Shown: in pieces, positions 1 to 44,755 of the stretch | Position numbering within the stretch: position 1 is the first letter of the stretch | How the letters are laid out: each line of letters starts with the position of its first letter | Virus record (IMG/VR): IMGVR_UViG_3300013132_003474 | Location: 1 to 44,755 of that record | Reading direction: 5' to 3' (one strand) | Length of the DNA: 44,755 nucleotides | DNA from: a virus | Notes under the pieces: model-generated | Databases searched by the model: none | What the model saw: only the letters and a program-made list of their open reading frames with translations | Told to the model about the DNA's origin: nothing | Program-made: the position numbers and the translations under genes

Positions 1-552
1 AGAATTGATCAGTTTTGTAAGCAAGAATTGGCACATGCAAATGCACACCAAGCGCACAATAAAACTTATAAGCTTAATGCCATGGAAGCACGTGAGTTAC
101 GTAAAGCACGATTGGTGTTTCGCAGGCCTAATCATCAAATGTGGCTTGCAACTATGGTATCCATTGAGCATATGGCTGCTTGTGGAGCAAGAACTTTTTT
201 GAAAAGATATGATGGGCAAAGTAGCAAAGAGTTAAATCTTTATAAATGGCACTGCAAAGAAGAGTTAGAGCATAAAAGTTTAGCCATGGATTTATGGTTA
301 CATTTTGGCAACTCACAAACAGTATTGCGCAAAGTTGCAGCATTGAATATGTTTTATGTGCTTAAGTCAGTACTTAGATACACTATTACAAAATGCAAAG
401 AAGATGGCGTATTATGGAAGCTTTCAACTTGTAAATCTTTTGTAAGTTTATTTTTAGAATTGTTTTTTAAATCTTGGTTGCCTTACACTAAGATTTTTAA
501 GAAAAATTTTCACCCTAATAACCATGATGATTCACGTTGGGTAGCCGTATGA
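1..552 (+). CDS. PF10118-type metal-dependent hydrolase (ferritin-like), 5' end cut off
   Basis: The frame is open from the first base, so the true start lies outside the window. An in-frame TTG at position 28 has no good ribosome site and is unlikely to be the start. The pattern fits the PF10118 'predicted metal-dependent hydrolase' family, thought to be ferritin-like helical proteins that bind metal. It shows QELAHANAH near the left edge (E and two H ligands), then IEHMAA, then WHCKEELEHKS (E, E and H). These E/H clusters are the expected metal ligands. The substrate is unknown for the family. The stop overlaps the next start as ATGA (549-552), so the two genes are translationally coupled. 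In a phage this would be an auxiliary metabolic gene. Family assignment is fairly firm; function is not. Confidence 0.7.
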   Translation, partial: RIDQFCKQELAHANAHQAHNKTYKLNAMEARELRKARLVFRRPNHQMWLATMVSIEHMAACGARTFLKRYDGQSSKELNLYKWHCKEELEHKSLAMDLWLHFGNSQTVLRKVAALNMFYVLKSVLRYTITKCKEDGVLWKLSTCKSFVSLFLELFFKSWLPYTKIFKKNFHPNNHDDSRWVAV

Positions 553-1001
553 ATTCACAAATTAATATTCAAGGTCTTAAAAAAGCGGCTGCAAACGTTA
601 AAAAAATACCTATTGAGCAAATTGTTCGACGTGATGTAAAACTTAATTACTCTGGCATGTCTGCACAAGAAGGTATGGCCAAGTTAGAACAACTTAGAAA
701 AGATGGTGCAGGACTTGTTAGATTTCTTAATACTATCTTTGTTGTAACTGATTCAACAGGCGGAAGAATACGATTTCATACTATTTCAGGTGATAGTAGA
801 CCAGCATTTTTATTAGCGTGCTTGCTGTTTTATTTTTATTTAAAAAAGCTCGGCTATGATGAGGCTATGACAACATTTACAAATCCTGCCGTTATTAAAA
901 CGTTGATTGCAAGCCCTACAGATAAGCTACCAACTTGGCTATCAATTCAAAAAACAGATAATGGCTATCAATTAGAGGTGGATTTAAATGGGCTGGGTTG
1001 A
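549..1001 (+). CDS. Hypothetical protein, 150 residues
   Basis: I do not recognise this protein. It starts at the ATG at 549, which overlaps the upstream stop (ATGA); an upstream in-frame TTG at 537 lies inside the previous gene and has no Shine-Dalgarno site. The N-terminal half is Lys/Arg-rich. Near residues 90-105 there is a hydrophobic stretch (FLLACLLFYFYL) that could be one membrane or core helix. Its 3' end overlaps the following gene by 14 bp. Its place between an auxiliary metabolic gene and virion-type genes does not settle its role. Coding status rests on the coupled overlaps on both sides and the clean frame. Confidence 0.6.
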   Translation: MNSQINIQGLKKAAANVKKIPIEQIVRRDVKLNYSGMSAQEGMAKLEQLRKDGAGLVRFLNTIFVVTDSTGGRIRFHTISGDSRPAFLLACLLFYFYLKKLGYDEAMTTFTNPAVIKTLIASPTDKLPTWLSIQKTDNGYQLEVDLNGLG

Positions 1002-2361
1002 AGATATAGTTGAAGATGCCGTTGACTTTGTAGACGACGTTGTTGAAGGCGCCGGAGAAGTTGTTAGTGATATTGGCAATACAGTACAAGACGTTATTAT
1101 TGACCCAATTCTTGACGCTGGGCGTGATATTGACGATTTTGTAAATGAAGAAATTCCAGGCGGATGGGGTACTGTTGCCACTGTTGCAATTGTAGCAACT
1201 ACAGGCGTACCTGCAGATTTTGGATCAAGCGCCGCAGGCGCAGCCGGTGCAGCTGAAGCAGCAGGTGCAACTGGCGCGTTTGATGCCGGCGTTGGCGGTA
1301 TAGCTGAAGCCATGGGCTTAGGGGAACTTGCAGGTGCAACTGGCGCGTTTGATGCCGGCGTTGGCGGTATAGCTGAAGCCATGGGTGGAGGAGCAAATCT
1401 ACCTGGTGCTGAAATCATTGATCGTAGTATCCCATTTGATCCAGCAGCGTATGGACAATTTGGTGGCGTACGTGGCGCGTTAACTGGTTTAGGTGATCTT
1501 GCATCTGCAGGACTACAAACTGCAACGCAAAATCCATTACAAACGCTTAAAGTTGCCAACACAGCAAATAATCTTTACAACGCTTTAACATACGAACCTA
1601 CTATGCAAACGAGTAGGTTTCCTAGCAACTTTGCAGGATCAGTTTTACGTAACCCACTTGGTATGGGCACGCCTATATCAGGCGGACTGCCTGGTAATTT
1701 AGAAGCACAAGCACTGGCAGCAGCTCCTGTAACTACAACACCACCATCGCCTATGAACCTCTTACAACTTAGACAACTTTATCCACAGCTTAGTACAATA
1801 GATCCTAGGCTATTGCAAATTCTAACCAATAGAGGCGGTAGTACAACGCCAAGTTACTATACATACGGCGCAGGTGGCGAATCTCCTGCAGGTGATCGCA
1901 CATCACTGTCAATGACTGCAACAGGTGGACTACCTACAGCAGGGTACCCGTCGATTGCTGCGGATAGAGACACGGCAAGATCTCGTTTAGCAGGTGAAAT
2001 TCCTGGCTATATGTCAACAAATCCATTATCAACTGCAGGTTTAAGTATGTTGGCTGGCCGTTCACCATATGGTTTTGCCAAAGGTGGCCAAGCACATAAT
2101 CCTGAGTTTATTACTGGAGCAACCGGACATTACGTGCAAGGTAGAGGCGATGGTCAGTCGGATGAGATTCCTGCCATGTTAGCAGATGGAGAATACGTGT
2201 TTGACGCTGACACTGTTGCTGCTCTAGGAAATGGTTCTAGTAAAGCAGGGGCTGCAATGCTTGATAAAATGAGAGAAAATATTCGCAAGCATAGACGCTC
2301 CGCGTCGCATAAAGATATACCCCCAAAGGCTAAATCACCTTTAGCCTACATGAAAGGTTAA
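988..2361 (+). CDS. Putative virion-associated protein with internal repeat
   Basis: The start is the ATG at 988, with a GAGGTG ribosome site about 8 nt upstream inside the previous gene. The first 50 residues are an acidic amphipathic stretch (VEDIVEDAVDFVDDVVEGAG). An Ala/Gly-rich section follows with an 18-residue unit (GATGAFDAGVGGIAEAMG) present twice. The C-terminus carries DGQSDEIPAMLADGEYVFDA and then a Gly-rich and basic tail, a pattern I know from many phage virion or tail-associated proteins of unproven role. It is followed 2 bp later by another low-complexity gene in the same direction. Structural role is inferred from composition and neighbours; no enzyme motif is visible. Confidence 0.6.
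   Translation: MGWVEDIVEDAVDFVDDVVEGAGEVVSDIGNTVQDVIIDPILDAGRDIDDFVNEEIPGGWGTVATVAIVATTGVPADFGSSAAGAAGAAEAAGATGAFDAGVGGIAEAMGLGELAGATGAFDAGVGGIAEAMGGGANLPGAEIIDRSIPFDPAAYGQFGGVRGALTGLGDLASAGLQTATQNPLQTLKVANTANNLYNALTYEPTMQTSRFPSNFAGSVLRNPLGMGTPISGGLPGNLEAQALAAAPVTTTPPSPMNLLQLRQLYPQLSTIDPRLLQILTNRGGSTTPSYYTYGAGGESPAGDRTSLSMTATGGLPTAGYPSIAADRDTARSRLAGEIPGYMSTNPLSTAGLSMLAGRSPYGFAKGGQAHNPEFITGATGHYVQGRGDGQSDEIPAMLADGEYVFDADTVAALGNGSSKAGAAMLDKMRENIRKHRRSASHKDIPPKAKSPLAYMKG
1261..1385 (+). repeat. Exact 56-bp direct duplication inside a coding gene
   Basis: Bases 1261-1316 and 1330-1385 are identical, with a 69-bp period that is a multiple of three, so the reading frame is kept. The 13 bases between them (1317-1329) are unique. 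The repeat encodes the AGATGAFDAG...AEAMG segment twice. Perfect identity at third codon positions points to a very recent duplication or a slipped assembly. Confidence 0.9.
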
Positions 2362-2363
2362 TC

Positions 2364-3893
2364 ATGGCCGAGATTACACAAGGCTCACCATTACCTAATA
2401 TCACCACAACGCAGCAGCAAATCACAGCTGCGCCTAACTGGTATACTGACTATCTTAGTAATTTAGCTCAGCAAGGTAAAGACGCAACACAACAAGCACA
2501 GTTTGTTGGCGCATCGCCTTTACAGCAGCAAGCATTTAATCTTACTGGCCAACAAACAGGTGCGTATTCACCTACATTGCAGCAAGCAATTAATTTGGCA
2601 GGTCAAACCGGCATGCCTAGCGCTGTGTCAGCAAGCTCACCGTATTTTCAAGCTGCAACAGGCAGCACTGGACTTGGTGCAGCACAGCCCTATCTTACGG
2701 CGGGTACAGGCACAAGCGGCATGCAAGCTGCATCACCGTATTTTCAAGCAGCAACTGCAGGCACAGGCTTAAACGTTGCGCAGCCTTATCTTACTGCAGG
2801 CACAGGTATAAGCGGCTCACAGGCCGCGTCGCCTTATTTGCAAGCTGCTTCTCAATTAGCACCTAGCAATGTTGCGCAGTATTTAAATCCTTTTACGCAA
2901 TCTGTTGTAAGTGAAATTGGTCGTCTTGGTCAAGAGCAAATTACTCGCAACCTAAGTCCACAAGCCACTGCTGCTGCGGTAGGCTCTGGGCAATTTGGTT
3001 CTCGTCGAGGTGCCGAAATTCTTGGTGAGACAATTAATCGCGCGTTAGAAAATATGCGCGGTCAACAACTTGGTGCTTTGCAAACAGGCTATCAAAATGC
3101 GCTTACGGCTTCGCAAACCGACCTAGCACGTCAGCTGGCAACAGGCCAAACGGCTGGTCAATTAGCTAATCAACAGGCAGCTAATTTACTACAAGCTGCG
3201 CAGCTTTCCGGCGGGCTTAGTCAAGCAGATCTAAATCGACAGCTGGCAACAGGCCAAACTGCAGGTCAATTGACTAATCAGCAAGCGGCTAACTTATTGC
3301 AAGCCGCGCAGCTTTCTGGTGGATTAAATCAAGCAGACTTGGCTCGCCAGTTATCAACAGGCCAAGCTGCAGGTCAAATGGCTGCATCAGACGCAATGCA
3401 AAGATTGCAATCAAGTCAAATGCTAGGCAATTTGGCTCAAGCAGGACAAGGTTTAAATTTAGCTGATATTAATGCATTGTCTACGCTTGGTGCGCAACAG
3501 CAACAAATTGGCTTAGCAGAGCAGCTATTCCCATTACAAGTTGCAGCACAGCAAGCCGGATTGCTTAGAGGCTACACCATTCCTACATCGGTTGCCTCGA
3601 CTTATACGGGACCAATTCCTGGCGCGTACAATGCATCACCCTTGCAACAGATTGCAGGCATTACATCATTGCTTGGTGCATTGACTACGCCACAACAAGG
3701 CAGTAGTACTTCGCCTTTACAAAATATCATTAGTGGTATTGGTGGATTATTTCCTAGCAGTGGTGGTGGTGGTGGCACTACAGCGTACCCTGTAGATGAC
3801 ATTTTTGGCAATATTATCTACGGCCCTGGTGGCAGCTATACAACTAGCGGCGGTTCTGTTATTAATCCATCAGACTATTCTGATTTAGTTTAA
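2364..3893 (+). CDS. Ala/Gln-rich repeat virion protein
   Basis: The ATG at 2364 follows an AAAGG ribosome site overlapping the end of the previous gene. The protein has 509 residues, is rich in Ala, Gln, Gly and Thr, and is built from repeats. One set around residues 90-170 alternates ASPYFQAAT with AQPYLTAGTG. A second set around residues 255-335 repeats QLATGQTAGQL...QQAANLLQAAQLSGGL. Between them lies NPFTQSVVSEIGRLGQEQI followed by GSGQFGSRRGAEIL, a motif I recognise from structural proteins of many aquatic podo- and myoviruses, although no function is proven. The last 60 residues are Gly/Ser-rich. It is most likely a virion or ejected protein; an enzymatic role is not supported. Confidence 0.6.
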   Translation: MAEITQGSPLPNITTTQQQITAAPNWYTDYLSNLAQQGKDATQQAQFVGASPLQQQAFNLTGQQTGAYSPTLQQAINLAGQTGMPSAVSASSPYFQAATGSTGLGAAQPYLTAGTGTSGMQAASPYFQAATAGTGLNVAQPYLTAGTGISGSQAASPYLQAASQLAPSNVAQYLNPFTQSVVSEIGRLGQEQITRNLSPQATAAAVGSGQFGSRRGAEILGETINRALENMRGQQLGALQTGYQNALTASQTDLARQLATGQTAGQLANQQAANLLQAAQLSGGLSQADLNRQLATGQTAGQLTNQQAANLLQAAQLSGGLNQADLARQLSTGQAAGQMAASDAMQRLQSSQMLGNLAQAGQGLNLADINALSTLGAQQQQIGLAEQLFPLQVAAQQAGLLRGYTIPTSVASTYTGPIPGAYNASPLQQIAGITSLLGALTTPQQGSSTSPLQNIISGIGGLFPSSGGGGGTTAYPVDDIFGNIIYGPGGSYTTSGGSVINPSDYSDLV

Positions 3894-3903
3894 GGTATAA
3901 ATC

Positions 3904-5304
3904 ATGGCTGCACTTCCTACTACATTGCCAGCGCCGCCTACAGGTTTAGGTGGCGACGAAGCCGCAAGAAAAGAATATTTTGACGCGTTAGATAAAACAT
4001 TGCAAGCGTTAGAAGCTCGTGCAACTCGTGGGCCTAATCTATTTAAACTGGCAGGTGCGTTTTTAGACCCAGGCCGTACTGGAAGTTTTGGAGAGGCAGT
4101 TGGCAAGGCTGCTATTTCGGCAGGTGAAGACATACAACGTCAAAGCGAAATGGCATTGCCTATTGCGCAGGTTAGAGCGCAGCTTGCAGGACAAAAATAT
4201 CAAGTTGCCAATGAAGCTAAAGCTCTTGATCTTGTATCTAGCGTATTAGGCGCATCACCTGCACAAACAAATCAAGTTATTAGTTCAGGTCAAATGCCAC
4301 CTGATATGGTGAGCAAGATTACACCAGGGTTAGTCATTGCGGTTAATAAACTAGATCCTAAGCTTGGTACATCACTTAAGCAAGTGTTTGATATGGACAT
4401 TGAACGACGTAAGTTGATTGATGCCGATATTAAAAATGGTCTTAGCGTAACAGATTTAATTGCTAAATACGGGTCTGGTGTAGTTGCGTATTTACCTACA
4501 GGTGTAAAATTGCCTGGACAGCAACCGCAAAGGGCACCAGGAGGCCCTGGTACAACTCCAGCAGGCACACCTGCTTCAGGTGTGTCCACAACTACGCAGC
4601 CTGTTGTTGTTACGCCAACCAGTGGTGATGCAGGTTTACCATTAGCGGTACAAGCTAAAATTAAAGAACAACGCGCATTAGATATTGATAAGCAATTTCT
4701 TAACGAACGTATTGCAATTAACGCGTGGACACCGTCGGCGGTTTCTAACAGTGATCGCACGCTTCGTGAGTTGTATACAATTGCTGATAATCGACCAAAT
4801 ATATTTGGTCTTATGATGGAGCAAGGCATATTATCGGCTGCGCAAACAGCTGCACAAGAAGGCATACAAACACCTCGCGGCAGTATAGCACTGCCTGTAC
4901 AAAAAGCATTAGAAAAAGTAAAACTTGTACCTAAAGATCAAGAATTATTACGTCGTGCATCGCAGCTTATGGCTGAACAATTCTTTGAAAATGCCAAAGC
5001 TAATAAGTCTATTTTGGGGCCTCAAATTTCAAATGCAGACGCCCAGTTTATGCAACGTCCTATGGTTACACCAGAAGACTCAGCTGCTAATATTAAGTAT
5101 TGGGTGCAGCAGCATATTCTTATCAACAAGCAAAGAAATGACTTATTTTCATCATTAAATCGTTATGATCGACAGTATGGCGCATCAGTGCCTGCAGGTG
5201 CGTATTTTGACTCGTCTGACTATCGCGGTATCATATCAAAATATGATGCATTAAATCAACAACTTATTGAGCGAAGCCCTTTTTATAGCAATTTAAGAAG
5301 ATAG
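3904..5304 (+). CDS. Hypothetical virion-type protein with Pro/Thr linker
   Basis: The ATG at 3904 has an AAGG site 9 nt upstream. The 466-residue product is mostly predicted helix, with a central low-complexity linker near residues 200-240 rich in Pro, Gly and Thr. That linker separates an N-terminal helical part (about 1-195) from a C-terminal part (about 245-466). I see no catalytic motif. Its place between two repeat-rich genes at the end of a rightward block suggests an internal or ejected virion protein. This is inference from position and composition only. Confidence 0.5.
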   Translation: MAALPTTLPAPPTGLGGDEAARKEYFDALDKTLQALEARATRGPNLFKLAGAFLDPGRTGSFGEAVGKAAISAGEDIQRQSEMALPIAQVRAQLAGQKYQVANEAKALDLVSSVLGASPAQTNQVISSGQMPPDMVSKITPGLVIAVNKLDPKLGTSLKQVFDMDIERRKLIDADIKNGLSVTDLIAKYGSGVVAYLPTGVKLPGQQPQRAPGGPGTTPAGTPASGVSTTTQPVVVTPTSGDAGLPLAVQAKIKEQRALDIDKQFLNERIAINAWTPSAVSNSDRTLRELYTIADNRPNIFGLMMEQGILSAAQTAAQEGIQTPRGSIALPVQKALEKVKLVPKDQELLRRASQLMAEQFFENAKANKSILGPQISNADAQFMQRPMVTPEDSAANIKYWVQQHILINKQRNDLFSSLNRYDRQYGASVPAGAYFDSSDYRGIISKYDALNQQLIERSPFYSNLRR

Positions 5305-5306
5305 CT

Positions 5307-6209
5307 ATGGCTAAAGATAACTTAACCGTAAGACTTGAAGACACAGATCCTATTTTTAGGAATGATAAAAAAGGCGCGCCTAGAGCAAATGAGCTTAGAT
5401 TAGAAGATGTTGACCCTATTTTTAAAGATACACTGCCTGTGCCTTCAAGTACAAGCACGTCAGCGCCACCACCGCCTGCTGAGCTTTCAAATCTACAAAA
5501 CTTGCCTGCGTCTTATCAAATGGCAAGACGTGCCATTTTTGGTGAAAGCCCAATATCACCAGGTGTAGGTGAGTTTGGTGGCGCCATTCTTGGTGGCACC
5601 GCAGGAATGCTTGAGCAAGGTAGAAATATTTTAAATCTTCGTCCAGGCATTAAAGCAATGGGTGAAGCAATAACTGCGCCGCCACCTTCAGCTGCAACAG
5701 GCTCAGCGTATGAGAAATGGCTACGTAACTTTGCAGGCCTTGAGCGAACCGGGCCAGGCGGTGTGCCTGAAGCCGCACAAACTTATCAACGCACTAAAAC
5801 ACATGGTGAAGCCGGTAAAAAAGTATATCAACGCTATGGCAATCAGCCTTTGGATATCAATCGGTATCTTGCAGCAACTGATGAAGCTGATCGTGCAAGA
5901 AAACTTGCTTGGCTTAAACAAGCCGGAGAAAAAACAACCCGGGGTCTTGGCTATGTTCCAGGTTTAAGTGTACTTGCCGGAGGCCTAGGAGGCGCCGATC
6001 TTATTGAGGCCCTTAGACGTTTAGAACGTGGCGAGTATGGAGGGGCAGCAATTAAAGGTATAGGTGGCTTAGGCGCGCTTGCGTCGTTGTTGCCTTTTCC
6101 ACTTACTCGTTTAGGCGGTGGCGCTTTATCACTACTATCAATGCCTGCTGAAGCTTTATATCAAGGTGGTGAACCACCACCCCCATCAGCTGAATACGAA
6201 GCACCTTAG
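5307..6209 (+). CDS. Hypothetical protein with doubled RLEDxDPIF motif, last gene of the rightward block
   Basis: The start is ATG 5307, two bases after the previous stop; the ribosome site is weak. The N-terminus carries the short motif RLEDTDPIF at about residues 10-18 and again as RLEDVDPIF at about 31-39, about 21 residues apart. A Pro-rich linker follows. The C-terminal 100 residues hold Gly-rich hydrophobic stretches (GLSVLAGGLGGADLIEAL; GIGGLGALASLLPFPL) that could insert into or lie on a membrane. Ejection or pore-forming proteins would look like this, but nothing proves it. The gene is followed by an inverted repeat and an intrinsic terminator, so it probably ends the late transcript. 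Confidence 0.5.
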   Translation: MAKDNLTVRLEDTDPIFRNDKKGAPRANELRLEDVDPIFKDTLPVPSSTSTSAPPPPAELSNLQNLPASYQMARRAIFGESPISPGVGEFGGAILGGTAGMLEQGRNILNLRPGIKAMGEAITAPPPSAATGSAYEKWLRNFAGLERTGPGGVPEAAQTYQRTKTHGEAGKKVYQRYGNQPLDINRYLAATDEADRARKLAWLKQAGEKTTRGLGYVPGLSVLAGGLGGADLIEALRRLERGEYGGAAIKGIGGLGALASLLPFPLTRLGGGALSLLSMPAEALYQGGEPPPPSAEYEAP

Positions 6210-6216
6210 TCTCCTC

Positions 6217-6263
6217 CACATTTACACACTTCAGCCAAAAGTAAGTCTCCCAGTGTAAATGTG
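6217..6263. repeat. Perfect 11-bp inverted repeat just before the terminator
   Basis: CACATTTACAC (6217-6227) and GTGTAAATGTG (6253-6263) are exact reverse complements separated by 25 bases. The element begins 7 bases after the last rightward stop codon and ends 4 bases before the terminator stem. It could be a weak stem in the late mRNA 3' end or a protein-binding site; it has no T-tract of its own. Confidence 0.6.
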
Positions 6264-6267
6264 ATTC

Positions 6268-6300
6268 TCCCCGGCTCAATGCCGGGGATTTTTTTATTTT
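6268..6300 (+). terminator. Rho-independent terminator of the rightward late block
   Basis: CCCCGGC (6269-6275) pairs with GCCGGGG (6281-6287) around a 5-base loop TCAAT, with an extra T-A pair, and is followed by ATTTTTTTATTTT. The T-tract lies on the plus strand, so it ends rightward transcription. It also overlaps the stop codon of the convergent minus-strand gene at 6294. Confidence 0.9.
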
Positions 6301-6545
6301 GATAAACCTTTGGACTCAATGAGCGTAATGACTTTAGTTAGTGTATTTTGCTCATCCAAAGTTTTTGCTTCTTTAAGCATCTTACCTATGGCGTGAATAA
6401 CACCTACACGCTCAAACAGTGTTGCGCTGGTAAAAGCTTCAAGCCATATATTGTATGGATCTTCCAATAAAGACATGCTGTTGGTTCTTTGCAGTAGCTC
6501 CAACCAATCATGGTAGCCATTTTTTATTACGTCATTGGGGTTCAT
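6294..6545 (-). CDS. Hypothetical 83-residue protein, end of the leftward block
   Basis: The ATG at 6545 overlaps the stop of the upstream gene (ATGA), so translation is coupled. The sequence is ordinary soluble protein, helix-rich, without Cys clusters or membrane segments, and I do not recognise a family. Its stop codon sits inside the T-tract of the convergent terminator. As the last gene of the leftward replication block it probably shares that transcript. Function unknown. Confidence 0.6.
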   Translation of the reverse strand: MNPNDVIKNGYHDWLELLQRTNSMSLLEDPYNIWLEAFTSATLFERVGVIHAIGKMLKEAKTLDEQNTLTKVITLIESKGLSK

Positions 6546-7222
6546 AGTTTTTTGCCTTCAGTTGATAGCCATGTTCTAAGAGTTGTTAAACCACCGTCAA
6601 TTAAGACGTGACGAGGGTTATCACGATATTTGTTATACACAGCATGTTTAATAAAGTTTTTCATTAATAAGTGTGCATCGGCTTCGATTGGCTTTGCGCC
6701 AATTGCGTAGTCGGTAGACATAAAATGAAAGTCATAGTCAGGAAATTCTTTTTGAATTGATTGCTCTTGGTGTGGTAACAAACCAATTACAGATATCCAT
6801 GGCTTTGCAATACGCCTTACAAACTCCATTTCAGGATTATGTCTTTTAACTTTAAACTCATGCTCAAGCTCATGCACAACTTTTACAACTTCATCTTTTA
6901 CAGTTTGTGCTATGTATTGTGCTATAGTTTGGATTAATGTTTCCAGTGTTGCAGGTTTAATTTCTAAAGCACGACTGTCAGGCTCTATGGCCTGCTCTGC
7001 AACATATGATGCAATCTTATTAAGCTCTTGCTTAACAAGCTTAGGCAAATCACCTAAAACTTGCAGTGTTGCCAAATCACGCTGCCTATCTACAGGCAAT
7101 GCAGTACTTTGCGCGTAACGAAACGCGTCCAACAATTTGTAATTGCTTGTACGCATTAAAGAAGCTGTCTTATCAATTAAGAGAGCGCGTTCTGCAGTTG
7201 TCCAACGAATAACATGCTTCAT
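6542..7222 (-). CDS. Hypothetical 226-residue protein
   Basis: I chose ATG 7222 (MKHVIRW) over an upstream TTG because AAAGGA sits 6-7 bases before it, in the recurrent TATTGAAAGG element. The protein is largely helical. Residues about 60-130 are rich in hydrophobic heptads and Lys/Glu and may form a coiled coil, and the C-terminal 90 residues look globular. No enzyme motif is visible. It lies just downstream of a 51-residue gene and the thymidylate-synthase homologue, but no functional link is shown. Confidence 0.6.
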   Translation of the reverse strand: MKHVIRWTTAERALLIDKTASLMRTSNYKLLDAFRYAQSTALPVDRQRDLATLQVLGDLPKLVKQELNKIASYVAEQAIEPDSRALEIKPATLETLIQTIAQYIAQTVKDEVVKVVHELEHEFKVKRHNPEMEFVRRIAKPWISVIGLLPHQEQSIQKEFPDYDFHFMSTDYAIGAKPIEADAHLLMKNFIKHAVYNKYRDNPRHVLIDGGLTTLRTWLSTEGKKL

Positions 7223-7229
7223 TTTGATT

Positions 7230-7239
7230 CCTTTCAATA
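7230..7239 (-). promoter_or_regulatory. TATTGAAAGG element before the 226-residue gene
   Basis: On the minus strand the 10-mer TATTGAAAGG is followed by AATCAAA and ATG 7222. Its AAAGGA part is a Shine-Dalgarno site; the conserved TATTG part is not explained by ribosome binding. A GTTACT box lies about 9 bases further upstream. Confidence 0.6.
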
Positions 7240-7256
7240 ATCAAAGTAACAAGTGA

Positions 7257-7412
7257 CTATTTCTTTTCAATAGCTTGTTGGTATTGTACTACCGTGGCCA
7301 ACTCCACTTTTATTGCTTGCAAAGCGGTCATAACATCTTGCATTGACCAACCTTTACGTAGCAATTCTATCACAGTTTCACGTAACTTTTTTTCTATATG
7401 TTCATTAACCAT
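7257..7412 (-). CDS. Small helical protein, 51 residues
   Basis: This ORF starts MVNEHIEKKLRETV and ends QQAIEKK with TAG at 7257. It overlaps the end of the thymidylate-synthase homologue by 19 bp, starting in a different frame at ATG 7412. It fills a stretch that would otherwise be a gap in a very compact operon. The composition is amphipathic and charged, with one long predicted helix and a GWSMQDVMTALQ segment that could be a small helix-turn. The ribosome site is weak. A small regulatory or binding protein is possible; function is unknown. Confidence 0.55.
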   Translation of the reverse strand: MVNEHIEKKLRETVIELLRKGWSMQDVMTALQAIKVELATVVQYQQAIEKK

Positions 7413-8179
7413 TTGCCAAACGCCATGTTAGGGTTGATAGTCTTGTTTGATAATAGCAATGCCTCTTCATGCTCAATTTTAGGCGCAGGGTCAGATATCT
7501 GCGTAAGAGTATGCGCTATAATAATGTTATTAAACATATCCATACGTGATTCATATACATGGAATGACCCTACCGCCACTGTAAGTGTGCCCATAGGTAC
7601 TTTTAATCTTGCTGCCACAATCTCTTGCAAGAAACTGAATGTAGGTAAATCATTGGTCATGCCCCATAGTATGTCTTGACTGCGCATAATGGCGCGGGCA
7701 TTTAATGCCCCATGGCGAATTCTAAATTCTATGGCTATGGTGCAAGGTACATCCTTGGCTTCAAGATCCATATGATCTATGTCAGTACCGTACATAGGAA
7801 TCACAGCTCGTCTGCTCATAGGATCCTGTTGCAAAATGGCTACGATGTTCTCCACGCCATAGCGACCAAACCAATAGGAACCATAATTGCTATTCAGTTT
7901 GCCATTGGCTATGATCTTTCCCCATTGACTGGCATGCTCAGCAATTGATAAGTCTGTAGGGTCGGCTTTAATGTACCAAGCCATTTCACGCTTAAGATAC
8001 TTTAAATTGAAATTACGCCCAGCAAAATTGTTGTATCTAATATAAGGTTGGCATACGTAGGAAAAGTTTTCAATTTCCAAAGTACGTTCACCGCGAGGCT
8101 GTACCCAGTGGCCTGCAACTTTTAATACCGCATAGAGTTTATAAAGATCTTCAGGTAAATTAATGTGTATGGTTTCCAT
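7394..8179 (-). CDS. Thymidylate-synthase-family pyrimidine (hydroxy)methyltransferase, probable dCMP hydroxymethylase
   Basis: The 261-residue product has a full ThyA fold. The true start is ATG 8179; longer in-frame extensions lie inside the upstream gene. Visible ThyA features are the folate-site Glu65 (REMAWYI), the phosphate-binding SRR at 122-124, the catalytic Cys146 (VPC), the R166-S167 dump site, and H207 and Y209. From Cys146 to Tyr209 the alignment to E. coli ThyA needs no gap. At position 177, where thymidylate synthase has the Asn that reads the uracil ring, this protein has Asp (MTND). T4 dCMP hydroxymethylase has Asp at this place, and the same change makes Lactobacillus thymidylate synthase act on dCMP. 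I therefore expect dCMP as substrate, giving 5-hydroxymethyl- or 5-methyl-dCMP. The next two genes in the operon, a kinase and a glycosyltransferase-like protein, fit this. Confidence 0.75.
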   Translation of the reverse strand: METIHINLPEDLYKLYAVLKVAGHWVQPRGERTLEIENFSYVCQPYIRYNNFAGRNFNLKYLKREMAWYIKADPTDLSIAEHASQWGKIIANGKLNSNYGSYWFGRYGVENIVAILQQDPMSRRAVIPMYGTDIDHMDLEAKDVPCTIAIEFRIRHGALNARAIMRSQDILWGMTNDLPTFSFLQEIVAARLKVPMGTLTVAVGSFHVYESRMDMFNNIIIAHTLTQISDPAPKIEHEEALLLSNKTINPNMAFGKWLMNI

Positions 8180-9098
8180 AGTCAGATTCCGTAATTGTGT
8201 AAGGCTGTTCAGGGTAGTTTTGCATATGATATAACGGTGGAGGAAGTTTGATTGCCTGCACATTATTGTTTAACGCCCATGTATAGGCGTTGTTGCCAAG
8301 GGCAAAGATTTTGCTAGGCTTTAACTGATTAATAAAGTCGGGCGTTGTGGCAACACCTAAATATGATTGCGTGTTAATCCAGTAAATTTGTGATTCACGT
8401 ACGCCTTCATGTTGCAATGTCTCGGCCAACATACGGCTGGGTCCGTCATTATCCAAAAAGTTAATGAATGGCACTACAACGGCTGAGGCGCGTACATTTG
8501 TGCGTGGGCCTTTATCACAAAGCATTAAGATGTTGCCTTCTTTAAAACAGCCACCGCCTGAGGCTTTGTTTTCGATTGATAAAACTTTAACCTTTTCCAT
8601 CAGACTGTCCACGTCATCATTCTCATAATCATAGTGCACGACAGGAATGGCAGTACCTTGACCTAATGTGTCATACTCATCATACACCTTACGTAACTGC
8701 TGCACAGTATCGAGGTACTCTTTATCTACGCGTGATGAGAATGCTTTGGCGCATACTTCAAACGCCGGTTGGCAATGCACTACAACGGCGCCTCGTGATA
8801 ATGCTGCCCTTTCCAACATACGAAGTCTAGGCGTATCAACACGATTTGCGCCATTACGATACACAGCGCCATAGATTGGTTCTGATAACCAGGCACGATC
8901 CAGTATGACATGATCATCATAGGTTAAGGCTTGGCTCATTGATCTAAAGTAAATCCTGCAGATATCCTCGGACGATAGACCATTGTATGGACCATGCTTA
9001 ACAACATGAGTCATACGATCATTTTGAAACTCTTGCCGTAAAGTCTCAGCCAACGTAGTTTTACCTGCGCCATCTGGACCTTCTAAGATCAAGATCAT
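8160..9098 (-). CDS. Deoxynucleotide-kinase-like P-loop domain fused to a UDG-like domain
   Basis: The ATG at 9098 overlaps the upstream stop (ATGA). Residues 1-170 form a thymidylate-kinase-like P-loop domain: Walker A GPDGAGKT at 7-14, and LDRAWLSEPIYG at 66-77, which matches the DR motif of dNMP kinases. Residues about 189-296 resemble the uracil-DNA-glycosylase superfamily: a first strand NILMLCDKG, GPSRMLAETL, the strand YWINTQ, then LKPSKIFALGNNAYTWAL at about 259-275, and a late His291. Canonical UDG catalytic motifs are degenerate, so glycosylase activity is uncertain. Between a dCMP-hydroxymethylase-like gene (20-bp overlap) and a glycosyltransferase-like gene, the kinase could phosphorylate hydroxymethyl-dCMP, the job of T4 gp1. 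A plain dTMP kinase is the alternative. Confidence 0.65.
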   Translation of the reverse strand: MILILEGPDGAGKTTLAETLRQEFQNDRMTHVVKHGPYNGLSSEDICRIYFRSMSQALTYDDHVILDRAWLSEPIYGAVYRNGANRVDTPRLRMLERAALSRGAVVVHCQPAFEVCAKAFSSRVDKEYLDTVQQLRKVYDEYDTLGQGTAIPVVHYDYENDDVDSLMEKVKVLSIENKASGGGCFKEGNILMLCDKGPRTNVRASAVVVPFINFLDNDGPSRMLAETLQHEGVRESQIYWINTQSYLGVATTPDFINQLKPSKIFALGNNAYTWALNNNVQAIKLPPPLYHMQNYPEQPYTITESDYGNHTH

Positions 9099-9994
9099 TT
9101 AAGTAGAACCTTTAATGTTTGTAGTGTATTTTTTTCAGTTGCAATGGCTGAAAATAACTTCTCTGCTTGCAGAGTTGCTATGGCTTGCAAAGCGTCGTCA
9201 TCCATTTGCTCAATTTCTTGCAATGTATAGCCATAAGACTTATGAATCATGCTGAGTTCTTCTGGGCTGCCGCCAAGGATACAACCTGCATGGGCACTGT
9301 GTAAGTATCTAACACGCCACCATCCGCATCCGGCATGAGCATATGTTGGACAAAGCACGCCTTTGTATCCTCCGTACTGCCATACAATGTCACTCTCCAA
9401 CAATCTTGGTTGCCCAAGCTTTTTTCCACCAATACTATGAACGGGCCAACTGAGATGCTGTGATTCAGCCCAAAGGTGTGCTGTGGTTGAGAGGCTTGCG
9501 TTGTACCATTCATGTTTTCTGTTTGTCCATGGCAGTTTATGCGTTACAGGCAGATCATACAAAGGGGACGGGTCCCAACAGAGTATCTCCTCAATATCTT
9601 TTAAGCCCATCTTTTTAGAATCACCCCAAGGAAAAAGAGGCGCAAGCCATAAGCGATTAACCAGATCACGTATGTCAATGGCCTCTTGCCAAGTTGGCAA
9701 TATCTCTTGAAATGACCAATCATCAAGGCAAATAACTGCGTCGAGGCGTTTTTCTAACGTGTAAACAGCGCCTTCACTGTTCATAGCATTATGATCCAGT
9801 GGATAGACATACACGAAAACTTTATCGTAATGCGATAGATTTTCACCAGGTTTAACAGCACGGTGCTCAATCTCACAATCTAACATGCCAAAACCTTTAC
9901 GCATCAATTCAGGTATTGATGCAAATTTGGTTGTTGCGGCGCGTTTAGGGTGATTGACGTGTGTTTCGGTGACGCCCGTAATAAGAATATGCAT
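9095..9994 (-). CDS. Glycosyltransferase-like protein (GT-B type pattern)
   Basis: The start is ATG 9994 with GAGG about 11 bases upstream. The N-terminus reads as a Rossmann-type strand (MHILITGVTETH) and the first half contains further strand-helix units ending in FVYVYPLDHN and LDAVICLDDW. The C-terminal half carries CGWWRVRYLHSAHAGCILGG followed by SPEEL and a long terminal helix, which resembles the donor-site half of GT-B glycosyltransferases. No close match to T4 alpha- or beta-glucosyltransferase is evident by eye. Its stop overlaps the kinase-fusion start, so the two are co-translated. In this context it could add sugar to hydroxymethylated DNA; another sugar-transfer role, or an unrelated Rossmann enzyme, cannot be excluded. 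Confidence 0.45.
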   Translation of the reverse strand: MHILITGVTETHVNHPKRAATTKFASIPELMRKGFGMLDCEIEHRAVKPGENLSHYDKVFVYVYPLDHNAMNSEGAVYTLEKRLDAVICLDDWSFQEILPTWQEAIDIRDLVNRLWLAPLFPWGDSKKMGLKDIEEILCWDPSPLYDLPVTHKLPWTNRKHEWYNASLSTTAHLWAESQHLSWPVHSIGGKKLGQPRLLESDIVWQYGGYKGVLCPTYAHAGCGWWRVRYLHSAHAGCILGGSPEELSMIHKSYGYTLQEIEQMDDDALQAIATLQAEKLFSAIATEKNTLQTLKVLLK

Positions 9995-9999
9995 ACTGC

Positions 10000-10224
10000 T
10001 TATGCCTCGCTGACCTCGATTAAGTTTGCTGCAATATCATAGTGTATGTCACCGGTACGACCGCCGGCGTCAACGTATTCACCAACCGTCATACCGTCTT
10101 TGTACAATTCAAATCGTTGGTACGCAAGGCTGCCTTTACGCTTTGGATTGCCATCACAAAGCAGTGTAATAACGGCTGTTTTCTTAAAACGCTTGCGCGC
10201 AGTTGTTTGCTGCTCAGCAGACAT
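10000..10224 (-). CDS. Hypothetical 74-residue protein
   Basis: I place the start at ATG 10224 (MSAEQQ) because CTAAGGAG lies 7 bases upstream; a TTG at 10290 in the same frame is inside the upstream leader. The N-terminus is basic (ARKRFKK). The rest looks like a small beta-rich domain (FELYKDGMTVGEYVDAGG). I do not recognise it with certainty, although small basic proteins like this are common in phage replication blocks. It lies 5 bases before the glycosyltransferase-like gene and probably shares its transcript. Confidence 0.6.
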   Translation of the reverse strand: MSAEQQTTARKRFKKTAVITLLCDGNPKRKGSLAYQRFELYKDGMTVGEYVDAGGRTGDIHYDIAANLIEVSEA

Positions 10225-10241
10225 AAAGTTGCTCCTTAGTT

Positions 10242-10292
10242 TTAATGTGTTAAGAGTGAGTATTGCAAAGTTGACATGTATGCCTTTCAAAT
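10242..10292 (-). promoter_or_regulatory. TTTGAAAGG element with an 11-codon leader ORF
   Basis: The minus strand reads TTTGAAAGG (10283-10291) and then, after 5 bases, ATG at 10277. This opens an 11-codon frame (MSTLQYSLLTH) ending with TAA at 10242. The following gene starts separately at 10224 with its own Shine-Dalgarno site. It may be a translated leader or only an upstream recurrent element; expression is not shown. Confidence 0.35.
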
Positions 10293-10296
10293 ATCA

Positions 10297-11688
10297 TTAA
10301 GCAGTTACGATTGTATCACGTTTTATGTAGTCACGTACCGCGTTTAGCAGACTTTGTTGCGTCTTATCTTTTCTCTTAATTGCGAGCATGATGGCCTCGT
10401 CGACCGTATTCCGTGCTATTATGTGGTGCACCATGATATGGTTCTTTTGCCCTTGGCGCCAAAGCCTGCGAATAAACTGCTCATAAGTTTCAAGACTCCA
10501 AGTTAAGCTGTACCATATAACTGCATGGCCTGCGCCTTGCAAGTTAAGGCCATGACCTGCCGACATCGGGTGCGCCAGAAGGACTGGCACCTCTCCTGCA
10601 TTCCACCTTTGGGTTATATCATCCAAGGCTTTGCCAACCACGCCTGAGCCAATTACCGGAGCTCCAGGAAAGGCTGCTTGTAGTCTTTCCAAGTCATGTT
10701 GGAAATGATAGCCAATTATGCAAGGTTGGCCGGAAAGTTCCTCGACCAGATCAAGTACGGCTTCAGTCTTGGCGTCGTGAATGTGAATGGTTTTACGAGC
10801 CATATCAGTGCCGTCTTGATCCAAATAGGAACCACCGTTGGCAATTTGCTGGCCTTTCATAACTGCAACGGCTGCATTAACTGCAGTCACATTACCAGTG
10901 TCCAATTCTATGGTTAGCTTCTTTTCGAAGTCCTCGTAGATGGTCTTGGCGCCTTCCGGAAGATCTATCCGTATGTCATTATAGGCAAGCTCAGGAAGGT
11001 CAAGATGATCCAATGCGGCCATTCTGAGCACTTTTTCACCTAGTTTCTCATAAATTCGCTTTTCTCCGTCAGGTAGAATCTTCCATTCGTAGCCACCGTA
11101 GCCTGAAGGGTAAAAATACTCAGTTCTAAACTTGCTTATGAACGGGCCAAAGGTGGCGCCTTGATCAATGATATACTGTGGGCCAAAAATATCAAGCAAA
11201 CTGTTTGGCGCAGGTGAACCTGTTAGCCCCCAACGGCGATCAAAATTATTAAGCAAAGGCTTAAGAGTTTTAAACCGTTGAGTTTGCGTGTTTTTCATAT
11301 ACGAGATTTCATCAACTACTAGAATCTCAAAAGGCCATGGTTTGCCGTTTAACTTAACTGCCAACCAACGTAGGCCTTCAAAATTGATTACGTAAATATC
11401 GTGATTCTTATTTAATATCTTATCTTTGCCTCCACCATGCAATACGCCGATTGAATAGCTGGCAAACTGCTCCCATTTCTTTGTCTCAATTGGCCACACA
11501 CCATACACAGGTCTAAGAGGCGCAATGACCAACATTTTTTTGGCCAAGCCTTTTAGCTTAAGAATACGAAAGGCTTCCAATACAACGGCTGTTTTGCCTA
11601 AGCCGGGGTCAAGCCAAAGAGAGCCTGAGCCATGCGTAATAAGAAACTTTACGGCCTCTTTTTGATATTCATGGGGTTCCCAAAACAC
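10297..11688 (-). CDS. SNF2-family DEAD/DEAH-type helicase
   Basis: This is a superfamily 2 ATPase of 463 residues. It has a Q-like N-terminus (HEYQKEAV), Walker A DPGLGKT at 27-33, Walker B VDEIS at 125-129, motif III GSPAPN, motif V GHGLNLQGA and motif VI QFIRRLWRQGQ with the arginine fingers. The C-terminal RecA lobe is complete. The start is GTG 11688, supported by AAGGG about 7 bases before it and by the need for the first helix; it overlaps the VRR-NUC gene by 20 bp. Small phage SNF2 helicases of this type usually sit next to a VRR-NUC nuclease, as here, and probably remodel or translocate on DNA during replication or recombination. Confidence 0.88.
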   Translation of the reverse strand: MFWEPHEYQKEAVKFLITHGSGSLWLDPGLGKTAVVLEAFRILKLKGLAKKMLVIAPLRPVYGVWPIETKKWEQFASYSIGVLHGGGKDKILNKNHDIYVINFEGLRWLAVKLNGKPWPFEILVVDEISYMKNTQTQRFKTLKPLLNNFDRRWGLTGSPAPNSLLDIFGPQYIIDQGATFGPFISKFRTEYFYPSGYGGYEWKILPDGEKRIYEKLGEKVLRMAALDHLDLPELAYNDIRIDLPEGAKTIYEDFEKKLTIELDTGNVTAVNAAVAVMKGQQIANGGSYLDQDGTDMARKTIHIHDAKTEAVLDLVEELSGQPCIIGYHFQHDLERLQAAFPGAPVIGSGVVGKALDDITQRWNAGEVPVLLAHPMSAGHGLNLQGAGHAVIWYSLTWSLETYEQFIRRLWRQGQKNHIMVHHIIARNTVDEAIMLAIKRKDKTQQSLLNAVRDYIKRDTIVTA

Positions 11689-11953
11689 TGTTTATCCCTT
11701 CTTTTGAATCAATAACATACACAGCTTGGCCATATTGCTTCATTTGATTAATGGTCTTAGTTTGCAAAGGGGTAGGTTTGCCGCCAGGGCGTTTAAGCTC
11801 AACCCAAATCAATTTGCCATTAGGAAATAAAACAACACGATCAGGCCAACCACGTGAGAATCTAACATGTAATTTTAAAGACATTAAGCCTAGTTTTTTG
11901 CATTGCAAAGTAAAGTACTTTTCTAAGTCACGCTCAAGCAGTTCACTTACCAC
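11669..11953 (-). CDS. VRR-NUC domain nuclease
   Basis: The product has 94 residues and matches the VRR-NUC family, with GWPDRVVLFPNGKLIWVELK carrying the catalytic D...E-x-K pattern, then a conserved PTPLQ segment and a terminal YVIDS strand. I prefer the GTG start at 11953 (VVSELLERD), because a perfect GGAGGT lies 8 bases upstream inside the previous gene and the GTG overlaps that gene's stop. An ATG at 11992 gives 13 extra residues but would overlap by 46 bp without a good ribosome site. VRR-NUC proteins are structure-specific nucleases. It sits between a Cas4/RecB-like nuclease and an SNF2 helicase, so DNA-end or junction processing is likely. Confidence 0.85.
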   Translation of the reverse strand: MVSELLERDLEKYFTLQCKKLGLMSLKLHVRFSRGWPDRVVLFPNGKLIWVELKRPGGKPTPLQTKTINQMKQYGQAVYVIDSKEGINSVLGTP

Positions 11954-12585
11954 TTGCAAGGACCTCCATTGGATTTGCGAAAATGACACCATTTACAGCC
12001 ATAGCTTGGTTTTGGCGCAAACACATCGTCTTTTTCAATCTTGGCAATTCTATCTGTAACCCACGCTTTTAAGTCATCAAGCTTATCACGCAATACCTCA
12101 CCATAGCTTTGCTGCTTGCAAATATCAATATAGCAAATCTCCATTGTTACACGATTTATGTTTGGATGAGTTGCAAATAGTAAAGTTGCGTATAGCTTAA
12201 GTTGATCACCATAGTCACGTTCTTTGCCTGTCTTCCAATCCAATACATGGATTGAGGTACCATCAACATACATGGCGTCCATGACTCCACGTAGCCAGAC
12301 TTTTGGCTCGCTAAAGCCACAAGGTAGCCATTCACGGTCTACGCCAAGCTCAACCTCAGGCCTTGCTTGTTTTTGCCTTAACTCGGCGAGATAGGAATTC
12401 CAATAAGCAAAGGCGTCCTCAATGGGTAAATGCAAACCTTCTAAAGCTTTTTCAAACTTTTCATGTATTTGTTTGCCACGATCTGCAGCGTCACCTGCAG
12501 GTTCATGTAATCTGTCAATTCGTGTGAGCTTGTACTTAAACGGACACTGTTCGTAAGCTTTAATGCTTGAATTTGAGAAACTCAT
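11947..12585 (-). CDS. Cas4/RecB-like PD-(D/E)XK exonuclease with Fe-S cysteines
   Basis: This 212-residue protein belongs to the PD-(D/E)XK superfamily. It shows SNSSIKAYEQCPFKY at the start, RGKQIHE (His41), D103, the catalytic LDWKTG (D116, K118) and the QLKLY helix (Q128). Four cysteines, C14, C197, C200 and C210, are placed like the 4Fe-4S ligands of Cas4, AddB and related RecB-like nucleases. The start ATG 12585 overlaps the upstream stop (ATGA). It is not next to CRISPR repeats or cas genes. With the polymerase, VRR-NUC and SNF2 genes it forms a DNA replication and recombination group, probably as a 5'-3' or ssDNA exonuclease. Confidence 0.85.
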   Translation of the reverse strand: MSFSNSSIKAYEQCPFKYKLTRIDRLHEPAGDAADRGKQIHEKFEKALEGLHLPIEDAFAYWNSYLAELRQKQARPEVELGVDREWLPCGFSEPKVWLRGVMDAMYVDGTSIHVLDWKTGKERDYGDQLKLYATLLFATHPNINRVTMEICYIDICKQQSYGEVLRDKLDDLKAWVTDRIAKIEKDDVFAPKPSYGCKWCHFRKSNGGPCKW

Positions 12586-12806
12586 TTACATGTATCCAAG
12601 AACTCATTTAGTTTATCATGTAGCCAAAGACGATTAGCCTCGCCTGTTGTGATTGCAGGATCCATCATCGACGGGCGTTGATCTTTTATCCATTCTTTAA
12701 AGTCAGCTCCTAACCTGATTTGAAATGTACCTTGTTTAGCATTGGCTAAAACTGTTGTGCCTAGACCATTAAAAGACGCCCCTGTTGTTAAGTCTGCGTA
12801 GTTCAT
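12582..12806 (-). CDS. Hypothetical 74-residue protein between polymerase and nuclease
   Basis: Both ends overlap their neighbours as ATGA: the start at 12806 overlaps the DNA polymerase stop, and the stop overlaps the nuclease start. The N-terminal 25 residues are Gly/Thr-rich and the C-terminus (EANRLWLHDKLNEFLD) is a probable helix. I do not recognise the family. Tight coupling on both sides suggests a fixed stoichiometry with the replication proteins and perhaps an accessory role. Confidence 0.65.
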   Translation of the reverse strand: MNYADLTTGASFNGLGTTVLANAKQGTFQIRLGADFKEWIKDQRPSMMDPAITTGEANRLWLHDKLNEFLDTCK

Positions 12807-14617
12807 TTTGTTTCCTGATAAGAATTGCCAACTTTATAATCAGAGACCATGGGTACATCCATTTTACATGCATTGCACATGGCATGCATAAGACAATTAG
12901 CCTCACGTTCAATGTGCTCTTTAGGCGCGGAAATAACCAATTCATCATGCACGCTTAATAATAGTCTACTATCTTGCCTTGTCTTTTGATACAGCAACAT
13001 TGCAGCTTTGGCCTGATCGGCAGCTGAGCCTTGAATTAACAAGTTAACGCCTTTATAGTCAAACTCACGTAATTGACCATTAATAACCTTAGGAGGCTCC
13101 ATCTTGACTAAGCGACTGCCTAGAGTTTTAATAGGTTGATTAAGCTTGTACCGCTGACGCATCGTAGCTTGCATTGACTTAAGTCCTGGTGCCACGGCCG
13201 ATGTGTAGGCATCCATCAATGTTTTGGCCAAGTTGTAATCAATCTCTAACATTTCACTAATCTTTTTAGGCCCAGCGCCGTATAGGATTGCAAATGATAC
13301 GCCTTTTGAATATGTACGACTTACCTCGCGGCCGCTGGCTTTGGTCATCATCTCAGCTGCGTAGGTATGCAAATCAGCTCGAGCATCTTGTTGATACTGC
13401 TGCATTAGGTTGCCACCTTCAAAGTGAGCAAAGATACGTAATTCTTGTGCGTTAAAATCACATGCCACAAGTTTATGGCCTTCATCAGGCAAAATAAAGC
13501 TACGAATTAATGGCAACGGAGCAACATTTAAATCTTTTGGCAATTCAACCTTAGGGTATCGGATAGGCGCATTTTGAAAATTTGGTGTTGATGAAAGTCG
13601 TCCTGTACGGGTACCGCCACGCTCACCTCGTACACTGTTCCAGTTGGTGTAGATTCGACCTGTAGATGCTGAAGCCTGTAACCAAGGCTCAATAAAAGTT
13701 GATAAGCAAGTTGATAAGTTGGCTCGATATCTGAGTACATCTTTTAACTCTTTGTTGATTAGCATTTCATCCAAAGCTTCTTTGGTGGCTTGCATTTGGC
13801 CTTTATCCGTGGTAGGCCAAATTTTATTTTTATCCCAATGCTCGGATTGATAAATACTCTCGACAAGCTGTTGATCGCTGTCGACATTCAATTCAGGAGA
13901 CTTTAACAATGAACGGACCCAAACAGTACTGGCTTCAATATCTTTTTCTGCTTGTTCTTTTGCTTGCTGTAGACCTTGTTGGTCAACGCGTACGCCAAGC
14001 CGAGAATTTTCAAGCAACATTGGGATTAGCTCTAACTCACGGTAGTACGGCTCTTGCTGTGCAGGCAGAACTTTATCATGTAAAAAAGTAAAAAGCTTGT
14101 AAGTTAGTCTTACATCAGCCATGGCGTATCGGCCAACTAAATTAACCGGGCCTTTTGATATGTGAGCGCCCCAGGTAGATTTTTTACGCTTTGCCTCGGG
14201 CACGTTATTAATAATCCATTCACGGAGCTCATCTCTTTCACTAGGCTCGGCCAAGCCCCATGTTACAACCAATTCTTTTAATGCCAGTGATTGTACATGT
14301 GGATCATGTAAGAAAGCAAGTATGAGTGTATCATGAATAAGCTCAGGCCTTGGCACTGATAGATTGAAATAAGTCTCAATCACATCAAGATCAAACATTG
14401 CATTATGAAATAGCAACGGTCGACCCGAGTTGTAAGCCCATGTTAAATATGACTTAACTATGTCAAAGGCGCAATTATTGCCTACAACATGTCCAAAGGC
14501 GTAGTAGTTACAAGCATCGGTTAACGGATCATACACAGCTAAGCCGACTGGCTCAGGCGGATACTTGGGTCGCGACTCAATGCCAAAAGTTTCAAAGTCT
14601 AATACAATAGGTTGCAT
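12803..14617 (-). CDS. Family A DNA polymerase with 3'-5' exonuclease domain
   Basis: The protein has 604 residues and is T7-like in size. The exonuclease domain is intact: DFETFG (D7, E9), HNAMFD (N72, D76) and YAMAD (Y164, D168). Polymerase motif A is DFNAQELR (D387), motif B is RTYSKGVSFAILYG (R434, K438, F442, Y446) and motif C is VHDEL (H557, D558). The residue matching E. coli Phe762 and T7 Tyr526 is Phe442, so discrimination against dideoxynucleotides is expected. There is no 5'-3' nuclease domain. It should be the replicative polymerase, working with the primase-helicase at 21782-23899 and the nucleases downstream. The start ATG 14617 gives a complete first exonuclease strand. Confidence 0.95.
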   Translation of the reverse strand: MQPIVLDFETFGIESRPKYPPEPVGLAVYDPLTDACNYYAFGHVVGNNCAFDIVKSYLTWAYNSGRPLLFHNAMFDLDVIETYFNLSVPRPELIHDTLILAFLHDPHVQSLALKELVVTWGLAEPSERDELREWIINNVPEAKRKKSTWGAHISKGPVNLVGRYAMADVRLTYKLFTFLHDKVLPAQQEPYYRELELIPMLLENSRLGVRVDQQGLQQAKEQAEKDIEASTVWVRSLLKSPELNVDSDQQLVESIYQSEHWDKNKIWPTTDKGQMQATKEALDEMLINKELKDVLRYRANLSTCLSTFIEPWLQASASTGRIYTNWNSVRGERGGTRTGRLSSTPNFQNAPIRYPKVELPKDLNVAPLPLIRSFILPDEGHKLVACDFNAQELRIFAHFEGGNLMQQYQQDARADLHTYAAEMMTKASGREVSRTYSKGVSFAILYGAGPKKISEMLEIDYNLAKTLMDAYTSAVAPGLKSMQATMRQRYKLNQPIKTLGSRLVKMEPPKVINGQLREFDYKGVNLLIQGSAADQAKAAMLLYQKTRQDSRLLLSVHDELVISAPKEHIEREANCLMHAMCNACKMDVPMVSDYKVGNSYQETK

Positions 14618-14623
14618 AGCTAC

Positions 14624-14935
14624 TTAAAAAAGAAGTTTATATTTTGGAGCGCAGGTAACGTCAATCACAACATCAGTTGTGTAGTTATTAACTCTTCGTT
14701 TGCCGTAGACCATTACGGCACGAGCACCATTGCCTTCACATTCCTGAATTGCAGTAATAACTTCATTACGGCTTAAAGGGCGCACATGTGGATCAACATC
14801 CAAAGCGCTGTTAGGCTCAGGAATACGACCTGTGTACATTGGCGGAAAAGGCGGTGTTTGATTAATTGATTTGTATTCTGGCTGCGCGCAACCAACTACA
14901 AGTATTGACATACATAAAGCTAATTTTGCGTTCAT
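14624..14935 (-). CDS. Small predicted lipoprotein
   Basis: The start is ATG 14935 with GGAG 7 bases upstream; a longer TTG start at 14947 would spoil the signal peptide. The N-terminus MNAKLALCMSILVVGCAQ is a classic lipoprotein signal: a basic start, a hydrophobic core and the lipobox VVGC with Cys16 as the lipidation site. The mature part has about 87 residues, with two more Cys (QEC, VTC) that could form a disulfide. It would be anchored in a host membrane facing the periplasm. Location between replication genes suggests superinfection exclusion or another host-membrane effect rather than lysis, but that is inference. Confidence 0.7.
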   Translation of the reverse strand: MNAKLALCMSILVVGCAQPEYKSINQTPPFPPMYTGRIPEPNSALDVDPHVRPLSRNEVITAIQECEGNGARAVMVYGKRRVNNYTTDVVIDVTCAPKYKLLF

Positions 14936-15031
14936 ATTTAGCTCCAAGTGGGGGCTACGGGCAGAGTGTGTACAACAACCGAGATCTCACCTTGATCTTA
15001 ATTGTTCTCCACCCTCGCCCCCAAGCTTATT

Positions 15032-15787
15032 TTAATATTTATCACTGCCGGCTTCAGCTGCCGGCTCCTGTACCAAGCCACCATCACCAATTTCGCCTGC
15101 CGATTCGATTGCCTTTTCCAATTCATCCTTGGCTTTAGCAATCAAGGACTGGATGACGCCAGTGTCCTCAATTGGTTTGACCATGGAGAAATTAACCTTG
15201 AATTGCGTCTTGGCATCTGGCGCCACTGAGATCTCACTGATAACGGCCAAGGGAGGACGCTTCAATGTTGCAGCGACTGTTTGTACATAGTTTGCGTAGT
15301 TTTTTAGGCTAGTTACCGGTGGACGTAGAGCTGCGACCTCAGCAGTTTTAACGGTCTCAGGCGTTGAGATTGCATCGGCTGGGACCAACAATAGCCTACG
15401 TGTTTCACGACATGCTTTGCCTTTTCCTCCCGTGGGGCTAGAGCCCCATTCATTCATCGGGCAGCCGTCACATTTACTGGATTGAGGCTTTGGTGATCCA
15501 GCTGCTGGGGCCATATCACTTGCTGATGTGCCGATGGCAAAACAATCCGGAGGCACAATCTTGGTTGGGTCATACCGGCTGGAGTAATACAAGCGCTCAA
15601 TCGGGCCGGATAAGATTACACAAGCCAGTTTATTGTTAGCAACCGGATCACCACGGTAGCTGAGAGTACCTCCTTTTGTTGATAGAAAAGTTGTTTGCAA
15701 ACTTGCTTGCTCCGCCTTGACTGACTCGGTTGCCAAAGCTGCAAGTTGATCTTCAAATAATACAACTGCATTTTGTTGCTTAGCCAT
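15032..15787 (-). CDS. Putative ssDNA-binding protein with zinc-type cysteines
   Basis: ATG 15787 (MAKQQNAV) follows AAAGGAG of the TATTGAAAGG element. The product has 251 residues. Its middle part holds C82, then CDGC (C106, C109) and C126, a likely zinc site, with strand-rich flanks (LACVILSGPIERLYY; QFKVNFSMV). The final 50 residues are helical and mildly acidic. I know similar proteins from phage replication modules, where they are usually annotated as hypothetical or as ssDNA-binding proteins. The role is plausible because the polymerase and nucleases are encoded just downstream and no other SSB is present, but no OB-fold motif is diagnostic by eye. Confidence 0.5.
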   Translation of the reverse strand: MAKQQNAVVLFEDQLAALATESVKAEQASLQTTFLSTKGGTLSYRGDPVANNKLACVILSGPIERLYYSSRYDPTKIVPPDCFAIGTSASDMAPAAGSPKPQSSKCDGCPMNEWGSSPTGGKGKACRETRRLLLVPADAISTPETVKTAEVAALRPPVTSLKNYANYVQTVAATLKRPPLAVISEISVAPDAKTQFKVNFSMVKPIEDTGVIQSLIAKAKDELEKAIESAGEIGDGGLVQEPAAEAGSDKY

Positions 15788-15794
15788 AAGGGCT

Positions 15795-15804
15795 CCTTTC
15801 AATA
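15795..15804 (-). promoter_or_regulatory. TATTGAAAGG element with GTAAC palindrome
   Basis: On the minus strand AGTAACTCGTTACT, a perfect 6-bp inverted repeat, runs into TATTGAAAGGAG, which is followed 5 bases later by ATG 15787. The element fills the 25-base gap between two genes in an otherwise overlapping operon. Confidence 0.6.
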
Positions 15805-15812
15805 GTAACGAG

Positions 15813-16178
15813 TTACTTGCGACGAACGCTGAGCTCCCAGACCGAAGTAATCTCGGTACCAGGAATTTGCTCGCCCGATTCCCAGCGCTCACGGAATGCG
15901 GTCGAGGATAAACGCTTGTGAAGAAGTTCGAATTCACCTGTCTTTGCAACATGATCATAGAAGGCCGGCCAATCAATGATGGCTGGGTGTTTAGCTTCAC
16001 GCATTGTGCAGCTAGCCTTTTCAGACGATGCTTGCGTGAGGCCTGCAGTTGACATTTGTTCCATGATGTCGGCTTCGATCTTGGCCAGGTCTTCATTGCA
16101 CTTTTTAATTTGTTCATTTAAGCTTTCCTTTAAAGCTTTGACTTCAACAAATTGGTCGATAAGATCTTTAATGTTCAT
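15813..16178 (-). CDS. Conserved phage protein with N-terminal coiled coil
   Basis: The ATG at 16178 overlaps the stop of the MazG-like gene (ATGA). Residues 10-45 form a strong coiled-coil pattern rich in Glu and Lys. The C-terminal half (DWPAFYDHVAKTGEFELLHK, then FRERWESGEQIPG and VWELSVRRK) reads as a small globular domain. I have seen this architecture next to SSB-like genes in many phages without a known function. It could bind DNA or the SSB-like protein encoded 25 bases downstream. Confidence 0.65.
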   Translation of the reverse strand: MNIKDLIDQFVEVKALKESLNEQIKKCNEDLAKIEADIMEQMSTAGLTQASSEKASCTMREAKHPAIIDWPAFYDHVAKTGEFELLHKRLSSTAFRERWESGEQIPGTEITSVWELSVRRK

Positions 16179-16573
16179 ACCATTGCTCCATGTGCTCTTA
16201 GTAACCGTTCAATCTCGGGCTCGGGGTTTTGCCAGCCAACAGGCTTTACGACATCATACTGTTGACCGCGTAAAGACCGTACTCGATCATTAGCAGGTTC
16301 TTTTTGCATATTGGCCTCGTGCACAATGTCAAATAGTTGGTTGAAAGGCAACCCCATGGCGTGTGCCATGCCAAGAGTAACATAGACAAGATCGGCAAGG
16401 GCGTCGGACGCGTCCACTATGCTATCTTCCTCAACGCCGCGAAGGTACTCGCTAAGCTCCTCCATAATGAAGCGTGCAAAGTAGCTGGTTTGCTCCGGTG
16501 AAAGTAACCGAGGCCTATCACCTATTGGCAAAGCCATTTTTTGTCTAAACTCTTTTACTTGGTCATACATCAT
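16175..16573 (-). CDS. MazG-like all-alpha NTP pyrophosphohydrolase
   Basis: The 132-residue product has the metal-binding pattern of MazG-type nucleotide pyrophosphohydrolases: MEELSEY (E38, E39, E42) in one helix and DASDALADLVYV (D54, D57, D61) in the next. The start ATG 16573 overlaps the stop of a small membrane-protein gene. Enzymes of this superfamily hydrolyse (d)NTPs to monophosphates and PPi; T4 dCTPase gp56 also belongs to it. With a probable dCMP hydroxymethylase in the same block, removal of unmodified dCTP is an attractive role, but a general house-cleaning or signalling-nucleotide role is equally compatible with the sequence. Confidence 0.75.
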   Translation of the reverse strand: MMYDQVKEFRQKMALPIGDRPRLLSPEQTSYFARFIMEELSEYLRGVEEDSIVDASDALADLVYVTLGMAHAMGLPFNQLFDIVHEANMQKEPANDRVRSLRGQQYDVVKPVGWQNPEPEIERLLRAHGAMV

Positions 16574-16677
16574 TTAACGGCCCAGGCAATGAGAGCAAAG
16601 ATCAAACCTACAATGGCTAGATCGCCAATAAAGTACCAGGGGAAGTATTTACTCCATGCAAATTGAATGCGTGTCAT
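16570..16677 (-). CDS. Small single-span membrane protein, 35 residues
   Basis: ATG 16677 overlaps the stop of the upstream gene and its own TGA overlaps the MazG-like start, so it is coupled on both sides. The sequence begins MTRIQFAWSKYFPWYFIGD and then has one hydrophobic helix (LAIVGLIFALIAWAV) ending in Lys. It would sit in the inner membrane. The perfect ATGA junctions support real coding despite the small size. Function unknown. Confidence 0.7.
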   Translation of the reverse strand: MTRIQFAWSKYFPWYFIGDLAIVGLIFALIAWAVK

Positions 16678-17207
16678 GCTAGTTGCTCCTCAAGAATGTT
16701 GTTGTCATTAGTTTGCCATAAGTCGGATAGCCAGATGGGTGGTTTGCGTTGGCCTTTGTAATACACCATGGGCATACGGCTGGCTTTGCTGGCATAAAAG
16801 CGACGGTAAGATTGTATAGTGTCGTCGCTTTTGAATTCGTCAGGCATAGCCAAGGGTGGTGGTTGCCATTTAAGGGGTAAATTGGCCAAGGTTGGTGGTG
16901 CATAATAGAGATGGTCGTGCAATACGTCGTGGCATTTATGCCGTTTGCCGTAACGGTTAAAGAATTCACGGCCAAGATAGTTGGCTAAGTCAACAAGCCA
17001 GTCGTAATGCAGCCGTGATTGCCTACACCATATGGCGCTAGGATGATTGACATGCGTAGGCTTGTAGACAACTGTATGGCCATTGCCGTGTTGATGGTGT
17101 GCAGTGGCTAAGAGTTGGCAACTTTCCATAAGCATTTTGCCGACATGTTTGTCGCAATGCATACTGGCTGCCAACGGCGCCGAAGGGTGTAGATAAAAAA
17201 TATTCAT
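16674..17207 (-). CDS. Conserved phage protein with CDKHVGKM and THVNHP motifs
   Basis: The start ATG 17207 follows the TATTGAAAGG element with a longer than usual gap of 10-12 bases. The 177-residue product starts MNIFYLHPSAPLAA, then CDKHVGKMLMESCQLLATAH, THVNHPSAIWCRQS, RYGKRHKCHD and finally PPIWLSDLW. This ordered His/Cys/Lys pattern is shared with a protein family common in aquatic phages, usually unannotated or loosely linked to DNA-repair glycosylases. The conserved polar residues suggest an enzyme acting on DNA or nucleotides. I cannot assign the reaction. Confidence 0.6.
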   Translation of the reverse strand: MNIFYLHPSAPLAASMHCDKHVGKMLMESCQLLATAHHQHGNGHTVVYKPTHVNHPSAIWCRQSRLHYDWLVDLANYLGREFFNRYGKRHKCHDVLHDHLYYAPPTLANLPLKWQPPPLAMPDEFKSDDTIQSYRRFYASKASRMPMVYYKGQRKPPIWLSDLWQTNDNNILEEQLA

Positions 17208-17218
17208 AGTGGTGGATG

Positions 17219-17228
17219 CCTTTCAATA
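17219..17228 (-). promoter_or_regulatory. TATTGAAAGG element before the CDKHV-family gene
   Basis: An exact copy of the element lies 11 bases before ATG 17207, a little far for an ideal Shine-Dalgarno site. It lies about 25 bases downstream of a good extended -10 promoter. Confidence 0.6.
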
Positions 17229-17252
17229 ATCAACAGGAGAACTACAATGTTA

Positions 17253-17261
17253 ATTATACCA
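17253..17261 (-). promoter_or_regulatory. Extended -10 promoter (TGGTATAAT)
   Basis: The minus strand reads TTATGGTATAATTAAC: a perfect TATAAT (17253-17258) with the TGn extension (17259-17261). No -35 box is seen, because a GC-rich hairpin occupies that place. Transcription would begin near 17246 and feed the genes from 17207 leftward. Confidence 0.6.
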
Positions 17262-17268
17262 TAAGCAG

Positions 17269-17288
17269 CCAGGGGCCGGAGCCCCTAG
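17269..17288 (-). terminator. GC-rich hairpin after the DUF932 gene
   Basis: In minus-strand RNA CUAGGGGC pairs with GCCCCUGG (one G-U pair) around a UCCG loop, 12 bases after the stop of the DUF932 gene. No U-tract follows, so it may be a weak or factor-dependent terminator, or an RNA-stabilising end, just before the next promoter. Confidence 0.5.
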
Positions 17289-17299
17289 CCAACTTATTG

Positions 17300-18244
17300 T
17301 TAGGCTGCCAAAGCCAGGAGCTCGTTGGCGGCTTCTTGCTTGACATTGACGCCGGAGCCAAACCAAGCGTTGCGGAGCCGAGCATCGGTGGTGCGGGCGG
17401 TTTCCCAATCCATGAGCTGCGTCACGGCGTTAAGAGCACCCCAGGCCGTACCTTTGGATGACTCCATGTTGGCGCCGATGCCTGCACCTTGGAAAAGCTC
17501 CAGTGCTCGAGTTGCAGCACGGCTGGGCTTGAGCTCGTCGCCACCAAGAATCTTGGCGAAGATCTTAGTTGCCTGCTCGCTGGAGACTTTGATCTTGGCC
17601 AGCGTTTTGGCCGTGAGCTCAAAGTTTTTAAAGACTTGGTTGTACTCGCCAAGCTTGGATTTGACCTCGTTGGCGTTAAAGACCGAGGAGTGACGAACCT
17701 GAACCACGTCGCCGGAGCCTTGCGCCGCCAGTTGCAGAGTGTTGTTGCATACCACGCGGACCGAAGTCAGCCTTGCCTGAGTGGCCAGAGATCCATCGGC
17801 CGAGGATGCCAGGAGTAGATATTGGTTAACCTGATCACCGGCCACTGAGAACTCGCCTTCCATTCTGGCAAGGGCCCAATAGTGAGCACCGTCGCGCAGG
17901 ACGCCGGCTGTTTCCAAGTGCGCAATGGTGCCTACCATGTCACGGAAAAACTCCAACACCTCGATAGGCTGTACAATCTTGTACCGGTTGGATACCAGGC
18001 CGAGAGGTGAGTTGGTATCTTGGCGATAGATGACGCGCTTGCCATTGAAAGCGTTTAACGCGCCGGATTCAGGTTTGAACATCACATTGGCCATGGACAG
18101 TTTGAAATCAAGGCCAGATTCTTGAGCCCAGACTTCAATTGGAGAATTCTCGGTCAGTTGCTGACCTAGGCCATGCCAAGGGGTTTGGCCAACGTAGGCC
18201 ATTGCGTTGCGACCATCTGCTGTTTGTGCAATCATGTGTGCCAT
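17300..18244 (-). CDS. DUF932 / phage-plasmid-like protein (TIGR03299 type)
   Basis: ATG 18244 (MAHMIAQ) has AAAGGA 8 bases upstream; an in-frame upstream ATG at 18268 lacks a ribosome site. The 314-residue product shows the family pattern TPWHGLGQQL near residue 24, FKLSMANVMF, then VSNRYKIVQPIEVLEFF and VRVVCNNTLQLA. The family is common on phages and plasmids and its role is unknown; abundance and early position suggest DNA replication or host takeover. The gene is visibly more G+C-rich than the structural genes. It has its own leader with a 35-bp repeat, so it is probably a separate, strongly expressed early unit. Confidence 0.85.
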   Translation of the reverse strand: MAHMIAQTADGRNAMAYVGQTPWHGLGQQLTENSPIEVWAQESGLDFKLSMANVMFKPESGALNAFNGKRVIYRQDTNSPLGLVSNRYKIVQPIEVLEFFRDMVGTIAHLETAGVLRDGAHYWALARMEGEFSVAGDQVNQYLLLASSADGSLATQARLTSVRVVCNNTLQLAAQGSGDVVQVRHSSVFNANEVKSKLGEYNQVFKNFELTAKTLAKIKVSSEQATKIFAKILGGDELKPSRAATRALELFQGAGIGANMESSKGTAWGALNAVTQLMDWETARTTDARLRNAWFGSGVNVKQEAANELLALAA

Positions 18245-18253
18245 GATGTAATT

Positions 18254-18263
18254 CCTTTCAATA
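18254..18263 (-). promoter_or_regulatory. TATTGAAAGG element before the DUF932 gene
   Basis: An exact copy followed by AATTACATC and ATG 18244. The upstream GTTACTAACTAAC stretch resembles the leader of the unit starting at 21243. Confidence 0.65.
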
Positions 18264-18363
18264 TTCAAAAAAGTTAGTTAGTAACAAGAAACGTGCTGTA
18301 CTACAATTGCAATTTTAATGGTTCTCGGGACTTTGTGTAGGCAAAATGGGACTTTTTTCATAT

Positions 18364-18398
18364 TTTCGTGTTATTTTTACATCGTGAAATATAGCACG
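18364..18398 (-). promoter_or_regulatory. 35-bp repeat with promoter-like core, copy A
   Basis: This 35-base sequence is identical to 21332-21366. On the minus strand it begins CGTGCTATATTTCACG, in which TGCTATATT is an extended -10 and CGTG...CACG is an inverted repeat. It lies in the 163-bp gap upstream of the DUF932 gene. Binding of a regulator plus host RNA polymerase is the likely purpose. The rest of the gap (18264-18363) shows nothing else clear. Confidence 0.6.
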
Positions 18399-18407
18399 AG
18401 AACAGGT

Positions 18408-18599
18408 CTATAAGCCTTGCTGCGACTTCCAATACTTCTTATTTTGTTCCCCTACCCATAGACCAACGCAGGCCATCTCAAGCTGTTCTGATGGATTTCT
18501 AGGATCGATGGCCGCTTGCTGGCCTTTGAGCTCGCCAAGATGTGTCCCCATTTGAAAGAAAACAACCCCCGAGAGGGCCATTGCCAGGATGGTTTTCAT
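18408..18599 (-). CDS. Small protein with N-terminal signal or membrane helix, 63 residues
   Basis: ATG 18599 has a strong AAGGAG site 6-7 bases upstream. The N-terminus MKTILAMALSGVVFFQMG is a hydrophobic signal or anchor; the remaining 45 residues are polar with a single Cys (MACVGLW). It would act at the host inner membrane or periplasm. It is the last gene of the first leftward early unit. Function unknown. Confidence 0.65.
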   Translation of the reverse strand: MKTILAMALSGVVFFQMGTHLGELKGQQAAIDPRNPSEQLEMACVGLWVGEQNKKYWKSQQGL

Positions 18600-18724
18600 T
18601 TGTTTCTCCTTATGTCACGCCAGATAACCACTGCCACGCCTACAAAGACAAGCACAACAAACCAGATTAGGTCACGTGCCGCTTCGGCCGCTAGGACTGA
18701 GTCAATCCAATAAGTATTTCTCAT
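18596..18724 (-). CDS. Small membrane protein, 42 residues
   Basis: I choose ATG 18724 (MRNTYWIDS) because AAGGAG lies 10-11 bases before it and it overlaps the upstream stop as TAATG; longer in-frame starts lie inside the upstream gene. The protein has one clear membrane span (LIWFVVLVFVGVAVVIW) followed by RDIRRNK, so the C-terminus should face the cytoplasm. It forms a pair with the following small membrane or secreted protein. Confidence 0.65.
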   Translation of the reverse strand: MRNTYWIDSVLAAEAARDLIWFVVLVFVGVAVVIWRDIRRNK

Positions 18725-18951
18725 TATTTGGGGCTCCTTGTCGAGGAAAAAGCAGTTTGAATTTGTAGCTTTACTTTTACCGGCACGCCGCGTAGACGCC
18801 AATAACCATTGTCTTGCGTGTCGCGCCATTGCTCGGCATTTTTGCGCGTCTTAAACAACGCGGTGGTAAATGATTCCCAATGATACACGGGCATGCGCGC
18901 AACAAAACGTTCCGTGCCTTTAATTTGCAAAGCCCAAAAGTAGCGTTTCAT
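18724..18951 (-). CDS. Hypothetical 75-residue basic protein
   Basis: ATG 18951 (MKRYFWALQ) overlaps the stop of a 34-residue gene (ATGA), which argues against the GTG at 19002 in the same frame. The product is basic and aromatic (FVARMPVYHWESF; NGYWRLRGVPVKVKL), probably a small beta-rich domain. I recognise no family. Function unknown. Confidence 0.6.
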   Translation of the reverse strand: MKRYFWALQIKGTERFVARMPVYHWESFTTALFKTRKNAEQWRDTQDNGYWRLRGVPVKVKLQIQTAFSSTRSPK

Positions 18952-19052
18952 TTTAATGGCAGCCGTTGTTGTAAAAACCAAATGTAAAGCTTTTCTCTCC
19001 ACTCATCAGAGGCAAAGGGCCATGCATAAAAAATTGCGTCACGCGTTGGCAC
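18948..19052 (-). CDS. Very small protein, 34 residues, GTG start
   Basis: GTG 19052 has AAAGGA 6 bases upstream, lies inside the end of the upstream gene, and the TGA overlaps the next ATG as ATGA. The product reads PTRDAIFYAWPFASDEWREK and then LYIWFLQQRLPLK. It is rich in aromatic residues and likely helical. Signals on both sides support coding although the frame is short. It is easily missed by gene callers. Confidence 0.6.
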   Translation of the reverse strand: MPTRDAIFYAWPFASDEWREKLYIWFLQQRLPLK

Positions 19053-19371
19053 GTAAAGTCCTTTCTTGCTGCAATGTTGTTTCGCAGTTTAGCAATTCAT
19101 GGCGTAGCATTTTAATGTCATGCTCTTGTGTTTGTTGTTGCAGTGCGCGTTTTTGTGCATTGGTTCGCTCTTCTATTGTAATGACATACTCCGTGTCGTT
19201 TGCGTCTCTTATTGAGATTTTTTTAGTCGTTGAAGCTAGCTTGCTATCACCAGCCATGTCAAACTCAATAGGTCCTACGTATTGCACTGCAACGGAGGTG
19301 CCTCGTTCTTGTTGCAATGCATGACGCACGATGTATGCAAGCTCGTGGCAATACACTATAGTTGGTTTCAT
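19039..19371 (-). CDS. Hypothetical 110-residue protein with C-terminal coiled coil
   Basis: ATG 19371 has AGAGGA 7 bases upstream and overlaps the stop of the upstream gene. Residues 1-70 look like a small mixed domain (TKKISIRDANDTEYVITIEE). Residues 70-108 are a strong heptad-repeat coiled coil rich in Gln, Glu and Leu. It may form dimers. No known family recognised. Confidence 0.6.
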   Translation of the reverse strand: MKPTIVYCHELAYIVRHALQQERGTSVAVQYVGPIEFDMAGDSKLASTTKKISIRDANDTEYVITIEERTNAQKRALQQQTQEHDIKMLRHELLNCETTLQQERTLRANA

Positions 19372-20003
19372 TTTTTCCTCTCATCAATTGAATAAAACCA
19401 TGAGCTGCCCGTAGTCCACTTGGCCGTACTCTCAACCGACCAAGTGTTACTTGGGACTAAAAAGTCTGGAAACTTTGTTTCGTTGGGGACCATGCTTAGG
19501 TCATAGAACAGGCACCGGTTATTTGGTTGAGCTGCAAACTGACCGTTATCCAGCTTCAAGATATTGAATGACTTATGCTCTTGGGTGCCTTCGGTAAAGG
19601 TTAGATCTAATCGATTATGGTCAGCCGCGCAGAAGTCTACTGTGAACATATAGCTGCCAAAGTAGAATTGCCGGTCCTTGCAGTAAAACTTAGCCTTAAG
19701 TCCCCGGAGGTTTGACTTCTCAATCACCGTGAAGTCGTAGGACATACAGTCCCATATCTGGAGATAGTCCAGGGGCAACGTCTCCTCCACCGGTTTCCAA
19801 ACATAGGCCGACAACGGCAGCTTGTCGTACAAAGCGCCATAGTTAACCAAGAGGGATTCGATTCGCAACGCCTGGCCCTTGATCGACTTGACTGTCATCC
19901 AAACGCACGGTTCTAACTCTCCATGTCGTTTGGTTTGGTCATACAGATACTCAGCCCTGACAAAGCACTTAATCGGGGGGATGTTAGAAACGAGGAAACT
20001 CAA
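19368..20003 (-). CDS. Conserved phage hypothetical protein, 211 residues, TTG start
   Basis: TTG 20003 is favoured because GGGAG lies 8 bases upstream and the TTG overlaps the previous stop as TTGA. The sequence holds IKCFVRAEYLYD, RIESLLVNYGALYDKLPLSA, DYLQIWDCMSYDF and LDNGQFAAQPNNRCLFYDLS, a highly ordered pattern I know from many phages without assigned function. Conserved Trp, Tyr, Cys and Asn suggest a compact globular enzyme or binding protein. It belongs to the early block, so a host-takeover or replication role is possible. Confidence 0.65.
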   Translation of the reverse strand: MSFLVSNIPPIKCFVRAEYLYDQTKRHGELEPCVWMTVKSIKGQALRIESLLVNYGALYDKLPLSAYVWKPVEETLPLDYLQIWDCMSYDFTVIEKSNLRGLKAKFYCKDRQFYFGSYMFTVDFCAADHNRLDLTFTEGTQEHKSFNILKLDNGQFAAQPNNRCLFYDLSMVPNETKFPDFLVPSNTWSVESTAKWTTGSSWFYSIDERKK

Positions 20004-20230
20004 GTGTTCTTCTCCCTTATTTTGGCTTCAACAAAATCAACGCCAATAAAACCCATGTTTCTAAAAAATTGCTTTTCCTGATCCGTCAGCCCAACCCATT
20101 CACGATCTTGATCCGGCTGCGCTAGTGCTTGGCGCAGTGCTTCGATTGCTGAAGTCTTTGCTCTCCATTTGCCTAGGTTTGCTTCCAGCGCCTGTAAGCC
20201 CATTTCTGCCGCTTTGCGTAGGTCAGTCAT
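20000..20230 (-). CDS. Small conserved phage protein with AIEALRQALAQ motif
   Basis: ATG 20230 (MTDLRKAAEMG) overlaps the previous stop; a longer start inside the upstream gene is unlikely. The 76-residue product is helical with AAEMGLQALEANLGKW and AIEALRQALAQPDQ, a pattern common in small phage proteins, and a C-terminal LTDQEKQFFRNMGFIG segment. It is coupled to the next gene by a TTGA overlap. Function unknown. Confidence 0.65.
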   Translation of the reverse strand: MTDLRKAAEMGLQALEANLGKWRAKTSAIEALRQALAQPDQDREWVGLTDQEKQFFRNMGFIGVDFVEAKIREKNT

Positions 20231-20483
20231 TTTGCTTCTCAGCAGGTTGTTCATTTTGCAGCAACGTAAAGTGCTTGGATAGGTCATGCTGAGCGATGTA
20301 GTCGCCGAGATTAATAGGCTGCTTGGCCATTAATCCGTTGATGAACATTATCATAAGCTTGGCCGTGTCGTAGCCTGAAATATCCTTGGCAGGCGTAAAG
20401 ACAAGATCCACGTTGCCAATCTGCACCTTAATATCACCTACGGGGATTGTGGCTTGCTCAGTTGTCGTTGTTGTTTCAGTCAT
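20223..20483 (-). CDS. Hypothetical 86-residue protein
   Basis: ATG 20483 has AAGGAG 10 bases upstream. The N-terminus is Thr-rich (MTETTTTTEQ). The middle (IKVQIGNVDLVFTPAKDISG) looks like beta strands and the C-terminus is helical. It overlaps the next gene by 8 bp. No family recognised. Confidence 0.6.
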   Translation of the reverse strand: MTETTTTTEQATIPVGDIKVQIGNVDLVFTPAKDISGYDTAKLMIMFINGLMAKQPINLGDYIAQHDLSKHFTLLQNEQPAEKQND

Positions 20484-20504
20484 AATAAAAAGCTCCTTGT
20501 AAAG

Positions 20505-20675
20505 TTATTTTGTACACTCGCGGTACAGACACAGCACCTCTTCATAGGTCATGCCATATTCTTGCGCGATCTCAATCAATACTTCTCTCTTCTCATCCGG
20601 TGACTCAAAGCCCTTAAGGCATTCAAGCCTAAGGGCGTCGAGCACCGTGAGCTGTTCTCTGCGATAATATGCCAC
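20505..20675 (-). CDS. Small acidic protein, 56 residues, GTG start
   Basis: This frame runs from GTG 20675 to TAA 20505 and fills a 198-bp gap in the operon. It reads AYYRREQLTVLDALRLECLK, then GFESPDEKREVLIEIAQEYG and MTYEEVLCLYRECTK: compact, helical, with three Cys. GGAG lies 11 bases upstream, somewhat far. The composition is typical of real protein and antisense frames are closed. The IAQEYGMTYEEVLCLYR part resembles a helix-turn-helix. Function unknown; a small regulator is possible. Confidence 0.6.
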   Translation of the reverse strand: MAYYRREQLTVLDALRLECLKGFESPDEKREVLIEIAQEYGMTYEEVLCLYRECTK

Positions 20676-20681
20676 GATCGG

Positions 20682-20951
20682 TTAGACTCCTTTTTTCAAC
20701 TGCTTTTTCCAATCCTCGATCAAAAGCTCAAAGTCCTCGTAGTGGCGCTTATCGGCTTGAAGCCTGCCAAAATCGTCGGGCTCAAGACACTCTAACAATT
20801 TAAGTGTGCTCTCAGCAAGCTCGCGATCAACAATCAGTTTGCCAAAATGCTTGGCCGTTGAGTTGGCGCGAATCATTGCCGCGCGGTCCATGAAGAACCG
20901 ATCACGCTCGATCGGGTCCTCGGGGATAGGGAATTTGAAAGTCTTAGACAT
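20682..20951 (-). CDS. Hypothetical 89-residue charged protein
   Basis: ATG 20951 (MSKTFKFPIPEDP) has AAAGG about 9 bases upstream; the frame is open further upstream but that part runs antisense-like over the previous gene. The product is rich in Asp, Glu, Arg and Lys, mostly helical, and ends with DWKKQLKKGV. I do not recognise a family. It is the second gene of the leftward early unit. Confidence 0.6.
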   Translation of the reverse strand: MSKTFKFPIPEDPIERDRFFMDRAAMIRANSTAKHFGKLIVDRELAESTLKLLECLEPDDFGRLQADKRHYEDFELLIEDWKKQLKKGV

Positions 20952-20955
20952 GATG

Positions 20956-21243
20956 TTAAACCTTTCTTGCAGTAACCTTGCAGGTGATGGAGGCCGTCGT
21001 GGTGGTGTATTGCTTGACGGTCTGGGCGTCGATGGCCAAATCCTTGACCATTTGCTTGTAATCGATGACGTTGCGTTGGCTAAGCGTAACGGTGGCGTCA
21101 TACAGATTGCCTTCGTGGCGACCTTCGCCGGCGTTTTTAAGGTTGTCCTTAATCTGCTCGGCGCGTTCTTGGAGCTCCGCAATCTGCGCCAACAGCATAC
21201 CGAGCTGATCGACGGGGGTAAGCTGGATGTCTAGTGCTTGCAT
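20956..21243 (-). CDS. First gene of the leftward early unit, 95 residues
   Basis: ATG 21243 has AAAGGA 8 bases upstream. The N-terminal half (LLAQIAELQERAEQIKDNLK) is a coiled coil. The rest (GNLYDATVTLSQRNVIDYKQ and TASITCKVTARKV) looks like beta strands around a basic end. Similar small proteins with N-terminal heptads and a C-terminal basic strand are common in phage early regions. It may bind nucleic acid, but no motif proves that. Directly downstream of the strongest promoter-like signals in the window. Confidence 0.6.
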   Translation of the reverse strand: MQALDIQLTPVDQLGMLLAQIAELQERAEQIKDNLKNAGEGRHEGNLYDATVTLSQRNVIDYKQMVKDLAIDAQTVKQYTTTTASITCKVTARKV

Positions 21244-21252
21244 GATATGATT

Positions 21253-21262
21253 CCTTTCAATA
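21253..21262 (-). promoter_or_regulatory. TATTGAAAGG element before the first early gene
   Basis: An exact copy, followed by AATCATATC and ATG 21243. The leader upstream (CACGTTTTTCTCTGTATCTAACTGAC) resembles that of the DUF932 gene. Confidence 0.65.
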
Positions 21263-21299
21263 GTCAGTTAGATACAGAGAAAAACGTGTTACAAGATGA

Positions 21300-21308
21300 A
21301 TTATAGCA
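21300..21308 (-). promoter_or_regulatory. Extended -10 promoter (TGCTATAAT) of the leftward early unit
   Basis: On the minus strand TGC and a perfect TATAAT (21300-21305) lie about 57 bases before ATG 21243, giving a start near 21293. No good -35 hexamer is present at 16-18 bases, as usual for extended -10 promoters. The surrounding CGTG...CACG frame repeats that of the 35-bp repeat next to it. Confidence 0.65.
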
Positions 21309-21331
21309 CGAATCTGCCATCTGGACCGCCA

Positions 21332-21366
21332 TTTCGTGTTATTTTTACATCGTGAAATATAGCACG
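21332..21366 (-). promoter_or_regulatory. 35-bp repeat with promoter-like core, copy B
   Basis: Identical to 18364-18398. The adjacent 21285-21310 stretch is a diverged version: both read CGTGTTA, a spacer, then an A/T core and TATAGCACG on the plus strand. Two tandem units therefore stand before the leftward early genes. They could be two promoters, or a promoter with an operator. Confidence 0.6.
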
Positions 21367-21420
21367 TCCGACCATGGCCAGATAGGCCTCTGAGAGGTGG
21401 TTAAAAAGTAACCAGCCTGG

Positions 21421-21446
21421 CATGTACATAAATCCATTGTACAATG
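21421..21446 (+). promoter_or_regulatory. Paired TGTACA palindromes in the divergent control region
   Basis: ATGTACAT (21422-21429) and CATTGTACAATG (21435-21446) are perfect palindromes whose centres are 15 bp apart, about 55 bp before the rightward gene at 21500. They look like a repressor or activator site. A TACAAT hexamer inside the second could be a -10 for rightward transcription. The rest of 21244-21499 apart from the listed sites shows only AT-rich leader sequence. Confidence 0.4.
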
Positions 21447-21477
21447 TAGGTGTGGCAATGTAGCCTTGTTTTTTGAT

Positions 21478-21487
21478 CATTGAAAGG
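21478..21487 (+). promoter_or_regulatory. CATTGAAAGG element before the rightward early gene
   Basis: Plus-strand version of the recurrent element, with the first base changed. It is followed by AATTCCTACAAC and ATG 21500, a longer gap than an ideal ribosome site. Confidence 0.5.
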
Positions 21488-21499
21488 AATTCCTACAAC

Positions 21500-21703
21500 A
21501 TGTCGGGCCAAGCAAACACGCAGGTTATATCCAAAGAGCTTATGCAGGAGTTGGAGCTTTTAACCGTGCAGGCGCCGACTTTTGAAATCGCGCTGACAGC
21601 GTTGAGATTGCAAACTGCAATTAAAAATTACGAATTCTTGATTGATCATTGCTTAACGCCGAAAGTTTTTTTTTCAGACAGTGATGGAGAGACAAAACAG
21701 TGA
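21500..21703 (+). CDS. Hypothetical 67-residue protein, first rightward early gene
   Basis: ATG 21500 (MSGQANTQ) follows the AAAGGA element; an upstream in-frame ATT/ATC extension from 21473 is not credible. The product is helical and Leu-rich (LMQELELLTVQAPTFEIALT), with an acidic C-terminus. No family recognised. It precedes the primase-helicase gene by 78 bases. That gap holds a doubled CCATTGA and the next ribosome site, nothing else clear. Confidence 0.6.
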   Translation: MSGQANTQVISKELMQELELLTVQAPTFEIALTALRLQTAIKNYEFLIDHCLTPKVFFSDSDGETKQ

Positions 21704-21781
21704 TTACAATAAGCCTGATGTAGTAAAATATTTTTCCATTGACCATTGACAACGTAAAAAAGTTTAACAGGAGCAAAAGCT

Positions 21782-23899
21782 TTGACACAGCAGCAACAGA
21801 CTGCGCCAACAACAGGCTTTGGCGCAAGTGTTATTACACACCAACAGTTGTATGATCAGTTCCTGCAAGATAGACAATTCACACACACGGATGAGCAAGC
21901 ATTAGGCTTAAAGCTTTTAACGCCCGAGGAAACACATAAGCTCTTAGGCCATACGCGTGAGGCGTCGATTCAGTTGCCGTACTTTGACTTGGATGGCAAA
22001 CAGACAGGCTTTAACCGCGTCCGTTTGTTGGCGCCAAAAAGCAAAATGAAATACTCACAGCCTAGAGCCTCGGGCTCACACATTTACTTTCCACCTACAA
22101 CGGGGTGGAGGCACGTCGCCAATGATGTTGATATACCTATCATCATTACGGAGGGTGAGTTTAAAGCCTGGCAGCTAACCAAGCATGTAACGTCGAACGC
22201 ATTGAGTTACGCATGCCTAGGCTTGGCCGGTGTTACGAGTTGGTCGGATAAGCAAGGCCTGCATCTGCATGCAGACTTAATGCAAATACTGTGGAGGCGT
22301 AAAACCAGCTTTGCAGATAAGTCGCGCAAAGTGTACATCATCTTTGACTATGATGGCAAAGAGGATAATGGTGAGCCTAATGAGCAGGTAGGCATGGCGG
22401 AGACTAAGTTAGCCGTGACGCTGCGTGGGCTAGGCGCCGAGGTTACACTGTGTCGTGTTGGACGATTCAGTTCAGGCAAGGGAAGTAAATATGCTATTGA
22501 TGATTTTTTACTAACCGGTGGCAGCTTGGGGCAAATCTTAACTGCAACCACAACGGTGATGAATGGCGTTGACACGTTAGAGACAAAGTTATATGAATTT
22601 AAAACTCAATACGCGTTGTTTAATGGCGACGTAATCAGACTGCGCGACGGATTGGTGCTTAACTGGGGCAAGGCTAAGATAGACTCGGCGCAGCATTTTT
22701 TTATACAGATGACGCCTAAAGCAAACGGAGGAGTCTCAACAAAAGAACTTCCACTAATCGAGGAGTACAAGAAATGGCCTAAGTGCTGTAAGCTTGAACA
22801 CATCGGTATGTACCCGGAATTTCAAGGCTTGCAGATCACACCAACCAGGTGTTACAACCTGTTTCGCGACTGGGCTCACGAGCCTTTAATTGGCGACCCT
22901 AGCCCGTACTTGGAATTTTGTCAATACTTTTTTCAAGCCGAGCCACACTTTGCGGAGTACTGGCACGACTGGGTAGCCAATGTCATACAATTCCCGTATA
23001 GGAGAAATAACACAAGCCCACAGTTCATACACGATATGCAAGGCATGGGCAAGTCCGCGATCCCTGAATTTATCGCCGAGATGTTGGGAATTGGCGAAGG
23101 CGCGCCGGCAGCGACGTTAGGCCCTGACGATCTTTTTGGCAACTTTAATGGTGTATTAAAAGGCAAAGTCTTTGTGGTTGTCAATGAGCCCTCAAGTGAT
23201 AGAGAGGACCACTCTGCAAAGCTAAAGAACCTAATCACTGGCAAAGAGATCATGATCAATAACAAGTATGGCGCGCAATACGTAATCAAGAATTACGTAA
23301 ACTACGTATTTACATCCAATAAGCCTTACATCACGCATATGGGCAACTCCAGCCGCCGCGAGGCGATTTACAAATGCCCAACGTTTGATCAGAAGGATAT
23401 CTTTGATCGTGTAAGCAACATGATGGCTTGGGCCAGAAAAGATGGAGGCAAAGGCTTTAGCTTTGTGTTGGATTGGTATTTGAACCGAGACATTACGAAA
23501 TTTGATCCATGGGCTGCGGCGCCAAAGACTAAATACAAAGAACAAGCTATCGCGTTGAGCAAAACACCTACCGAGGACTTTGCTCAAGAGCTCGTGCAAT
23601 GGATTATTAACAACTGTGGAGGCAAGGCCGCACTGACGGCCAATCAGATACAAGTTTTATGTGAAAAATGGGGCCATGATAAAAACGCCAAGCCTCAGTA
23701 CATACGCAAAGCTTTGGCTGCTTACGGAGATATTGAGCCTTCTCGATTAATAAAACACAATAAAAAATCAACTCGTTACACGATCATTGTGGTAACACCT
23801 GCAAATGGAGAAAGCTGCTTAATTGAAAATTACACGAGTCTTGTGAGAGAGACCGAAGCTGCTTTGACACAAGAAATTGGCAACGAAACTGCTTATTAA
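21782..23899 (+). CDS. Replication protein: TOPRIM-like DUF3854 domain plus DUF5906-type helicase
   Basis: The start is TTG 21782, with AGGAG 8 bases upstream; no ATG of comparable quality exists nearby. Residues about 60-250 form a TOPRIM-like DUF3854 domain, with IITEGE (E124) and IIFDYDG (D189, D191) as metal-binding residues. Residues about 380-600 form the DUF5906-type helicase core: Walker A MQGMGKS at 419-425, VFVVVNEPS, then a sensor-like VFTSNKP. The C-terminal 100 residues include a winged-helix-like DNA-binding part. Such proteins act as primase-helicases at phage forks. The product should load and unwind at the origin candidate that begins 9 bases after the stop. There is no zinc-binding primase N-terminus, so priming activity itself is inferred. 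Confidence 0.85.
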   Translation: MTQQQQTAPTTGFGASVITHQQLYDQFLQDRQFTHTDEQALGLKLLTPEETHKLLGHTREASIQLPYFDLDGKQTGFNRVRLLAPKSKMKYSQPRASGSHIYFPPTTGWRHVANDVDIPIIITEGEFKAWQLTKHVTSNALSYACLGLAGVTSWSDKQGLHLHADLMQILWRRKTSFADKSRKVYIIFDYDGKEDNGEPNEQVGMAETKLAVTLRGLGAEVTLCRVGRFSSGKGSKYAIDDFLLTGGSLGQILTATTTVMNGVDTLETKLYEFKTQYALFNGDVIRLRDGLVLNWGKAKIDSAQHFFIQMTPKANGGVSTKELPLIEEYKKWPKCCKLEHIGMYPEFQGLQITPTRCYNLFRDWAHEPLIGDPSPYLEFCQYFFQAEPHFAEYWHDWVANVIQFPYRRNNTSPQFIHDMQGMGKSAIPEFIAEMLGIGEGAPAATLGPDDLFGNFNGVLKGKVFVVVNEPSSDREDHSAKLKNLITGKEIMINNKYGAQYVIKNYVNYVFTSNKPYITHMGNSSRREAIYKCPTFDQKDIFDRVSNMMAWARKDGGKGFSFVLDWYLNRDITKFDPWAAAPKTKYKEQAIALSKTPTEDFAQELVQWIINNCGGKAALTANQIQVLCEKWGHDKNAKPQYIRKALAAYGDIEPSRLIKHNKKSTRYTIIVVTPANGESCLIENYTSLVRETEAALTQEIGNETAY

Positions 23900-23907
23900 T
23901 GAAAAAA

Positions 23908-24091
23908 GGTGTTACCCTGTTACTTTGGTGTTACCGATGAGAGCCTTTGCTGGATTGAAAGGTAACAAGGTAACAGTAAGTAACAGTAATTTATATTTTT
24001 ATATAGATATGTGTACTTATGTACATATATACATATATATACGTTTTTCTATAATAGTTTTCGGGCCTAGTGTTACCTGTTTTTTGTTACC
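23908..24091. other. Candidate replication origin: GTTACC/GGTAAC repeats flanking an AT-rich tract
   Basis: Three GTTAC-type boxes point one way (23911, 23919, 23930), three GTAAC boxes point the other way (23961, 23969, 23979), then a tract of almost pure A/T with ATGTACAT and ATACATATATATAC (23991-24058) follows, and two GTTACCTG boxes 14 bp apart close it (24072, 24086). Iteron-like boxes around an unwinding tract directly after the helicase gene is a classic origin layout. A transcription control site for the packaging genes is the alternative. An ATTGAAAGG element also lies inside (23954-23962). Confidence 0.6.
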
Positions 24092-24114
24092 TGCTGGCGC
24101 GAAATCCAAACCTG

Positions 24115-24144
24115 TGTACAATCCATAAAGTGTTATGGTATAAC
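24115..24144 (+). promoter_or_regulatory. Extended -10 promoter for the packaging/virion block
   Basis: TTATGGTATAAC has the TGn extension and TATAAC at 24139-24144, nearly identical to the minus-strand promoter at 17253-17261. TGTACA at 24115-24120 could be a weak -35 with an 18-base spacer. Transcription would begin near 24151, only about 5 bases before ATG 24156, so the first gene would be nearly leaderless. Confidence 0.5.
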
Positions 24145-24155
24145 TCACTTTCACT

Positions 24156-24623
24156 ATGACTACGAAAACTCCGACAAAGGACGGGAAGTTCTTAGGTCGA
24201 CCCACTAAGTACGATCCTGCGCTGTGCGAAAAAATTGAGCCACTTGGCAAACTGGGCAAGTCGCGTTGGCAAATCGCGTCCGAGCTTGGCATTACGCCAT
24301 CTAATCTTCGTAACTGGGAAGAAGTTCACGAAGATTTTCGGGCAGCCTTGGATTTAGCACGATTAGACGCGCTAGCTTACTGGGAAAAACTTGCTGAGAC
24401 GCACATCATTGAGACTCCAGGCGCGCCAAGGCTTAACACCGGGCTATGGTCGCGTTCCATGGCTGCGAGGTTTCCCAACGAATATCGTGAAAATTCTAAA
24501 GTCGAAGTCACCGGCAAGAATGAAGGTGCAATTCAAGTCGATGTAATGCATGACTTTTCACAAGATTTGATCAACGATCTCTTGGCTGTAAGACAGCGCG
24601 ATGCTGAAGCCGGAGGTAGCTGA
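24156..24623 (+). CDS. terS: Terminase small subunit
   Basis: The 155-residue product has an N-terminal DNA-binding region with a helix-turn-helix-like SRWQIASELGITPSNLRNWE at about residues 36-55, then a helical oligomerisation part and a C-terminal acidic end. Small terminase subunits bind the pac or cos site and hand DNA to the large subunit. The order HTH protein followed at once by the large terminase is the usual one, and the 23-bp overlap supports it. ATG 24156 has no visible ribosome site; the nearby promoter would give an almost leaderless mRNA. An internal start after residue 10 is possible. Confidence 0.8.
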   Translation: MTTKTPTKDGKFLGRPTKYDPALCEKIEPLGKLGKSRWQIASELGITPSNLRNWEEVHEDFRAALDLARLDALAYWEKLAETHIIETPGAPRLNTGLWSRSMAARFPNEYRENSKVEVTGKNEGAIQVDVMHDFSQDLINDLLAVRQRDAEAGGS

Positions 24624-26031
24624 GAAATTTGCCGACAAGATTCGTAATGGGCCGGATCTTGGCAAACTCCCACCAGAGCAGCGTGCTGCTGTCAAAGCAC
24701 GCATTAAGTGGCTTACCATCGCAAACAAGCACCAAATACCTCCAGCAGGAGATTGGTGGACGATATGGTTGCTCTTGGCAGGTCGAGGCGCCGGTAAAAC
24801 GCGCACTGCTGCTGAGTGGACCTGGCACGAAGCTTGGACCAAACCTAGTACGCGGTGGCTAGTGTCCGCGCCTACTTCAGGGGATGTACGCGATGTGTGC
24901 TTTGAGGGTGACTCAGGTTTGCTGAGCGTAACCCCCACCGAGTTGATTGAAACCTATACACGATCGTTGCATGAGCTACGCCTAAAGAACGGGAGTCTCA
25001 TCAAGGGGATTCCAGCCTCTGAGCCTGAGCGGTTCCGAGGCCCGCAGTTCCATGGTGGTTGGCTTGATGAGCTTGCAGCATGGGAGTACCTTGATGATTC
25101 GTGGGACATGATCCAATTCGGGCTACGGCTTGGCATACAGCCTCGCTTAATTTGCACCACAACGCCAAAACCAAAACCTTTAGTTGCCGATCTGGTGGCA
25201 CGCGACGGCCAGGATGTATGCTACACCACGGCCAGTACGTACGACAATCTCCAGAACCTCGCTCCGACCTTCAAACAACAAATTTTGCAGTATGAAGGAA
25301 CTACGTTAGGAAGACAAGAGATTTACGCCGAGCTTATTGATCCTGAAGAGTCAGGCATCGTAAAACGTGATTGGTTTAAGCTTTGGCCAAATGAGAAGGC
25401 GCTTCCACGATTTGAGTATGTCGTGCAAAGCTATGACTGCGCCACGTCTGACAAGACTAAGAATGATCCAACTGCCTGCACCGTGTGGGGCGTGTTTAAG
25501 CCGGGCGCGGACTCGGCAATGTCGGTCATGCTCATCGATTGCTGGGAAGAATACATGCAGTATCCGGATCTTAGGCCTCGTGTTATCGAGGAAGCAGGCG
25601 CCATTTACGGAGATGAGAATGAGTTTGGACATGGCAAAAAAGTTGATCTCATTTTAATCGAGGACAAATCAGCCGGCATATCACTTGTCCAGGACTTGCA
25701 GCGTGGTGGTTTGCCTGTAAGAGCTTACAATCCAGGCAACGCGGATAAGATGCAACGTCTTAACATTGTGAGCTCTATCATTGCCAAAGGCCGCGTCTAC
25801 GTGCCTGAGTCATCGGTCAAAGCGGGCTATGCTCGTGATTGGGCCGAGCCTCTCATTAACCAGCTTTGCTCGTTCCCCGAAGTTAGACACGATGACTTGG
25901 TAGACAGTACAACTCAGGCTTTAAGAATTTTACGCGACATGGGGCTCATAACTATCGATGTGGTGTATGATGACTCCGACTCTTACGTCGATGAGACAAG
26001 ACCTAAACGAGTAAATCCTTATGCCGCGTAA
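24601..26031 (+). CDS. terL: Terminase large subunit (packaging ATPase and nuclease)
   Basis: All hallmarks are present in 476 residues. Walker A is GRGAGKT at 61-67 and Walker B is GGWLDE with D155 and E156, followed by the coupling motif in ICTTTPKP. The RNase H-like nuclease domain has D278 (QSYDCATS), E353-D354 (LIEDKSAG) and D430-D431-D434 (RHDDLVD). It pumps DNA into the prohead through the portal encoded at 32021 and cuts it to length. The type resembles the Terminase_6 group. The start ATG 24601 lies inside the small-subunit gene with GGAGGT just downstream, not upstream, so translation is likely coupled. Its 3' end overlaps the next gene by 11 bp. Confidence 0.95.
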   Translation: MLKPEVAEKFADKIRNGPDLGKLPPEQRAAVKARIKWLTIANKHQIPPAGDWWTIWLLLAGRGAGKTRTAAEWTWHEAWTKPSTRWLVSAPTSGDVRDVCFEGDSGLLSVTPTELIETYTRSLHELRLKNGSLIKGIPASEPERFRGPQFHGGWLDELAAWEYLDDSWDMIQFGLRLGIQPRLICTTTPKPKPLVADLVARDGQDVCYTTASTYDNLQNLAPTFKQQILQYEGTTLGRQEIYAELIDPEESGIVKRDWFKLWPNEKALPRFEYVVQSYDCATSDKTKNDPTACTVWGVFKPGADSAMSVMLIDCWEEYMQYPDLRPRVIEEAGAIYGDENEFGHGKKVDLILIEDKSAGISLVQDLQRGGLPVRAYNPGNADKMQRLNIVSSIIAKGRVYVPESSVKAGYARDWAEPLINQLCSFPEVRHDDLVDSTTQALRILRDMGLITIDVVYDDSDSYVDETRPKRVNPYAA

Positions 26032-27517
26032 TATCTCGTTAGAAGTTCCTACGCCCGAGAACTTAGAGTTTTTACGTCAACGCGCACAGGCGGAACGCGA
26101 CATGCTTGATGCAGCGCAAAATAAGAACATAGCATCACGTGTGACGCCGTATGTCGAGGCTGCCTTGGCAACGGTTGCGCCAATGTTTACAGCGCCTGCT
26201 GCGGCTATGTACGGTATGGGTAGAACTTTAGCAACACCATTCATGGGGCCTGTACAAAGAGAAAAAACAGGTGATGATTTTGTATATGCAAGTCCGCAAG
26301 ATCAAGCTGCAGCCGATTTTATGCGTCTTGCAACTTTTATGCCACGTACGCAAAAAGGACAAGAATATACGCAAAATGTAGCCGAATTGTTTGAAGCTTC
26401 TAAGCTTCCGCATGCCTGGCCTGTAAGTGGCAATCCACCTAGACTTGGACCAGGGGCCGCGCGTTATGCAGGCCAAGCGCTTGATTTGCCTGGCTATACG
26501 CAAACCGCGCCCGTTGGCGCCATTGATCTTAGCAAACGTAAGCTATTCACCTTGCCTAAGGTTGAGGAAAAACCCGCGCAAGTGCCTGCAGTTATTCCTG
26601 AAACGCAACAAGGAGCGTTGCCGGTTGCAGATCCAGGAAGACGAGAATTCTTAAAACGCAGCGCTAGTAATATTGCAGCCAATGCTGTACTAAGTTCAAC
26701 GCCTATTGGTGTACTTACCAAGTTGGCTGCTGAGCCTGTTGCCAAAGCAGTTGCCGAGGCGCCTATTATTTCAGACTTAAGTGGACCTATTGCAAGTTAC
26801 ATTGCAAAAGTTATTACTGATCGTGATCTGGCCAATTACATCGCTGATCAAACCACGTACACTAAGCTTGATCGTGATAGACCACCAACTGTGGCTTTTG
26901 AGAGTGCGCTTGGTTTTCGTGGCTTTGCCAATGAATTACCAAACTTGCAATATGATAAGCTTATTTCAAAGCTTGGTTTGACCATTGAGCAACTAGCATC
27001 GGCAATTGGTACAACACCTGAGAATGTTAAAAACTTTTTACAAAAATCTCCTACTAAGAATGCAATTTCTCAAAACGATATTCTTGATTACGCCGGGGGT
27101 ATTGCGCAAATTGATTACTTTATTGATGAAGCCTTCAACAAAGACGGCAGACCTGTAGAAGCTTATCGTATGTCACCCTTGCAAGACATTATTGAAGATA
27201 GCAACGCAGTTAGAACTGCAATTAAGAACGCAATTAAAGAATACGGTCGTGACGCTGATATTATGGAAATAGCGCCTAGCGTTTATGATGAGCTGTACAA
27301 TGAATTTAAGAAACGACAGTTTGAAAAAGTAGGCGTTAGCATTGATGACCCAGTTGCTACAAAGCTTTTTGATGAAGTTGTACGTGATGATCGTTTACGT
27401 GAATTATTTGATTTTGCGCTTGAGCCTGTAGAAGATGAAATAAATCAAAGAGTTACAAATGCATTGCAAGGGCGCAAGTTTCGTAAAATTACATTAGATG
27501 AAGATTACGAAGACTAA
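26021..27517 (+). CDS. Putative ejection/virion protein sharing a module with the next gene; Tat-like internal motif
   Basis: The 498-residue product has no recognised enzyme domain. In order it carries PTPEN (10-14), TPYVEAAL (42-49), ASKLPHAWP (126-134), AGQALDLPG (150-158) and APVGAI (163-168). The same motifs in the same order occur in the N-terminal 270 residues of the 1503-residue protein downstream, so the two share a duplicated module. Residues 207-225 (RREFLKRSASNIAANAVLS) look like a twin-arginine signal, oddly placed inside the chain. The C-terminal 220 residues are helical and acidic. Lying between terminase and portal, it is probably packaged in the virion and ejected. Confidence 0.6.
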   Translation: MPRNISLEVPTPENLEFLRQRAQAERDMLDAAQNKNIASRVTPYVEAALATVAPMFTAPAAAMYGMGRTLATPFMGPVQREKTGDDFVYASPQDQAAADFMRLATFMPRTQKGQEYTQNVAELFEASKLPHAWPVSGNPPRLGPGAARYAGQALDLPGYTQTAPVGAIDLSKRKLFTLPKVEEKPAQVPAVIPETQQGALPVADPGRREFLKRSASNIAANAVLSSTPIGVLTKLAAEPVAKAVAEAPIISDLSGPIASYIAKVITDRDLANYIADQTTYTKLDRDRPPTVAFESALGFRGFANELPNLQYDKLISKLGLTIEQLASAIGTTPENVKNFLQKSPTKNAISQNDILDYAGGIAQIDYFIDEAFNKDGRPVEAYRMSPLQDIIEDSNAVRTAIKNAIKEYGRDADIMEIAPSVYDELYNEFKKRQFEKVGVSIDDPVATKLFDEVVRDDRLRELFDFALEPVEDEINQRVTNALQGRKFRKITLDEDYED

Positions 27518-30500
27518 TGTCACCTAGTGAATTAGATTTCTTTCTGTCCGCGCTCAATCCGGATCAGTCCGAGCTTGATCAAATGCGCTACGCTTTGGCA
27601 AACCGCGCGCCACCAAAACCTGCAAACTATGAGCAGACCAGAGAAATTCCTACACCTGAAAATATTGCCTATGGTAATTACTTGGCCGAGCAGGAAGCTT
27701 TAAGACGTCAATCACAGGTCAAGGCAACATCGCCTCAAGGGCAATTCATGGAGCGTGTGGTTGCGCCGTATGTTGAGCCTGCACTGTCCATCTTATCAAG
27801 CATGGGCTCAATGCCTCTTGCAGCAGGTGAATCGCTTGCCAAAACGGGCACGACCAAAGCTTTGGAGCTTGCAAATATAATCACACCGGCGCAAAGAGCT
27901 GAGCTCTTGGCCAAAACGCCAAGCATTGAGCAGCAAATTGCAGCCCGTACGTTTGAACCAAGATCCACAGGTGGCAAAGAAAACCTGCAAGCTTTAATGC
28001 AATTAGCTGAAGAGTCCAAGCTCCCGCATGTATGGCCTGCTGCAGGCGGCAGAGCGCCGCGGAGGCCTGTGCTTACACCGGATGATATAAGAGCTATGGG
28101 TGGACAGGCTGCAAAGCTAAAGCAAGAAGTGCGTGACATTCCAATAGATTTTCCTAATGCAAGACAAGGCATGGTCAGGCTTGATCAATTTGGTGAGCCT
28201 ACGGTTGGTGCAAAACTAGGTGTCGTGGCTAACAGAGCTGAGTTGGCAGGTCAAGCCTTAGACTTACCAGGCATTACGGATAGGCCACCGGTTGGCGCCA
28301 TTCGTATGCCTGGTGGCCAATTAATGGTGCCTAAATCTGTTGGTGATATATCACCAGAGGCAGTAGGTTTGCCTGTTGGCAAAATTACCGACATATTGAC
28401 TGAGTCTTCACCCGTTGGTGCAGTGTTTGCTAAAGCTAGTCCTGGAAATTTGTATAACACGTATCAAGAGTTATATCTTAAGCCACGTGACAATATGCCT
28501 CTAGATCAAGCATTAGCATTTGATACTGATATGCAAAAAAGCCTTACAGCTTTTAATGAAAACCAAGTTAAGCAATTATTCCCTGATGCAGCATTGAATG
28601 AAGCTTATGAAGCTTTTAATACTTTATACCCGCTTGATAAACGTCTTGAAATGCAATACAATTGGCTTGACGCGTTCACTAAATCACCTGAAGCTCAAGA
28701 TATAGCGCAACGTTTTGGTGTTCAATTACCATCGCTGCAGGAATTTGATAACAGATTTACCGCAGCCAATCAATGGCTTACAGGCCCGTTTACACAGTAT
28801 GTGCAAAAGTTTGTAGGCACTGAGAAAGATCCGTTATTGCAACTTGCTGAGCAAGGCATGACATTTAGACCTGCAGCCGAGTTAATAGAAGCCATTGATG
28901 ATTACACATCAAATTATTTGCAAATAACTAATGAAGTAAAGAAAGCAAGACAGCAATTCAACAAAGACCCAGAAGGTTCATACAAGCAACGAATTGCTGA
29001 GAAAGAAACAGAGCTTGAAATTTTGCAAGATGACTATAGAACGCTGAACGCGGAGCGTCGCGCATTAAGTGAAAAGTTTTTAGCAGAAAATCCAAATCGC
29101 GATCCGGCCGATGACCCAGCTTACGCTGCAACAACAAATCCTCTTAAGAAAAAAGAAAAAGAGATTACTCGCGCGTCTTTTGAGCTTGATAATCTAAAAT
29201 TAGCAGATAGATTTGAGTTTATCAGCGACGCGATTATAACGCCTCGCATTAGTCAGAATATTAAAAATGAATTATCTTACGCGCAAAAGAAGTTTTTCCC
29301 AGGCATTGAAAAGATCCCCGACATTGAAACAGTGTATGACATTCGTAAATCGCCGCTTCGCATTTCTGGCTTACAAGAAGCGGGCAGTAAGTTTACACGT
29401 GACATTATGCACGGCGTTATTCCGGTTGATCAGATTAAAAATACGCCACTTGACAGGTTTATTAGAGACATTGCTGAGACACGAATTAAAGAAGAACGCG
29501 ACGCCAAGTTAGCAGAGATTAAATACATTAATGATTTGCAAAACAAGCTTTTAGATGACATTAAAACTTTGCCTACTGTTAGCAAGTTTGGCAATATCAC
29601 AGCGTTAACAATAGATAGCTCATATCCAAAATCTGAGATTGCCAGGCTCCTTTCCGCCGATACTGAAGTATTGGATCATTGCGTAGCTTCGGGTGGCCCC
29701 GGTGGCAAACGTAAACATTTTTTAACAGGCAAATCACGCAACCATGAGCCTGTAGCAAATCCAATTACCGGTGTGATACAAAGCAAGTTTGATGAAAGTC
29801 AGTTGCCTAGATACATACGTGATGTAGAAAGAGGCGCATCACAGATTGTGTCTATCCGTGATAACACGACAGGCTATCCGGTAGGCACCATTGAAATGTT
29901 TGCCGTGCAAAATCCTGAGCCTCCAACACCTGAGTTAATGGCTATACTTGCAAAGTATTTGTCGCCTGAAAACGTTGAAAAGTTTATGACAAAAGTCGAC
30001 GCTGGTGGCGTACGAGATGGCCTAGCTTGGTTGGAAAATGTTACCGATTCGCCAAGTTTTAGTGCACTTAAAAATGAGATTGAGCAATTACCTACGGGGC
30101 AAGTTTTTAACATAGGCTCAGCCTATGGGTATCAAAACGGCGCGATTGACGCAAACTACACAAAGTCTATAACCGAGTACCTTAACGCTAATTCTAATAA
30201 GATTGCTTATAGTAGTAGCCCTCTTACTGATGCAGGTATTTATGACGCTGTACGTGAAGGTGTATCAGAGTTAGCCAGTCGGTTTTCTATTTCCCCTATG
30301 ATGATGGGAGACGTGTTACAAGGCAAGCCAAGATTTGTTACACGTGATGAAATCAAACAAGGCATAAAAGATTTAAAGACACGTCAAGCTGAGGATGCAA
30401 ACGCAAACGACCCTGTTATACAAGGCATGCTAACTGCGCTAAACGTTTTAAACAACGAGTCCACCAAATTAAGAAGAGGCGCCAGCATAGCACAAGATTT

Positions 30501-32028
30501 ACGACTCAGGCCTGAGTTGTATAACTTAGAAAATGCGCCTCAAAATGTAATTAACGATATTGCCAACACTATGTCGTTGTATGAAAGTTTTTTTGCAGGC
30601 GATTTAATTAAAGAACTTTCTCGAGAACTAGGCAGACGTAAAGTTATGCAAGCAGGAGGCGAACCGGTTGACGTAGCAGCCAATCTTGTGCTTAATTACT
30701 TCAACACAATGGAGCCTGGTGATATTCGTATAAACGCAAACAGGCTTAAAGATCAAATTACGCGCCGTCCTGCTATGTATGATTTAGAAAACACGCCTCC
30801 TGAGGTTAGACAAGACCTTGCGCAAAGAATTGCTAACATACAGCCGTTTGACCCGTTTAAAGAATTAACAATCAATGATTTGCAAAACTTATTGTCAGGC
30901 AAACCTCTTGAGCAATTACCTGCAGTAGCACAAGCGCCTGAGCGGCCTCTTATAGCCGACGATATCTTTGCAATCATGGAAAATGTCTATAACCCTAATA
31001 ATGCGCTTGAAATGATGTTATATACGCCACGTGATCGAACTGTAGCAGCCACGTATAACGAAATTTTGAATCGTGTTGCTGGTGATGATAATGTAACTAG
31101 TCCAGATGATGCTGTACAAAAGCTTCGTGAGTACGCAGATCGTATACTTACTGGAAGGTTTGGCTTTTTGGAACCACCACAACGTGATTTGGTTGCGAGG
31201 TACATAAATTCACATGCACAAATTATAGAAAATGCAGTAGAAAATACAATAGAAAATGCAATGAGACCTCAGCAAGCTGCGCAAGCACTAATGGCTGATC
31301 CTGAGCAATTACCAGCCCCAGCAAGAAGGCCTGAGTTTATTCGCACTGCGGTTGAAGCTTATGATCTATACTTTGACGCTAATAATGGGTTCAACACACC
31401 TAGGGATTTTCAAACGCTTGTTATTCTAACCGACATGGCAAATAATACGCCTGAAGCGCTGCCTGGAGTGCAACCACAAGTCTTGGGCGCAGAAGAAATA
31501 ACTGAGCTACGTAATTCTCTTACTGCTACGCTAGTAGCACGTACCGAGGAAATGGACCCACTGCAGTACAGAAATATTTTGGCCACTGCAATTACTGATA
31601 AAGCTGCAAGAACAGGTGATTACACGCAGTCTGTGCCAATGCTAAGATTAACACTATTTGATGATCATCGCGCGTTATATGATGGTTTAATTGCTGGCAT
31701 GGGTAGAACTAACACGCTACAAGAAGCTAGAAACGCGTTTTCGCAACTACTTGACTCAATTGATCAACTGGAAGTATTCTTAGATAATTACCCAAATCTT
31801 ACACAAAAAATTGAAGACCTTAGAAATGAAGGCATGGACATAATTGACGCGAAGATTGAAGTCTTATCGCCTATTCATAATGTAATTGACACGCAGCTTC
31901 GCGCAATCGATCAACTTATACAAGAAGAAAATCCACCAGCAGATATTTTTGCTCGTGGCGGCTTTGTACAAAATCCAACATTGGCGCAAATGCGCGCCGA
32001 GATGATGCTAAGGAATCATAATGCCTGA
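27517..32028 (+). CDS. Giant putative ejection/internal virion protein, 1503 residues
   Basis: ATG 27517 overlaps the previous stop (TAATG). Residues about 46-262 hold the PTPEN, APYVEPAL, ESKLPHVWP, AGQALDLPG and PPVGAI motifs shared with the upstream gene. Residues about 480-560 are a charged coiled coil. Around residue 719 there is LDHCVASGGPGGKR followed about 55 residues later by SQIVSIRDNTTGYPVGTIE, which resembles PcfJ-like domains that carry a CV...G...I.SLRD...TIE pattern. The remaining C-terminal half is helical. No lysozyme or transglycosylase motif is evident. Large multi-domain proteins in this position of podoviruses are usually ejected with the DNA; that role is inferred. Confidence 0.6.
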   Translation: MSPSELDFFLSALNPDQSELDQMRYALANRAPPKPANYEQTREIPTPENIAYGNYLAEQEALRRQSQVKATSPQGQFMERVVAPYVEPALSILSSMGSMPLAAGESLAKTGTTKALELANIITPAQRAELLAKTPSIEQQIAARTFEPRSTGGKENLQALMQLAEESKLPHVWPAAGGRAPRRPVLTPDDIRAMGGQAAKLKQEVRDIPIDFPNARQGMVRLDQFGEPTVGAKLGVVANRAELAGQALDLPGITDRPPVGAIRMPGGQLMVPKSVGDISPEAVGLPVGKITDILTESSPVGAVFAKASPGNLYNTYQELYLKPRDNMPLDQALAFDTDMQKSLTAFNENQVKQLFPDAALNEAYEAFNTLYPLDKRLEMQYNWLDAFTKSPEAQDIAQRFGVQLPSLQEFDNRFTAANQWLTGPFTQYVQKFVGTEKDPLLQLAEQGMTFRPAAELIEAIDDYTSNYLQITNEVKKARQQFNKDPEGSYKQRIAEKETELEILQDDYRTLNAERRALSEKFLAENPNRDPADDPAYAATTNPLKKKEKEITRASFELDNLKLADRFEFISDAIITPRISQNIKNELSYAQKKFFPGIEKIPDIETVYDIRKSPLRISGLQEAGSKFTRDIMHGVIPVDQIKNTPLDRFIRDIAETRIKEERDAKLAEIKYINDLQNKLLDDIKTLPTVSKFGNITALTIDSSYPKSEIARLLSADTEVLDHCVASGGPGGKRKHFLTGKSRNHEPVANPITGVIQSKFDESQLPRYIRDVERGASQIVSIRDNTTGYPVGTIEMFAVQNPEPPTPELMAILAKYLSPENVEKFMTKVDAGGVRDGLAWLENVTDSPSFSALKNEIEQLPTGQVFNIGSAYGYQNGAIDANYTKSITEYLNANSNKIAYSSSPLTDAGIYDAVREGVSELASRFSISPMMMGDVLQGKPRFVTRDEIKQGIKDLKTRQAEDANANDPVIQGMLTALNVLNNESTKLRRGASIAQDLRLRPELYNLENAPQNVINDIANTMSLYESFFAGDLIKELSRELGRRKVMQAGGEPVDVAANLVLNYFNTMEPGDIRINANRLKDQITRRPAMYDLENTPPEVRQDLAQRIANIQPFDPFKELTINDLQNLLSGKPLEQLPAVAQAPERPLIADDIFAIMENVYNPNNALEMMLYTPRDRTVAATYNEILNRVAGDDNVTSPDDAVQKLREYADRILTGRFGFLEPPQRDLVARYINSHAQIIENAVENTIENAMRPQQAAQALMADPEQLPAPARRPEFIRTAVEAYDLYFDANNGFNTPRDFQTLVILTDMANNTPEALPGVQPQVLGAEEITELRNSLTATLVARTEEMDPLQYRNILATAITDKAARTGDYTQSVPMLRLTLFDDHRALYDGLIAGMGRTNTLQEARNAFSQLLDSIDQLEVFLDNYPNLTQKIEDLRNEGMDIIDAKIEVLSPIHNVIDTQLRAIDQLIQEENPPADIFARGGFVQNPTLAQMRAEMMLRNHNA

Positions 32029-34564
32029 GATGCCTATTCCCCAGGAGTTTCAACGTTTCATTGAGCCCGTTGAAGACTTAGAGCAAGAAGAAGAATTTGC
32101 CAAGACGCCGGCTGTAAAACTTTTTGACCAAGAAGATATCGAGGAGCTACCCGACGGCTCGGCCATTGTTAAGCTCGAAGAAGCCGAGTTGCAAGGGCCT
32201 GAAGATACGCCTGACTTTTACGCCAACTTGGCTGATGATACAGTTGATATTGGCACTCTTGATGGCATTGCAACCAAATACTTAGATTTAATTGAAAAAG
32301 ATAAACGCGCCAGAGAAGAACGCGACAAGCAATACGAAGAAGGTATTAAAAGAACTGGTCTTGGCAATGACGCGCCAGGAGGAGCTCAGTTTACCGGCGC
32401 CAGCCGTGTTGTGCACCCCGTCATGGCCGAGGCTTGTGTAGACTTTGCAGCCCGCGCGATTAAAGAGCTATTCCCACCGGATGGGCCGGTTAAAACCAAG
32501 ATCATTGGCGAAGTTACTGAAGAAAAAGTAGAACGCGCCGAGCGTAAACGCGACTACATGAACTGGCAGTTAACCGAGCAGATTGAGGAATACCGCGATG
32601 AACAAGAACAAATGCTCACACAGCTCCCGCTCGGTGGATCTCAATATCTTAAAATCTGGTATGATGATAAGAAGCGGCGACCGTGCTCTGAATTTGTGCC
32701 CATTGATAATATCTATCTCCCATTTGCGGCGGGTAATTTCTATACTGCCTCACGTGTCACGGAGGTCCATGATATCACACAGGAGGAGTTTGAGGTAAGA
32801 ATTTCTTCTGGTCTGTATTTGGATATTAGCATACACCGAGCATCGCAGGAGCCGGAAGAATCCAAGAGTCAAAAAGCAACCGATAAGATTGAAGGCCGCA
32901 CCGATCAGTCGCTAAATGTAGACAGCATTCGTAGAGTGTTTCATATCTACACATGGTTAGAGCTTGAGGATGATAAGCATTGTAAGGGTGAAAGAGCACC
33001 TTACATTTTGATGATTGATGAGCTTAGCCGTCGCGTGGTTGGTTTATATCGTAACTGGGAAAATGGTGATGATACATACACCAAACTTGATTGGCTAATT
33101 GAGTTTAAGTTTATCCCTTGGCGAGGTGCCTATGCAATTGGTCTTCCTCATCTTATTGGCGGTTTATCTGCTGCTCTTACTGGCGCTCTTCGCGCTTTAC
33201 TGGACTCTGCTCACATCAACAATGCTCCTACAATGCTTAAGATCAAGGGAGCTAAGATTAGTGGCCAATCCATGCAGATTGAGCCTACACAAGTCGCGGA
33301 AATAGAGGGTGCTCCTGGCGTAGATGATGTGCGCAAGATTGCCATGCCTGTGCCATTTAATCCACCAAGCCCGATCTTATTTCAACTCTTAGGTTGGTTA
33401 ACACAGGCTGCAAAAGGCGTTGTCACAACCAGCGAGGAAAAGATTGCCGACATAACATCTAACGCGCCGGTTGGCACAACGCAGGCTTTGATTGAGCAAG
33501 GCGCTGCTGTGTTCTCATCCATTCACGCCAGACTGCATGATAGTCAGCGGCGAGTTTTGCGTGTCCTTGGACGCATCAACCGTTGGTATTTGGATGAGCA
33601 AACTTTTGGCGAGATTATCGAGGATTTAAATGTTGAGAAAGAAGATTTTGAAAAGAACTCGGACATTGTACCAGTATCTGATCCACATATCTTCGCGGAG
33701 ACGCAACGATATGCGCAAATTCAAACGCTGGCTGCAAGAGCACAAGCCAATCCGGATTTGTACAACCGACTTGCAGTTGAAAAGAGAATCTTAAAACAAA
33801 TTAAATTGCCTGAGATTAATGAGGTGCTGCCTGATCCCGCGAATGTGAAAGATATGAATCCGGCGCTTGAGAACGTGGCCATGACTTTAGGCAAACCTGT
33901 TGGCGCGTTCCCCATGCAAGATCATTTGGCCCATATTCAAATCCATTTGGATTATTTTAAAGATCCTATGTATGGATCTAATCCTATTATTGCACCGGTG
34001 TTTATACCTGGCTTGCTTGAGCATTTAAAGCAACATCTAACATTATGGTATCTGAATCACATGGACTCTTATACCTCAGCGGCCTTGGATCGACCTTTTA
34101 ATGTTTTAAAAGTTGAGCCTATTATGCGTGAAGCGCAGCAACTTTTGGCCGCAGCTGGACAGCATGTACACCAAGATAGTATGGAGCAGTTTGCAGGTGT
34201 ACAAGACATGATGCAAAAAGCGTTGCAAATGCTGCAGCAATTACGTCAAAACTTACAGCAACCGCAAGACCCTAACATTCGAGCGTTGGTGCAAACACAA
34301 ATGGCTGAAACACAGCGCAAAGCCATTAAAGATCAAGCCGACGTACAATTGAACGCCAAGAAACTTGACGCTGCTAACGAACAAGACGCGCGCAAACTTC
34401 AGGCCGAAATACTTATGAATACCGAGAATAACTTGACTGATGAAAGAATGAAAGCAGCCGAGTTGACTCGAGATGCACAACGTTTGCAAAGTGAGCAAAT
34501 GCAAACGGTTTTAGAAGCTCAAGATCAACTTCAATCTCAACTAGGAGGACTTAGAAATGTCTGA
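32021..34564 (+). CDS. Portal protein
   Basis: The 847-residue product has the layout of large podovirus portals: an acidic N-terminus, a helical wing (KDKRAREERDKQYEEGI and SRVVHPVMAEACVDFAARAI), a beta-rich clip and stem, and LDSAHINNAPTMLKIKG with IPWRGAYAIGLPHLIGGLSA in the core. The last 150 residues are a Gln-rich coiled-coil barrel. It forms the dodecameric ring through which DNA is pumped and to which the adaptor attaches. ATG 32021 overlaps the previous stop by 8 bp. Position after terminase and before the head genes fits. The size is at the long end of the family. Confidence 0.9.
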   Translation: MPEMPIPQEFQRFIEPVEDLEQEEEFAKTPAVKLFDQEDIEELPDGSAIVKLEEAELQGPEDTPDFYANLADDTVDIGTLDGIATKYLDLIEKDKRAREERDKQYEEGIKRTGLGNDAPGGAQFTGASRVVHPVMAEACVDFAARAIKELFPPDGPVKTKIIGEVTEEKVERAERKRDYMNWQLTEQIEEYRDEQEQMLTQLPLGGSQYLKIWYDDKKRRPCSEFVPIDNIYLPFAAGNFYTASRVTEVHDITQEEFEVRISSGLYLDISIHRASQEPEESKSQKATDKIEGRTDQSLNVDSIRRVFHIYTWLELEDDKHCKGERAPYILMIDELSRRVVGLYRNWENGDDTYTKLDWLIEFKFIPWRGAYAIGLPHLIGGLSAALTGALRALLDSAHINNAPTMLKIKGAKISGQSMQIEPTQVAEIEGAPGVDDVRKIAMPVPFNPPSPILFQLLGWLTQAAKGVVTTSEEKIADITSNAPVGTTQALIEQGAAVFSSIHARLHDSQRRVLRVLGRINRWYLDEQTFGEIIEDLNVEKEDFEKNSDIVPVSDPHIFAETQRYAQIQTLAARAQANPDLYNRLAVEKRILKQIKLPEINEVLPDPANVKDMNPALENVAMTLGKPVGAFPMQDHLAHIQIHLDYFKDPMYGSNPIIAPVFIPGLLEHLKQHLTLWYLNHMDSYTSAALDRPFNVLKVEPIMREAQQLLAAAGQHVHQDSMEQFAGVQDMMQKALQMLQQLRQNLQQPQDPNIRALVQTQMAETQRKAIKDQADVQLNAKKLDAANEQDARKLQAEILMNTENNLTDERMKAAELTRDAQRLQSEQMQTVLEAQDQLQSQLGGLRNV

Positions 34565-34739
34565 AGGACCTATCAACATGCATAAAAGAATTGCCATGGG
34601 GCAGCCTGGGGCAGAAACGCATTTAAAGAAAGGAGGCAAAGTACAAAAAAACGCCAAACCTATGGCAAAGGCCTATGGTGGCAAAGCATCAGCAATGAAA
34701 AATGGAGGCATGACTAAGCGTAGCGCTCGAGGTTGCTAA
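34557..34739 (+). CDS. Small Lys/Gly-rich KGG protein
   Basis: ATG 34557 has AGGAGG about 8 bases upstream inside the portal gene. The 60-residue product has LKKGGKVQKN, AYGGKASAMKNGG and ends TKRSARGC. The KGG repeats and the C-terminal Cys recall the much larger protein at 39566-40357, which ends MRYGGSC. Such basic Gly-rich proteins occur in phage structural blocks. It may bind DNA or coat something in the head; no function is proven. Confidence 0.6.
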   Translation: MSEGPINMHKRIAMGQPGAETHLKKGGKVQKNAKPMAKAYGGKASAMKNGGMTKRSARGC

Positions 34740-34924
34740 TGTTTTCCATTGCTGCATTAATCACTTTGATTAAGCAACAGCAAGGAGATATAGCAAAATC
34801 TTTAGCTAATGGCAATGCTTCGTCTTGGGAAGCATACCAACGCTTGGTTGGAGAAAACGTAGGCTTGGAAAAAGCCTTAAGTTTAATTAATCAACTTTTA
34901 GAGGAAGCAAAGAATGTCGAATGA
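34739..34924 (+). CDS. Small conserved phage protein, 61 residues
   Basis: ATG 34739 overlaps the previous stop (TAATG). The product starts with a hydrophobic helix (MFSIAALITLIKQQQ) and then has SLANGNASSWEAYQRLVGEN and LEKALSLINQLLEEA. The EAYQRLVGE pattern is widespread in small proteins encoded just before head genes. Function unknown. It overlaps the co-chaperonin gene by 11 bp. Confidence 0.65.
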   Translation: MFSIAALITLIKQQQGDIAKSLANGNASSWEAYQRLVGENVGLEKALSLINQLLEEAKNVE

Positions 34925-35336
34925 CATTGTAGAACAAACGCTTGCAGAAGCGTTTCCAGCAGTAAGTCCACTTATGTCGCCGTATGGCGCTCGAGTTCTT
35001 ATTCAAATAAGAGCTGTGAAAGAAAAAGTAACATCAGCCGGCATTGTAATCCCCGAAGAAACCAAAGAAGCCGAGAAGTGGAACACCATGATTGGCAAAA
35101 TTATTGCCATAGGACCTTTGGCTTTCAAAAAACGTGACACAATGGAACCATGGCCCGAAGGAGCATGGGCTCAAATTGGTGATTTTGTGCGTGTTCCTAA
35201 ATGGGGCGGCGACCGTTGGGAAGTCGACTTTGAACAAGATGGCTTAAAAGGGCGCGCGCTGTTTACGTTCTTTAATGACCATGAACTTATTGGCAAAGTA
35301 ACCGGCGACCCGTTGAAGATTAAGGCGTTTATTTAA
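34914..35336 (+). CDS. GroES-like co-chaperonin
   Basis: The 140-residue product reads as a GroES-type barrel. YGARVLIQIRAVKEK is the first strand, SAGIVIPEET is the mobile loop with the hydrophobic GIVI that contacts GroEL, then GKIIAIGPLAF and AQIGDFVRVPKWGG follow. T4 gp31 and related phage proteins replace host GroES so that GroEL can fold the large capsid protein. The location right before scaffold and capsid genes fits that task. It is longer than host GroES (about 97 residues) and T4 gp31 (about 111). GAGG lies 9-10 bases before ATG 34914. Confidence 0.8.
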   Translation: MSNDIVEQTLAEAFPAVSPLMSPYGARVLIQIRAVKEKVTSAGIVIPEETKEAEKWNTMIGKIIAIGPLAFKKRDTMEPWPEGAWAQIGDFVRVPKWGGDRWEVDFEQDGLKGRALFTFFNDHELIGKVTGDPLKIKAFI

Positions 35337-35337
35337 G

Positions 35338-35347
35338 TTTTGAAAGG
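35338..35347 (+). promoter_or_regulatory. TTTTGAAAGG ribosome-site element before the scaffold gene
   Basis: A plus-strand relative of the recurrent TATTGAAAGG element (TTTTGAAAGG) directly after the co-chaperonin stop and about 10 bases before ATG 35358. The AAAGGAAA part acts as the ribosome site; TATTG is not conserved here. Confidence 0.5.
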
Positions 35348-35357
35348 AAACTGACAT

Positions 35358-36365
35358 ATGACACCTACAGAAAAACTAGAAATGCAGGTCGCGGAGTCGG
35401 ATGACGGCTCTGCAGTGGTCTCTTTGCCCGATGAGCCACAATCTGCGCCTCAAGAAGAGGTAAAAGCAACATCTATTGAGTCAGAAAGTGCACAAGATGC
35501 ACAAGAAAGTGACGATGAAGGCGGCGATGACATACAAGATGAAGGATCTACCACAGATCCGGATCGCGAGGCCATTAGAGTGGCCCGTCGTGAGGAAAGA
35601 AAGCTTAAAAAGCAGATTCATAAGGAAAAAGCTCGTGAATCTAACCATCTAATTACTGCTCTTAAGAAACAAAACTCCGAGTTAGCTGAAAGACTAGCAG
35701 TTTTAGAGAAAAGAACCTCAGGCGCTGAATTAGCACGACTAGAAAAAGCAATTGACGATGCTGGTACTCGTGTAGAGTATGCCAAAATGAAGTTGCAAGA
35801 AGCAGTCAATGCTCGTGATGGCGCTGAAGTAACCAAAGCACAGCAACTTTGGTACGACAGCATGCGACAGTTGGAATCTTTGCAATCTATTAAAGAGAAT
35901 GCCAATAAGCAGATCAGTCAGCCTAAGCAAAATAACATCCAAGTGCCTGATCCTATGATTCAGCGCATGGCTACACGTTGGATGGAAAAGAATGATTGGT
36001 ATGATCCGCAGCTTCGTGATCATGATTCACGAGTTGCGCAAACTATTGATCAAGCTTTAACCGAAGAAGGCTTTGACCCATCGCTTGCAGACTATTGGGA
36101 AGAGCTTGACGAGCGATTGCAAAAATACCTTCCCCATCGCTACGCAAATGGATATAATCCTCCCATCAGAAATCAGAAACCAAGGTCTGTAGTGACATCT
36201 TCCGGTCGCGAAACAACTGGCTCACTCAAGCCTAATGAATTTAGGCTAGATCCTGAGCGCGTTAAAGCGATTAAAGACGCAGGCATGTGGGATGACCCCA
36301 GTGCACGCGCAAAGATGATCAATAAATTCCGCGAGTGGGATAAACAAAACAAGGCACGGAGCTGA
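35358..36365 (+). CDS. Head scaffolding protein
   Basis: The 335-residue product begins with a long acidic region (residues 10-80, rich in Asp, Glu, Ser and Gln), then a coiled coil of about 80 residues (KKQNSELAERLAVLEK), a short linker, and a charged C-terminal part (MIQRMATRWMEKNDWYDP). Acidic, helical and coiled-coil proteins of this size directly before the capsid gene are typical scaffolds that shape the prohead and are later removed. No protease gene is seen next to it, so exit may be without cleavage. Confidence 0.75.
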   Translation: MTPTEKLEMQVAESDDGSAVVSLPDEPQSAPQEEVKATSIESESAQDAQESDDEGGDDIQDEGSTTDPDREAIRVARREERKLKKQIHKEKARESNHLITALKKQNSELAERLAVLEKRTSGAELARLEKAIDDAGTRVEYAKMKLQEAVNARDGAEVTKAQQLWYDSMRQLESLQSIKENANKQISQPKQNNIQVPDPMIQRMATRWMEKNDWYDPQLRDHDSRVAQTIDQALTEEGFDPSLADYWEELDERLQKYLPHRYANGYNPPIRNQKPRSVVTSSGRETTGSLKPNEFRLDPERVKAIKDAGMWDDPSARAKMINKFREWDKQNKARS

Positions 36366-36369
36366 TATC

Positions 36370-36903
36370 ATGGATGAAAGAATTAAGCGTAATGTTAGAG
36401 CAGGCCGCGAAAATCGCGCACAAGAAGATGCACCGCGCGCAGCGCCTGAAGAAAATTTTGCATTATCCGAGGAACGTCGTAAGATGTTCCGCTCGGAGTG
36501 GTTACAAGAAGCCCTTCCGACCCCGCCGGAAATTCCCGGCTACCATCTATGTTGGCTATCTTCAACCAACGGTTACGACCCCATTCATAAAAGAATGCGA
36601 CTGGGCTATGAACCAGTGAAAGCCGATGAACTGCCCGGCTTTGAGCATTTAAAAGTGAAATCAGGTGAGCATGTAGGTTTTGTTGCTTGCAATGAAATGC
36701 TTCTCTATAAAATGCCCATGGAAATCTATCAAGAAATTATGATGGATTTGCACCATCGCGCGCCATTGGAAGAGCAAGATAAAATTCGTGTGCAACAAGA
36801 GCAATTACAAGGTGCTCGTGATAAACAAGGTCGTTCACTAGTATCGGTTGAGGGCGATGGCATAGATACTGACGCCCACGTTCGTCCACCTGTCTTTGAA
36901 TAG
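36370..36903 (+). CDS. Conserved virion-block protein, 177 residues
   Basis: ATG 36370 has GGAG 8 bases upstream. The N-terminus is very basic (MDERIKRNVRAGRENRA). The middle (PEIPGYHLCWLSSTNGYDPIH, then YEPVKADELPGF and MEIYQEIMMDLHHR) is a compact domain I have seen between scaffold and capsid genes of other phages. The C-terminus is helical and Gln-rich, then acidic. It may be a head assembly or minor capsid component; function unproven. Confidence 0.6.
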   Translation: MDERIKRNVRAGRENRAQEDAPRAAPEENFALSEERRKMFRSEWLQEALPTPPEIPGYHLCWLSSTNGYDPIHKRMRLGYEPVKADELPGFEHLKVKSGEHVGFVACNEMLLYKMPMEIYQEIMMDLHHRAPLEEQDKIRVQQEQLQGARDKQGRSLVSVEGDGIDTDAHVRPPVFE

Positions 36904-36937
36904 GTGATGGACATAACCAAACTGTGAAAGGACTCTT

Positions 36938-37537
36938 ATGAGTGCTACTTCTGCTCCGTTTGGATTGCGCCCGGCGTTCCATCCTTCTGGTCTGGATCGC
37001 GCCTTCGCACTTGCAAACGGTATTCAAGCAGTGTCGACCTCAGGGAATGTCTCAGCTGGCTTTGCTAGCAACATTCTCAAAGGTCAACCTGTAAAAATGA
37101 ACACGGCCGGTTGGATTGAGCCCGCTGCTACTGGCGATGCGTTCCTCGGAGCGTTTGCCGGTGTTGAGTGGACTGATGCCACTGGTCGCCGCCGTGTAAG
37201 CAATTACTGGCCTGCCAATGAATCATTCCAAGTTGGCTCGGTTGTTGTTTACTTTTATCAAGACGCACAAATTGTGTATGAGATTCAGGCTGCAGGTTCC
37301 CTGGCTCAGACCTCAGTTGGTGATGAGTTTGATATCACAAATGAAACTGCAGGCTCAACTACTACTGGACTGTCGCAAGCCACTCTTGGTACGACTGGTG
37401 CAGGTAGTGGTAGTGCAAAGCAGTGTCGTGTCATTGATATAGCCCCCTATCCGGATAACGCTTGGGGAGATGCGTACACGATTGTACGGGTACAAATCAG
37501 CGAGTCTCAGTACGCAGGTACTGTGAACGCCATTTAA
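36938..37537 (+). CDS. Putative head decoration / minor capsid protein
   Basis: The 199-residue product starts SATSAPFGLRPAFHPSG, a motif seen in small structural proteins just before major capsid genes. It is beta-rich, with Gly/Thr/Ser loops (DITNETAGSTTTGLSQ). A decoration protein that stabilises the capsid is the most likely role. AAAGGA lies 6-7 bases before ATG 36938 and the capsid gene follows after 13 bases, so both should be highly expressed. Confidence 0.6.
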   Translation: MSATSAPFGLRPAFHPSGLDRAFALANGIQAVSTSGNVSAGFASNILKGQPVKMNTAGWIEPAATGDAFLGAFAGVEWTDATGRRRVSNYWPANESFQVGSVVVYFYQDAQIVYEIQAAGSLAQTSVGDEFDITNETAGSTTTGLSQATLGTTGAGSGSAKQCRVIDIAPYPDNAWGDAYTIVRVQISESQYAGTVNAI

Positions 37538-37550
37538 GGAGGGTATGTAA

Positions 37551-38465
37551 ATGGCAGCCCCAATGCGCAGTACCGACTTTAGAAGCATAGTTGAGCCAAT
37601 CCTCAATGAATGCTTCGATGGAGTCTATGATCAACGTACCGATGAATGGTCACGGGTTTTCCGTGAGCAGCAAGGTATTCCCCGTAATTACCACGAAGAG
37701 CCGGTCCTGTATGGATTTGGCGCCGCACCGCAACTGCCTGATGGAACTCCGGTTACCTATCAGCAAGGTGGTGTGCTCTTCCTCAAGCGTTATGTGTACA
37801 ATGTCTATGGCCTGGCCTTTGCATTGACCAAAGTGCTGGTTGAAGATGGCGACCATATTCGTATTGGTCAAGTTTACGCTCGTCATCTGGCTCAATCTTT
37901 GATTGAGACCAAAGAGACACTAAGCGCAAACATTCTCAACCGTGCATTTAACTCCACTTACCCCGGTGGCGATGGCGTTCAATTGAACTCCACCTCGCAC
38001 CCGATCGTAAGCGGTACGTTTAGCAACCTACTGACTACGCCTGCTAACCTGTCACAAACCTCGCTTGAACAGATGCTTATCCAGATCCGTCAGGCAGTGG
38101 ACAACAACGGCAAGAAGATTCGTCTGGTGCCACGCCAACTGGTGGTTGCTCCTGGCAACGTCTTCCAGGCCGAGGTTTTGCTGAAGTCAGTGCTTCGTGC
38201 AGGCAACGCTAACAACGACATCAACCCGATCAAGTCCATTGGACTGCTTGATGAGGGTGCTGCCGTTCTGTCGCGTTTGACCTCTGCGACTGCATGGTGG
38301 GTGCAAACCGATGCGCCTGAGGGTATGAAGCTGATGATGCGCCGTGGCCTTGAAAAGACCATGGAAGGTGACTTTGAAACCGATTCTATGCGGTACAAAG
38401 CAACCGAGCGTTATGACGTTGGCTTTACCGATCCTCGCGCGATGTACGGAACGCCTGGTATTTAA
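37551..38465 (+). CDS. Major capsid protein, HK97 fold
   Basis: The 304-residue product has an N-terminal arm (RSTDFRSIVEPILNECFDG), a long spine helix region (ARHLAQSLIETKETLSANIL), then DGVQLNSTSHPI, a P-domain, and IRLVPRQLVVAPGNVFQAEV followed by WWVQTDAPEGMKLMMRR. This order matches HK97-like capsid proteins of several podo- and myoviruses. AAGGAGGG about 10 bases upstream is the best ribosome site in the window, as expected for the most abundant virion protein. Its folding probably needs the GroES-like protein at 34914. Confidence 0.9.
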   Translation: MAAPMRSTDFRSIVEPILNECFDGVYDQRTDEWSRVFREQQGIPRNYHEEPVLYGFGAAPQLPDGTPVTYQQGGVLFLKRYVYNVYGLAFALTKVLVEDGDHIRIGQVYARHLAQSLIETKETLSANILNRAFNSTYPGGDGVQLNSTSHPIVSGTFSNLLTTPANLSQTSLEQMLIQIRQAVDNNGKKIRLVPRQLVVAPGNVFQAEVLLKSVLRAGNANNDINPIKSIGLLDEGAAVLSRLTSATAWWVQTDAPEGMKLMMRRGLEKTMEGDFETDSMRYKATERYDVGFTDPRAMYGTPGI

Positions 38466-38488
38466 TCGTCTGAGAACAGGAGAAAATC

Positions 38489-39517
38489 ATGCTGACTAAT
38501 TTCCCTAATGGGATTACTAGTTTTGGTGTGCCTGTTCTCGGAACCATTGGTGGCCTTCCATTTACCGGTAACTACTACTTTGTAGACCCGGTAAATGGTG
38601 CTGATGGTAACGATGGCACACCAGAGCTGCCGCTCAAAACTCTGTACGGAGCATTGGCCAAGTGTACGGCCGGCAATAACGATGTCGTTGTCCTGATGGG
38701 CGATGGCACTTCTGCCGGTTCTGCACGACTGTCAACCGCACTGGCTCAGACGATTGATTCCTCGGCAACCGCAGGAACCTTGAATTGGAACAAAAACGCC
38801 ACGCACCTTATTGGTGTGGCTGCACCGACTATGGTCGCGCAGCGGGCGCGTATTGCTCCTCCGACGGGAACCTACACACAAGCAACCTTTAATAGCTTGG
38901 CATTTATCAATGTCACCGCATCGGGTTGTTACTTTGCTAACCTGTCTGTGTTCTGTGGTTTCTCCACGGGCGCAAACGGCATGATTGCTTGGACCGACTC
39001 TGGCGGTCGCAACGCATATAGCAATGTCAACATCTACGGTATGGCCGATAGCGCTTCCGCTACCGGAGCTAACTCGCGTACTTTGAAACTCAATGGTGGT
39101 GGTGAGCACACCTTCATCAGTTGCGTTTTAGGTGGCGATACGGTTGCCCGTAGTGGTGCAAATGCTACTGTTGAACTGGCTGGTGGTACGGCTCGCAACA
39201 TCTTTGATGGTTGCGTATTCCCGTTCCAAGCATCCGCCGGAACTCCGCTTGGTCTGTTGGTTTCTGCCGCTTCAGGCATGGACCGCTACCAAGTCTTTAA
39301 GAACTGCTCTTTCATCAACAATGTGGGTTCTACCTCCACAACCCTGTCTGCGTTTGCCACCTTACCGGCATCCTCAGGTGGCCAAGTGGTCGTGCAAAAC
39401 ACAATGATGGTTGGCATTACGGAGTACGGTTCGGACGCTACCACCCGTGGACAGATTTATATCGATATGCCTCAGCCGGCAGCGGCTGATGGTGGTATTG
39501 GTACGAATCCGACCTAA
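38489..39517 (+). CDS. Beta-helix virion protein following the capsid gene
   Basis: The 342-residue product shows the pattern of a right-handed parallel beta-helix: YYFVDPVNGADGNDGTPELP at the start, as in pectate-lyase-like phage proteins, then short strand-turn repeats (LAFINVTASGCYFANLSVFC; NSRTLKLNGGGEHTFISC). No catalytic residues of a lyase or hydrolase are evident. It is likely a surface or head fibre, or a tailspike-like protein, produced with the capsid. ATG 38489 has AGGAG 8-9 bases upstream. Confidence 0.65.
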   Translation: MLTNFPNGITSFGVPVLGTIGGLPFTGNYYFVDPVNGADGNDGTPELPLKTLYGALAKCTAGNNDVVVLMGDGTSAGSARLSTALAQTIDSSATAGTLNWNKNATHLIGVAAPTMVAQRARIAPPTGTYTQATFNSLAFINVTASGCYFANLSVFCGFSTGANGMIAWTDSGGRNAYSNVNIYGMADSASATGANSRTLKLNGGGEHTFISCVLGGDTVARSGANATVELAGGTARNIFDGCVFPFQASAGTPLGLLVSAASGMDRYQVFKNCSFINNVGSTSTTLSAFATLPASSGGQVVVQNTMMVGITEYGSDATTRGQIYIDMPQPAAADGGIGTNPT

Positions 39518-39518
39518 T

Positions 39519-39547
39519 GAACTCCCGGGGGGAAACCCTCGGGGTTC
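39519..39547 (+). other. Strong GAAA-tetraloop hairpin after the beta-helix gene
   Basis: A stem of about 12 pairs (GAAC, a bulged T, CCCGG and GGG on the left arm) closes a GAAA tetraloop, starting 1 base after the stop at 39515-39517. No T-tract follows and the next ribosome site begins 6 bases later, so it is probably an mRNA-stabilising or attenuating element rather than a terminator. Confidence 0.75.
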
Positions 39548-39565
39548 TAACCTAAGGAGCCAGAT

Positions 39566-40357
39566 ATGGGTGAATTTAAGCCGATGGTCAAGATGATGAC
39601 TACGGAGCCTACCGTTGAGCTTAAGCTCAAAAAAGGCGGCGCCGTCGCCATGAAAAAAGGTGGCAGTGCAAAAGCTAAAAAAATGATGGATGGTGGTATG
39701 TCTGGTATGCGTGCACCTGCGCCTATGCCTATGCCTGTTGGACGTGCTATGGCACGACCGGCACCGCGTATGCCTATGCGCCCAGCACGACCGGCGCGCC
39801 CCATGATGAAAGAAGGCGGTGAAACCAAAGCCGAACACGCTAAGGAAATGAAAGTTGCTAGTGAGTTTAAAAAGCATAAAAGTATGCCTGCTTCCAAAGC
39901 TCATAAAGGACTAAAGACCGGCGGCGTTGTTAAAGGCCAAGGTGGTTACAAAACAGGCGGTGTAGTAAATGGTCAAGGTGGTTACAAGACCGGTGGTGTC
40001 GTCAATGGTCAAGGTGGCTACAAAAAAGGTGGAATGCCAATGAAAGATGGCAAACCAGCTTTCTTGGCTAAGAAGAAGGGCGGTGCCGCAAAAAAGTATG
40101 CTAAGGGTGGGTCGGTAAATAACTCAGGCAAGGCTAAGTCCATGCCTCAGGGTCATAAAAAACCTTCCACACCCGTTAGCATCAATCAACTTTCCGGAAC
40201 TTTTAAAAAAGGTGGTGAGGTCATAACTCCTGCTGAAAAACGCCTCACAAAGGTGTTTGATAAGGAGAATGCACCGGCCATGAAGGCTGCTAAATCGAAA
40301 GATGTAGAGATTTACAGTAAATACGGAAAGCAAATGCGGTACGGTGGTTCGTGCTAA
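39566..40357 (+). CDS. Lys/Gly/Met-rich KGG repeat protein
   Basis: The 263-residue product is very basic. It has KKGG repeats (LKKGGAVAMKKGGSAKAKK), a Met/Pro/Arg-rich part (APMPMPVGRAMARPAPRMPM), three perfect-length 12-residue units TGGVV(K/N)GQGGYK at about residues 118-153, further KKGG and KYAKGG blocks, and a C-terminal helix ending MRYGGSC. It is likely disordered and can bind nucleic acid or polyanions. It resembles the small 34557 protein in style and in its terminal Cys. It could be a head-internal DNA-binding or cement protein. Function unknown. Confidence 0.65.
   Translation: MGEFKPMVKMMTTEPTVELKLKKGGAVAMKKGGSAKAKKMMDGGMSGMRAPAPMPMPVGRAMARPAPRMPMRPARPARPMMKEGGETKAEHAKEMKVASEFKKHKSMPASKAHKGLKTGGVVKGQGGYKTGGVVNGQGGYKTGGVVNGQGGYKKGGMPMKDGKPAFLAKKKGGAAKKYAKGGSVNNSGKAKSMPQGHKKPSTPVSINQLSGTFKKGGEVITPAEKRLTKVFDKENAPAMKAAKSKDVEIYSKYGKQMRYGGSC
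39917..40024 (+). repeat. Three tandem 36-bp coding repeats
   Basis: Units 39917-39952, 39953-39988 and 39989-40024 encode TGGVVKGQGGYK, TGGVVNGQGGYK and TGGVVNGQGGYK. Codons differ at third positions between units, so the array is maintained at protein level and is not a fresh duplication. Confidence 0.9.
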
Positions 40358-40362
40358 ATGGA

Positions 40363-40382
40363 GTGGGGGCGAAAGCCCCCGC
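40363..40382 (+). other. GAAA-tetraloop hairpin after the KGG gene
   Basis: GTGGGGGC pairs with GCCCCCGC (one G-U pair) around GAAA, 5 bases after the stop. As with 39519-39547 there is no T-run; a TTTC and then the next ribosome site follow. It probably tunes stability or read-through between highly expressed structural genes. Confidence 0.75.
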
Positions 40383-40400
40383 TTTCAATCAGGAGAAAAA

Positions 40401-40682
40401 ATGAGCACATTAACAAATGTATTCTCAGCTCATAAAGATGCAACTGGAACAATTTATTCTGGAGCAACTAATCTTGGCGGGTATCAACTTGCTTCGGGTG
40501 GCACCGCTGGTGAAATAGTATTTCGTGATGGAGGCTCAGGAGGAACAGTCAGATTAAGAGTAAACATCACAACAAATACCGCTGTTATAGCAACTTTAAT
40601 ACCAGGAAACGGAATTCCTTTTACTACAGATATTCATGTAACGCTTCCTTTGAATGCGGCAGTTACAATTTTCTGCGGTTAA
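40401..40682 (+). CDS. Small beta-rich virion-block protein, 93 residues
   Basis: ATG 40401 has AGGAG 5-6 bases upstream; a longer in-frame start at 40344 runs through the hairpin and is not credible. The sequence ([39 protein letters not shown]) is beta-rich and ends ITIFCG-like (VTIFCG). Similar short proteins occur in phage head-tail blocks. Possibly a small decoration or fibre-base protein. No motif gives a function. Confidence 0.6.
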
Positions 40683-40684
40683 TC

Positions 40685-41092
40685 ATGCCTTTAGTTAAAT
40701 CTAAATCTAAAGAAGCTCTATCAAAAAATATTGCTACCGAGATTAGAGCCGGTAAACCACCTAAGCAAGCCGCGGCTATTGCCTACTCAGTGCAACGAGA
40801 GGCTAAAAAAATGTCCAAAGGTGGTGATCCTAGGCTTTCGGTGAGTAGAGGCGAGAAGCTACCTACAAGTCAAGGCGCAGGCCTAACTGAAAAAGGGCGT
40901 CAAAAATTTAATCGTGCAACTGGTGCTAATCTTAAAGCTCCAGCGCCAAACCCAAAAACTAAATCAGACGCTGCGCGTAAAAAGTCTTTTTGCGCTCGTA
41001 TGTCAGGCATGCCTGGCCCTAAGCGTGATGAAAAAGGCAACCTTACTCGTAAGGCTGCAAGTCTAAAACGTTGGAATTGCCCAGGCTGGTAA
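40685..41092 (+). CDS. Conserved basic phage protein with [10 protein letters not shown] motif
   Basis: ATG 40685 is two bases after the previous stop. The 135-residue product begins [20 protein letters not shown], then [14 protein letters not shown], and ends with [14 protein letters not shown] and LKRWNCPGW. This is a recognisable phage family of unknown role, very basic, with two Cys at conserved places. DNA or RNA binding is possible. Confidence 0.7.
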
Positions 41093-41095
41093 GTT

Positions 41096-42169
41096 ATGGC
41101 TTATTCAGGTACTGTAGGAACAACTGTTGTTAATGTGCAAACCATGATAGATCATGGGGCACGACGCTGTGGAAAACTTGCAGAAGAGTTAACATCAGAG
41201 CAAGTTATTTCTGCTCGTGAAAGTTTATTCTTTGCGCTTTCTGCTTTGGCCAATAAAGGTATTAATTATTGGGCAATCAATAAGAAAGTTTTTGGACTAA
41301 AAGCAAATCAGTATATTTACGCTATGCCTGTTGGCTGCGTAGATGTATTAAATGTGCTTTATCGCACAATGAATCGACCCACAGGCACTTACGCTACAAG
41401 TGCAGGAGGTACAGTTAGCTTTGTCGCAGACTCCGATATTGACACTATATGTCAACAAACATCCGCCAATGGCAACATCTCAGTTGCCTATGGTACAAAT
41501 AACCCCATTTACGCCGGTTCTATTGGCTTATTGCCTTACGTTGCAGGCGGTGGCTCTGCTGTATGGTCTATCATATATGAGTACTCAACAGACAACATTA
41601 GTTGGAACACTTTGGAAGACCTTGGGCAAATAACCGTTACTGATAATGAATGGATTTGGACCGATGTTGATCCTGGACAAAATGTTGAGTATTATAGAGT
41701 TAGAGCTTATAATGGCACAACTTTAGCTTTGCGTGAGTGGTATGTCGGCAATAACGCCCGACTGGTCCAAATGGCTCGCCTGAACCGGGATGACTATACA
41801 AATTTGCCAAACCAAAATTTCACGGCCAATCAGCCCTACCAGTTTTGGTTTGACCGCACAATTCCTCAACCAACCATGTACCTATGGCCAGTACCGTCAG
41901 ATCCGTTTATTCAGATGACCGTTTGGTATTCCCGGCAGATCATGGATGTTGGCGCTCTCACCGATGAGCTGGAAGTACCGCAAAGGTGGTATGAGGCAAC
42001 AGTGTTTATGCTTGCGCACCGTATGGCTTTAGAAATGCCTAATGTGCAGCCTGATAGAATTGGTTATTTAGAAAAAATGGCTGATCGGTATATTTATGAG
42101 GCAGAGCAAGAAGAGCGTGACAAGTCACCTATCTACTTTGCGCCTAACATTTCTGCATACACACGATAA
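41096..42169 (+). CDS. Head-to-tail adaptor / tail-tubular-A-like protein with an inserted beta domain
   Basis: The 357-residue protein has an N-terminal helical part (ARESLFFALSALANKGINYW, VFGLKANQYIYAMPVGCVDV) and a C-terminal part (QMARLNRDDYTNLPNQNF, WFDRTIPQPTMYLWPVPSD, VPQRWYEATVFMLAHRMALE) as in T7 gp11-like adaptors. Between them, about residues 110-215, is a beta-sandwich-like insert (YEYSTDNISWNTLEDLGQI and VEYYRVRAYNGTTLAL). It should join the portal ring to the tail. The inserted domain may bind glycans or other tail proteins. Confidence 0.65.
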   Translation: MAYSGTVGTTVVNVQTMIDHGARRCGKLAEELTSEQVISARESLFFALSALANKGINYWAINKKVFGLKANQYIYAMPVGCVDVLNVLYRTMNRPTGTYATSAGGTVSFVADSDIDTICQQTSANGNISVAYGTNNPIYAGSIGLLPYVAGGGSAVWSIIYEYSTDNISWNTLEDLGQITVTDNEWIWTDVDPGQNVEYYRVRAYNGTTLALREWYVGNNARLVQMARLNRDDYTNLPNQNFTANQPYQFWFDRTIPQPTMYLWPVPSDPFIQMTVWYSRQIMDVGALTDELEVPQRWYEATVFMLAHRMALEMPNVQPDRIGYLEKMADRYIYEAEQEERDKSPIYFAPNISAYTR

Positions 42170-42510
42170 TGCCACTCTTTCTTGATACTCGCGGATTAAC
42201 TTCTATAGCTATTGCAGTATGCGATCGTTGCAAGATGAAAAGGCCCTATGCGGACTTAGGACCCGATCCTAACTTTCCGGGTTTGCGTGTGTGCGGTAAT
42301 AACTGTAAAGACCAATATGATCCTTATAGACTTCCTGCGCGTAAGACTGAGAGAATCAATCTGCGCTTTCCTAGACCTGACGTAAGTGTTGCCAACGTGC
42401 AGCCTGCGCTTCAAACAGGCGGATATGGCCAGTTTTTAATTTCAACGCAAGGCAATAACGATACTCCTGAATCTAATGGAAACCTTGACGTCATTAGCCC
42501 GAGCCCATAA
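42169..42510 (+). CDS. Zinc-ribbon-like virion-block protein, 113 residues
   Basis: ATG 42169 overlaps the previous stop (TAATG). Residues 18-46 carry C18-x2-C21 and C42-x3-C46 in CDRCKMKRPYADLG and VCGNNCKDQYDP, a likely zinc site. The C-terminus is Gly/Asn-rich. Comparable short Cys4 proteins sit beside head-tail adaptor genes of many phages; function unknown. Confidence 0.65.
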   Translation: MPLFLDTRGLTSIAIAVCDRCKMKRPYADLGPDPNFPGLRVCGNNCKDQYDPYRLPARKTERINLRFPRPDVSVANVQPALQTGGYGQFLISTQGNNDTPESNGNLDVISPSP

Positions 42511-44429
42511 TGCCTTCAGCCCAAGTCACTATTACGCAATTACCTGCCGCAGGTGCAATAACAGGCACTGAAGCAGTACCTATTGTCCAAAACGGGCAAA
42601 CCGTACAGACCACCACAGGTGCAATTGCTGCTTCACCTGCGCAAAATCAAACTTTTATTACACTAAATCAACAGCCAACACTCCCAAATAGTCGTTCATT
42701 AAGTGGTAGTACAGGCATTGGCTTAGTTGATGGTGGTGCGCAAAGCACTTTACAAATTACTCTCAATGGCGCATCAGGCGCATTAGAATCCTTAAGCCCA
42801 GGCTTTGTTGTAAAGACCGGAGGCACCGTTGTTGCAAGATCATTAACAACTACGGCAAATGGCATTGCAATTGCTAATCCAAATGGCGTAGCTGGCAATC
42901 CACAATTTAGCTTATCAGATACTGTAGGCACAATTAATGGGCTAGCAGGCACAGGTCTTATGGGTGTTGTAGGTGGTTCTACCACTACGCTTGTAGAAAT
43001 TCAAGGCACTGCAAATCAAATTAGTATTGCCAATGGCACAGGGCCTGGTAATCCAACAATAGCAATTACTTCAAATCCGACAATACCAGGTACCGGCGCA
43101 ATGATTGTGCCTACAGGCACATCAGCACAAAGACCTGGCGGTACAAACGGACAAATTCGTTTTAACTCTGATACCGCGCAATATGAGGTTTATCAAAATG
43201 GTTGGGTAGATTTATCAACATCGTCAGGCACGGTAGATTTTTATCATAATGGCATGGTTGTTGCTTCTGGTGACGGTCTCAATTTTGTTGATAGTGCCAA
43301 TATTGATTTAACCGTTGTAGACGATCCTTTTAATGGTTGGGTGGATGTCACCCCCAATCTAACCACCACAGGGGTGGCTGCGGGCGCATACGGATCTCAA
43401 AGTAATACCCTGACCGCTACGGTAGATGTCTATGGAAGGCTATCGGCACTTGCCCAAACGGCAATCGGAAACCTGCCAAATGCGGCATTGCAAAATTCAG
43501 CGGTGACCTTTAATGGGGTGACCGTGTCTTTAGGCGCCTCAGGCACGATTACATCGAACACCACAAATGCAGTTACCTTCAATAACTCAGGCGCCGGAGA
43601 TGCCTCTGGTACCACATTTAATGGGTCTGCTGCGCGAACGATTTCTTATAACACCCTGGGCGCTCCAAGCACTACAGGAACGAATGCCTCCGGAACTTGG
43701 AATATCAGCATCAGCGGTCTTGCCGCTACGGCGACAAGCTTAGCCGGCGGTGTAGCTGGATCACTACCTTATCAGTCCGGAGTCGCCTCAACGACCTTTT
43801 TAGGCATCGGTGCATCGACAACGATCATGACCTCTACGGGGTCGGCACCTCAGTGGTCGGCAGCCTCAGGAATCACGGTCGGAACGGCTACAAATATCGC
43901 AGGCGGTGCGGCCGGATCGGTGCCATATAACACCGGATCAGGAGCCACAACATTTTTAGGCATCGGGTCATCAACTTTTCTGCTGACATCTACCGGAACC
44001 GCCCCTCAATGGTCTGATCCGTCCGGTGTAACGGTAGGAACGGCAACAAACGCCGTGAACTCAGGCATCACCCTGACATCAACAAATGCGACTTTCTACC
44101 CATCGTTTGTTGCAAATACTTCAGGCAATGAGCCAATCAGAGTGGCTTCAGGTTTAACCTTTAACCCATCAACAAATACTCTAACCACCACGACATTTAG
44201 TGGGGCACTAAGCGGAAATGCCACGACTGCGACTACGGCAACCAACGCAAACAATATCGCAATTACCGCATCCGGAACCAATGCAAGCTTTTACCCTGTG
44301 TTTGTTAGCGCAACCACTGGCAATCTTGCACCAAATGTTGATGCTGATCTTACTTATAATCCATCAACTAATACATTAACCGCCGGGACGATGACTGCAA
44401 CGACCGGTATTTTTGGAGGTATCTTCTAA
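42510..44429 (+). CDS. Tail fibre protein with repeats
   Basis: The 639-residue product is rich in Gly, Ala, Thr, Ser and Asn, with short beta repeats typical of trimeric fibres. A central VPTGTSAQRPGGTNGQIRFN is the well-known fibre motif for a beta-roll repeat. Two long units near residues 405-510 (GSLPYQSGVASTTFLGIG with TGSAPQWSAASGITVG; GSVPYNTGSGATTFLGIG with TGTAPQWSDPSGVTVG) are clear tandem repeats. It probably forms part of the receptor-binding fibre. ATG 42510 overlaps the previous stop. Confidence 0.8.
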   Translation: MPSAQVTITQLPAAGAITGTEAVPIVQNGQTVQTTTGAIAASPAQNQTFITLNQQPTLPNSRSLSGSTGIGLVDGGAQSTLQITLNGASGALESLSPGFVVKTGGTVVARSLTTTANGIAIANPNGVAGNPQFSLSDTVGTINGLAGTGLMGVVGGSTTTLVEIQGTANQISIANGTGPGNPTIAITSNPTIPGTGAMIVPTGTSAQRPGGTNGQIRFNSDTAQYEVYQNGWVDLSTSSGTVDFYHNGMVVASGDGLNFVDSANIDLTVVDDPFNGWVDVTPNLTTTGVAAGAYGSQSNTLTATVDVYGRLSALAQTAIGNLPNAALQNSAVTFNGVTVSLGASGTITSNTTNAVTFNNSGAGDASGTTFNGSAARTISYNTLGAPSTTGTNASGTWNISISGLAATATSLAGGVAGSLPYQSGVASTTFLGIGASTTIMTSTGSAPQWSAASGITVGTATNIAGGAAGSVPYNTGSGATTFLGIGSSTFLLTSTGTAPQWSDPSGVTVGTATNAVNSGITLTSTNATFYPSFVANTSGNEPIRVASGLTFNPSTNTLTTTTFSGALSGNATTATTATNANNIAITASGTNASFYPVFVSATTGNLAPNVDADLTYNPSTNTLTAGTMTATTGIFGGIF

Positions 44430-44755
44430 TGGCCGCTGTCGGATTTACGCCTATATCGCTTTACTACTCATCCACCCCTGCAGCAACACCAACTTCAGGT
44501 AATCTTGTATTTGGTGAGCTTGCAATTAATATCACCGATGGAAAGCTTTTCTACGAAGACAATTCAAATGTTGTCCAGGTGATTGCAACTAAGGATGCTG
44601 CGGCGGGTATTTTTACCACGGTAGACACGACAAACATTGAAGTCACGAACATCAAGGCTAAAGACGGTACTGCCTCAGCTTCGATCGCAGACTCAACCGG
44701 TGTAATCACGGTATCAACCGAACTGAAGGTTGACAATTTAAGCCTAAATGGCAAC
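44429..44755 (+). CDS. Second tail fibre-type protein, 3' end cut off
   Basis: ATG 44429 overlaps the previous stop (TAATG) and the frame is open to the right edge (109 codons seen). FTPISLYYSSTPAATPTSGN and GELAINITDGKLFYEDNSN match the N-terminal repeats of phage fibres (GELAINxxDGKLxYKD). It should assemble with, or after, the preceding fibre. The rest lies outside the window. Confidence 0.75.
   Translation, partial: MAAVGFTPISLYYSSTPAATPTSGNLVFGELAINITDGKLFYEDNSNVVQVIATKDAAAGIFTTVDTTNIEVTNIKAKDGTASASIADSTGVITVSTELKVDNLSLNGN

Follow-up and report, generated by a model that had tools for sequence, protein, structure and literature searches.

A predicted T4-like pathway of cytosine hydroxymethylation and glycosylation in a metagenomic virus sequence

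Gene content and order of the locus

The window (the whole stretch of DNA analysed, 44,755 bases) is an IMG/VR virus sequence of metagenomic origin, classed as linear and possibly incomplete. Three overlapping genes of its minus strand encode a thymidylate synthase (TS) homologue, a thymidylate kinase (TMK)-like kinase and a GT-B glycosyltransferase (GT). The features considered are given below. aa, amino acids; hm, hydroxymethyl; UDG, uracil-DNA-glycosylase.

7394..8179, minus strand: dCMP hydroxymethylase-like protein of the thymidylate synthase superfamily, 261 aa (PF00303, PDB matches, active-site residues).
8160..9098, minus strand: kinase gene, whole, 312 aa.
8547..9098, minus strand: N-terminal part of the kinase (residues about 1-184), P-loop, TMK-like; proposed hm-dCMP kinase (PHROG_761, AF2, VIA).
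8160..8546, minus strand: C-terminal part of the kinase (residues about 185-312), probably UDG-like (weak PF03167).
9095..9994, minus strand: GT-B glycosyltransferase, 299 aa; proposed DNA hmC glycosyltransferase (AF2 fold, invariant residues).
10000..10290, minus strand: conserved protein of 96 aa (g96), upstream of the GT gene in most clade loci; membership of the cassette uncertain.
16175..16573, minus strand: PRA-PH/MazG-type nucleoside triphosphate pyrophosphohydrolase, 132 aa; proposed dCTPase (PF01503).

The GT and kinase genes overlap by 4 nt (9095-9098). The synthase ORF is open from 7394 to 8263; because its relatives begin at a residue aligned with Met29 of the window protein and an ATG lies at 8179, this ATG, and not 8263, is the likely start. 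With this start, the kinase and synthase genes overlap by 20 nt. Three consecutive overlapping genes had been described in the initial annotation, and all four ORFs were found on the minus strand where it had placed them. It had also put the MazG gene in the same block: the strand is indeed the same, but the gene lies about 6 kb upstream of the trio, with replication genes between. The cassette is thus a trio plus a nearby fourth gene, not four adjacent genes.

The order GT-kinase-synthase is intact in 64 distinct related contigs. Within the window clade, the order HEL-g96-GT-kinase-synthase is constant; Pfam and PHROG searches with the 96-aa protein gave no match. This clade is one lineage, in which the linkage of the cassette genes may result from shared descent. 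The independent test is the wider GT family.

The synthase and the MazG-type enzyme

The synthase matches PF00303 (E 2e-18) and the PHROG thymidylate synthase (E 1.5e-34). Its best PDB sequence matches are MilA CMP 5-hydroxymethylase (5e-17) and T4 dCMP hydroxymethylase (5.8e-13); thymidylate synthases all rank lower. In the alignment with E. coli TS, it has Asp at N177, Thr at H147 and the catalytic Cys at C146, and Asp169 and Gly173 are kept. Asp177 and Thr147 (D177/T147) are found in the synthases of the window, T4 (gp42), Xp15 and AXL3; E. coli TS has Asn and His. According to MetaGPA, positions 177 and 147 separate modified-cytosine contigs from others, and both TS-D177 and PRA-PH are tied to modified-cytosine contigs (PMC8670742). 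A motif search found the D/D/T pattern in 61 of the 64 distinct clade synthases, the remaining 3 being not fully readable by this search. A canonical TS or a dUMP hydroxymethylase can be set aside, since residues 177 and 147 are those of the cytosine type. As judged from sequence matches and active-site residues, the substrate is predicted to be dCMP and the product to carry a hydroxymethyl group. The earlier statement that the synthase is not a close T4 homologue stands for overall identity to gp42 (only 26%) but not for the active site, identical to that of gp42 at 177, 147, the catalytic Cys, 169 and 173.

The closest annotated synthases (36-37% identical) are those of Acinetobacter MD-2021a and Xanthomonas Xp15, each encoded beside a carbamoyltransferase. 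These carbamoyltransferases belong to the family that acts on 5hmC in vitro and needs it (PMC8670742). Searches of the window and of six clade records gave no carbamoyltransferase (PF02543), although the Xp15 control was detected; a dCMP deaminase was likewise not found in the window and clade.

The protein encoded at 16175-16573, reported as a MazG-type pyrophosphohydrolase, does match PF01503 (PRA-PH, E 6.3e-16). It has stretches 41% and 34% identical to the enzymes encoded in the AXL3 and Xp15 cassettes, respectively, and its gene was present in 11 of the 11 clade records tested. In MetaGPA, PF01503 co-occurs with the synthase in modified contigs (PMC8670742). The enzyme is proposed as a dCTPase, PF01503 giving the superfamily only.

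The glycosyltransferase family, its acceptor and its sugar donor

The GT gave no match in Pfam, NCBIfam or a PDB profile search and matches one PHROG, unnamed (phrog_14998, E 1.6e-15). Its identification is based on its fold and on distant relatives. The AF2 model (34 relatives) has a pLDDT of 91 and a pTM of 0.88. By Foldseek and VIA, the best class is T4 beta-glucosyltransferase (BGT; VIA Z 18.2, 284 residues, rmsd 3.6-3.7, 9-10% identity), the fold assignment coming only from the AF2 model. Other VIA scores are 17.0 for SenB (non-DNA), 16.3 for T4 AGT and 15-17 for TarM and other non-DNA enzymes; Z differences under 1 are ties, and BGT is 1.2 above SenB. The GT-B fold proposed for this 299-residue protein was thus recovered, with T4 BGT as the nearest solved structure, and a non-transferase fold was not seen. 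It had also been described as glycosyltransferase-like and devoid of a close T4 homologue, in agreement with hhalign (probability 2% against BGT, not significant) and with PF09198, for which neither the window nor the relatives gave a match (1e-99 for the T4 control). For these two reasons, the GT is not filed as a BGT family member; its model appears BGT-like at the fold level only. Family-wide invariant residues include D92, E200, WWRxR (225-229) and E246. D92 may be the catalytic base equivalent to D100 of BGT, and DNA is the probable acceptor.

Distant records carrying this GT family bear on the acceptor. Of 16 such records, 14 encode a PF00303 protein, with a D177/T147 copy in every one of the 14; for a crude comparison, 1837 of 50,697 phage records (about 3.6%) match the window synthase at all. 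Aeromonas phage ZHF and Erwinia phage FBB1 have a canonical N177/H147 synthase in addition to the D177/T147 copy. PF00303 is missing from the remaining 2 of the 16 records, one a 14-kb fragment and the other cyanophage C48C1. Cultured phages with this GT family include Aeromonas phages 25, phiAS4 and ZHF, Erwinia phage FBB1, and Gordonia phages Sixama, GMA2 and GodonK. In several distant lineages (soil, actinophage), the GT gene has a MazG or dUTPase_2-type gene next to it or close by. One locus (L192) brings together, within about 5 kb, the genes for the GT, MazG, the fused kinase, the synthase and a dCMP deaminase. A contig of a Bacteroidetes MAG (L123) carries synthase, deaminase, GT and mutase genes. 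The A2 profile search of bacterial genomes gave a single confirmed locus.

The synthase and kinase could modify cytosine while the GT decorates a virion protein, the host surface or another target. GT-B folds are common, and the scores of SenB, TarM and other non-DNA enzymes (Z 15-17) agree with such a role, as do the GT and mutase of C48C1, found without a PF00303 synthase, and the AXL3-type cassettes, which do without the GT. This reading is nevertheless unlikely: D177/T147 synthases accompany the GT family in the 14 records above, the GT gene lies near synthase, kinase and MazG genes in L192 and directly beside the synthase-kinase pair in the window clade, and the nearest fold is that of a DNA glucosyltransferase. 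Glycosylation of DNA is retained below.

The sugar is not necessarily glucose. A gene for UDP-galactopyranose mutase (PF03275), the enzyme that produces the rare sugar donor UDP-galactofuranose (UDP-Galf), directly adjoins the GT gene in seven branches (DSL-LC01 group, FBB1, ZHF, C48C1, L115, L113 and L123). In the GT tree, rooted at its midpoint, mutase-linked members occur on either side of the root, and this label needs at least 4 changes; the association is thus either ancestral with losses or repeated. No mutase was found in the window or six clade records. A UDP-Galf donor, suggested by the relatives, is thus plausible at the level of the family; the window phage may use UDP-Galf or another UDP-sugar supplied by its host. 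Put forward tentatively, members of the GT family would be DNA galactofuranosyltransferases producing 5-(galactofuranosyloxy)methyl-dC in DNA, the window phage taking UDP-Galf from a host that makes it. A literature search for galactofuranose in phage DNA, or for the mutase together with hydroxymethylcytosine, found no relevant paper.

The kinase, the modified base and the predicted pathway

The kinase matches PHROG_761 (thymidylate kinase, E 2.4e-20). Its AF2 model (pLDDT 89) aligns with Aquifex TMK (VIA Z 15.3, 167 residues). Its motifs include the P-loop GPDGAGKTT and DRAWLSEP, and the kinase domain carries DR(S/C/A)W, a motif of NMP kinases. The predicted role is that of an hm-dCMP kinase. 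AXL3-type and window-type phages both conserve the fusion of kinase and tail. Several kinase tails (5 of 13 members) have just one family in common, PF03167 (UDG), with a best E of 0.0058 and all matches below the 24.3-bit cut-off; the window tail matches it at E 0.061. Motifs of UDG type (GEAPG and HPS in that superfamily) are recognisable only in AXL3-type tails, which conserve GE(D/x)FG and HPQ, and are degenerate or lost in the window clade. Profile searching of the PDB with the C-terminal domain found no UDG, and in the structure search with the fused kinase model the matches were taken up by the kinase part; the UDG assignment therefore stays weak, and the tail is described as probably UDG-like.

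This conserved fusion raises another possibility, in which the substrate of the kinase is not a nucleotide but a hydroxymethylated base in DNA, flipped out by the UDG-like part. The 5hmU-DNA kinases of thymine hypermodification are a model for this activity. It is quite improbable here: the domain is TMK-like with the NMP kinase motif, a phosphorylated hydroxymethyl group would compete with the GT, and the UDG motifs are degenerate in the window clade.

Two further readings concern the base made by the synthase, for which the hydroxymethyl product is preferred. By the RB69/Mosigvirus route, the synthase would make 5-hydroxy-dCMP and the GT would put a sugar directly on the C5 oxygen. RB69-type phages do combine a GT with a TS homologue and a kinase of TMK type (PMC13390438), and the profile of the window kinase picks up the RB69 kinase (probability 94). 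RB69p048, which by position and annotation appears to be the 5-hydroxy-dCMP synthase of PMC13390438, has Asn at the folate Asp169 and Val at Gly173, but the window has Asp and Gly as in T4 gp42. The route is very unlikely here, provided that these residues define the RB69 activity. A dCMP methylase giving plain 5-methylcytosine, with neighbours in ordinary nucleotide metabolism, is just as doubtful: methylase and hydroxymethylase are inseparable by sequence alone, and replacing Asn177 by Asp shifts TS towards methylating dCMP (cited in PMC8670742), but 5-methylcytosine has no hydroxyl for the associated GT, and the nearest synthases (36-37%) lie beside carbamoyltransferases of a 5hmC-requiring family (PMC8670742).

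A T4-like pathway of cytosine hydroxymethylation and glycosylation is the best explanation of the locus and is predicted for this virus with good confidence, from homology, active-site residues, fold, gene order and co-occurrence. The four T4-like steps proposed in the initial annotation each have a credible enzyme (D177/T147 synthase; kinase, Z 15.3; GT, Z 18.2; PRA-PH MazG). We infer the substrate of each enzyme and the order of steps as follows. The MazG-type enzyme would deplete dCTP, giving dCMP; the synthase would add a hydroxymethyl group to dCMP, with methylene-tetrahydrofolate as source; the TMK-like kinase would phosphorylate hm-dCMP towards hm-dCTP; the family-A polymerase of the phage would incorporate hm-dCTP into DNA; and the GT would glycosylate the hydroxymethyl group in DNA, so that restriction enzymes are blocked. 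The donor would be a host UDP-sugar, either UDP-galactofuranose, as hinted by the GT relatives, or UDP-glucose, the donor precedent in T4.

With T4 (gp42, gp56, gp1, beta-gt, alpha-gt), the locus shares the hydroxymethylase active site, a GT-B fold nearest to BGT, and the NTP pyrophosphohydrolase and dNMP kinase steps. It differs from T4 by a TMK-like kinase with a probable UDG-like domain (an extra domain that the T4 kinase does not have), a GT devoid of sequence similarity to BGT, a MazG of PRA-PH type and the grouping of genes in one overlapping block. The MazG-kinase-TS-deaminase block of Stenotrophomonas phage AXL3 and Pseudoxanthomonas phage PW916 has the fused kinase, the D177/T147 synthase and MazG; unlike the window, it has no copy of the GT and carries dCMP deaminase and methyltransferase genes instead. 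The GT was found in 1 of 14 AXL3-type genomes tested. Of 37 restriction enzymes, 35 leave AXL3 DNA uncut; the two that cut it, TasI and Tru1I, are AT-only (PMC7504290). As AXL3 is devoid of the GT, this result speaks for modification of the base by the core and not for glycosylation. The Xp15/MD-2021a and MetaGPA 5hmC carbamoyltransferase pathway (PMC8670742) has the closest synthases and also decorates cytosine at the hydroxymethyl group, but its final enzyme is a carbamoyltransferase; Xp15 shares the PRA-PH enzyme, which there adjoins the synthase. The pentosyl-cytosine systems of RB69/Mosigvirus and Shewanella phage Thanatos (PMC13390438, PMC12838424) share a TS homologue, a kinase or dCTPase and glycosylated cytosine; they differ by phage-encoded sugar-nucleotide genes and a pentose modification, and RB69p048 is devoid of Asp169/Gly173.

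The locus would thus combine a T4-like pathway with a transferase family unrelated by sequence, a fused kinase and a possible new sugar. On this prediction, many uncultured aquatic phages, forming a large clade, would shield their cytosine with a sugar as T4 does. So would actinophages, Straboviridae, one cyanophage and a contig of phage type in a Bacteroidetes MAG, all of them sharing a single uncharacterised GT family. The prediction would also distinguish the enzymes that such systems have in common (dCTPase-like enzyme, kinase, hydroxymethylase) from the final decorators, which can be exchanged (GT, carbamoyltransferase, other in AXL3). If the donor is UDP-galactofuranose, the DNA sugar would be one absent from the literature searched, and the GT a new enzyme for hmC labelling. 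Members of the GT family from cultured phages (Aeromonas, Erwinia and Gordonia phages) make the prediction directly testable.

Repeats and neighbouring genes in the window

A 35-nt repeat (TTTCGTGTTATTTTTACATCGTGAAATATAGCACG) is present in two perfect copies, each lying immediately upstream of one minus-strand gene block:
18364-18398, copy preceding the DUF932 gene at 18268
21332-21366, second copy
This repeat is possibly a promoter or regulator site for the operon that contains the cassette. Tandem repeats are found in tail-region genes, at 1261-1385 (perfect 56-nt repeat, spacing 69-nt) and at 3114-3329 (108-nt repeat, 78% identity). Within 12586-15000, DNA polymerase A is separated from the Cas4-like exonuclease by a single 74-aa gene; in many relatives of the clade, at least one extra gene is inserted between the two.

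The protein encoded at 16674-17207 matches PHROG_624 (E 6e-52) and weakly resembles the PF03013 pyrimidine-dimer glycosylase family. It has relatives in Xanthomonas phage Xp15, and DSL-LC01, from a distant branch of the glycosyltransferase family, has an annotated pyrimidine dimer DNA glycosylase; both encode cytosine-type synthases.

AXL3-type block

A separate block, MazG, fused kinase, cytosine-type synthase and dCMP deaminase, recurs in phage loci L018 and L182-L197. It is of the type seen in Stenotrophomonas phage AXL3, whose DNA is restriction resistant (PMC7504290). Phages carrying this block are mostly devoid of the window-type glycosyltransferase (GT).

Variants of the GT locus

Diverged second GT copies adjoining the first in actinophage-type relatives (locus: positions).
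L111: 7062-8045
L021: 10148-11137
L113: 6968-7939
L097: 7190-8176

The second copy may add a second sugar. A Bacteroidetes MAG contig (L123:4150-8087) encodes the synthase, a dCMP deaminase, a ferredoxin-like protein, the GT and a UDP-galactopyranose mutase within 4 kb. This may be the most compact form of the pathway that is complete in itself.

Follow-up and report, generated by a model that had tools for sequence, protein, structure and literature searches.

A probable P4/SaPI-type replication origin next to the primase-helicase gene of an unstudied group of environmental tailed phages

Background

Replication sites lying after a primase or helicase gene are known from P4, from the staphylococcal SaPI and SCC islands, from Gram-negative PICIs and from pRN1. 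In P4 (NC_001609.1), the alpha protein combines a TOPRIM primase and a DUF5906 helicase, in this order and in a single protein, and mixed-orientation 8-bp iterons are found directly downstream of its gene, in crr. The annotated type-1 repeats of P4, TGTTCACC, are present in crr as well as in ori. A winged-helix origin-binding domain of alpha was described by Yeo et al. in 2002, as cited in PMC10516667. In SaPI Rep and SCC Cch2, binding to short iterons situated directly downstream of the gene is achieved by the C-terminal domain, and two helicase assemblies have been proposed for SaPI Rep (PMC7581432). The PriRep protein of SaPI5 contains a primase of the AEP type (PMC10516667), in contrast to the TOPRIM primase of the protein described below. 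Likewise, Gram-negative PICIs have their ori downstream of pri (PMC10111431), and plasmid pRN1 has an essential site just past its primase-helicase gene (PMC4234260).

The DNA analyzed here, hereafter called the window, is a stretch of 44,755 bases from an environmental virus (IMG/VR record IMGVR_UViG_3300013132_003474); the record being linear and of this length, the window is possibly incomplete. A preliminary description of this sequence had placed a candidate replication origin in the gap that follows a helicase gene. Our data make it very probable that this gap is a phage replication origin of the P4/SaPI type, the initiator of which would be the primase-helicase encoded directly upstream.

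Results

Organization of the locus

The following features were recorded, in coordinates of the window:

21782..23899, plus strand: primase-helicase gene, 705 aa, proposed origin-binding initiator (Pfam DUF3854 and DUF5906; PHROG DNA primase; AF2 model)
23567..23878, plus strand: predicted winged helix, residues 596-699, proposed box reader (AF2 secondary structure)
23747..23749, plus strand: Leu656 codon, wing residue co-varying with the box word (alignment column 656)
23910..23935, plus strand: left box group, three forward boxes (23910 TGTTACC, 23918 TGTTACT, 23929 TGTTACC)
23936..23960, no strand: left-middle spacer of the GAGCCTTTGCTGGATTGAA type, holding an IHF consensus in other clades, absent in the window
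23961..23985, minus strand: middle box group, three reverse boxes (GGTAACA at 23961, GGTAACA at 23969, AGTAACA at 23979)
23987..24054, no strand: A/T-rich tract, proposed unwinding element (base composition)
24050..24063, plus strand: element TATAATAGTTTTCG at the right-hand tract end (in most relatives, this position is taken by TATATAGTTTTCG or variants of it)
24071..24091, plus strand: right box group, two forward boxes (TGTTACC at 24071 and 24085)
24156..24623, plus strand: terS (terminase small subunit) gene, not the proposed reader (PHROG 309)
24601..26031, plus strand: TerL (terminase large subunit) gene (Pfam Terminase_6N/6C)

The upstream gene had been called a helicase gene, a correct but incomplete designation, since its product is a primase-helicase with a TOPRIM/DnaG-like N-terminus (DUF3854), an SF3 helicase (DUF5906, 64 bits against a Pfam cut-off of 27.6) and a predicted C-terminal winged helix. 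Neither a Pox_D5 nor a Zn-ribbon match was found in this protein. Its AlphaFold2 model (mean pLDDT 76, pTM 0.47) matched the folds of NrS-1 (helicase and C-terminal region, Z 20.5), of the SaPI5 primase-helicase (Z 17) and of the DnaG RNA-polymerase domain (Z 14.8), and a sequence search retrieved the NrS-1 primase at an E value of 9e-12. The DUF3854 match and the DnaG-like fold predict a primase located in the same protein as the SF3 helicase. In the model, the winged helix consists of helices at residues 596-612, 620-629, 638-648 and 684-699 and of strands at 649-659 and 662-671, the wing spanning residues 649-671. This order of elements was kept when the C-terminal domain was folded alone, with weak and generic winged-helix matches; the origin-binding domain of P4 was not among the fold matches listed for this C-terminal model.

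The gap itself (23900-24155; 256 bp, 33.6% GC) separates the ORF at 21782-23899 from the one starting at 24156. It contains eight TGTTAC boxes in three orientation groups, as had been described: TGTTAC on the plus strand at 23910, 23918, 23929, 24071 and 24085, and its complement GTAACA at 23962, 23970 and 23980, with an extension to TGTTACC in six of the eight. The layout consists of three forward boxes, three reverse boxes, a 68-bp A/T tract and two forward boxes; the boxes thus surround the tract in the sense that two groups lie to its left and one to its right. The tract is real and includes the lowest-GC 68-base stretch of the window, but 'nearly pure' overstates its composition, 58 of the 68 positions being A/T (85%) and 10 being G/C. 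A box density far above chance was corroborated by dinucleotide-preserving shuffling of the gap, in which none of 5000 shuffles reached eight boxes (mean 0.46, maximum 5). Moreover, this frequency was not reached by any 6-mer, pure A/T words excluded, in other 256-bp stretches of the window. No second cluster of boxes was detected in the 44,755 bases of this linear, perhaps incomplete, record, and Rfam and tRNA scans of the window produced no matches.

Two further suggestions of the preliminary description gained no support. The GC skew turned positive near 21 kb and not at 24 kb; since this turn coincides with a flip in gene direction, the skew follows gene direction, provides no separate support for an origin and was discarded as such. 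The DUF932 protein, named as a possible binder of the boxes, received no support in this analysis.

Conservation of the site in relatives

Three IMG/VR scans yielded 176 loci with the site, of which 50 were distinct once near-copies had been removed. All 50 displayed the gene order primase, gap, terS and TerL as far as their contigs reached, and most carried five to nine boxes of the majority word. The layout was stable, with a left group, a spacer, a reverse middle group, the A/T tract and a right group, the left group being inverted in part of the tree. In many lineages, the last left box and the first middle box were separated by about 33 bp, start to start. Non-conservation of the boxes beside the helicase gene had been put forward as an argument that would speak against an origin; the boxes proved to be conserved beside this gene, their letters varying and their layout remaining constant. 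In a site-pattern scan of viral contigs, among the matches listed, every array of seven to nine boxes with a single prevailing word adjoined this primase or terS, and the other arrays looked like chance occurrences. A scan of host-genome contigs returned one distant, unhelpful match.

Some relatives had extra bases in the region, amounting to about 130-170 on the primase side (L010 and L014) or about 220-330 on the terS side (L138, L139 and L143). Insert position was considered as evidence for the attachment of the site to one neighbor and rejected, because inserts occur on both sides alike and decide nothing. The insertion between site and terS measured about 300 bases and had an apparent short ORF in L139 and L143, and was a different one, at the same place, in L138. 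The primase gene of L014 (contig 3300042691_013751) showed one in-frame TAA close to the upstream boundary of the matched region, which may just mark the true start.

The left-middle spacer contained a perfect IHF consensus (AATCAAYAACTTA type) in 20 of the 50 relatives, for example at gap position 40 in L006 and at gap position 42 in L032, suggesting a DNA bend at the spacer in these phages. Altogether, 21 IHF sites were counted in the relatives against 2.1 expected, with a maximum of 6 in 100 shuffles, the count being inflated by relatedness. In the site of the window, the best match to the consensus WATCAANNNNTTR had two mismatches, and an IHF-assisted origin was consequently rejected for this phage. 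Members of its own clade have a conserved spacer, GAGCCTTWKCYRGATTGAA, in place of the IHF consensus.

Co-variation of box word and primase residue 656

The sites fell into three box words: TGTTAC in 16, TGTAAC in 20 and TGTAAT in 14. They were largely uniform internally, 89% of TGTWAY boxes carrying the majority word of their site (mean purity 0.89). The overall consensus was TGTWAYY, with a looser last position in TGTAAT sites. Mapped on a tree of primase residues 1-590, with the C-terminus left out, the word required 11 changes.

Column 656 of the primase alignment was the only one to separate TGTTAC phages perfectly from the rest, with Leu in 16 of 16 TGTTAC phages and in none of the 34 others. 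This residue is situated in the first strand of the wing in the AF2 model; its alignment was uncertain in the clade of L027, L032 and L150. Correction for the testing of many columns was based on 600 simulated traits, generated on the same tree with a similar group size and an equal number of changes, and none of them gave any perfect primase column. Independent pairs agreed with the rule in seven of seven cases on the best tree when all branches were used, and in four of four on well-supported branches; by themselves, the four pairs are too small a number to reach significance (p 0.125). L149, a phage recovered in a later scan after the rule had been seen, is a TGTTAC phage placed within TGTAAT relatives, and its residue 656 is Leu. 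Column 671 was considered as a TGTAAT marker, but was perfect in a 44-row alignment and not in the 50-row one, and was dropped.

No column of terS or TerL followed the box word, the best ones missing by 8 sequences. The closely related phages L096 and L097 illustrate this at short distance: L097 boxes are mostly GTAAC and those of L096 GTTAC, much of the remaining site is alike, and of the 15 positions at which their primases differ, 11 are within residues 655-680, residue 656 being Leu in L096 and Met in L097, whereas their terS proteins are identical. The terminases were rejected as box readers on both grounds, the lack of a co-varying column and one terS with two words. Since residue 656 follows the word and the terminases do not, the primase-helicase is the most likely protein to read the boxes, as judged from these sequence comparisons.

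Discussion

The site immediately precedes terS and TerL in all relatives, which raises the question of DNA packaging. In lambda, the region just upstream of terS, cosB, also contains repeated boxes, arranged around an IHF site. A packaging-initiation site of the cosB or pac type, read by terS, would be in keeping with the start of terS 65 bp past the last box and with the IHF-consensus spacer of 20 of the 50 relatives. However, the box word does not follow terS, as it would in a lambda-type arrangement: terminase columns do not track it (best overlap 8) and a primase column does so perfectly. If terS were the reader, no difference in word would be expected between L096 and L097, whose terS is the same. 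Furthermore, many contigs run unbroken across the site, and distant Pseudomonas phages have an array straight after the primase with no terS annotated alongside. We regard a packaging site as very unlikely. An even smaller probability is given to the boxes being operators of a transcription regulator for the terminase operon, the A/T tract then being its promoter. A promoter-like TATACA-16-TATAAT does occur in the tract (24028-24055), with two boxes just beyond, but such matches numbered 2 against 0.8 expected and their hexamers were not kept in relatives, as assessed by eye. The eight boxes, uniform and arranged in three groups, also exceed what operators need, and their word tracks a primase rather than a regulator.

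The origin beside the primase-helicase gene remains the best-supported reading, with a layout kept in 50 distinct relatives and a word that tracks the winged helix. The P4 precedent leaves some room for a different role of the same protein-site pair. As P4 crr, which immediately follows the alpha gene, is annotated as required in cis, and the origin annotated for P4 is about 4.5 kb distant, the gap could be an accessory cis site bound by the primase-helicase, with the true replication start elsewhere in the genome. This is unlikely, though somewhat less so than the two preceding explanations: the window, which may be incomplete, offers no other box cluster to serve as the start, and the arrangement of box groups on either side of a tract resembles that of an origin.

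For the preferred origin, we infer a course of events in which the C-terminal winged helix of the primase-helicase would bind the TGTTAC(C) boxes and the inverted left and middle groups would seat two helicase assemblies, similar in number to those proposed for SaPI Rep. The adjoining A/T tract would then melt, SF3 helicase rings would load, the TOPRIM domain would prime, and the family A polymerase of the phage (12803-14617) may extend the primers.

Sites of this kind are already known, given those that follow the primase or helicase genes of P4, SaPI/SCC, Gram-negative PICIs and pRN1; what deserves a specialist's test is that iteron word and wing residue have changed in concert. Residue 656 may possibly act as a specificity switch (Leu for TGTTAC; Val, Met or Ala for TGTAAC; others for TGTAAT), whole iteron arrays having repeatedly switched word together with it, a proposal we put forward tentatively and with somewhat less than even confidence. 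Such rewriting perhaps allowed escape from cross-use of the origin by co-infecting relatives or satellites. The 50 sites with their three box words, one residue as a candidate for specificity, and the near-identical natural pair L096/L097 make co-evolution of initiator and origin directly testable. A concrete origin and initiator are also proposed for an unstudied environmental phage group, and tailed-phage replication is tied to the P4/SaPI mechanism.

P4 shares the domain order of the protein and the iterons directly downstream, which read TGTTCACC in P4 and TGTTACC in the window, but its ori is separate and its crr duplicated, whereas the window has one site with the A/T tract between box groups and belongs to a tailed phage with its own polymerase. 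Pairwise comparison with alpha gave hardly any alignment (BLASTP E value of 0.23), DUF5906 being the only sequence family in common. SaPI Rep and SCCmec Cch2 likewise combine a D5-type SF3 helicase with iterons directly downstream, but these are staphylococcal islands with different iteron words. The primase-polymerase of phage NrS-1 is the closest solved structure for the helicase and the C-terminal region, its N-terminus being a PrimPol and not a TOPRIM domain.

Named phages offer further parallels. In Stenotrophomonas phage S1, 11 TGTGCGG boxes come straight after a DUF5906 primase gene and are followed by terS, as in the window; Pseudomonas phages pAN, Lodos, SC_9 and LPPA56 (L310, L311, L313 and L316) have 9-11 mixed-orientation TGTTGGG boxes in the 400 bp that follow a DUF5906-type primase gene. 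These five phages show about 25% protein identity and other box words, and their records bear no origin annotation on the arrays. It was by searching right after DUF5906 primase genes for a repeated TGT-word that the unannotated arrays of S1 and of the four Pseudomonas phages came to light. Speaking against the origin reading, repeat counts revealed no arrays after the primases of AXL3, PW916, MW202621, MW202496, Vibrio 1.111.A and RHph_I65, distant phages that share this helicase domain.

Three minor observations may be added. In the S1 record (L050:2454-2804, NC_011589.1), the hypothetical gene gp2 overlies the 11 TGTGCGG/CCGCACA boxes; the annotated ORF is possibly spurious, with an origin in its place. 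Directly after its DUF5906 gene, Moraxella phage Mcat7 (L314, after 3592) has an A/T-rich tract flanked by eight TGGTKCA boxes, an origin-like arrangement. Finally, the minus-strand segment 19368-20003 of the window matched PHROG 3704, listed as ferredoxin (moron/auxiliary metabolic), with an E value of 5e-80.
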